36,291 bases of DNA from a virus, in the IMG/VR virus record IMGVR_UViG_3300032087_005412, positions 1 to 36,291 of that record; one strand, written 5' to 3'. A program made the position numbers and the translations under genes. The notes beneath the pieces were generated by a model. It worked only from the letters and a program-made list of their open reading frames with translations, did not search any database and was not told the DNA's origin. Of this stretch, positions 1 through 36,291 are shown one piece after another; within the stretch, counting starts at the first letter, position 1; every line of letters begins with the position of its first letter.

Positions 1-252
1 ACACCGGTCACGTTTACATCTGTTGCCTTAACAATACCTACAGTAGCGACACCCGTTATATTTGCATCTGTTGCCTTAACAAGACCTACAGTCGCAACAC
101 CAGTTATATTTGCATCTGTTGCCTTAACAAGACCTACAGTCGCAACACCGGTCACGTTTACATCTGTTGCGGTAATGAAACCTACAGTCGCAACACCGGT
201 CACGTTTACATCTGTTGCGGTAATGAAACCTACAGTCGCAACACCAGTTATA
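1..252 (-). repeat. 48-bp tandem repeats encoding 16-aa fibre repeats
   Basis: Five 48-base units start at 1, 49, 97, 145 and 193, with a partial sixth from 241. The units at 145-192 and 193-240 are identical; the others differ by a few substitutions (ITATDVNVTG versus VKATDANITG). The array is in frame with the fibre gene and may continue beyond the window edge. Confidence 0.93.
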
Positions 253-905
253 TTCAATGATGATCTGTCAATAGACCCTGCACCAGAAATATCACCGAAT
301 ACATTACTAGGTAAAGTGTTTGTATTTACCTGTGATGCATCAATACTCGTTAAATTAGTTCCAGTTCCGTAGAATTCGGATGCAGTAATAATTCCTGTTG
401 CAATAATATTTCCTTCACTACTAATTCCAACGCCACCAGATTCTGTACCAAATCCAGAATTCCCTGAATTTGTTTTATTATTTCCTGCAATTTGGAAAGT
501 AAATACTGGTCTTATAGTTGCGATACCAACATTACCAGCATTATAAATCGAATAATCATCTTCATTAAGTGTCCATTGTGATGTTGGTATATTATCAAGA
601 TATTGACCATCGCCATAGTAAGTTACAACACCAGAAACCGTATTTGATGTTATAATACCACTAGTAATGGATGTTATTCCAAGTACTATCTCATTAGATA
701 CATTTGCAGTACCAATAGATGCGGAATTAAGTGTAGTTCCCTCCGAAAAAATTGTTCCACGAACTCTTACATTACCAACAACATCAAGTCTTTCTGTAGG
801 TTTGGTAGAACCAATTCCAACCAAACCATTTTCATTGATGATAAATTTATCATCATCAACTCTTACACCATTTCTAAAATTAAATGACTTGCGTATATTT
901 GCCAT
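1..905 (-). CDS. Tail fibre-like structural protein, C-terminus cut by left edge
   Basis: A minus-strand frame opens with ATG at 905-903 and stays open to the window edge, giving about 301 residues of an incomplete protein. It begins MANIRKSFNFRNGVRVDDDK and continues with GLVGIG.TKPTERLDVVGNV, a phrase typical of T4-like fibre and neck structural proteins. The middle has A.EFYGTGTNLT, and the part nearest the edge consists of 16-residue repeats of the form ATVGFITATDVNVTGV. I infer a trimeric virion fibre, by the repeat style and by its position after the 2238-aa fibre gene. Seventeen bases separate its start from the upstream stop, and a GATAAATA late-promoter-like octamer overlaps that stop. 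Exact role unknown. Confidence 0.8.
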   Translation of the reverse strand, partial: MANIRKSFNFRNGVRVDDDKFIINENGLVGIGSTKPTERLDVVGNVRVRGTIFSEGTTLNSASIGTANVSNEIVLGITSITSGIITSNTVSGVVTYYGDGQYLDNIPTSQWTLNEDDYSIYNAGNVGIATIRPVFTFQIAGNNKTNSGNSGFGTESGGVGISSEGNIIATGIITASEFYGTGTNLTSIDASQVNTNTLPSNVFGDISGAGSIDRSSLNITGVATVGFITATDVNVTGVATVGFITATDVNVTGVATVGLVKATDANITGVATVGLVKATDANITGVATVGIVKATDVNVTG

Positions 906-921
906 TTTATATATTTTTTAG

Positions 922-3900
922 TTATTTATCTTCCAATTTTTGCTCAAGAATTTCGACTTTATTGGAAAGTTCCTTGATTGCCTCTATAAGAAGTGGAACA
1001 AGTTTGTCATATTGTACTGTTTTATATTTATTATCAATAGGTGCAGGACAAACGACTTCAGGAAGAACTTTTTCAACCTCTTGAGCAGAAACGCCTGCAT
1101 ATGTAATTTCTGTATCAAAACCAAGTTTTCTGGCAGTTTCATTAAATTTGTAGGTAAATCCATTCAGTGATAAAGTCTTATCAAGAGCACTGGTGAGAGG
1201 TTGAATATCAGTTTTCAATCTTATATCAGAGGCAAAGGCAGTAATGTCACCTGCAACTGAAAGATTGTTTGTTGATGGATTATAGTAAATTCCAGCATCT
1301 GTATAAAGAGATTCCGCAGCACTATTAGTGTTGTTATTGGCAACAAATGTCAAATAATTAGTAGAGTTGGTCCCTAGTGCTTTAGTTTTAATCTTATCAG
1401 CACTATCAGCATCAGTAGCAGTATCGGCATTACCCGTTAGATCACCCTCAACATTACCCGTTAAGTCGCCAGAAAAAGTAGCAGTGATAGTTCCAGCAGA
1501 GAATCCACCATTAGAATCACGAGCAACTATTGTTCCTCCAGTATTTTCAGAAGTTGCGTTAGAAGTTACCGTAAATGTTGTGGCACTAGAGTTATTATAA
1601 GTTGCTGAACCAGATAAACCAGTACCAGAAACACCCAAGGTCAAATTATTTTCTAGAGATCCACTAAATGTCGTTGCAGTTGCAATACCAGTAATAGTTA
1701 CACCAGTATTGGTAGTTTCAAATTTCTTGGCATTAATATAATAAAGATCGACAGAACCATCGTGAGTGATAACTATTCCTTCTTCGTTGTCATGAGGTCT
1801 GATGTAAATATTACCTCCAACATCAGCAGCAACATTATTGCGGATGAAAAGATGCCCAGTATCATTATCAATGAAACTGTTAGTTCCGTTATGATACAAA
1901 GCTAAATCATCACCATCACCAAAGTGTAATTTATCATTATCTAAAAGATGAACCTTATCAGTGAAAGTAGAGACTCCAGTGGCATAAACACCACCATTAA
2001 TCGTGACACCGTATCCAGTTGTAGAGAGTCTTAGATCATTATCATAATAAAGATCGACAGAACCTCCTGTATTAAATCCTGCCATCTTACCATTATCCCA
2101 AGATCCCTGACTTATTATTCTAATGGCAGAGTTCTCTCCTCCTGTCGTATCAAGATATAATAGACCATCCCCCCGATCACTAATCCAACTACTAGTACCA
2201 TCATGATAAATCCGTAAGTCACCATCATCACCAGCAGCACCACCAAAGTGTAATTCATCACTATCTAAAAGATGAACATTATTAGTGAAAGTAGAGACTC
2301 CAGTGGCATAAACACCACCATTAATCGTGACACCGTATCCAGTTGTATAGAGTCTTAGACCATCATTATTATTGGCATCTCCAGTTCCTATCGGATCATT
2401 AAGATAATAAAGTTCAACTGATCCCTTTCCTCCAGGGTTATTGCCAGCACTAGGTGTGTTCGTCCACTTAGGATTTAGTGCTCTGATAAGATTCTGCCCA
2501 TCAGTTCCCTCTACAACAAATCCTGCATCTGTCTGAACACGAAGTACTCTATTAGTTGATGCAGATTTTATAACTTGTGCTCCATAAGTTTGTGATCCCG
2601 AGTTCCCACCATTGTTATAAGGGGAAGAATAGATTTCTAAAATGTCATCATCATTTGTTCCAAATTCAAGTTTACTCTCATCAGGTAGGAACACACTTTC
2701 ACCGATACTTACATTCTTAGCAATACCAACACCACCTTTAACAATTAGAGCACCTCTTGTTGTGGCATCAGAATTAGTGTCATCAGTAATTCTAAGTTGA
2801 CTATTTAAGGTAGTTTTTCCTTTTACTCTAAGATCGCGAGATAGAGTAACTGGACCATTAAATTGTGATAACACAAAACCAGATGTTCCACCTTCCACAA
2901 GAATTCTTTCACTAACTGTTACTTCATCAAAAGCAACACTCAGTTTGGATGGATCTTCACCAGTAACTGTTGGTTTTGGAATATCATATGAAAGAGTCTC
3001 ACCAGAAGTTGCAGATATTCTAGTATTACCGGTGTAATTATCACCACGATTGTTCATACCAGTATAAACTACGGCACCACCACCTCTTTCCTGTGCCTGA
3101 GAAAGAAATTCTTCTCTGTCAGTAAGTGTTCTTGTCTGAACTTGAGGTAATGCAGTTGAATAGTTTCCTGGACCATATCCAAGATATTCAAATGTATGTG
3201 CAGAGGCACGAAGAATTGCAGGTCTTCTAAATTCAATTGGGACTCTTTTTACCTTTTTAATTAATGAACCACTATCATGAGTCTCTTTTTTTGTGCCATA
3301 ATAACCTCTGGATACTACTGCAGTCGTGTCTGTTACATTACCACTGATTCTAATGATTTCATTATCAATCTGTATTAAATCACCTAATTTTAATCTTTGG
3401 GACAACGTAGAACTAGTATATAAGGATGCAAATACAATTTCAGTATCGCTGCTATTAAAAGAAACAAATTTGAAATATTCACCTGCATAAAATGGCACAA
3501 CTCTTGCACCGTAGTTTTCATTTCCAGAATTAGAAATTCCTTCGTTTGAAGAAAGTCCATGTTTTAAAATATAACCTTCATTGACTGATATGTTACTATT
3601 CGCTTTTACTGTAAATTTAGTTGGACTTATGACAGTGTCTACGATATATTCATTATTAGATACTGTGGCAAGATACTTAGAAACTGTGATTTTATTACCT
3701 TTAACTAATCCATGAGGATTAGAATCACAATCAAATGTGAGTGTTCCTGCAACATTTGTCTCAGTACTTGTCGTAAATCCTGTAGCACCAGAACTGGGAA
3801 GTGAAATGGAAGGTCCAGTTATAAATGCATACTGGGTATTATCTGGAACTTGTTCAGTTGAAAATCGGTCGAAAGTAATTGTTTTTCTACCAATAGAAGA

Positions 3901-6900
3901 AATTCTTTGGTATATGTCTGGTGTTTGTCCTCCACCAGTAATTTGCAGAACGGCACCTACATAAGATTCGACATCTACATTCTTATTAATTGTGATCTTA
4001 GCATTGCTACCACCACTAATGATATTATTATCAAAAAATAGATCATGTTCATCATTAGTATAAGTAAGACTTGAATATCCAGAACCTCCTGACTGAATTT
4101 TTACCGCTGTAACTTCATTACCACTAACTTGTACTTGACATGTAGCACCATTCCATCTAGAAACTTCAAAGCTAGAATTTCCTGATAAAAGTCTTACATT
4201 ATAATAATTGCCGTCAGTATAACCACTTCCACCGGTTATTGTACCAGGAGAACAAAGACCATCTAGATTATGATTTTTCTCTAATGTAATTGTACCCGAA
4301 GAGTCGGTTGTAGTTACTGAACTAATTTTATATCCAACTCCAAAATCTTGACAGAAGATATCTGCAGTTTCTCTTGTTATACTTTTCTTTAAATCATTTG
4401 TTACCACATCACCAATTGGTGATAATTTTGCATGTGTTGATGCCGAAAGAGGATTTGTATCAAGATTATCCCTGTCAAGTTGTGGATATAAATCCACAGG
4501 ATTTTGAGTAAATTCAACATCTGTAAATGTATTAGAAATCGCATTTGATGCATTCAACACATATAGATGATAAACTCCATCAGACTCATCTTCAATGTAT
4601 TCTGAAATTACTTCCGTTCTATAAATGTATAAATTTGACTTCAGATTATTTCTAGTGACTCTCGGAAGATTTGTATCTCTTGTGTTTACTGAATTTTGGA
4701 AATTTCCTGGTTCATGAACAAGACCTGCAATGTCTGTTGACGACGTTTTGAATGCATATTCTAGGTTATCTGTATTTGATATGTCTGTAACAACAAAAGA
4801 ACCATTGAATCCTAAATTAAACTCTCCCGTGCTTGTTCCATTAGCACCATCATCTTGCACTTTCTCAACAATTACAATATCACCTACCTTCAATCCATGT
4901 GGTCTTTCAGTTAAATATGTAAATGTTGTTCCGGATAAAGAAGCATCTCTAATGATTTTTGGATTACGATTATACTTCGTATTTTGTAAAGATAATGATG
5001 TAATAGTATCAAAATTATCATAAATGTTGGCACTTGCCGACTTCCTATCTCTTGATTCTTCTGGAAAAGTAGAACTTGATTCTTGAATTATAAATCCTAC
5101 TTCCGGATTTTTTGCATTTAGCGACTCTTTTGGAATAACGACTCTTAATTTATATAATTTTTCATCTAGTGACCTTGAGTCTGTAATTCTTTTAATATAC
5201 GATAAATCACTAGATTTGAAATATTTGGTATCATCATCTTCTTCCGAATCAAATCCTACACCTGTATCTAAAAATGAACTATAGATATCATTTGCAGTAG
5301 AGTCAACAGTAATATACCATTGCCCTTCAGCAACATCCCATTGTATCGGAGATGCAACCTCTCCAGATTCTTTTTCAGACAATCTACTAATAATAGTTAA
5401 ATCATTAACAATTCCACCAAAAGTTTTAATTCCTTCACCCAATCTTGCAGAAGTTTCCGATGCAGCAAGTTTTATATATGATTCAGACTGAAGTCCATCT
5501 GGATTGTCAGTTGCATTGTATACATCATTCAAATCAGTTTCAGTTGCTGAATTATTTGTTCTAGTAATTGCATAATATACACGATGCTCAATAAGATTTT
5601 CTGGATAATTTCCAGATTTACTAGTTACAACAACTTTCTCTCCAGTTTGAAGTTTGTGAGTACCAATAAAAAAATGATGCTGAGGAATCGAACTTGAGTT
5701 GCCAAATTGTGTAACTAAATATTCTTTTATATTTGAAGTTTCGGCATTCCCGTTACTTGTACTCATTCTAATTTTGGCACTATATTCAGTTCCTAGATGA
5801 GTCAAATATAATTTATCACCCGCTCTTGCACCAATTCTAAATCCTTGTGTAAGTGCAAGTGGCTCTGCAGTTTTTGATGTAAATCCAAAAAGATAAAGTC
5901 TTTCATCATTTGCAACATTTCTTGTCTTTTCGACATCAAGTGATAACCATTCAATATTTTCTTCAATGGTATCGTCAACTGCTCTTGGGGGAATAATTCC
6001 AGTTACGTAAGAATGATCATCTTTTTCAAAAACATCACTTCTAAATCCTTCAGATTTTAATGCAAATTGACCGAAGTTTGAGTTTGAATTAGTAATTGAT
6101 GCGTCTGCACCAGTATTCATATCAAAATGAAATGCAAATCCAATAGCAAATACAGATACAACCTGAATAAATGCACTATTAGATACTTTAATATGACTAG
6201 ATTCCCAACCAGGTCTATAATTTGCTCCTGGATCTAAATGGTAAACCTTATCACTATTTTGTGACCCAGAACTTGATTCTCTTGGAAGGTCTTCTGCCGA
6301 TTTTCTTTCATATTCAACTTTATCATAGATTCTACTCGTTCGATTATATTTTACAAAAGCTCTATCATCTCTTTGAAGTGATACTGCCGTAAACTGAGCA
6401 ACGACCATTGAACGGAATCCATCTGCTTTAGATCCATCCGCGTGCATTCCATTCATTCCCCAAACAGATCTTAAAGAAATGTTGAATATGTATGGAGATG
6501 CTCCATTTACAGTATCGGTTTCAACGGTTACAGTCGCATTATCCGTTTGTGGACTTGCATCTAAATTGATCGGAATTGTCTCTAAAAGATAAGTAAACTG
6601 TGTCGGACTAACAATATCTTGAACAAATGTAGACACATTGTAATCGGCAACCAAAACATTTTTAATAATGATTGGTGTTCCTACATTAAGATTATGTTCT
6701 GTTGAAGTAGTTACTGTTACTGTTCTGTTTGCTGTAGTCCCATCTCCAGATATGATGTTAGAAATGTTAATAGGATCAGAAGCAAATGCTCCAACAATTT
6801 CCCATTCCGGACTTCTTTTTGAGAACGATAGTGTATTTTGTGGGAATTGATCACTATTTTCAATTTTTCTTATATTGTTATATGCATTACCAACCTTATA

Positions 6901-7638
6901 GTAATACATATCAAGGTCACTTATATTTCCATAAGCTTTACGATTAACTGGATTTACACCATCTGCATATTCAAATACCGTAAGTTTATTATGACTAAAT
7001 CTTGGGGCAGATTGATTTGGTTCATCAAAAACTGTTTTATCTGTATATACTTTTGATGCAGGATTACCATCAAAAATAGAAAACTGCCAGAAGTAACATG
7101 CACCAGTTATTCTAAAAATAGCACTGGAAGGAACATTATCATCAGTTGGATTTGGGACATATTTTGGTCTTATTTTCGTTTTCCTCAGGTCAAGACCAAC
7201 TATTGAAGTTCCTCTGGGTACAATAACTCCACCATTTACACTATTAAATTTATAAAGTATATTGTCTTCTTGAGTTAAGTCAAAATTACTATCTAAAGAG
7301 AGACTTATTGTTGAACTTGGGGTAAATTCTGCACCACCTGGAGAAACTAGTGTTGCAGCATTATTTTTATTATAAATTGCAAAACCAGGTCTATTGTCGA
7401 TTGTGTGTTCACCTGGAAACAATAAAATAGTTGTTTTTTCTGTAATATCATTATTATTACCTTGCACAAATGAAAATCTTGCCGCTTCAATTAGTGCTCT
7501 TTGTACTGTTTTGAAGGGTTTTGCAAGAGAATTTCCTTCATTAGTTATCGAATCTGTGGAATCAAGATCACTTGGATTCACATAAAGAATTCTACCTTCA
7601 GTATTTTTAATAAAATTATCTAACTTATTAAGAGGCAT
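922..7638 (-). CDS. Giant tail fibre protein with C-terminal S74 autoprocessing chaperone domain
   Basis: This 2238-aa protein is the largest in the window and should form a long virion fibre or baseplate-attached adhesin. Residues about 10-110 (GNSLAKPFKTVQRALIEAA, then FPGEHTIDNRPGF) match the start of the parallel beta-helix, pectate-lyase-like fold common in cyanophage fibres. The centre is beta-rich with many GGSGY and SSG turns. Residues about 1790-2000 carry repeated YGVTINGGVYATGVSTFT and LYHDGT blocks. The last 102 residues are an S74 intramolecular chaperone: SDIRLK places Ser2137 and Lys2142 five residues apart, as in the endosialidase self-cleavage dyad, followed by YAGVSAQEVEKVLPEVV and a C-terminal coiled coil. 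I infer that it trimerises and then cleaves before Ser2137. A CATAAATA motif lies upstream. Confidence 0.88.
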   Translation of the reverse strand: MPLNKLDNFIKNTEGRILYVNPSDLDSTDSITNEGNSLAKPFKTVQRALIEAARFSFVQGNNNDITEKTTILLFPGEHTIDNRPGFAIYNKNNAATLVSPGGAEFTPSSTISLSLDSNFDLTQEDNILYKFNSVNGGVIVPRGTSIVGLDLRKTKIRPKYVPNPTDDNVPSSAIFRITGACYFWQFSIFDGNPASKVYTDKTVFDEPNQSAPRFSHNKLTVFEYADGVNPVNRKAYGNISDLDMYYYKVGNAYNNIRKIENSDQFPQNTLSFSKRSPEWEIVGAFASDPINISNIISGDGTTANRTVTVTTSTEHNLNVGTPIIIKNVLVADYNVSTFVQDIVSPTQFTYLLETIPINLDASPQTDNATVTVETDTVNGASPYIFNISLRSVWGMNGMHADGSKADGFRSMVVAQFTAVSLQRDDRAFVKYNRTSRIYDKVEYERKSAEDLPRESSSGSQNSDKVYHLDPGANYRPGWESSHIKVSNSAFIQVVSVFAIGFAFHFDMNTGADASITNSNSNFGQFALKSEGFRSDVFEKDDHSYVTGIIPPRAVDDTIEENIEWLSLDVEKTRNVANDERLYLFGFTSKTAEPLALTQGFRIGARAGDKLYLTHLGTEYSAKIRMSTSNGNAETSNIKEYLVTQFGNSSSIPQHHFFIGTHKLQTGEKVVVTSKSGNYPENLIEHRVYYAITRTNNSATETDLNDVYNATDNPDGLQSESYIKLAASETSARLGEGIKTFGGIVNDLTIISRLSEKESGEVASPIQWDVAEGQWYITVDSTANDIYSSFLDTGVGFDSEEDDDTKYFKSSDLSYIKRITDSRSLDEKLYKLRVVIPKESLNAKNPEVGFIIQESSSTFPEESRDRKSASANIYDNFDTITSLSLQNTKYNRNPKIIRDASLSGTTFTYLTERPHGLKVGDIVIVEKVQDDGANGTSTGEFNLGFNGSFVVTDISNTDNLEYAFKTSSTDIAGLVHEPGNFQNSVNTRDTNLPRVTRNNLKSNLYIYRTEVISEYIEDESDGVYHLYVLNASNAISNTFTDVEFTQNPVDLYPQLDRDNLDTNPLSASTHAKLSPIGDVVTNDLKKSITRETADIFCQDFGVGYKISSVTTTDSSGTITLEKNHNLDGLCSPGTITGGSGYTDGNYYNVRLLSGNSSFEVSRWNGATCQVQVSGNEVTAVKIQSGGSGYSSLTYTNDEHDLFFDNNIISGGSNAKITINKNVDVESYVGAVLQITGGGQTPDIYQRISSIGRKTITFDRFSTEQVPDNTQYAFITGPSISLPSSGATGFTTSTETNVAGTLTFDCDSNPHGLVKGNKITVSKYLATVSNNEYIVDTVISPTKFTVKANSNISVNEGYILKHGLSSNEGISNSGNENYGARVVPFYAGEYFKFVSFNSSDTEIVFASLYTSSTLSQRLKLGDLIQIDNEIIRISGNVTDTTAVVSRGYYGTKKETHDSGSLIKKVKRVPIEFRRPAILRASAHTFEYLGYGPGNYSTALPQVQTRTLTDREEFLSQAQERGGGAVVYTGMNNRGDNYTGNTRISATSGETLSYDIPKPTVTGEDPSKLSVAFDEVTVSERILVEGGTSGFVLSQFNGPVTLSRDLRVKGKTTLNSQLRITDDTNSDATTRGALIVKGGVGIAKNVSIGESVFLPDESKLEFGTNDDDILEIYSSPYNNGGNSGSQTYGAQVIKSASTNRVLRVQTDAGFVVEGTDGQNLIRALNPKWTNTPSAGNNPGGKGSVELYYLNDPIGTGDANNNDGLRLYTTGYGVTINGGVYATGVSTFTNNVHLLDSDELHFGGAAGDDGDLRIYHDGTSSWISDRGDGLLYLDTTGGENSAIRIISQGSWDNGKMAGFNTGGSVDLYYDNDLRLSTTGYGVTINGGVYATGVSTFTDKVHLLDNDKLHFGDGDDLALYHNGTNSFIDNDTGHLFIRNNVAADVGGNIYIRPHDNEEGIVITHDGSVDLYYINAKKFETTNTGVTITGIATATTFSGSLENNLTLGVSGTGLSGSATYNNSSATTFTVTSNATSENTGGTIVARDSNGGFSAGTITATFSGDLTGNVEGDLTGNADTATDADSADKIKTKALGTNSTNYLTFVANNNTNSAAESLYTDAGIYYNPSTNNLSVAGDITAFASDIRLKTDIQPLTSALDKTLSLNGFTYKFNETARKLGFDTEITYAGVSAQEVEKVLPEVVCPAPIDNKYKTVQYDKLVPLLIEAIKELSNKVEILEQKLEDK
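923..930 (-). promoter_or_regulatory. Putative late promoter -10 (GATAAATA)
   Basis: The octamer differs from the T4 late consensus TATAAATA at one base. It overlaps the stop of the 2238-aa gene and lies 17 bases before the ATG at 905, so any leader would be very short. Supported only by motif and position. Confidence 0.4.
1917..2364 (-). repeat. Direct repeat within the S74 fibre gene
   Basis: Two near-identical blocks of about 120 bases, at roughly 1917-2040 and 2241-2364 (spacing 324), encode LHFG..D plus the block ending GVSTF and YGVTINGGVYATG. The spacing equals 108 codons, so the whole 108-aa unit appears to have been duplicated in frame, with LYHDGT or LYHNGT in each copy. Confidence 0.85.
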
Positions 7639-7670
7639 CTGACTATGCTTGACGAAGTATTTCTATGTTT

Positions 7671-7678
7671 TATTTATG
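7671..7678 (-). promoter_or_regulatory. Putative late promoter -10 (CATAAATA)
   Basis: One mismatch to T4 late TATAAATA. It overlaps the stop codon of the 103-aa gene and lies 32 bases before the ATG at 7638, a sensible distance for a late transcript of the giant fibre gene. Confidence 0.5.
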
Positions 7679-7985
7679 ATGTCAAATCTTCTTCATCATA
7701 AAAAATATATTCCTCATCAGGCATATCTTCTGGATTCTCCAAGTCCACCATAAACAAACATGGATGCACCTCTTCATCTATCAAATAAAGAGAAAGTTTA
7801 TATAAATCTTCTATCTCATAAGATCTATTCTTATTTGCTTCTTCACATAACTCTCTATCATAGAGGTGTCCATCTGGTAGTTCATCAAATGTAAATGGAA
7901 TTCCATTTATAAAATACATCTTTACCACAATACTTTCATTATTGTACCAATGAAAGGAAGATGTGATCTTATACTTAAAGGACAT
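7674..7985 (-). CDS. Small acidic hypothetical protein (103 aa)
   Basis: Not recognised. The protein starts MSFKYKITSSFHWYNNESIV and becomes strongly acidic in its last 25 residues (DLENPEDMPDEEYIFYDEED). There is no signal peptide, membrane segment or metal-binding motif. An AAAGGA ribosome site lies 7-12 bases before the ATG. It lies between the tRNA-Ile gene and the giant fibre gene and is the last gene of the small island between late genes. The acidity and size suggest a host- or protein-binding early product, but that is a guess. Confidence 0.72.
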   Translation of the reverse strand: MSFKYKITSSFHWYNNESIVVKMYFINGIPFTFDELPDGHLYDRELCEEANKNRSYEIEDLYKLSLYLIDEEVHPCLFMVDLENPEDMPDEEYIFYDEEDLTS

Positions 7986-8007
7986 TGGTTTTTCCTTTAT
8001 TTAGAAA

Positions 8008-8079
8008 TAGGACTACTGGGAATTGAACCCAGTTCACACCGTTATAAGCAGTGGGCATTAACCAATATGCGATAGTCCC
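8008..8079 (-). tRNA. tRNA-Ile, anticodon UAU
   Basis: A complete 72-base cloverleaf reads on the minus strand. The acceptor stem GGGACTA pairs with TAGTCCT (first pair G-U). The D stem is GCAT/ATGC with GG in its loop. The anticodon stem CACTG/CGGTG has one T-G pair and the loop CTTATAA, which places TAT at 34-36 after U33. The variable loop has four bases, and the T stem CTGGG/CCCAG encloses TTCAATT. The discriminator is A73 and no CCA is encoded. The anticodon pairs with AUA, so this is an isoleucine tRNA of the unusual UAU type; most bacteria read AUA with a lysidine-modified CAU anticodon. Confidence 0.93.
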
Positions 8080-8287
8080 ATGACGATGGACTTATCCGTA
8101 TACTATGTGGGCGCTACACCCAATATACTGACAGTTTCACATCGGAGTAAGACGGGAACCACCCCGAATATCCAAAGGGAGTTATTTCCCAACTACAGGG
8201 TTTCGGTATATCCGAACCGCTGGGCACCTTTGGTTGGAACGTCTCAAGTCCTCGCTGTAGTAATTATAAGGTAAAAGCAGTGGTTTG
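8080..8287 (-). ncRNA. Candidate structured RNA between antitoxin-like gene and tRNA
   Basis: This gene-free stretch of 208 bases is clearly more GC-rich than its surroundings. On the minus strand it holds several hairpins in order: TTCGG/CCGAA around a 5-base loop (8202-8216), GGGA/TCCC, CGGG/CCCG, and GTATA/TATAC closing over an inner GGGTG/CGCCC stem just before the tRNA. A second TTCGG (8164-8168) could pair with the same CCGAA, giving two mutually exclusive folds. No convincing ORF is seen. It would be co-transcribed from the promoter at 8678-8706. Complex RNAs such as the manA motif have been reported from cyanophages, but I cannot confirm a family match. Confidence 0.45.
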
Positions 8288-8461
8288 TCAAGGTCCTTCG
8301 TGGTTGTCTTCGATGTACATCTTTAATAGATCGTCATCAGCAGGCATCATTACTGCTGCCTGTCCATCTTCCCTCATAATTCCAATGGTTTCTCCTTCTT
8401 CAACCCTCTTAAAGAGTTCATCAAAGTTCTCTTCCCATTCTTTCAAAGTAAAAACATCCAT
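8288..8461 (-). CDS. Phd/YefM-like antitoxin-type small protein (57 aa)
   Basis: A 57-aa frame runs from ATG at 8461-8459 to TGA at 8290-8288. It reads MDVFTLKEWEENFDELFKR, then VEEGETIGIMREDGQAAVM, then MPADDD. This is the core pattern of the Phd/YefM antitoxin fold: a start helix, N.DEL..RVE.GE and a strand ending in AVMMPA. In that family the N-terminal domain dimerises and binds its own operator, while a C-terminal tail covers the toxin. Here the tail is short and acidic and no RelE/Doc-like toxin lies next to it. One base separates it from the 63-aa gene, so the two form an operon. It may be a stand-alone anti-toxin or regulator. Fold assignment is fairly confident; function is inferred. 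Confidence 0.7.
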   Translation of the reverse strand: MDVFTLKEWEENFDELFKRVEEGETIGIMREDGQAAVMMPADDDLLKMYIEDNHEGP

Positions 8462-8462
8462 A

Positions 8463-8654
8463 TTACATTAGAGGGTTAGAATAAGCAAGGCAGTCAGTAT
8501 CATCAAGAAGCATTTTGGTAATTTCCAAAACATCCATAAATTGTTCGATACTATCACACTCTACAACTTGAGTGTTACCTTCACTAGAATAAAGGTAAAA
8601 AGTTCGTGACATTGGATCAACGACACAACGAGTCAGATAATCTTCTTCGGTCAT
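8463..8654 (-). CDS. Hypothetical small early protein (63 aa)
   Basis: Not recognised. The protein starts MTEEDYLTRCVVDPMSRTFY and has a short strand-turn-strand region (TFYLYSSEGNTQVVECDS) followed by a helix, EQFMDVLEITKMLLDD. It is acidic, has three cysteines (C10, C33, C55), and no membrane segment. It is the first gene after a near-consensus TTGACA-17-TATACT promoter, with a leader of about 17 bases, so early expression is expected. It is followed after one base by the Phd-like gene. Confidence 0.75.
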   Translation of the reverse strand: MTEEDYLTRCVVDPMSRTFYLYSSEGNTQVVECDSIEQFMDVLEITKMLLDDTDCLAYSNPLM

Positions 8655-8677
8655 TCAAGTATTGTGACTACTTGGGT

Positions 8678-8706
8678 AGTATAGCACACCTTTTAAGAAA
8701 TGTCAA
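8678..8706 (-). promoter_or_regulatory. Strong sigma70-type promoter, TTGACA-17-TATACT
   Basis: On the minus strand the -35 TTGACA (8706-8701) and -10 TATACT (8683-8678) are 17 bases apart, with transcription expected near 8671. The -35 overlaps the TGA of the upstream glycine-rich adhesin gene. The same hexamers and spacing precede gp32. Confidence 0.8.
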
Positions 8707-10022
8707 CTGTAAGATCCTTTAATGTCTCCGTTGTTTTGTAGCAATTGAAAAGTTCCACCAGTAACACTTACAGATTTTCCGGCAGCACCACCAGCACCAC
8801 CATTGCCACCATTGCCACCATTATTCCCATTACTACCCATCTCACCACCATTACCGCCATTGCTACCAGCACTTCCATCACACCCGGATGGTGAACCGTC
8901 AGTTACTGAATCATTAAAGGAAAGGGTTCTAGTAATACTTGAAGAATTTTTCTGGGTAAATGTAATATAATTTGCATCTGTGGGTTCGCTAGGACCATTA
9001 GCACTCGTATTAAGAGTATTGACCACTGATGCCTGATTTGGATCAAAAACCGTAGTTTGACTTGATGAAATTGTTAAAGTGTTAACAAATCCATCACCGC
9101 TCTGTCGGAAGCCCTCCACATTTTGTGGACCATCTATTGTCAGAGTACTGGATACAGCATATGCAATATTTGCATTACTAATTTTACATGCTCTTAATTT
9201 CATGAGAATGTTCTTAAACCCACTACCAATATAAAGAGCATCTAAAAAGGAATTAATATTATTACTAGTGGTTGCATCAATTACAACTGAAGTTGTTGAG
9301 GAATTTATCTGAGCAGCAGTATCATAAACAACCCTAGGAATATACAGACTCGTCAATCCAACCTTATCATATTCTCCATTTGCGGTATATTTTACTTGTC
9401 TGGTAAAATCATTTGGAGTTGCATCCGCACCATCTGCACCTTCTGCTCCAAGTTGTCTATCAGACAAATAATCAACTATATCTGATGAATCATAACCAGC
9501 GCCATCACCACCATTACCACCATTACCACCTAACCCACCGATAAAATCTCTAAAAGTTTGTATTTTTGAATTATTGGCAGTTAGTGATGATATAACTTTT
9601 TCATTGGAAGCTGTGGCATTAATACCATCTGCTCCTTTTAACCCTGCACCGCCTCCACCACCTCCACCATAAATGTGTCCAGTGCTTTCGTTAATGATAC
9701 GCACATTGCCACTTTCCACCAAAAAAGCATCGCCACCATCAGTTGCATCAGAAGTATTAAATACACTACCCAATCCTTTTGCACCATATATTTTTCCATA
9801 ATTGATAATTGTGATTGCTGAACCACATCCAGTGGGTATTTTGAATGCAGGTGTTGTGTATGAAGTTGATCCAATGACAACATTAGATTCTATAATTATT
9901 TTTTTTGAAATGGGACTTTGGAATTCTGATGTTGTTAAAAATGTTTCTAAATTAAAGTTTTCTTGATTTGTTGATATTGTATAGATTTTTTCTCCGTAAC
10001 TTAGTATTTCTGCAAATAACAT
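8703..10022 (-). CDS. Polyglycine-rich receptor-binding adhesin (gp38-like)
   Basis: This 439-aa protein probably sits at a fibre tip and contacts the host surface. Residues 119-130 (YGGGGGGGAGLKG region), 162-176 (GGLGGNGGNGGDG) and 380-415 (SNGGNGG, NGGNGGNGGAGG) are glycine-rich motifs. The phrases IINYGKIYGAKG (72-83) and IINESTGHIYGG (109-120) introduce the first block. This layout resembles the gp38 adhesins of T2/S16-type phages, whose motifs form a sandwich of polyglycine-II helices with host-determining loops between them. The similarity is of design, not a proven homology. One base separates the start from the stop of the collagen-like gene upstream, so they are co-transcribed. Residues 180-380 show no recognised domain. 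Confidence 0.75.
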   Translation of the reverse strand: MLFAEILSYGEKIYTISTNQENFNLETFLTTSEFQSPISKKIIIESNVVIGSTSYTTPAFKIPTGCGSAITIINYGKIYGAKGLGSVFNTSDATDGGDAFLVESGNVRIINESTGHIYGGGGGGGAGLKGADGINATASNEKVISSLTANNSKIQTFRDFIGGLGGNGGNGGDGAGYDSSDIVDYLSDRQLGAEGADGADATPNDFTRQVKYTANGEYDKVGLTSLYIPRVVYDTAAQINSSTTSVVIDATTSNNINSFLDALYIGSGFKNILMKLRACKISNANIAYAVSSTLTIDGPQNVEGFRQSGDGFVNTLTISSSQTTVFDPNQASVVNTLNTSANGPSEPTDANYITFTQKNSSSITRTLSFNDSVTDGSPSGCDGSAGSNGGNGGEMGSNGNNGGNGGNGGAGGAAGKSVSVTGGTFQLLQNNGDIKGSYS

Positions 10023-10023
10023 T

Positions 10024-12810
10024 TTATGCCAATCCCACTCCTGTAACTACATAAGTATCAGAAGCAACACAAAGAATAGTGGCAACGCCATAACCAGACA
10101 ATGTTCTATTTCCAGTTAGAATTGTTCCTGCAGATCTTAAAACAACTGAATTTCCTTGTATAATACTAATAGAATTGCTACCACTATTATAAACTACAAC
10201 ATTTTGTCCTGGAGAAAAATTTGTACCTGAAGGCGATGGGGTTACACTAACATCGTTAGTAGTTGATATACATTTTCCAAAATCAGTTGGTTGTATATCA
10301 TATGCAGCACTTTTAGCACTAAGAGGTATTTCTTGATCTCCTTTTAGTCCTTGAAGACCTTGAGTACCTTGAAAATTACTTAGTGCACCCTGAAGACCTT
10401 GAGTACCTTGATGACTTAATCCTTGTAAACCTTGAGCACCTTGAGCACCTTGATTACCTTGATTACCTTGAAGACCTTGATTACCTTGAAGACCTTGAAG
10501 ACCTTGATTACCTTGAGTACCTTGAAAATTACTTAGCGATCCTTGAAGTCCCTGAAGACCTTGAGCACCTTGAATACCTTGAATGCCTTGATAACCTTTA
10601 ATTGATGTTAAAACAGCACCTATTGCCCAATTATCTTCTTGATTTTCAGCGTTTTCTTGTATAAATCTTAAATATACTCCACTAAAATCTCTTAATGAAT
10701 CTGAAACTGGTACCTTGTATATTCTCCATTTTCCTGCAACATCTTGAATTTTAAACCTTGCCAATGTGAGTATCCCATTATTAAACTCTGTTTCATCCGG
10801 ATTTCTTGTTATTAAAGATTGGTTTGTAGGTGTTCCATTCTGAGCTGGATCCCATATGTACCTAGTATACCAAGTATTATTATCTTCACTATACTCCAAT
10901 CGCAATTTTTCATAAGTTTCGTCATCGACAGTATTTCCCCAAGTGCCAGTCTTTCCTGAAGATATAGCAACATAAAAATAATCAACATATCTAAGATAAT
11001 ATCTTTTTTTTGCTCTTATAATTCTTGTCGAAGAACCACTAGCATTAAATAAAAATATCTTAGATCCCGCTAAAATTCCTACATCATCCGCACCGTCAAT
11101 AGTTGACAAATTATAAGTGGAATTATTGATAGTAACATTATTAGACTCAACTATACTTGTTTGAGAAAGACTAAAATCACCAGGAAGATCTGGATCAAAA
11201 AGTGCAAGTGCTATTGTAGATGCATTTAATGTTCCTTGTAAACCTTGAAGACCTTGATTACCTTGAAGACCTTGATTACCTTGAAGACCTTGATTACCTT
11301 GAGTACCTTGATTGCTCAATCCTTGTAAACCTTGATTACCTTGAAGACCTTGATTACCTTGAAGACCTTGAGTACCTTGGGTGCCTTGATTACTTAATCC
11401 TTGTAAACCTTGATTACCTTGAAGACCTTGATTACCTTGAAGACCTTGAGTACCTTGATCACCTTCAACACCTTGAAGACCTTGAAGACCTTGAGTACCT
11501 TGATTACTTAATCCTTGTAATCCTTGAAGTCCTTGAGTACCTTGATTACCTTGAAGTCCTTGAAGACCTTGGGTGCCTTGATTACTTAATCCTTGTAAAC
11601 CTTGATTACCTTGAAGACCTTGATTACCTTGATTACCTTGAAGACCTTGATTACCTTGAAGACCTTGAATACCCTGAGATCCAAGATTTGAAAAAACGTG
11701 CCAAGTTGAATTATCAGGATTTTCACCAAATTCACTCTCATAGATAATGTCTAAAATTGTATTTCCAATATCAACTATCAAATTTTCTTCATAAAGTTCT
11801 ATTTTAGAACTATTTCTAGCAATTGTTAAATTATTTGCTCCCCAATCTCCACCGTCTGCAATTCTTACAATTGCACCATTAGATGGAGAAGCTGGTAAAG
11901 TTAGTGTAAATGAACCATCAGTAGTGTCTGCAATAATCTGGTCACCGTCAACCATAGTATAGTTTTCTTTCTTTCTTGTCCAAGAAAAAGGTTGTCCGGA
12001 TAAACCTTGCACACCTTGATTACCTTGAAGACCTTGAGAACCTTGAAGACCTTGAGACCCTTGAATCCCTTGAAGTCCTTGAACACCTTGATTACCTGTT
12101 CTTGAAAAATTTATAGCACATTCTTCACCATTACTTGGAAGTTCTCCAGCAACTGGAGAAACACTGAGAACAGACCATCCATTTTCATCCGTAATTGATC
12201 CATTAATCGCAAAGATTGCATATGTAGAATCGTCCGATGCAGATCCTTGAATTACAACATGCCCACGAATATTTGAAGACGTTGAATCATCCCAAGTAGC
12301 AATAAATGCTGAAATATCTGTTCCCTCAACAGTATCATCAGATATTGATAATTTTGTTATGCTGGTAAATGTGCCATTATCAAATTCAAACTTTCCAGAT
12401 GTTGGATCACTAGTGCCATCATTAACTGCGGATGAAAAATCAAAATATAAACCACCTTTCTTACCATCAGATCCATCACTTCCAACACCATCAAGTCCTC
12501 TTGCACCCTGAAGACCTTGAGCACCTTGAGTACCTTGAGCACCTTGAGTACCTTGAGGACCTCTAACGGTAATATCATCCTCCGCTACCTCAACAGGTGC
12601 CCAATATCGTTTTCCTATATAACCATCTACTGCAGTAAGAACATAAGTTTGTCCGTCTGTTGGTCTTGGATTTGCACCAGTAGAACCAACACCAACCTTA
12701 GGATCTCCAAGATCAGGTTCTGCCTGCTCTAGTCCAAGAAAATCATACCTATCAGCAGTAATTTCCGTTTGACCAAATCTTTTTTTTCTTCCCGAATTAT
12801 ATTGTGCCAT
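10024..12810 (-). CDS. Collagen-like tail fibre protein (928 aa)
   Basis: A mosaic fibre with four collagen-like G-X-Y segments at residues about 84-120, 237-272, 378-528 and 740-824, separated by beta-rich non-repeat domains. In the repeats Y is nearly always Gln ([13 protein letters not shown]), with GLSNQG or SLSNFQG interruptions. Phage collagen-like segments form rigid trimeric stalks without hydroxyproline. The last 100 residues (AAYDIQPTDFGKCIS, then SPGQNVVVYN) form a terminal globular domain common in phage fibres. The N-terminus is short and starts MAQYNSGRKKRFGQTEI. It lies between a 112-aa structural gene (nine-base gap) and the adhesin, suggesting a stalk and tip assembled from consecutive genes. 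Confidence 0.85.
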   Translation of the reverse strand: MAQYNSGRKKRFGQTEITADRYDFLGLEQAEPDLGDPKVGVGSTGANPRPTDGQTYVLTAVDGYIGKRYWAPVEVAEDDITVRGPQGTQGAQGTQGAQGLQGARGLDGVGSDGSDGKKGGLYFDFSSAVNDGTSDPTSGKFEFDNGTFTSITKLSISDDTVEGTDISAFIATWDDSTSSNIRGHVVIQGSASDDSTYAIFAINGSITDENGWSVLSVSPVAGELPSNGEECAINFSRTGNQGVQGLQGIQGSQGLQGSQGLQGNQGVQGLSGQPFSWTRKKENYTMVDGDQIIADTTDGSFTLTLPASPSNGAIVRIADGGDWGANNLTIARNSSKIELYEENLIVDIGNTILDIIYESEFGENPDNSTWHVFSNLGSQGIQGLQGNQGLQGNQGNQGLQGNQGLQGLSNQGTQGLQGLQGNQGTQGLQGLQGLSNQGTQGLQGLQGVEGDQGTQGLQGNQGLQGNQGLQGLSNQGTQGTQGLQGNQGLQGNQGLQGLSNQGTQGNQGLQGNQGLQGNQGLQGLQGTLNASTIALALFDPDLPGDFSLSQTSIVESNNVTINNSTYNLSTIDGADDVGILAGSKIFLFNASGSSTRIIRAKKRYYLRYVDYFYVAISSGKTGTWGNTVDDETYEKLRLEYSEDNNTWYTRYIWDPAQNGTPTNQSLITRNPDETEFNNGILTLARFKIQDVAGKWRIYKVPVSDSLRDFSGVYLRFIQENAENQEDNWAIGAVLTSIKGYQGIQGIQGAQGLQGLQGSLSNFQGTQGNQGLQGLQGNQGLQGNQGNQGAQGAQGLQGLSHQGTQGLQGALSNFQGTQGLQGLKGDQEIPLSAKSAAYDIQPTDFGKCISTTNDVSVTPSPSGTNFSPGQNVVVYNSGSNSISIIQGNSVVLRSAGTILTGNRTLSGYGVATILCVASDTYVVTGVGLA
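10332..10600 (-). repeat. Collagen-like repeat DNA, C-terminal segment
   Basis: Nine-base units on the theme GGT CTT CAA are repeated here, with Gln always CAA and one SLSNFQG interruption. It matches repeat DNA in the 1309-aa gene almost word for word. Confidence 0.9.
11228..11679 (-). repeat. Collagen-like repeat DNA, central segment
   Basis: The longest repeat block of the 928-aa gene, about 150 codons, with higher-order units made of several GLQGNQ triplets ending in GLSNQG. The near-identity of the units suggests recent expansion or recombination. Confidence 0.92.
12006..12098 (-). repeat. Collagen-like repeat DNA, short segment
   Basis: About 31 codons of GXQ triplets ([16 protein letters not shown] type), flanked by non-repeat domains. 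A further short block encoding GTQGAQG lies at about 12495-12562 near the N-terminus. Confidence 0.88.
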
Positions 12811-12819
12811 ATATGATTA

Positions 12820-13158
12820 TCACTGCTTAGCGGTTTCGAGAATACTTAATACTATATTTAATTTATCATTTTCGCTAGACTTTATTTTAAATGCATCATT
12901 AGTTTCTAAAACCAATCTTCCATCACCAACTACACTAAACGAATCATTAGGTGGTATAGAAATACTATTTGCTATTGAAACATCACCAGCAGTTCTAGAA
13001 TGATAAGCACTTACGGATACAATACCAGTTGAAGTATTTGTTACTTGACTCAAAACAACAATGGTCGCAACTCCAGTAGGACAAGTGTAAATACCAACAT
13101 TTTCTGTAGTCAATTCATGTCTTATCGTTTTAAATCGATTAAGGGGTATCTGTGCCAT
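12820..13158 (-). CDS. Small virion structural protein (112 aa)
   Basis: The protein starts MAQIPLNRFKTIRHELTTEN and is mostly beta-strand by composition (VATIVVLSQVTN, GIVSVSAYHS). The phrase SIPPNDSFSVVGDGRLVLET resembles small proteins attached to tails or fibres in T4-like cyanophages. There is no signal peptide or repeat. It lies between the two collagen-like genes, one base after the stop of the 1309-aa gene, and shares the IP..R opening with other fibre proteins here (MPLNKLDNF, MAQIPLNRF). It is probably a collar or connector for fibre attachment; that role is inferred from position. Confidence 0.7.
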   Translation of the reverse strand: MAQIPLNRFKTIRHELTTENVGIYTCPTGVATIVVLSQVTNTSTGIVSVSAYHSRTAGDVSIANSISIPPNDSFSVVGDGRLVLETNDAFKIKSSENDKLNIVLSILETAKQ

Positions 13159-13159
13159 C

Positions 13160-16100
13160 TTATCCTAATGCTATGATTAAGGGTGTTACTGTATTTAACA
13201 GACTTTGATTGAATGCTCTTCCGGAAATTGTTCCTGTTAACTGATTAATTGTCACATCAGGACCAATTTTAAAATCTCCTGATTGATTAGTTCCAGTAAA
13301 TATAATTATACCTCCATTCTGCCTTACAAATTCATTATCTAAAATTGCAACACCACCAAGACCAGGTCTTGCAGAATTTATATCTGTTCCACTACCTACC
13401 CATTCCAAAGAAATGGTAGTTGCAAGTTGCAAACTTGCTCTACTAAAGTAAACTGTGCTTCCAGCACTCACAGTATTATTTAGATTCTGTTGCAAAACAA
13501 TTGTAGTTTTTCCATCACTCGTTGGTTTTGTTGCACTTTCCAATCCATAATAAATTGGATATAATACAACATCAAATGTTAAATTAGAACCACCATTATG
13601 AACAATTGAATTGTTTGTTGGCACACTTTCATATTGTGATCCCGTATTAACAACATCGATTGAAGTTATTTCACCATCAGAATTTACATTGACAGATACT
13701 TCTGCAGTAATTCCATTTGGACCAGTTGGATCTTCAATCGTTATAAGTGGTGGATTTGTAGAATCATATCCAGAACCACCATTAGTAACTTCTATTTTTT
13801 GAACTTCGTAGTATAACTTATCAAAATATATTGCTTGACCATCATATGGTCTTATGTTTCCAACACCAGAAACTTCAATAGTATCTGGATTATCTCCATC
13901 AACATCAACCTCAGAAACAACTTCTCCAGTATACCGATAAATTGATCTTGAAGTTTGGTCACCGATACCGTCAGAAACAAGTGCTTTGTTGCCAAAAGAA
14001 CAGTTGGAGTTTGTAATGTCACATTGTCCACCACCCGAAGTCCAGTGTCCAATGTCATTGCAAATGGTAAATATGGAGACTAACTGAGCATATGCCCCAT
14101 TAGTAATTGAAACTCCAACACCATTTTGATTGTATTGAGTATAAGAGTCAACTGACATTGATCCAGTAATACCAGTATCTTCTTGGTCTCCAGGTTCTGC
14201 ATGGAAACCATCAACTTTCATTCCAATACTCTTACCAATAAAATTGGTGCAGTTTCTTACATAAGGTCCCTGAGTGATTGTACCAACACCTGCAGAATAT
14301 GTATCTCCACCAATTTTAGTTCCTGAAAAATTATTACTTGATTGACCATCATAATCTGAAGGAACTGTAGTTGTAATACCTGGATCACTTTCAGTTCCTA
14401 AAGGATTTGTACCATATTGAATAATACTAGTAACAATTCCAATACATGTATTAACCGCAGACAATACATTTGCACAAGGACTATCATCATAATCATTATG
14501 TATTGATAAATCTTTAATTTGTGTTATTTCAGTTGAGTAAAGATTCAAATTATTTACAGTAGTGGTATCAGATCCAGTAGATTGCCATGATTGATTATTA
14601 ATACATGAATTTGCAATTCCTACCGCATACTTCATTGCATCAATTGTTCCATCCTTTAAAGTGTAGTTTTCACCATCATCTTGTCCAGTAATATACAATA
14701 AAGTTGATCCATCATAGTATGATTTTCCGAGTGTAACACACTTAGAATTTCCTCCTCTCGTAATATCAAAGCAAACTGCCTTAAATGCATTTCTAATATC
14801 AGCAACTCTCAAATCAATACCAGAACTATCAAGTGTAAATGCTGGATTTTTGTAATCGGTGCTGGTTAGGTATCCAACTGCTTGTTTAGAAATAAAATCA
14901 AGATTTGTGCGAATCATTCTTGCACCATCAAAGAAGCGATCGGAAGAAACTCCGGCTAAAGGTTGGAATGCAATGACTGATGCACCATTCGTAGAATCTG
15001 ATCCGATAAAACTTAAATCAGTAACATGACATCCATTGTTGACATGGAATAAATCAGATCCTGTATTTTGTGGGGTTACAATACAATTTCTAAGTTCAGT
15101 TCCTTCTACAGCAACTTTTTCTTTAATGATAATTGGATTATTTTCTACATAAACACCTGGGAATACTTTTACAGTATCACCAGTACTTGCAATTCCTGCA
15201 GCATTTTTGATTGTTCTCTTTGGATGATTTTCACTCAATCCAGTGTTTGTGTCATCTCCAGTCTGAGAAACAAATATAGTTTTTCCGACTGGTTTATATG
15301 AAGTGACTGTAACTCTTCCCTTTCCTCCAACAGGATCAAGATCAATACCAATACCAGGAACTATTTGAGTAACAATTCCAACAAGATTTACACCATCACC
15401 ATAATATGAATCTGCAGTTGCAATACCACTAACAGTTAGAGTAACATTATTACCATCAACTGTTGCAATTGCAGATGTACCAACTCCAAGACTACCCGAT
15501 GAAGGTACGAATACTAATTTTTCTGAGGCAACATTTATCGAACTTATCCCTAATGTGGCATCTGTGCTTATAATTGTAGATAAACCAACATATATTAATT
15601 CATTAAGTTGATTGTTATCATCAATGAATATATCTGCACCAGCACCTTTAATTCCCTGAAGACCTTGAGTACCTTGAAGACCTTGAGTACCTTGAAGACC
15701 TTGAGTACCTTGAAGACCTTGATTACCTTGAAGACCTTGATTACCTTGGGTGCCTTGATTACTTAATCCTTGAACACCTTGAGAACCTTGAAGACCCTGA
15801 TTACCTTGATTACCTTGAAGACCTTGAGTACCTTGAGAGCCTTGAATACCTTGAGTGCCTTGAATACCTTGAGTGCCTTGAATACCTTGAGAACCTTGAA
15901 TACCTTGAGAACCTTGAGAACCTTGAGTACCTTGAAAATTACTTAGTGCACCCTGAAGACCTTGATTACCTTGAGTACCTTGAAAATTACTTAGTGCACC
16001 CTGAAGACCTTGAGAACCTTGAAGACCTTGAGAACCTTGAATACCTTGAAGACCTTGAAGACCTTGAGTACCTTGATCACCTTCAACACCTTGAAGTCCT

Positions 16101-17089
16101 TGAAGACCTTGAGTACCTTGAAAACCTTGAAGACCTTGAGTACCTTGAAGACCTTGAAGACCTTGAGTACCTTGAAGACCTTGGTTACCTTGAAGACCTT
16201 GATTGCCTTGATTGCCTTGAAGACCTTGATTGCCTTGGTTACCTTGAAGACCTTGATTACCTTGAGTACCTTGAAAATTACTTAGTGCACCCTGAAGACC
16301 CTGATTACCTTGATTACCTTGAAGACCCTGATTACCTTGAGTTCCTTGATTACCTTGAGTTCCTTGATTACCTTGCGTTCCTTGATTACCTTGATTGCCT
16401 TGTAATCCTTGAGTACCTTGTAATCCTTGAGTACCTTGTAATCCTTGATTGCCTTGTAATCCTTGAGTGCCTTGAAAATTACTTAGTGCACCCTGAAGAC
16501 CTTGATTACCTTGAAGACCTTGAAGACCTTGATTACCTTGAAGTCCTTGAAGACCTTGAGTACCTTGATTACTTAATCCTTGTAATCCTTGAAGTCCTTG
16601 AGTACCTTGAAGACCTTGAGTACCTTGAGTACCTTGATTACTTAATCCTTGTAAACCTTGAAGACCTTGGTTGCCCTGAAGTCCTTGAGCACCTTGAGTA
16701 CCTTGAATACCTTGAGTACCTTGAAGACCTTGATTGCCTTGAACACCTTGAGTGCCTTGAAAATTACTTAGTGCACCCTGTGTTCCTTGAAAATCACTCA
16801 GCGGACCCTGAACACCTTGAGCACCTTGAGATCCAACACCTTGAAGACCTTGAAGACCTTGAGTACCTTGAGTACCTTGAAAATTACTTAGTGCACCCTG
16901 AACACCTTGAATACCAGTACCAGTACCAGTACCAGATCCAGTACCAGATCCAGTACCAAACTTTTGTCCCGTTTCTCCAATAATTGCATCACCAAAAACT
17001 TCAATACCACCATAAAATACAGTCTTTTTATTAAAGTAGGATTTCTTCCCAATTATATTAGAATTTTTAGGATCAGGTATTTCTGCCAT
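13160..17089 (-). CDS. Collagen-like stalk fused to parallel beta-helix domain (1309 aa)
   Basis: Residues 1-44 are an anchor ([20 protein letters not shown]), followed by a GTGSGTG linker at 45-59. About 420 residues of near-continuous collagen-like GXQ repeats (59-482) are broken by recurring GALSNFQG and GLSNQG. The rest is beta-rich. From about residue 600 ([19 protein letters not shown], then [25 protein letters not shown]) it has the DUF1565/pectate-lyase-like beta-helix signature often found in tailspikes that bind or cut polysaccharide. No catalytic residues can be assigned. It shares the design of the 928-aa protein and lies directly after the spike gene. I infer a long fibre with a carbohydrate-binding head. 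Confidence 0.85.
15645..16916 (-). repeat. Long collagen-like GXQ repeat array
   Basis: About 1.27 kb of nine-base GGT-NNN-CAA units with embedded longer units. The phrase encoding [11 protein letters not shown] recurs several times almost unchanged. The complementary strand is open as an LED/LEYL-rich frame, which is an artefact of the repeat. Confidence 0.93.
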
Positions 17090-17090
17090 A

Positions 17091-18014
17091 TCAAGACAAC
17101 TCCAATGTATCGTTTAATATATCATTAACTGATCTTTCTTTTCCACCATCTATAAATGTATCATCATCAATATCAAGACCTTCATTTGCTAATTTAGAAA
17201 TTTCTCCCACTTCATTGTCAATAGATTCTCCAAAACTTCCATAACCAGGATTTTCGCCAACATCTGTTATAATATTTCCTGAAGATACTGCTGCTGTTAC
17301 AGGATCTTGCATTGCATGAATTGCAACATCTGCAACTTTGTCAATTGGTAGATTTTTTGTAAGATTGTTTGTAGCAAGATTTGCTGCACCCTGAACAATA
17401 CCACCAATTCCACCGCTTGCGGCACCACTAAAAGCACCCATAGCAATATCACTCGCTGTTCCCAAAACATTGGGTAATCCAAGAGGTATCATACCCATTG
17501 AAGATAAAAAATCAAATCCAACAAAACTTCCTTCAAAAACCTGAGGTCCAAATTTCTTTTTATCCGGAATCAAATTTCCCAAGAGACCCTTTGCATCACA
17601 ACGAGTCGCCTTCAACAAAACTCTTTGCTTTGCATTTAGATTTATATTTCTTCCCGCTTTAATATCAACATCTTCATCTGCCTCAATTACAATATTTTTT
17701 CCTTTGATTTTTACGGCACCATTCCTCATTGCAGTAATTGTAACATCACCACTCATTCCAGTAATTATAACATCAACACCTTCCGATGAATCTTTATTTC
17801 CTCCAACAATTTCAATATCTCTATCATTATAAACACTAAATCTTCCACCTTCACTTAATCCGACTACACATTGATTATTTTCTTCAGTTACACCATAAAC
17901 ATCATAAACATCAGATCCATTTGCCCCCATTTGAGGGTTATTGGTGTCAAATCTAACCTTACTCCCTAGCGATAAGATATCTCTTCCTTCCCAATTGTAT
18001 TTTGACTTTCCCAT
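17091..18014 (-). CDS. Baseplate spike / gp5 C-terminal-like beta-helix protein (307 aa)
   Basis: Residues about 85-145 run in short alternating repeats (VDVIITGMSGDVTITAMRN, GAVKIKGKNIVIEADEDVDI, KAGRNINLNAKQRVLL). This is the triple-stranded beta-helix pattern of the T4 gp5 needle and VgrG spikes. In T4 the helix is the C-terminal part of gp5; here it is a separate gene placed one base after the gp5-like gene. Residues 1-80 (DILSLGSKVRFDTNN, VVGLSEGGRFSVYND) look like an OB-type or beta cap. The last 130 residues are Gly/Ala-rich and helical (GAFSGAASGGIGGIVQGAAN) with no known fold. Likely role: membrane-piercing needle below gp5. Confidence 0.72.
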   Translation of the reverse strand: MGKSKYNWEGRDILSLGSKVRFDTNNPQMGANGSDVYDVYGVTEENNQCVVGLSEGGRFSVYNDRDIEIVGGNKDSSEGVDVIITGMSGDVTITAMRNGAVKIKGKNIVIEADEDVDIKAGRNINLNAKQRVLLKATRCDAKGLLGNLIPDKKKFGPQVFEGSFVGFDFLSSMGMIPLGLPNVLGTASDIAMGAFSGAASGGIGGIVQGAANLATNNLTKNLPIDKVADVAIHAMQDPVTAAVSSGNIITDVGENPGYGSFGESIDNEVGEISKLANEGLDIDDDTFIDGGKERSVNDILNDTLELS

Positions 18015-18015
18015 T

Positions 18016-20247
18016 TTATTCTACACAATCTATTACTGACTTTATAGTTTGTATTTGCCTCAGTTTTTCTTGACTTATTTGGCCATCAGGACCCAATAAA
18101 AGTTCTCTATTAAATGGTATCTTAGATAATACTGGTCTTAAAATAGCACCTGATCCCGTACTTGTCCTTATAGTAATCGTTGGTAGATCTTGGACAACTT
18201 TATACTTATTTAGTATTGTCTCTGGAGTACTAATTGTAACAATGTCAAGATTTTCTGGAAAACTTGGAACATCAGGAGATTCTGGATCACCTGGATCACC
18301 TGGATCACCTGGATCATCAGGTGGAGAGGTTATTCGAACATCAATTATAGAACCATCACCATCTACTAATATCACATATTCATTTCCAAAATCATCAATA
18401 GCAATATCATTGGGGGAATATCCAAAACCTGTGGATTGAATAATCACATCAGAAACATAATTTGGAACTTCTGCAGGAATCGATTCTGCATTAGGAGTTG
18501 AAATATTTACATTAGGATTTGCTACTGGATAATTTTCTCCAGGAGAAACTACATAAACTCCATTAACTTCCCCCTTCTCATTAATTGTAGATCTAAGAAT
18601 AGCACCATATCCCCTTTCAGAACTATCAAAAACATCTACAAATGGTGGATATTTATAATTTTTACCTTTGTTTTTAAGAATTGCACCAATTATTCCACCA
18701 CTAATAATGTTACCGTTATCATCTCTCTCAAACTCTCCCATAACAGCGTCTGCTTCAACACCATCTCCCATACCACCAAAGAATTTTAATCTTGGTGAAT
18801 CTGGAAATGAAGTGATTGGTCCTGTATAACATCCACTACTAGTTTGAGTTGTTAGGTTTGAAAAAATATCAAATCCAACTTTTACTCCTTCTATACCACC
18901 TTTGACTTCATCAGATAGATTTTTTCTAGTAGCATCCGCTCTTTGCATATTATCTAATATTTCTTTAAAATCTAATATTTTATCAGCAATTATGTCTGGT
19001 CCAATACCAATTTTCCACACATCAGTATTATCAAAAGATTTGTTTTTATTTTGATTCAAGTCAAATAGACCACTAATACCCTTAATTGCTGCAACACCAC
19101 TCGTAAGAAAATCAATAACGTTAAATCCTGCAGATAGTATTTTATTAACTCCACCCAAAACACCGGAAAGACCCGATTGTATTTTCCTCAATATTTCATT
19201 TATCACAGATGCAGAAAATTGTCTTGATACACATTCTGATGGTCTTTTTACATTATTAACAACATCTGTTAGCAAACTTTGAACTGTACCAAACATTGTA
19301 TTTATTACCATTCCAGGTATTTTTGGAATCATAGATTGTAGTGCTCTAACAGGAATTACCATTGCTTTTTGAGCAAGCACACCTGCAAGATGGGCCGCAG
19401 CTGGGTTTCCTGTTGCAGCAAGAACTGCAGCATATACTGCCCTATAAAGTGCCTCAAGTCCTATTTTTAATATGGGTATTAGTCCTGTATAAAGAGCATC
19501 AGTGCATTGCCCAACAATTCCTTCACATATTCCAATTATTTTATCTGTAGATCTACTGACTTCAGCAACCTTATTTAAAATTTTATTATAAGGATCATTT
19601 ACTTTTTTAATTAAATTATAAGTTTCTGCTTCAATACCCTTTACAGTATTATCATCACTAGAATTTGCTAGAACTATTTTTTTACCTATGGCAGTACTAT
19701 AACTAATTTCATCCTTATCTTCACTCTCATTATTTAATTTATCTACAGTATCTGTAGGAACTCTTCTTGGTGATTTTTGTGCCTTTGTGCTTCCTTCACT
19801 TGCTTCTGAAGGATTTAAAGTTCCATTCGGTTTTTTAACTCTAGTTGTGTATCCAGTAAAAGGTACAAATGGTTTTGAATACTCCGTGGAAGGAACTTCA
19901 CCTGTTCTACCAAAACATCCCATAATAATTGGAATTTGTGCATTGTCACCATCCAAAAAAAATCCTAAAACAGTATCTCCAGGTCTAATTTTAGGATTTA
20001 CTGCATAATTGCTAGCTCCACTACCACTTGTAGTTGGCAGCATAACTTGTGCCCACGGCAAATCTTCATCAGAAAGTTCCGTCAAATTTTCTGGATGATA
20101 TCCTAAAATTCTTACTTTTAACCTATTTCCCCATCCCTCACCATTTACTTGACCACCTTGCGATCCAATAGGCGGAACTTGTCCAATCCACCACCTAAAT
20201 CCATCCCTTCCTAAAAAATTACTTTTAAAAATAGATTCTTCTATCAT
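18016..20247 (-). CDS. 5: Baseplate hub protein gp5-like, no lysozyme domain
   Basis: The N-terminus (FLGRDGFRWWIGQVPPIGSQ, residues 11-30; RLKVRILGYHP, 43-53) and PGDTVLGFFLDGDNAQIPIIMGCFGR (about 88-113) match the OB-fold domain of T4 gp5, the hub subunit that docks on gp27. The T4 lysozyme domain that follows in gp5 is not visible. Instead there is a long helical region (about 220-440) with IGLEALYRAVYAAVLAATGN, then a beta-rich part with GFGYSPND and a DPGDPGDPGDP linker near 650. At 743 aa it is longer than T4 gp5 (575). It overlaps the gp27-like gene by four bases (ATGA). Muralytic activity appears to have moved to the M23/SLT protein upstream. Confidence 0.85.
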   Translation of the reverse strand: MIEESIFKSNFLGRDGFRWWIGQVPPIGSQGGQVNGEGWGNRLKVRILGYHPENLTELSDEDLPWAQVMLPTTSGSGASNYAVNPKIRPGDTVLGFFLDGDNAQIPIIMGCFGRTGEVPSTEYSKPFVPFTGYTTRVKKPNGTLNPSEASEGSTKAQKSPRRVPTDTVDKLNNESEDKDEISYSTAIGKKIVLANSSDDNTVKGIEAETYNLIKKVNDPYNKILNKVAEVSRSTDKIIGICEGIVGQCTDALYTGLIPILKIGLEALYRAVYAAVLAATGNPAAAHLAGVLAQKAMVIPVRALQSMIPKIPGMVINTMFGTVQSLLTDVVNNVKRPSECVSRQFSASVINEILRKIQSGLSGVLGGVNKILSAGFNVIDFLTSGVAAIKGISGLFDLNQNKNKSFDNTDVWKIGIGPDIIADKILDFKEILDNMQRADATRKNLSDEVKGGIEGVKVGFDIFSNLTTQTSSGCYTGPITSFPDSPRLKFFGGMGDGVEADAVMGEFERDDNGNIISGGIIGAILKNKGKNYKYPPFVDVFDSSERGYGAILRSTINEKGEVNGVYVVSPGENYPVANPNVNISTPNAESIPAEVPNYVSDVIIQSTGFGYSPNDIAIDDFGNEYVILVDGDGSIIDVRITSPPDDPGDPGDPGDPESPDVPSFPENLDIVTISTPETILNKYKVVQDLPTITIRTSTGSGAILRPVLSKIPFNRELLLGPDGQISQEKLRQIQTIKSVIDCVE

Positions 20248-21566
20248 TTCTTTTTCGTACCAAAACTATCTCTAATAAGTTTTAATTTAGTATATGAATT
20301 CAATGTATCATAATGATGGCATAATTCCTTTATCATATATAGTCCACTTGTGGCGGGATCATATTCATTTTCTTCAGATGGACTTGATCTTGGAAATTCG
20401 CACTCAATCAAATCTCCAGCATTTAAATTACTATTTAAAGGTATTGTCATAGATATTGTCTGAGTTAGCATTGTATTATATCTCATTAGTGCTTGAGACT
20501 GATATTTACTCTGGTCAGAATTTTCTGATGTTGTCACTCCTTTTTCCATAGTACCGATATCTAAGATGCTAGTAATAATTCTTGAAGGATAATCTCCCAA
20601 AGTTTTATCGGATCCTTCACTCATCTTTGGCAACTCAAGTTCTTGACCTAAATTTTCTGTGTTTTTGAGATAATCGGATGATTTAAATACTCCTTGCTGC
20701 AAAGAACTAAATGAAAAATCTAATGGATTAAAATATATTCTTCTAGAAGCATATGTTCCCATTCTCAACTTAACAAGAAGATCAGAATTTCTATCAATAT
20801 AATAATCTAAAATTCTAAAATTATTATTTCTTTTATTTCCATCAGAATTGTAAGTTTCATTTACTTCAGTATATTTGTACAATGCTTTTGCATCTTGCTT
20901 ATTTAATTCATCAACTGATCTAAACTGAAATCCATTTTTAGTTTGATAAAATAAAAATCCCGCTGTTCCATCTTTTGAAATTGAAGGAACACCTTTTGAT
21001 GCTAAAGATGTTAATACTGTAAAAGGTTTTTTCATATTACCGATAAAACCATAATTATTTGATGTTTTATCAATGGTTCCAATTTTATTTGTTTGTATAA
21101 TTTCTGTAAGAATACTTTTTACATGATCAGAAATACTTTTTGCCTTTGGATATTTCTTTACAACTCTAGTTACTTCATTAGTAATCGCCTCTCTTGAAAC
21201 TAATTGTAATGTAAATGATTCTCCATCTTGTGTTTTTTCGACATTACTTATAGAAGAAACATAAAAGTAATCCTCAACTCTAGATGCAAAATCTAGGTCT
21301 ATATTTGAATCAGTATTTGCCTTAATTCTTAGTGATAATCTTTCGCCACCTCTTAAAGGCAAACCATTATAGATGCTTTGCAGAACGCCATCCTTTTCAA
21401 TAGTTTCTGCGGTGTTATTTACCTTCAATTTTGCAGTAATTACTGGAGAAAAAATATCTTCAAAATATTGAAAAATTAATGCTCCACCTTTTAAATCTAC
21501 AGACCTAAGTTGATCATTAGATTCTATAATTAACTCATCATATAATGACTTATTAGTTGCATCCAT
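20244..21566 (-). CDS. 27: Baseplate hub protein, gp27-like
   Basis: A 440-aa protein without signal or membrane segments. Its beginning (LYDELIIESNDQLRSVDLKG, FQYFEDIFSPVITAKLKV) and end (NLNAGDLIECEFPR, then SGLYMIKELCHHYDTLNSYT) fit the hub-ring fold of T4 gp27 and other tail D-type proteins. In those, a late SPG.KI segment is followed by a strand that returns as FYVDEVIHEL. The middle holds VEDYFYVSSISNVEK and FTLQLVSREAITNEV, a common phrase in this family. The start overlaps the stop of the tape-measure/lysin gene (TAATG) and the end overlaps gp5 (ATGA), matching the gp27-gp5 partnership. Homology is inferred by design and position; sequence identity to T4 is low. Confidence 0.72.
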   Translation of the reverse strand: MDATNKSLYDELIIESNDQLRSVDLKGGALIFQYFEDIFSPVITAKLKVNNTAETIEKDGVLQSIYNGLPLRGGERLSLRIKANTDSNIDLDFASRVEDYFYVSSISNVEKTQDGESFTLQLVSREAITNEVTRVVKKYPKAKSISDHVKSILTEIIQTNKIGTIDKTSNNYGFIGNMKKPFTVLTSLASKGVPSISKDGTAGFLFYQTKNGFQFRSVDELNKQDAKALYKYTEVNETYNSDGNKRNNNFRILDYYIDRNSDLLVKLRMGTYASRRIYFNPLDFSFSSLQQGVFKSSDYLKNTENLGQELELPKMSEGSDKTLGDYPSRIITSILDIGTMEKGVTTSENSDQSKYQSQALMRYNTMLTQTISMTIPLNSNLNAGDLIECEFPRSSPSEENEYDPATSGLYMIKELCHHYDTLNSYTKLKLIRDSFGTKKK

Positions 21567-23548
21567 TATACGTAACTAAGTTCTAGTAGAATTTTTTGTT
21601 TAATAACACTATTTAACATAGCAACATCACCCGAATAACTGGTGGAGTTATCTGGAGAACTTCCTTGTGATGGTTGAGGCAATTGAGGTTGAGACTGAGA
21701 ATTGTTTACAACAACTGTTTGACCTTTTCGTTCTTCTGTTACAGATGCAATTTTATTTGCTTCAGTATTTTGATTTGAAGAGGATAATATAGATGGTGCA
21801 ACAGATCTGGCGTCTTTTAAATAACCTTCATATTCTTGTCCACCATATACACTCCATGCACCAAACCCTTGTTTGTCATATACTATTTTCGCTGCCTTTG
21901 CGTTCGTTATAGGATCATAAAGTTTATCAACACTATTAATCCCAAACCAACCAAGTCTTTCTTGTCTATAAGGACCAGTCATATTGATTTGCCACAATCC
22001 ATATGATGTCTCTCCGCTTTGCTTATATAATCCAGATTTAATTGTATCATTTCTAGGATCACCACCAGATTCTGCCATAGCAATTGCTGCCATCTTGATC
22101 GCTTGATCATCATTAAATCCTACAGATTTTGATAACTGCATTAGTTGTGCTAAGTTATATCTTCCTGAAGATGGTAAAACTGGAGTTTGTGGTTTCGCAG
22201 ATGTTTGAGGATCTGTTATTCCCAGATTTTCTTGCGTTCTTCTCCACCATTCATTCAATACATCAGGTATTGATGGACCTGACGGTTGCGATTGTGGTTG
22301 TGGCGGATCTGGTTCAGACTCTGTTTTAGTTGCTTTTACATTACCACCCTTTACAATCAGTCCAGCGTCAACTAATCCCATAGGATCCATTGTTCCAGAT
22401 ACACTAGCAGATGCAGGATTATATCCTGTTGCATGATCTAGGTGTAAATGTGGTCCAGTAGATAGACCAGTACTTCCACTAAAACCTACAACTTTTGCAT
22501 TACCATCAGATCCCGTACCTGCACCAACTTTATCACCTTTCTTAACACTAATTGACTTCATATGCGCCAATTTAACAAAGGTTCCATCTTCCAATTGAAT
22601 TACAACAAAATTGCCATAACCACCATTTGTTCCATCAGGATCTCTAGAATCTCCCATTATTCCAACATCAACAACTGTTCCGTTAGAAACTAAAGTTATT
22701 GGTGTTCCTTCAGGTAATGGGAAGTCTTCACCAGTATGTCCTCTTTCTCCACCCTTTCCATGCACTCTAGATTTTCCCCTAGTTCCAAAAGCACCAGGTC
22801 TATATTCACCATAATCCCTATTTGCGGGATCTAATTTTTCTCCACCAGTAGATGTATATGTCGATCCTCCTCCAGGAGATGGAGATCCTCCTCCAGGAGA
22901 TGGTTCTTCTTCTCTTTCTGGTATTGGTTGTCCAGTTACAACTGCAAAAGCATCTTCCAAATCAGTTTTAAGTTTATCAAATGATTCTTTAAGTTCTTCT
23001 GTTGCATTTCTAACTTTCCCCGACTCGTCTAAAAAATCAAATTTAGATGCATTTTCAATAAGACCTTTTAATATATTACCAAAGTCACCAAACACATTAA
23101 ATATTCTGTTTGGCATGTCTTTCAGAACATTATGAACAAAATTAACCCTTTCCAGGAATTCTTCACCTTTCTGAATCCAAGTTGGTAAGTTTTGAATCAA
23201 CCACCCAAGACTAGTCCAACCAATAAATCCCAAAATCCTATCAATAAAAGATCCACCAGCATTTGCCATCACTTTTTGACCTGGAATGAGGTTTCCAGGT
23301 TTTATTGAAGATGCTTCTATCTTAGCTTCATTTGCACCTCTTCTTTTTGCTTCTTCTCTTCTATTTTTAAAAAGTCTAGATCTCTTCGCAAGAGCAGTTT
23401 TTTCCTTTGTACCACCTTTTATGATTCTTGAAATACTATCAACAGAAATCTGAGTAGCACTAGTATCCTTTGCTATCTGCCTGATAGATTCTCTTGCGGT
23501 ATAAATTCCTTCTGTTTGAGGTCTTAGTACTGAGGTTGGAATTGCCAT
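21566..23548 (-). CDS. Tail-associated muralytic protein, M23 peptidase plus SLT transglycosylase
   Basis: A 660-aa protein that should cut peptidoglycan during DNA entry. Residues 255-400 are a LytM/M23 metallopeptidase: H271-x3-D275 (HTGED), H329 and H367-L-H369 (GPHLHLD) are the expected zinc and catalytic residues. Residues 464-580 are a lytic transglycosylase: Glu493 in AMAESGGDP, then SYGLWQINM (515-523) and AAKIVYDKQGFGAW. The N-terminal 150 residues are basic, then hydrophobic (FIGWTSLGWLIQNLPTWIQ), like a tape-measure end. A proline/glycine linker lies at 216-230. The module NEWWRRTQENLGITDPQ (432-448) is shared with the preceding 591-aa gene. It lies between that gene and gp27, so it probably sits inside the tail near the hub. 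Confidence 0.88.
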   Translation of the reverse strand: MAIPTSVLRPQTEGIYTARESIRQIAKDTSATQISVDSISRIIKGGTKEKTALAKRSRLFKNRREEAKRRGANEAKIEASSIKPGNLIPGQKVMANAGGSFIDRILGFIGWTSLGWLIQNLPTWIQKGEEFLERVNFVHNVLKDMPNRIFNVFGDFGNILKGLIENASKFDFLDESGKVRNATEELKESFDKLKTDLEDAFAVVTGQPIPEREEEPSPGGGSPSPGGGSTYTSTGGEKLDPANRDYGEYRPGAFGTRGKSRVHGKGGERGHTGEDFPLPEGTPITLVSNGTVVDVGIMGDSRDPDGTNGGYGNFVVIQLEDGTFVKLAHMKSISVKKGDKVGAGTGSDGNAKVVGFSGSTGLSTGPHLHLDHATGYNPASASVSGTMDPMGLVDAGLIVKGGNVKATKTESEPDPPQPQSQPSGPSIPDVLNEWWRRTQENLGITDPQTSAKPQTPVLPSSGRYNLAQLMQLSKSVGFNDDQAIKMAAIAMAESGGDPRNDTIKSGLYKQSGETSYGLWQINMTGPYRQERLGWFGINSVDKLYDPITNAKAAKIVYDKQGFGAWSVYGGQEYEGYLKDARSVAPSILSSSNQNTEANKIASVTEERKGQTVVVNNSQSQPQLPQPSQGSSPDNSTSYSGDVAMLNSVIKQKILLELSYV

Positions 23549-23549
23549 G

Positions 23550-25325
23550 TTACACTACTACGTTGTATGCATGTAATGAATATAATGTATAAAAATTTTC
23601 TGGATTTGAAGAAGCGATCATAGGAATTTTTGTCATACTCTTATCAGAATCAACATTAATTGGAGAAGGACTTGATGTTTGAGAATTGTTGGTTATAATG
23701 GTTGGTTTGGGATCTGGTAATTTCTGCACAGGTTGTTGTGTTGTTTTTTTAGATTCTGGATTTGCACTAATGATAGGATCTGCATTTATATTTCTCTCTT
23801 CTTTCGCTAAACGTTCAAGTTCATTATTTGTTTGTCCGACTTCTAAATCTTCAGTTGCTGTATCTCCCATATGAACTGGGATTATGGGATCTTGTGCTTC
23901 AGTATTTGTATTTTGTGCTATATTTGTAGAGTTATAATTATTTGAACGACTATTACGTTTTGTATCCATCAGTGCATCTCTTCCTGTTACAGGAGGTGTT
24001 GCAGGTGAACTGCTAGATGTTGTACTAGTAGGAACAACAGGTGTTGCAGGTGAACTGCTAGATGTTGTACTAGTAGGAACAACAGGTGTTTGTGGTTGTG
24101 CTGAGGATTGAGGATCAGATATTCCTAAATTTTCTTGCGTTCTTCTCCACCATTCATTAAAAGTATTAGTTATATCATCCAAAGGTGTTCCAGATGTTGA
24201 TGGAGAAGGTGTGGTATTACCACCAGAATTTTCAGATTCACTGGCATCTGGTATGTTACCATTGGATGTATTTGGTTCTACACCAGTTTCATTATCACTT
24301 CCTTGTCCTTGAATTTCTGGTGATGAATCTCCATTTGCAGGTTTTGATGGTTCCTTAGGTTCTTTCTCACCTTCAGATTTATCCTTTTCATCAATAACAC
24401 CCTTACCAATCAAATCAAGTAATTGCTCTGCATTGTATATTAGTCCTGCTAACCTAGCAATTCTTCCCATGGGAGTTAGAGAAACTGCACCAAGTATTGC
24501 TTCAGTATAATTTCCTTCCATTGCTTCAAGACCAACACCAAGAGCAGTCAATACACTTCCAATAAATCCTGGAGCACCAGGTGTTTTTGGAGGTTTACCA
24601 GGGAGATTTTTAGCCGCAGAAGCACCTTGAAATAGTGACTTCAATCCCTGAAATGGTTTTCTAATTAATAGATCAAGAACAAACTTAGAAAGTGATCCTA
24701 TACTCCTAACAATATTTTGTATTCCACCATTAAGAAGAAGTAGGACATTAGTAGCATTTCTAACACCCGTTAGAATTGAATTCTTAATCTGTTGTACTAA
24801 ATCAACATTACCTTTTCCTCTTGCTTCAATTAATTCACCATACTTATTCATTAACCATCCACTGAATAAGTATAGTAACGATTGCGCTATCCTATCAAAT
24901 AAATTTGTAGTTCTTCTTGCAACGGGAGCAGATGCAAGAATAAATGCCCGATTTATTTTACTTTCTACTACTTTCTCATCACCTGCTCTTACACCTTGCT
25001 CAGATAATCTTCTTTCCCGTTCTTGTTCTGCTAATAAAATTCTCTGATCATTTGAAATATCATTCTGCAATAATACGGAAATATTTTGCAATCCAGAATT
25101 TAGTACTGCAATATTCTGCCGTATTTCATTGAGACCTGTTTGAAGACCTAATAAATTTTGTTGGTTTTGTTGTGTTAGTTGCAACGTTTGCACGTCCATC
25201 ACAGTCGGTTGTGGAGGTGCAATAGGTTGAATAGGGGTACTAGCAGCACCAGAAACACCAGAAAATGATTGCCTAGATTCTGCTGATAGTGGAGATCTTG
25301 TTACTGGTGTTACGTTAGATGCCAT
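23550..25325 (-). CDS. Tape-measure-like tail protein (591 aa)
   Basis: The length is almost that of the T4 tape measure gp29 (590 aa), and the gene directly follows the gp26/frameshift chaperone pair, where tape-measure genes lie in many tailed phages. Residues 45-130 are Gln-rich coiled coil (LQLTQQNQQNLLGLQTGLNE). Hydrophobic helices follow at 141-165 (NLFDRIAQSLLYLFSGWL), 195-220 and 253-310. The C-terminal half is low-complexity Ser/Thr/Pro/Asn with an exact 15-residue duplication. EWWRRTQENLGISDPQ (391-406) recurs in the muralytic gene downstream. Its start overlaps the small chaperone-like ORF by 11 bases. Tape-measure function is inferred; clear gp29 homology is not visible. Confidence 0.62.
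   Translation of the reverse strand: MASNVTPVTRSPLSAESRQSFSGVSGAASTPIQPIAPPQPTVMDVQTLQLTQQNQQNLLGLQTGLNEIRQNIAVLNSGLQNISVLLQNDISNDQRILLAEQERERRLSEQGVRAGDEKVVESKINRAFILASAPVARRTTNLFDRIAQSLLYLFSGWLMNKYGELIEARGKGNVDLVQQIKNSILTGVRNATNVLLLLNGGIQNIVRSIGSLSKFVLDLLIRKPFQGLKSLFQGASAAKNLPGKPPKTPGAPGFIGSVLTALGVGLEAMEGNYTEAILGAVSLTPMGRIARLAGLIYNAEQLLDLIGKGVIDEKDKSEGEKEPKEPSKPANGDSSPEIQGQGSDNETGVEPNTSNGNIPDASESENSGGNTTPSPSTSGTPLDDITNTFNEWWRRTQENLGISDPQSSAQPQTPVVPTSTTSSSSPATPVVPTSTTSSSSPATPPVTGRDALMDTKRNSRSNNYNSTNIAQNTNTEAQDPIIPVHMGDTATEDLEVGQTNNELERLAKEERNINADPIISANPESKKTTQQPVQKLPDPKPTIITNNSQTSSPSPINVDSDKSMTKIPMIASSNPENFYTLYSLHAYNVVV
23995..24084 (-). repeat. Exact 45-bp tandem duplication in tape-measure-like gene
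   Basis: Two identical 45-base units, 23995-24039 and 24040-24084, encode PVVPTSTTSSSSPAT twice in the low-complexity linker that follows the EWWRRTQ module. Confidence 0.95.
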
Positions 25326-25488
25326 TACCGTTCTTTAAATTTTCTTCCTCAATGTATTGTTGGAGAAGAGTAACGTAAACTTCTCTTTCCCAAGGTATCA
25401 TATTTTCTAATTCTGTTAATGAATATTTATGATGCTGCATCAAGGCAAATGTCATCTTATAATATGACGCAAGACTTTCATGCGTCAT
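25315..25488 (-). CDS. Small tail assembly protein, gp51-like position; frameshift partner of gp26
   Basis: A 57-aa frame from ATG (25488) to TAA (25315) reads MTHESLASYYKMTFALMQHH, then KYSLTELENMIPWEREVYVT and LLQQYIEEENLKNGNGI. The pattern (helix, then ELE.M..WER...LLQ..EEE) resembles the T part of lambda-type G/GT tail chaperones. The frame continues upstream without a stop through RLA to a slippery T-TTT-TTC in gp26, so it can be made as a -1 fusion (298 aa). No ribosome site precedes its own ATG, and that ATG lies inside a hairpin stem. It overlaps the tape-measure-like gene by 11 bases. T4 gp51 lies in this position but is longer. Confidence 0.75.
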   Translation of the reverse strand: MTHESLASYYKMTFALMQHHKYSLTELENMIPWEREVYVTLLQQYIEEENLKNGNGI

Positions 25489-25503
25489 AGCTAGGCGAAA
25501 AAA
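25463..25503 (-). promoter_or_regulatory. Programmed -1 frameshift signal (slippery heptamer plus hairpin)
   Basis: The heptamer T-TTT-TTC (25503-25497) is in phase with gp26, one codon before its final Ala and TAG. Seven bases later a perfect 8-bp stem, TATGACGC (25489-25482) with GCGTCATA (25470-25463), encloses an 11-base loop. A one-base slip enters CGC CTA GCT ATG, the frame of the downstream small ORF. Site type, spacer length and stem are those of classical bacterial -1 frameshift elements. Confidence 0.8.
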
Positions 25504-26210
25504 GATGAAAGTCCCTCCATTACTATCTCACTTTCAACACCAGTGTTTGGATTTTTCACTGGAATTACATGACGAAGTTTTGGCATGGTCTCAAAGAATT
25601 TTTCAATCTCTTTAAATTGTTTAGAACTAAGTTGCTCAACAAATTCTTTAAGTTCTTTTTTAGTACAATCTTTAGAAGACCAAGACTCTTCTTCAGTGTA
25701 AATTTGATCAATACAAGAACAAATAATATCAAATGTATCATCAACTGATACAGGATCATTTTGATTAAAATTGTTTTTTATAAACTCGCCAACTGAAGGA
25801 TATTTCATCCTTACTGTCAATTCATCGTCCAACTTAATGTCTCTATTGTGTCCTTCATTTACTTGAACACGAATATCATCTAAATTGATACTCATAGGGA
25901 CTTGAGTTTTTCCATCATCAGGACAAGTGATCAAAACATCTGCAGTTTCCCCTACAGACTTTCCTCTAATATTAAGAAAAAGATATTCAATATCAAAAGT
26001 GGCAAGTTGTTCTACCTTGATGCCTCTTGTAATGATGCAATTTGAGATTACATCTTTAACTGCATTAGAAATTTGCTTTGGATCTTCACTTTCCATTGCA
26101 ATAATTAAGATTTTTTCTTCTTTTACAAGAAAAGGTCTGTACTTAATCTTCTTTTTTAATGATGGAATTTCCAACTCATATGTGGGAGTAGATACTTTCG
26201 GTAAAGGCAT
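25491..26210 (-). CDS. 26: Baseplate hub subunit gp26-like / tail assembly chaperone
   Basis: The 239-aa protein starts MPLPKVSTPTYELEIPSLKK and has KYRPFLVKEEKILIIAMESE (about 23-42), the recognisable core of the T4 gp26 baseplate family. It has helical and beta parts, no signal peptide, and a helical C-terminus (CTKKELKEFVEQLSSKQFKE). In T4, gp26 is needed to assemble the hub. Its place before a small overlapping ORF and a tape-measure-like gene is that of a G-type chaperone. The slippery site at its end allows about 238 residues to be fused to the next ORF. A CTAAATA motif lies 20 bases before the ATG and no clear Shine-Dalgarno is present. Confidence 0.82.
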   Translation of the reverse strand: MPLPKVSTPTYELEIPSLKKKIKYRPFLVKEEKILIIAMESEDPKQISNAVKDVISNCIITRGIKVEQLATFDIEYLFLNIRGKSVGETADVLITCPDDGKTQVPMSINLDDIRVQVNEGHNRDIKLDDELTVRMKYPSVGEFIKNNFNQNDPVSVDDTFDIICSCIDQIYTEEESWSSKDCTKKELKEFVEQLSSKQFKEIEKFFETMPKLRHVIPVKNPNTGVESEIVMEGLSSFFA

Positions 26211-26230
26211 GATAAACTAGCAGATATTTT

Positions 26231-26237
26231 TATTTAG
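26231..26237 (-). promoter_or_regulatory. Putative late promoter motif (CTAAATA) before gp26
   Basis: The motif directly follows the stop of the gp54-like gene and lies 20 bases before the gp26 start. The same heptamer occurs in the divergent promoter at 27001-27042. Confidence 0.4.
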
Positions 26238-26999
26238 TTATGCTATTGTAGCATTTGCAGCACTTAGAACTGTTTGTCCTGTAGGATCAACCACTGCATC
26301 CAATGCATTTTGATTTGATACAAGAGGTCTATTCAAAAGTCCATATCGAGTGTCATAATTCTTAGTTGGTTCATTATTTTCATTATCTCCTTTATAGAGA
26401 TTATGACTAGATGCTCTTCCAGTAATATAGCGATCATACTCAAAAGTTGCTGCAACTTTAAGTACATCAGATCCAGCATAATTTACAGGAATTGATGCTA
26501 TTGATTGTGGGAACATTCCTCTGAATGTATATTCAATATCTCTTCTATAATCTCTATCAAATTTTATAATCTTAGTTTCAGTAGATTTGTAATCATCAGG
26601 GTACTGCATTCTGATATAGTAGTCATCATGAAGTTTTCCAATTTGTTTATCAGACCCACTGGAAATAAAATCCATCCAGTGTTCTAATACTTTAATCGTA
26701 TCATACCTATTGTCAACATAAAACTCCATCGTAATGTTATTGTACATTCTGGTATGTGCAATTTTTTCACGAATACCAATCTGTGGAGTCAATTCTGCAG
26801 TTGCATAAGCAGAAGTTGGGAGTGTTGTGGCAAAACACAACAATCCAAAATCATGAACACAATAGTAAGGTGATACGCCTTTTCTAAACAAATAATTTAC
26901 TACTGGACCAGGGACTTGAAATCTGACTTCATAATGTGAAGATTGTGCAAGATTGCCAAATAAAGTCTTTGCGGCATATGGTTGTATTGGAAATGGCAC
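26238..26999 (-). CDS. 54: Baseplate tail-tube initiator, gp54-like
   Basis: A 253-aa protein of the tail-tube fold. It starts with GTG at 26999, because a TAG lies only four codons upstream and no ATG is available. Key segments are NNITMEFYVDNRYDTIKVLE (about 87-106) with the HWMDFI helix, and the closing FRGMFPQSIASIPVNYAGSD, then VLKVAATFEYDRY. This matches the end of T4 gp54/gp19-type proteins (GC.P.S.S...LSYD...TF.V.F.Y). In T4, gp54 polymerises on gp48 to nucleate the inner tube. Here gp48 lies in the divergent operon. A paralogous tube protein (gp19) is the alternative. The gene is first in the minus-strand late tail operon. Confidence 0.65.
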   Translation of the reverse strand: MPFPIQPYAAKTLFGNLAQSSHYEVRFQVPGPVVNYLFRKGVSPYYCVHDFGLLCFATTLPTSAYATAELTPQIGIREKIAHTRMYNNITMEFYVDNRYDTIKVLEHWMDFISSGSDKQIGKLHDDYYIRMQYPDDYKSTETKIIKFDRDYRRDIEYTFRGMFPQSIASIPVNYAGSDVLKVAATFEYDRYITGRASSHNLYKGDNENNEPTKNYDTRYGLLNRPLVSNQNALDAVVDPTGQTVLSAANATIA

Positions 27000-27000
27000 T

Positions 27001-27042
27001 CTAAATACCTATGACGACTCTTTTTATTATATAAGTATTTAG
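27001..27042. promoter_or_regulatory. Divergent late promoters in palindromic arrangement
   Basis: CTAAATAC (27001-27008) points rightward to gp4, and its exact complement GTATTTAG (27035-27042) points leftward to the gp54-like gene. Each motif ends 36-37 bases from its start codon. Both transcripts would start inside the 42-base gap and overlap at their 5' ends. Confidence 0.55.
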
Positions 27043-27486
27043 ATGGCATACAGAGGAAAATATCAACCATCCTATCCCAAAAAATACAAAGGTGATCCTA
27101 CAAACATCGTTTATAGATCATTATGGGAACGTCGATTCATGGTTTACTGTGATATAAATGAAAATGTTCTTGAATGGGGAAGTGAAGAACTAGCACTTCC
27201 ATACCGTTCACCAATAGACAATAGAATCCATAGATACTTTCCAGACTTTTATATCAAAGTACGCGAAAGCAATGGACAGATTCAAAAGTATATCATTGAA
27301 GTAAAACCAAAGAAGCAAACTATTGAACCCAAAGTTCAGAAGAAAAAAACTAAGGGTTACATTTATGAAGTTAGGGAGTGGGCAAGAAATCAAGCAAAGT
27401 GGAAAGTTGCCCAAGAGTTCTGTGAAGATCGTCAATGGAAGTTTAAAATCATCACCGAAGACGAACTTTTTGTTTATTCTAAATAA
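27043..27486 (+). CDS. 4: Head completion protein gp4
   Basis: At 147 aa it is close to T4 gp4 (150 aa). Residues 1-35 (MAYRGKYQPSYPKKYKGDPT, then IVYRSLWERRFMVYCD) and YFPDFYIKV...KYIIEVKPKKQ (about 66-92) are the family signature. The Asp of PDFY with E-x-K of IEVKPK recalls a restriction-type nuclease core. In T4, gp4 (with gp2 and gp3) finishes heads and tails so that they can join. The ATG lies right after the divergent late promoter, without a visible Shine-Dalgarno. It is the first gene of the plus-strand late operon. Confidence 0.9.
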   Translation: MAYRGKYQPSYPKKYKGDPTNIVYRSLWERRFMVYCDINENVLEWGSEELALPYRSPIDNRIHRYFPDFYIKVRESNGQIQKYIIEVKPKKQTIEPKVQKKKTKGYIYEVREWARNQAKWKVAQEFCEDRQWKFKIITEDELFVYSK

Positions 27487-27509
27487 TAACAGAGACTAAA
27501 TATTTTAAG

Positions 27510-28160
27510 ATGACTAATTATTATACCTATGCTTATTTAAATGAAGATGGTATACCATATTATATTGGAAAAGGTAAAGGAAATAGATTATATGATCATA
27601 GGGGTAAAAATTGCAATCCACCAAAAGATAAAAGTAAAATAATCAAACTAAAACAAAATATAACAGAAGAAGAAGCATTTAAGCATGAAATTTATATGAT
27701 TTATGTGTTTGGTAAGAAATGCGATGGAACTGGTATTTTGATGAATATTGCTGATGGGGGTAATGCTCCCCCTAAAATGTATGGAGATAATAGTCCAACA
27801 AAAAGACCAGAAATTAGAAAAAAAATAGGTGCTGCAAATAAAATTAAATTAAAAGGAAGAAAAGTTTCAGAAGAAACAAAACAAAAATTATCAAATACTT
27901 GGAAAGAAAAATTAAAAAACAACCCAAGGCCAATATCTTACTATCTAGAAAATTTAAAAAAAATGGCAGAAAGAAATAGAACTGATAAAGAAAAGCATAA
28001 AAGACATAGTGAATTTATGAAAAATAAATTTTATGCTGCTAAATCGGTAGAATATAATAATAAAATATATAAGTCTATGACCGAAGCAATAAATCAAACG
28101 GGACTTTCCAGATATTATATTCTTAAACAAGGTGGAAAATTTATCAAAGGTATCAAGTAA
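27510..28160 (+). CDS. GIY-YIG homing endonuclease with NUMOD3-like region
   Basis: The 216-aa protein opens with a GIY-YIG nuclease: YTYAYL (5-10), PYYIGKGKGNR (16-26), Glu60 in HEIYMIYVFG and N79 in MNIADGG. The linker holds a NUMOD3-like stretch at about 92-130 (KRPEIRKKIG, KLKGRKVSEETKQKLS). The end (KIYKSMTEAINQTGLSRYYI) resembles a NUMOD1/helix-turn-helix DNA-binding unit. Such free-standing enzymes copy themselves into related phage genomes. It lies between gp4 and the next structural gene, and its TAA overlaps the next ATG (TAATG). A CTAAATA motif sits eight bases before its ATG. The gene is more Lys/Asn-rich and A-rich than its neighbours, consistent with a mobile insert. Confidence 0.9.
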   Translation: MTNYYTYAYLNEDGIPYYIGKGKGNRLYDHRGKNCNPPKDKSKIIKLKQNITEEEAFKHEIYMIYVFGKKCDGTGILMNIADGGNAPPKMYGDNSPTKRPEIRKKIGAANKIKLKGRKVSEETKQKLSNTWKEKLKNNPRPISYYLENLKKMAERNRTDKEKHKRHSEFMKNKFYAAKSVEYNNKIYKSMTEAINQTGLSRYYILKQGGKFIKGIK

Positions 28161-28738
28161 TGGCACTCACAGGATACGAAAAAGGTAGTTTAGAAGAATA
28201 TACTGTATCAGAACTGCGTGACATAGCTAGGACATATTATGTCACCTTTGCAACTGATGTAGGAAATACCAGCACAAATTACAGTCGTCTCAATAAGACA
28301 CAACTGATTTATGAAATAACATATGATGCTGACTATCAAAAAGCGAATCCAAATCGCAAGTTTGATGATATATTAGTTGCCGATAGAAATAGAATAAGGG
28401 CAATAAGAAGAGACTTGATAGGTATAGAAAGACCTGGAGAGTTGATGTATAGAATTATAAAAGCACTCGAAGATACTAAGACAAATACATTATCCTCTGG
28501 AAAGTATTATACATACATATACAGGGCAAAAACTCCAAACATCTTATATGATCTCCATCCATTGATTATGATGGGTGATTTCAATGTAAACGGGCAGGGG
28601 TTTTTTGGTTTTAATTATCATTGGGGTAAAATACGACAGTATACTTTCCCAGAAGTGCAAGATGGTTTTTATGAAGTGACAACCGAAGAGTTCAATACTC
28701 TTAGAAGTATAAACTATGCTAGATTTATCCAAAATTAA
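28160..28738 (+). CDS. Conserved hypothetical protein, probably structural (192 aa)
   Basis: Not assigned to a T4 gene. Residues about 10-60 (YTVSELRDIARTYYVTFATD, SRLNKTQLIYEITYDAD) look like a SAP/LEM-type small helical domain. The middle is basic (DRNRIRAIRRDLIG). The second half has a beta-rich signature, LYDLHPLIMMGDFN, then GFFGFNYHWGKIRQYTF. It lies in a late operon between gp4/endonuclease and gp48, so a head-tail joining or baseplate role is likely. Translation is coupled to the endonuclease by TAATG overlap; before that gene was inserted it probably followed gp4 directly. A wedge protein and a tail-completion protein are both possible. Confidence 0.72.
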   Translation: MALTGYEKGSLEEYTVSELRDIARTYYVTFATDVGNTSTNYSRLNKTQLIYEITYDADYQKANPNRKFDDILVADRNRIRAIRRDLIGIERPGELMYRIIKALEDTKTNTLSSGKYYTYIYRAKTPNILYDLHPLIMMGDFNVNGQGFFGFNYHWGKIRQYTFPEVQDGFYEVTTEEFNTLRSINYARFIQN

Positions 28739-28740
28739 CT

Positions 28741-28747
28741 CTAAATA
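28741..28747 (+). promoter_or_regulatory. Putative late promoter motif (CTAAATA) before gp48
   Basis: The motif follows the stop of the 192-aa gene and ends 13 bases before the gp48 ATG. That would leave a leader of only a few bases, so it may be a chance match. Confidence 0.3.
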
Positions 28748-28760
28748 GTTTTAAAGATAG

Positions 28761-29714
28761 ATGGCAATAAAACAATCTGATACTAAAACACCAACACTAG
28801 TAACAGAAAATAGAGGTGGAGCACCTCTTAGATATCCATTTAAAAGAATTGGTGCAGATGATGATTATATGCGATTTGATGTACTTAAGTACAAAGCACC
28901 AGGAATAGCAGGAATTACAGCAAATTCTCCTGGATTTGATTTAAGATCTACAGATGATGCATTTAAAACTGGAACAAATACACTACTAAAAACGATAATA
29001 TTGCCACTACCCAAGGCAATTAGTGACGGTCAAGGTGCAAGTTGGGGAGATGATAGTATTAATTCAATGTTAGCAGCAGCTACTTCAGCTGCTGCTTCTG
29101 TTACACAACCAGGAGGAAAATCCCTACAAGATGCTGTTGGAGGTTTTATAGAAGGTTTTGGAAACGAATTGGCGGATCAAAAGACCAGAACTTCGATGTC
29201 CACTGCCGCAATAGCACTTGGAATGAATGTGCTAACGGGTGGAACTGGAGATATAAACAGTTTAGTTTCTAGGGCAACTGGAAACATTATCAATCCAAAC
29301 GTTGAATTACTATTCAATGGAGTTCAACTAAGAGGTGGATTTAATTTTATATATGACTTAATTCCTAGAAATCAAACAGAATCTGAATCAATAAAAAATA
29401 TTATTAGAACCTTCAAACAGCAAATGCTTCCAAATAAGAAATCTACTGGTTTCTTTATTGAAGCACCAAATGTGTTCCAGTTGAAATACATGAAAGGCAA
29501 TAAAGTTCACCCGTTCTTAAATTTGTTTAAGATTTGTGCATTGACAAATATGAGTGTCGATTATTCTGGATCAGGAACTTATGCGTCATATCATGATGCT
29601 ACACCAGTTCACATGGTTCTAAATCTACAATTCCAAGAGTTGTCACCAATATATGCAGAAGATTATGATAATATTGAGAAAGAACTACCAAATTATAACG
29701 GAGTCGGTTACTAA
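28761..29714 (+). CDS. 48: Baseplate tail-tube cap gp48
   Basis: A 317-aa protein; T4 gp48 is 364. The most telling part is the C-terminus: FQLKYMKGNKVHPFLNLFKI, then CALTNMSVDYSGSGTYASYH and DATPVHMVLNLQFQELSPIY. This tube-fold closing segment (C.LTN.SV.Y...G.Y..Y.D..PV...L.L.F.E) is typical of gp48. The N-terminus (GGAPLRYPFKRIGADDDYMR) and an Ala/Gly-rich helical middle (AAATSAAASVT) are family-compatible. It caps the baseplate and starts tube growth with gp54. The stop overlaps the gp53 start (TAATG). Confidence 0.8.
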   Translation: MAIKQSDTKTPTLVTENRGGAPLRYPFKRIGADDDYMRFDVLKYKAPGIAGITANSPGFDLRSTDDAFKTGTNTLLKTIILPLPKAISDGQGASWGDDSINSMLAAATSAAASVTQPGGKSLQDAVGGFIEGFGNELADQKTRTSMSTAAIALGMNVLTGGTGDINSLVSRATGNIINPNVELLFNGVQLRGGFNFIYDLIPRNQTESESIKNIIRTFKQQMLPNKKSTGFFIEAPNVFQLKYMKGNKVHPFLNLFKICALTNMSVDYSGSGTYASYHDATPVHMVLNLQFQELSPIYAEDYDNIEKELPNYNGVGY

Positions 29715-30361
29715 TGTCTTATTTTAAAGAACTTCCAAACGTTAGATACCAATCATTCCTTTCAGACAAAGAATCATCTAGAGAATATATTTTAGTAAAA
29801 AATATATTCAGAAGAGCAAAAATTAGAGATGATCTTCAAAATATTTTTACGCTATTTTATAAATATGAAATCGAAGATGGAACCAGACCAGATATAGTTG
29901 CGGAACAAGTTTATGGAAGTTCAAATTATGATTGGATAGTCATAACAACTTCGGGAATTACAAATTTAAAGACAGAGTGGCCATTATCAAATGCAGATTT
30001 GTATGATTACTGCAATAGAGTTTATGGAACAAGTCTAAATGACATTCATCATTATGAAACTACAGAAGTCAAAGACTCAAAAGGAAGACTAATTCTTGAA
30101 AAAGGTCTAGAAGTTAATAACAATTTTACCATACCAAATCCAGATGTTTCTGGTGGAACTTTAAATCCAGTTAGTGGAATTTCAAACTTCGAATATGAAA
30201 CAGATATAAACAATAAAAAATCTCTTATCTATATTCTAAAACCACAATACTTACAACAGGTGCTTAAAGATATTAAAAATGAATTGTTCTATGGAGAATC
30301 ATCTCAGTATATTGATCAAAAAACAATTCAAACTGAAAACACATATAACACAATACAATAA
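29714..30361 (+). CDS. 53: Baseplate wedge subunit gp53
   Basis: A 215-aa protein; T4 gp53 has 196. The match is in GTRPDIVAEQVYGSSNYDWI (about 56-75), corresponding to the RPEELA.AIYG.P..YW block of T4 gp53, and in the FRRAKIRDDLQNIFTLFYKY lead-in before it. The N-terminus (MSYFKELPNVRYQSFLSDKE) is the usual cyanophage form. The C-terminus (IYILKPQYLQQVLKDIKNEL) parallels the KIIAKSD end of T4 gp53. It completes the wedge and ties it to the hub. It is the last gene of the plus-strand operon, and its stop touches the terminator shared with gp32. Confidence 0.87.
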   Translation: MSYFKELPNVRYQSFLSDKESSREYILVKNIFRRAKIRDDLQNIFTLFYKYEIEDGTRPDIVAEQVYGSSNYDWIVITTSGITNLKTEWPLSNADLYDYCNRVYGTSLNDIHHYETTEVKDSKGRLILEKGLEVNNNFTIPNPDVSGGTLNPVSGISNFEYETDINNKKSLIYILKPQYLQQVLKDIKNELFYGESSQYIDQKTIQTENTYNTIQ

Positions 30362-30382
30362 AAAGGGGAGGTTTCCCTCCCC
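30360..30382 (-). terminator. Rho-independent terminator of gp32
   Basis: A perfect 7-bp stem, GGGGAGG (30365-30371) with CCTCCCC (30376-30382), has a 4-base loop. On the minus strand it is followed by five T (30364-30360). It lies right after the gp32 stop and overlaps the end of gp53, so it may also slow plus-strand transcription, although there is no T run on that side. Confidence 0.92.
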
Positions 30383-30388
30383 AATCCA

Positions 30389-31312
30389 TCATTCTTCGGC
30401 AAGTCGTGCGAAGTATGACATTGCATCATCATCTTCTTCAGTAGTAGAAGTATGAGTGATGTCTGGAGCATTGAAGTCAGGTGATGCACCAAAGTTGGTA
30501 GACTCACCACGATTATCGCGACGGAAGTTCTCTTCCTCCTCAATGGTCTCCTGATCCTGGAACTTAGGAGTTCCCTTCAATCCAAGAGTGTAGTCAAGAC
30601 GCTTCTTCAGTTCATCATAGGACTTGAACTGACTAGGATCAAGGAATTCTGCAAGAGAGTACTCTTTCTTCCAGATTGCTTCCATGGCATCATCATCTTC
30701 TAGAAGAGCAGAAGGACGTGCAAACTCGGAAGAGTCATAGTTGCGATAACCAGCAACATTCTTTGCCTTTAGTTTGAAGTTGGCACCTTGCCAGAAATCG
30801 AAGGGGTCGATTGCTTCTTCATCTTCGAACTCAGGTTGCATAGCAGCAGTCAGTTTGTCAAAGATCTTTTTACCAAACTTATAGAGGAAGACTTTACCTT
30901 CATTTTCAGGATTTGCCGGATCTTTCACAACATAAATGTTGGAAATATAAGTAAGTTTACGCTTTTGCTTACGTGCTTGCTCTTTGCCAGCATCAGTTCC
31001 ATTGTTCCAGAGACTAGAATTATACTCACAAATGGGACATTTCTGATTCAAACTGGTCAGACAGGTATCAATTAACCAACCACCAGAACCTTGAAAGGCA
31101 TGAGAGTAGACCTTTGCAAATGGTAAGTCTTCACCATTGGGTGCAGGTAGAAAACGAATAACGGCATAACCATTACCACCTTTATCACACTCTAGTTTCC
31201 ATTGACGGTCATCTACAGAACCGCTAGAGTTACTCATTTTTTCAACTTCTTTCACCAGTTTTTCGGTGAGAGAACCTAGTTTAGATTGCTTCTTAAGGTC
31301 AGCAAAAGACAT
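30389..31312 (-). CDS. 32: Single-stranded DNA-binding protein gp32
   Basis: A 307-aa protein, near T4 gp32 (301 aa). The N-terminal MSFADLKKQSKLGSLTEKL is the cooperative-binding region. The core has the zinc site as H71, C84, C92 and C95 (YSHAF...DTCLTSLNQKCPIC), with the spacing of T4 His64/Cys77/Cys87/Cys90. The C-terminus is acidic (TTEEDDDAMSYFARLAEE), the tail that contacts gp59 and other replication partners. It coats ssDNA in replication, recombination and repair. A near-consensus promoter precedes it and a strong terminator follows, so it is a separate unit with gp59 and DUF1825 upstream. Confidence 0.95.
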   Translation of the reverse strand: MSFADLKKQSKLGSLTEKLVKEVEKMSNSSGSVDDRQWKLECDKGGNGYAVIRFLPAPNGEDLPFAKVYSHAFQGSGGWLIDTCLTSLNQKCPICEYNSSLWNNGTDAGKEQARKQKRKLTYISNIYVVKDPANPENEGKVFLYKFGKKIFDKLTAAMQPEFEDEEAIDPFDFWQGANFKLKAKNVAGYRNYDSSEFARPSALLEDDDAMEAIWKKEYSLAEFLDPSQFKSYDELKKRLDYTLGLKGTPKFQDQETIEEEENFRRDNRGESTNFGASPDFNAPDITHTSTTEEDDDAMSYFARLAEE

Positions 31313-31366
31313 TTGGATTTCCTCGGATTAATTGGATTCGGGGGATGTACGGTTGTGTACTGGATA

Positions 31367-31395
31367 AGTATAACAGGATCAATACCCCTTGTCAA
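31367..31395 (-). promoter_or_regulatory. Promoter of gp32, TTGACA-17-TATACT
   Basis: The -35 TTGACA (31395-31390) lies within the last codons of the DUF1825 gene, and the -10 TATACT is at 31372-31367, with a 17-base spacer. The start near 31360 leaves a leader of about 48 bases with GAGGAA as ribosome site. ATCC occurs five times between the -10 and the ATG, a possible autoregulation target. Confidence 0.82.
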
Positions 31396-31717
31396 GGTAT
31401 GAAATCAGAGACTCGATGGTCGCATTCATGGTATCAAAGACTGTGTTAAGGTCTGTTGAAGAAGTGAACCCCATCATTTCAGCAGATTTTTGTAATCTTT
31501 CTTTAGTTTCAATTGCCTGAGGATCATCAGACAGTGACATGCGAGTATACATAATCTTCTGTTTTTCAAGAAGAAGTTTTAATTTATCAATGTGCTCCAT
31601 TTTTTCTTCATGAGTCAATGAACTGAAAGTAAAAAAACTTCCACAAATTTCTTCCTGAAGTTTATTAATTTGATCCAGTTCATCTTTTACCAGATCAGAA
31701 CTAAAAAATTCACTCAT
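31379..31717 (-). CDS. DUF1825 family protein
   Basis: A 112-aa helical protein: FFSSDLVKDELDQINKLQEE, KMEHIDKLKLLLEKQKIMYT, RMSLSDDPQAIETKERLQKS, then MGFTSSTDLNTVFDTMN. This layout matches DUF1825, a small family known from cyanobacteria and their T4-like phages. The molecular role is unknown. It overlaps the gp59 gene by eight bases and has AGAGGA as ribosome site. Its place between gp59 and gp32 suggests a link to replication or late transcription, perhaps by mimicking the host homologue. Family assignment is fairly firm; function is not. Confidence 0.85.
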   Translation of the reverse strand: MSEFFSSDLVKDELDQINKLQEEICGSFFTFSSLTHEEKMEHIDKLKLLLEKQKIMYTRMSLSDDPQAIETKERLQKSAEMMGFTSSTDLNTVFDTMNATIESLISYLDKGY

Positions 31718-32306
31718 TTAGAATTCCTCTTAATATTTTTTTGTATTGGAACACATCAATATTTAGAAATGGTGTATACTTTTTAACTTTTAAACTGACG
31801 GTTTCCCACACTGGATCATCCAATCTTTTATCAAAGTTTTTTGAGAAATGGAATATTTTGTCGAAGATTGTGAAAGTTTCTAGCGATATGCTCCCGCTTA
31901 GATACTTTTTGAGTATCACTGGATGACCTTTGATACAGTTGAATAAACTCTCTAACTCGTTCTCCGATAACAATTCGTTGCTTTGCTCTTTGAATAAGTA
32001 CGTCAAACTCTGTTGGCGTCTTATCCAATCGTAATAATTTCTTTCTCCAGAATTGATAATTTCTCCAATCCATATTTGATTTACACTAGTAGATTCTACA
32101 AAGTTTGCGACCAAGAAATTAACAATCTCTTCGTCTTTATACTTGCGACTTATTTTCTCAAAGAAATAACGGTCTTTTCTTTTGTAAAAAGATTGAAGAG
32201 AAGCCCTTACCTTTTTATTGTATTTGAAATAATCGTACTTTGGGTTTGTAAAATGCGATTTTAATGCGAGATACTCTGTATAAACTTGATACGGGGTCAC
32301 CTTCAA
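31710..32306 (-). CDS. 59: DNA helicase loader gp59
   Basis: A 198-aa protein; T4 gp59 has 217. VYTEYLALKSHFTNPKYDYF with KYN (about 8-30) and RKDRYFFEKISRKYKDEEIV (43-62) align with VYKLYLMIKQHMNGKYDVIKYN and RRDKYFFQKLSEKYK of T4. VNQIWIGEI and LETFTIFDK are also shared. It loads the gp41 helicase on gp32-coated DNA. Translation must begin at a non-ATG codon, because a TGA lies two codons upstream of the TTG at 32306. TTG gives the family-like start MKVTPYQVY; GTG at 32300 is the alternative. A promoter at 32329-32357 precedes it. Confidence 0.92.
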   Translation of the reverse strand: MKVTPYQVYTEYLALKSHFTNPKYDYFKYNKKVRASLQSFYKRKDRYFFEKISRKYKDEEIVNFLVANFVESTSVNQIWIGEIINSGERNYYDWIRRQQSLTYLFKEQSNELLSENELESLFNCIKGHPVILKKYLSGSISLETFTIFDKIFHFSKNFDKRLDDPVWETVSLKVKKYTPFLNIDVFQYKKILRGILNE

Positions 32307-32328
32307 CTTTCACATTTCAACTGTATGT

Positions 32329-32357
32329 ATTATATCAGTCTTTAGGTTCGGCGGCAA
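32329..32357 (-). promoter_or_regulatory. Promoter of gp59-DUF1825, TTGCCG-17-TATAAT
   Basis: A perfect -10 TATAAT (32334-32329) is 17 bases from TTGCCG (32357-32352), which lies in the final codons of the endonuclease gene. The leader would be about 16 bases. Confidence 0.6.
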
Positions 32358-32937
32358 GTTTTTTTCTTCTATGGTAATATTCCCTGTGATATTTTCTCAA
32401 CTTTTCTTTATTCTCTTGTTGATACGCTCTTTGTGTTTCTGCGATATGCTCTTTGTTATTCTCCCTATAAATCTTATCTGCCGCCTTCTTGCGTTCAGAG
32501 TTCCTCGCGTTCTCGTTTATTTTTTCTTTATTTTTATCTCTATACTTTTTCTTTATTTCTTTGACCCGCTCTTTGTTTTCAGCGACCCATCTATTATAAG
32601 TTTCTCTGCCCTTTTCAGATTGTTGATATTTTTTAACAATATCTTTTCTTCTTTCTTTAAACTCTTCTTCAGTTTCTCTATACCGACTATTTCTTTTTCG
32701 CCCACCGACACTCGTATTGAGTAGAATACCGCCTTCACACTTTCTACCATAGACTTCTATAAGATACTCTTCATACTTATAGCTCTCTTCTTCATCGTCA
32801 AAGGTCTCAACGATTACTATTCTATCTCTAGGTGGCGGGTTGCCAATTAAGTGCCTAACATATGCTCTATATTCTTTGCCCTTACCCACATAATAGGGAG
32901 TCCTATCCTCTCTTAACCAGAGATAAACGTAATACAT
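32335..32937 (-). CDS. GIY-YIG homing endonuclease with charged coiled-coil tail
   Basis: A 200-aa protein. The nuclease part is YVYLW (3-7), PYYVGKGKEYR (14-24), Glu56 in YKYEEYLIEVYG and N74 in LLNTSVGG. It is clearly related to the enzyme at 27510-28160, sharing PPP/PPK-D-x-I and the E..LI..G block, but it lacks the NUMOD3 region. Instead residues 85-195 are a highly charged helix with repeats such as NKEKI, NKEHIAE and NKEKLRKYHREYYHRR, which probably tracks along DNA. It lies between gp33 and gp59 behind its own TATAAATA late promoter and a terminator. Placement of a nuclease gene between essential genes is typical for these elements. Confidence 0.9.
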   Translation of the reverse strand: MYYVYLWLREDRTPYYVGKGKEYRAYVRHLIGNPPPRDRIVIVETFDDEEESYKYEEYLIEVYGRKCEGGILLNTSVGGRKRNSRYRETEEEFKERRKDIVKKYQQSEKGRETYNRWVAENKERVKEIKKKYRDKNKEKINENARNSERKKAADKIYRENNKEHIAETQRAYQQENKEKLRKYHREYYHRRKKLAAEPKD

Positions 32938-32961
32938 TTCTGCTTTGACTGTCGTTATAAG

Positions 32962-32969
32962 TATTTATA
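32962..32969 (-). promoter_or_regulatory. Late promoter, perfect TATAAATA
   Basis: An exact T4 late -10 octamer on the minus strand, 24 bases before the endonuclease ATG; transcription would start near 32955. It follows directly on the terminator of the gp33 operon. Confidence 0.75.
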
Positions 32970-32970
32970 C

Positions 32971-32992
32971 AAGAAAAGGGTCATAAAGACCC
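32971..32992 (-). terminator. Rho-independent terminator after gp33
   Basis: GGGTC/GACCC (32978-32982 with 32988-32992) encloses a 5-base loop and is followed on the minus strand by TTTTCTT (32977-32971). It closes the phoH-nuclease-gp33 operon. Confidence 0.75.
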
Positions 32993-33038
32993 CATTCTGC
33001 TTGAATAACGACAGACAAGCACTAGTATTTAGTTATGA

Positions 33039-33299
33039 TTAAAGAGGCAAACGAGCGCGGGAGGTCTTCTTCATAAAATTGAGTCTTGTAGCGTCCCACT
33101 TTAATTTTTCTTTAAGAGGTTTGGAAATTAATTTCGTTACTGATTCTACCTCAACACCATTAATTTCACAATACTGACAGATGGCATCAATGTAATTGAT
33201 ATTTTCTTCAGCAACAATTTTTTCAATTTCTAGTGCAAACTTAGAAGGAGTCAGAAATTTATTTTCTATTGCTTTTTCTAATTCGTTATTTGTTTTCAT
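33039..33299 (-). CDS. 33: Late promoter accessory protein gp33-like
   Basis: I use the ATG at 33299 (86 aa), not the longer open frame to 33398, because the extra part only overlaps the nuclease gene and looks random (Ser/Asn-rich). The protein is helical: MKTNNELEKAIENKFLTPSK, IEKIVAEENINYIDAICQYC, then VTKLISKPLKEKLKWDATRL and a basic end, KKTSRARLPL. This matches the short gp33 form annotated in T4-like cyanophages. T4 gp33 bridges RNA polymerase and the sliding clamp for late transcription. The start overlaps the upstream stop by 14 bases and a terminator follows. Confidence 0.75.
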   Translation of the reverse strand: MKTNNELEKAIENKFLTPSKFALEIEKIVAEENINYIDAICQYCEINGVEVESVTKLISKPLKEKLKWDATRLNFMKKTSRARLPL

Positions 33300-33969
33300 A
33301 GAATTCCAGTTTATCTGCAACAAATTTTCTAATATATTTGCTGAGCAGTTTGATGTACTTTGATTTGTCTCGTTCTTCATAGACGACGCATTCTCCATTT
33401 TCGCAGGCCATAATAATTACAAATTTTTTGACTGGGATATCAGTCAATTCATACAACATACAAGCATATGCAGCACATTGCACAAAATAGTGATCGATCC
33501 ACTCTCGTGGTTTTGGTTTCTTAGATGTTTTAAAATCTATAATTGCTAACTCGTTATTATATTCAGCAATACAATCAACTGTTCCAGCAATGCCCAAGAC
33601 TTTACTATATAGGGAACTTTCTAAGGCATGAATATTATTTATATTATCCAGTTCTGGTCTGCAAATTTTAAATAGAAATTCTGAAATAGGACGAACTTTT
33701 GGGAGTTCTGGAATATTAAAAAGATAATTCTCAACCAATGTATGCATATCGGTACCACGACCAGTTGCTGCTTTGGTAATACGATCTGCTTCCTCGTCTC
33801 CTACTTTTTTACGCCATTTAACAAAAATCTCCTTATTAAAATGACTGGTCACCGAAGTAATGGAGACCAGTCGGAGAAGTTCTTCTTCATTGGGAACTTT
33901 ATAGAATCGAACCCCGTCAATAGTCTCCCTTTGAAGAGAAGGGAGACTCAAATCAACATGATTGAACAT
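33286..33969 (-). CDS. PD-(D/E)XK superfamily nuclease, RecB/Cas4-like
   Basis: A 227-aa protein with the RecB-type nuclease motifs in order: GRGTDMHTLVE (70-80, His76), E117 in ALESSLY, GTVD132, the core AIIDFKTSKK (D145 and K147), and QCAAYACMLYE (Q164, Y168). These are the metal ligands and catalytic Lys of the fold. The substrate is unknown; a role in host DNA breakdown or in recombination and repair of phage DNA is likely. It lies between phoH (TAATG overlap) and gp33 (14-base overlap), so it is in one operon with them. There is no helicase domain. Confidence 0.88.
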   Translation of the reverse strand: MFNHVDLSLPSLQRETIDGVRFYKVPNEEELLRLVSITSVTSHFNKEIFVKWRKKVGDEEADRITKAATGRGTDMHTLVENYLFNIPELPKVRPISEFLFKICRPELDNINNIHALESSLYSKVLGIAGTVDCIAEYNNELAIIDFKTSKKPKPREWIDHYFVQCAAYACMLYELTDIPVKKFVIIMACENGECVVYEERDKSKYIKLLSKYIRKFVADKLEFYENK

Positions 33970-34727
33970 TACATACCTGCTTCCATTTTTGCAACGATGT
34001 ATTCTTTGACAAGTCCAGAACGGACAATATCCTCAACACCAAATTCAATAATATCAAAGGATGGCATTGCTCTTAGAATTTTCATAAAGTCTACAATACC
34101 ATTTCTTTCATTGGTTTTAGTAAGATCTGATTGAGTGGCATCACCACAAAAACAAATTCTACTATTTTCACCAACTCTTGTAATTATACTATCAAGTTCG
34201 TGAAAATTCAAGTTCTGAAATTCATCAACAATGATGATTGCATTATCAAGAGTTGTTCCACGAAGGAAAGAAGTTGACCAAAACTTAATGGTTTCCTGTG
34301 CTTTAAGATTTCCATACAACATCTCAAAGTCTGCATCAGTTGCCATTTGGAACATGTACTTTACCATGTTCTTATAAGGAATCTGATAGAGTGCAGATTT
34401 ATCATCGTGGTCGCCAGGTAAAAAACCAATTTCTCTGGTAGAAACTAAGGAACGAACCATATAAACTTTTTCATATGGTGTCCTTTCATCAAGAACGTCC
34501 CTTAATGCATTATAAAGAGTAATGAAAGTTTTACCCGTTCCTGCACATCCATATGCAATTAAATGCTTCTCTTTTTTATATGAATCAAATAGTTGCCTTT
34601 GATTATCTGTAAGTGGTTCAATGTCTACTAAAAAATCACTATTTACAGGTTTCTTTCTTTTCATTTGCTTGGTCGTCAATCCAACTCCAATGGGTTGGAG
34701 GTCATTGTTTCTTTTCTTTCTTGTCAT
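33969..34727 (-). CDS. phoH: PhoH-like P-loop ATPase
   Basis: A 252-aa protein. Walker A is GCAGTGKT (60-67) and Walker B is IIIVDEFQN (164-172, Asp168/Glu169), followed by LDSIITRVG and FCGDATQSDL, the sensor region of the PhoH family. The N-terminus is basic (MTRKKRNN). PhoH genes are common in marine phages, but their biochemical role is unsettled; RNA helicase-like or stress functions have been proposed. The gene is second in an operon: nine bases after the small FmdB-like gene, and overlapping the nuclease gene by one base. No phosphate-box sequence is evident nearby. Confidence 0.93.
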   Translation of the reverse strand: MTRKKRNNDLQPIGVGLTTKQMKRKKPVNSDFLVDIEPLTDNQRQLFDSYKKEKHLIAYGCAGTGKTFITLYNALRDVLDERTPYEKVYMVRSLVSTREIGFLPGDHDDKSALYQIPYKNMVKYMFQMATDADFEMLYGNLKAQETIKFWSTSFLRGTTLDNAIIIVDEFQNLNFHELDSIITRVGENSRICFCGDATQSDLTKTNERNGIVDFMKILRAMPSFDIIEFGVEDIVRSGLVKEYIVAKMEAGM

Positions 34728-34736
34728 AGGGTCGTT

Positions 34737-34985
34737 TTAGATCTTTAGATTATTTGCTCCGGGTTGTTTTGAAACTTTTGCTAAAACATCATTCCAACCA
34801 GGATTTTTCGATACTAGTTTGTCTCTCCACTCTCCAACTTCTCCTGGTTGAGGACATGTTGAAGGATCAGACCAATCTCTTTGCCAATTAGGATTGTCTT
34901 CTTTCCATTGATCCCACTCGTGAACACTTAAAACCACCTCTTTCTGTTCACCAGTTTCTTTATGGACTACAGGATATGTTGCCAA
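34737..34985 (-). CDS. Conserved small protein, FmdB-like without cysteines; TTG start
   Basis: I place the start at TTG 34985 (82 aa, MATYPVVHKETGEQKEVVLS). A perfect AGGAGG (34999-34994) lies eight bases before it, whereas the GTG at 34994 touches that site and cannot be used. The body has HEWDQWKEDNPNWQRDWSDP and ends GWNDVLAKVSKQPGANNL. This resembles the phage relatives of FmdB-type zinc-ribbon proteins (TGE, then E..DNP), but it has just one Cys, so no zinc ribbon can form. Function unknown. It is the first gene of the phoH operon behind an AATAAATA late-like motif. Confidence 0.75.
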   Translation of the reverse strand: MATYPVVHKETGEQKEVVLSVHEWDQWKEDNPNWQRDWSDPSTCPQPGEVGEWRDKLVSKNPGWNDVLAKVSKQPGANNLKI

Positions 34986-35012
34986 AACTATCACCTCCTA
35001 ATGATATGAAGT

Positions 35013-35020
35013 TATTTATT
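35013..35020 (-). promoter_or_regulatory. Putative late promoter (AATAAATA) of the phoH operon
   Basis: One mismatch to TATAAATA, 27 bases before the TTG start at 34985 and 13 bases before the AGGAGG site, with transcription expected near 35006. Confidence 0.5.
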
Positions 35021-35056
35021 GTTTAAATGAGAAGATATTTTCATAATATGGATACA

Positions 35057-35710
35057 TTACAGAACCCATTGATTTTCTACTCCCCCAAGTGCTTCTGTAC
35101 AGATAGGAAATTGCTCGGCAAAGATTTTTTTACATTCTTTAGCAATATCCATATGTTCTTTTTGAGTTCCTGATTTTTCTCGGAGTGCGATATAATGGAT
35201 CCATGACCTACATGAACCTGACATATAGAGTCTGGTGGGCGTGGCGAGGGGAAGCACAAAACGAGCACATTCCTTTGCAATTCCCTCATCAAGCATTTTT
35301 TGATACAAGTCCATTGCATCTTTAAAGTGATCTTGCATCAACATCTCATATTTTTGTACAATAAAGGGATCAACATCATCAATAGAATTTTGACGATTCT
35401 TGGTATCTTGCCGACGGAGTTCTGGAAGAGGAATTGTGTCCCCTAACAGAGAAGAGTCAGCGTAGCGTTGCGAGAATTCTTGATATGTAAACGAGCGATG
35501 CCGAAGAATTTGAGCTGCCAGACCTCTGGTAGTCTCAATTTCAAGTGTCATAAATGCCTGCTCAAAGACAGACCAGTGTTGGTGATTCACACAATACTTG
35601 AGAAGTCCTGCAACCTTAGGATTCTCCTGGTTAGATGGATTGCTCACACGAGCAACATAACCCATTGTTTTCTCCGCATCGGGAGTCACACTAATCAATC
35701 GTACATTCAT
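35057..35710 (-). CDS. thyX: Flavin-dependent thymidylate synthase ThyX
   Basis: A 217-aa protein. The ThyX hallmark RHR-x7-S is R70-H71-R72 to S80, followed by QRYA (RHRSFTYQEFSQRY). H45/W46 in HWSVFEQAFMTLEIETTRG and the late block YMSGSCRSWIHYIALR supply the substrate and FAD pocket. It makes dTMP from dUMP using methylene-tetrahydrofolate, NADPH and FAD, which supports phage DNA synthesis and is common in cyanophages. It is the third gene of an overlapping operon: ATGA links it to the 53-aa gene. No terminator is visible between its stop and the phoH-operon promoter. Confidence 0.95.
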   Translation of the reverse strand: MNVRLISVTPDAEKTMGYVARVSNPSNQENPKVAGLLKYCVNHQHWSVFEQAFMTLEIETTRGLAAQILRHRSFTYQEFSQRYADSSLLGDTIPLPELRRQDTKNRQNSIDDVDPFIVQKYEMLMQDHFKDAMDLYQKMLDEGIAKECARFVLPLATPTRLYMSGSCRSWIHYIALREKSGTQKEHMDIAKECKKIFAEQFPICTEALGGVENQWVL

Positions 35711-35868
35711 TTACCAAATCCTTTTGAATTTTGTTTTTCCAAATCTGCAATTTGTTCTTTAATAGCACGAAGTTGTGCTTTCATTTCTCTAATATGATCA
35801 TCACTATAAAGATGATCTTGCTTGATAAGTCTTTCAAGCAACTTTACAAGTTCCTTTGTTCTGCTCAT
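35707..35868 (-). CDS. Small coiled-coil hypothetical protein (53 aa)
   Basis: An ORF from ATG 35868 to TGA 35707 encodes MSRTKELVKLLERLIKQDHL, then YSDDHIREMKAQLRAIKEQI and ADLEKQNSKGFGK. It is almost entirely charged amphipathic helix, with heptad-spaced Leu/Ile at the end, so it probably dimerises. It overlaps the upstream stop (TAATG) and the thyX start (ATGA), so it is clearly translated in this operon. Function not recognised. Confidence 0.85.
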   Translation of the reverse strand: MSRTKELVKLLERLIKQDHLYSDDHIREMKAQLRAIKEQIADLEKQNSKGFGK

Positions 35869-36032
35869 TAGTAGGGATAACCATCATCGTCTTCAAAAAC
35901 TGATTTATATACTCCAGTATCTTCAATACACTTTTTAGTATACGAATCTTTGTCCGAATAAACTTCCGATTTTAGAGACTCTACAAGAAGTTCAAGATTT
36001 TTTACAATGAGTTTTAGTCTTTCTTTGTCCAT
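35868..36032 (-). CDS. Small hypothetical protein (54 aa), first gene of thyX operon
   Basis: I use ATG 36032 rather than the longer frame from 36083, because the extra codons contain the promoter -10 and the terminator. The protein is MDKERLKLIVKNLELLVESL, then KSEVYSDKDSYTKKCIEDTG and VYKSVFEDDDGYPY: one amphipathic helix and an acidic tail. The YSD.D element is shared with the next gene (YSDDHI), so the two may be related. Function unknown. GGAG lies 13 bases upstream, which is far for a ribosome site; GGA at about nine bases is the alternative. Confidence 0.75.
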   Translation of the reverse strand: MDKERLKLIVKNLELLVESLKSEVYSDKDSYTKKCIEDTGVYKSVFEDDDGYPY

Positions 36033-36054
36033 GTTGATCCAGACTCTCCTTATA

Positions 36055-36083
36055 ATTATACCATAAAAAAGAGGGGTGATCAA
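36055..36083 (-). promoter_or_regulatory. Promoter of thyX operon, TTGATC-17-TATAAT
   Basis: A perfect -10 TATAAT (36060-36055) is 17 bases from TTGATC (36083-36078), four of six matches to TTGACA. The -35 lies inside the loop of the terminator hairpin of the preceding gene. Confidence 0.7.
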
Positions 36084-36091
36084 TCCCCTCT
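36065..36091 (-). terminator. Rho-independent terminator after the Cys-rich gene
   Basis: AGAGGGG/CCCCTCT, a 7-bp stem (36070-36076 with 36085-36091), has an 8-base loop and is followed on the minus strand by six T (36070-36065). The first T overlaps the base of the stem. Confidence 0.85.
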
Positions 36092-36107
36092 ATAATTTAT
36101 TGTAGTA

Positions 36108-36278
36108 CTAACTAAGAATTTTACGACAAATGCGTTTACATGTTGCCTGGTCATCATCGCATTCAATCAAGCAGTGGAAATAGTCGTTTACCAGATCTAA
36201 CTCCTCATTGCATCGGTCTAATGTACACTCAAAATGTCTCCATTCTGCTAATTGATTGCGAGATAAGATATCATGCAT
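36108..36278 (-). CDS. Small cysteine-rich hypothetical protein (56 aa)
   Basis: An ORF from ATG 36278 to TAG 36108 encodes MHDILSRNQLAEWRHFECTL, then DRCNEELDLVNDYFHCLIEC and DDDQATCKRICRKILS. The six cysteines (18, 23, 36, 40, 47, 51) form CX4C and two CX3C pairs, a helical-hairpin spacing that could bind metal or form disulfides. A strong GGAGG lies four bases before the ATG. It ends 17 bases before a terminator. Function not recognised; small proteins of this type are common in T4-like cyanophages. Confidence 0.85.
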   Translation of the reverse strand: MHDILSRNQLAEWRHFECTLDRCNEELDLVNDYFHCLIECDDDQATCKRICRKILS

Positions 36279-36291
36279 CTCACCTCCATGC

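Follow-up and report, generated by a model that had tools for sequence, protein, structure and literature searches.

How the short open reading frame behind gp26 is expressed in cyanophages, as a gene of its own or as an extension of gp26, is the question raised by a locus on the minus strand of the window analyzed here, a 36,291-nt, AT-rich stretch of DNA from an uncultured cyanobacterial virus. We consider it highly probable (∼93%) that this locus is a tail-assembly-chaperone (TAC) cassette in which a −1 programmed frameshift gives rise to a short and a long chaperone. The first-pass annotation had proposed such a G/GT layout, and strong support for the frameshift cassette now comes from conservation of the slippery heptamer, from relatives without a start codon in the second frame, from the TAC fold of gp26, and from its position after the tail tube gene.

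Organization of the Locus

The features of the locus, together with the evidence used for each, are as follows.

26238..26999, minus strand: tail tube gene, upstream of gp26 (phrog_45 tail tube, E 1.9e-33)
25491..26210, minus strand: gp26, predicted short tail-assembly chaperone (TAC-N, the 'G' analogue), 239 aa (PF12322, phrog_150, predicted fold)
25513..25518, minus strand: Shine-Dalgarno (SD)-like GGAGGG, a candidate 5′ stimulator that lies 9 nt ahead of the slip site (anti-SD pairing)
25497..25503, minus strand: slippery heptamer T TTT TTC (codons TTT TTC), in phase (conservation, sequence)
25490..25496, minus strand: spacer, 7 nt, GCCTAGC, containing the 0-frame stop TAG at 25493..25491 (sequence)
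25463..25489, minus strand: hairpin of 9 bp and a 9-nt loop, a candidate 3′ stimulator (MFE folding, conservation)
25315..25499, minus strand: −1 frame extension, T-like domain, gp51 in the annotation of relatives (phrog_634, E 1.5e-25)
23550..25325, minus strand: 591-aa gene in the tape-measure position, downstream (homologous to the gene at that position in S-SRM01 and P-SSM2)

Profile searches of Pfam and PHROG placed gp26 in PF12322 (E 7.7e-76) and phrog_150 (E 6.7e-82). The 3′ end of the gene (minus strand, 26210..25491) reads ...TCA TCT TTT TTC GCC TAG, such that one codon (GCC) separates the heptamer from the gp26 stop, and the whole signal reads ...ATG GAG GGA CTT TCA TCT TTT TTC GCC TAG C TATGACGCA TGAAAGTCT TGCGTCATA... 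on the same strand. Both the correctly phased T TTT TTC (25503..25497) and the 7-base spacer GCCTAGC (25496..25490) were thus found where the first-pass annotation had described them.

The gene order tube, gp26, gp51 is kept in cyanophages, a pelagiphage, and Sinorhizobium and Aeromonas phages, and Vibrio phages of the Schizotequatrovirus group have the same gene spacing as the window locus. The 591-aa gene was without a Pfam or PHROG family match in profile searches, and comparison with T4 gp29 and with the genes that more distant phages have at this position gave no match either; in a pelagiphage relative, a gene annotated as a putative tape measure lies two genes downstream. Adjoining the 591-aa gene (window 21566-23548, minus strand) is the gene for a 660-aa protein with an M23 peptidase and an SLT/lysozyme-like domain, and the 660- and 591-aa proteins have a related stretch in common. 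Two plus-strand open reading frames were observed on the other side of the locus. One (27043-27486, 147 aa) matches the TnsA-like endonuclease N-terminal domain (PF08722, E 4.5e-26), and relatives carry a T4 gp4-like head closure gene near this position. The other (27510-28160, 216 aa) lies among structural genes and resembles by eye a GIY-YIG endonuclease-like insertion, with no confident Pfam match.

Conservation of the Slippery Heptamer

The window contains 79 in-phase X XXY YYZ heptamers in 11,107 codons. A single heptamer therefore proves little, and the evidence lies in its conservation. A gp26 match was found at 189 loci, a count that includes the window and a few phages duplicated across two collections, and 184 of these carry the heptamer. 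It is present at the gp26 end, as T TTT TTC or T TTT TTT, in 184 of 184 intact loci, a set defined to exclude the T4 clade and an Ackermannviridae-like group. The phages concerned are cyanophages, a pelagiphage, and phages of Sinorhizobium, Stenotrophomonas, Aeromonas, Acidovorax, and Vibrio (Schizotequatrovirus). The five exceptions are T2 (T4 clade), Vibrio phage D495, a contig with a broken gp26 frame, Stenotrophomonas phage IME-SM1, and a contig that ends before the gp26 stop.

At the slip site of IME-SM1 (near 3750) there is one T fewer, so that in the deposited sequence gp26 continues into the T-like domain without a change of frame; its sisters YB07 and Moby have six T at this site. The missing T reflects either a genuine in-frame fusion or an error in sequencing the homopolymer. 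In Vibrio phages D495, K452, 207E48.1 (listed as Ackermannviridae), and K490, CTT TTC or CTT TTT replaces the heptamer and a TAATG overlap is present, and the T-like open reading frame is retained in the −1 frame after gp26. A weaker slip site or reinitiation may be in use in these four phages.

The heptamer encodes Phe-237 and Phe-238 of gp26, both of which are invariant residues, and it could in principle be kept merely through conservation of this Phe-Phe pair, with gp51 dispensable or separately expressed. Codon usage argues strongly against this explanation. Among 143 testable columns in 162 cyanophage gp26 genes, the slip codons TTT and TTC were the sole columns with a single codon, whereas the other invariant or near-invariant Phe columns are a mixture of TTT and TTC, and TTC is the minority Phe codon in these genes (610 versus 1485). 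Moreover, the variable codon before the slip site (TCT, AGT, GCT, GAT, AAT, or GGT) ends in T in all 184 loci. We regard conservation at the protein level as the least probable of the explanations considered. Among complete cyanophage loci, 155 of 156 have the TTT codon beginning 9 nt ahead of the stop.

A homopolymeric slip site would also suit transcriptional slippage, in which RNA polymerase inserts a further U at the T run and the same fusion is made from edited mRNA; judged from the sequence, one extra U gives the same protein. However, the run is just 6 T followed by a C that is invariant in all 162 cyanophage loci, whereas reported bacterial runs are ∼9 A or T long (PMC5009743), and use of TTT, the commoner Phe codon, could have given a longer run. 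Slippage by the polymerase also gives no role to the SD-like and hairpin elements that stand at ribosomal spacing, and we consider it very improbable as the source of the fusion. Slippage of the ribosome in the −1 direction is the reading followed below.

Coding Capacity of the −1 Frame

From the slip site onward, the −1 frame contains no stop until that of the small open reading frame, and a frameshift would join 238 residues of gp26 to 60 residues of the second frame to give a fusion of 298 aa. These findings agree with the lengths of 239 and 298 aa predicted by the first-pass annotation, and with its claim that the frame leads into a 57-aa open reading frame, which runs in the program-made listing from its own ATG (25488..25315, minus strand) and corresponds to the short cyanophage gp51. 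Across 156 cyanophage loci the −1 frame was stop-free in every case, and both other frames were closed. Within the extension, 58% of the differences among these 156 loci fall at the third codon position of the −1 frame, a substitution pattern that is, on sequence grounds, protein-coding.

Termination-reinitiation offers another route to the second frame. Ribosomes would end gp26 at TAG and restart 2 nt on at ATG 25488, producing a free 57-aa gp51. The start codon directly after the stop is found in the window and has the same placement in most close relatives, and database records annotate gp51 as a separate gene; in none of the relatives' records examined were the gp26 and gp51 frames joined. 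By contrast, ATG is missing from the early −1 frame in 47 of 183 loci, and ATG, GTG, and TTG are all missing in 33 of 183, cyanophage sub-groups, pelagiphages, and Aeromonas phages among them. In these 33 loci the fusion is therefore the only plausible product containing the whole domain. The annotated gp51 of syn9 (5771-5914) begins at an internal Met, inside the conserved domain, the first part of which is lost; this start is an annotation artefact. Reinitiation also leaves the invariant heptamer unexplained, and we hold it to be very improbable as the way in which the second frame is expressed, if somewhat less so than transcriptional slippage. It is possible that, beside the frameshift, coupled reinitiation at ATG 25488 gives the free 57-aa protein in addition.

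Elements Flanking the Slip Site

The first-pass annotation had overlooked the SD-like GGAGGG upstream of the heptamer. Within the 300 nt that precede the heptamer, pairing with the anti-SD sequence, averaged over 162 cyanophage loci, peaked at this site. The peak begins 15-17 nt upstream of the heptamer, and GGAGG, GAGG, or AAGG is present there in all 162 loci. At the Glu codon of the site, the preference for GAG was the highest of 27 Glu columns. The Glu-Gly pair encoded here is also conserved as protein (Glu 99%, Gly 100%), which implies that conservation of the SD-like site is only partly at the nucleotide level.

Downstream of the heptamer, the stem arms TATGACGCA and TGCGTCATA (25489..25481 paired with 25471..25463) enclose the loop TGAAAGTCT. 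The hairpin that the first-pass annotation had placed at 25463-25489 is therefore real, although it consists of 9 bp and a 9-nt loop, with one more inner pair than the 8 bp and 11-nt loop originally given. The ATG of the small open reading frame (25488..25486) lies within the 5′ arm, buried in the stem as had been proposed. MFE folding recovers the hairpin, and the hairpin stretch has a value of about −13 kcal/mol. The stability of the 121-nt regional fold was not unusual (z −0.49), and the stem was consequently assessed by conservation instead.

At least seven of the nine pairs are kept in 48 of 51 unique relatives with gp26 identity of at least 74%, with compensatory changes that include G-C/T-A exchanges at pair 7 and C-G/T-A exchanges at pair 6. 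The two sides of pair 7 changed nearly always together, in 3 independent comparisons on supported branches of the tree and 7 on all branches; the covariation events in the stem are too few for significance. Below 74% identity, at least seven pairs were found in only 7 of 50 unique relatives, and the stem was rejected as a family-wide feature. Distant relatives that carry the same heptamer mostly have no hairpin or a different one; any role for it can therefore be no more than clade-specific. The first-pass annotation had looked to conservation of both heptamer and stem among relatives; that of the heptamer is complete in the intact loci, but the stem is kept only in the clade of the window.

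With an SD-like GGAGGG 9 nt upstream of its slip site, the window signal is dnaX-like. It shares with E. coli dnaX (PMC3711429) the upstream SD-like element, a homopolymeric heptamer, and a downstream hairpin. Three features set it apart from dnaX, namely a U UUU UUC heptamer, a −1 product longer than that of the 0 frame, and a hairpin that lacks family-wide conservation. These patterns leave room for a layered signal, in which U UUU UUC and an SD-like GAGG ∼10 nt upstream would be fixed cyanophage-wide, while the 3′ hairpin would be added, replaced, or lost in individual clades and so retune the level of frameshifting per lineage with the chaperone ratio kept. We consider this layered arrangement possible but rather less likely than its absence.

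Fold of gp26 and Relationship with T4 gp51

The AlphaFold2 model of gp26 (pLDDT 87) gave as its top three matches among solved structures the HK97 TAC 2ob9 (Z 8.0), 3fgx (Z 7.8), and YqbN 3klu (Z 7.1), all of which are proteins named as phage TACs (PMC9603447). These matches span the N-terminal 88-95 residues of gp26, and the next matches of the fold were 5ir0 (Z 5.0) and 6vek (Z 4.1). A search of solved structures by sequence returned weak caspase matches of gp26, which are evidently spurious and were set aside.

For comparison with the T4 type, gp26 and gp51 (249 aa) were taken from phage T2. Residues 1-201 of T4-type gp51 match PF12322 (E 4.3e-55), and gp51 aligned with the gp26 profile in hhalign (96.6%, E 5.3e-10). 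In a single comparison, the tail of the protein matched cyanophage gp51 (E 1e-4). The predicted models of gp26 and T4-type gp51 are almost identical in the order of their elements, and gp51 has additional helices at its end. No TAC was present among the PDB matches of the T4 gp51 model, the best of which was an unrelated protein (Z 4.8), so that kinship with gp26 rests on PF12322 and hhalign. As judged from these sequence matches, T4 gp51 is a gp26-like domain followed by a "T" domain, i.e. a stand-alone GT.

Since T4-type gp51 has the whole gp26 domain and then a T-like tail, the predicted fusion product exists there as a gene. As in the cyanophages, gp26 of T2 matches PF12322; unlike in the cyanophages, there are two divergent neighbouring genes and no heptamer, which implies that the short and long forms are made there from duplicated genes. 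The statement in the first-pass annotation that gp26 and gp51 are separate in T4 is accordingly right as to two genes, but gp51 carries a gp26-like domain of its own.

Proposed Mechanism

Under the preferred −1 frameshift reading, most ribosomes would read gp26 to TAG and produce the 239-aa short chaperone (TAC-N, lambda gpG-like). A minority, paused by the upstream SD-like GGAGGG and the downstream hairpin as putative stimulators, would slip by −1 on U UUU UUC and continue through the gp51 frame. The slipped product would be the 298-aa long chaperone (TAC-NC, lambda gpGT-like). By analogy with lambda, the short form may coat the tape-measure protein and the T-like extension may recruit tail-tube subunits, both partners being presumed.

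The lambda G/GT frameshift was described by Xu, Hendrix and Duda 2004 (as cited in PMC5009743). The likeness lies in a short chaperone that has the TAC fold, in its rarer −1 extension, and in a location after the tail tube gene, whereas the window locus differs in its slip site (T TTT TTC), in a larger gp26 that continues C-terminally past the TAC fold, and in belonging to a T4-type tail.

Relation to Earlier Work and Implications

The link between T4-type gp26/gp51 and tail chaperones that the first-pass annotation had drawn holds, but as cited in two later papers (PMC10885494 and PMC12846349) it was already published by Vladimirov, Gautam and Davidson 2022, who identified the TAC genes of T4-like phages. 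On the authority of that study, the PRFect paper states that in some T4-like phages a fused long gene copy accompanies a short one in place of frameshifting (PMC10885494), and the Adele paper mentions that T4-like phages have poly-T slip signals in their TAC-N genes (PMC12846349). Some T4-like records also already label a protein of the gp26/gp51 family as a tape-measure chaperone. From these statements and records, the concept is already known. The present analysis contributes conservation at the codon level in cyanophages, relatives that have no start codon for the second frame, an SD-like element, and a hairpin restricted to one clade.

The assignment of frames leads to a simple prediction that can be tested in host-phage pairs amenable to culture, e.g. 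those of P-SSM2 or S-SRM01. It would also account for the short length reported for cyanophage gp51, only ∼20% of that of other T4-like gp51 proteins (Sullivan et al. 2010, PMC3037559), because the missing N-terminal part would be gp26 itself, supplied by frameshifting, where T4 gene 51 has a second gp26-like domain. In many cyanophage records, gp26 appears under the structural label 'baseplate hub' and gp51 under that of a free-standing 'hub assembly catalyst'; both labels are probably wrong.
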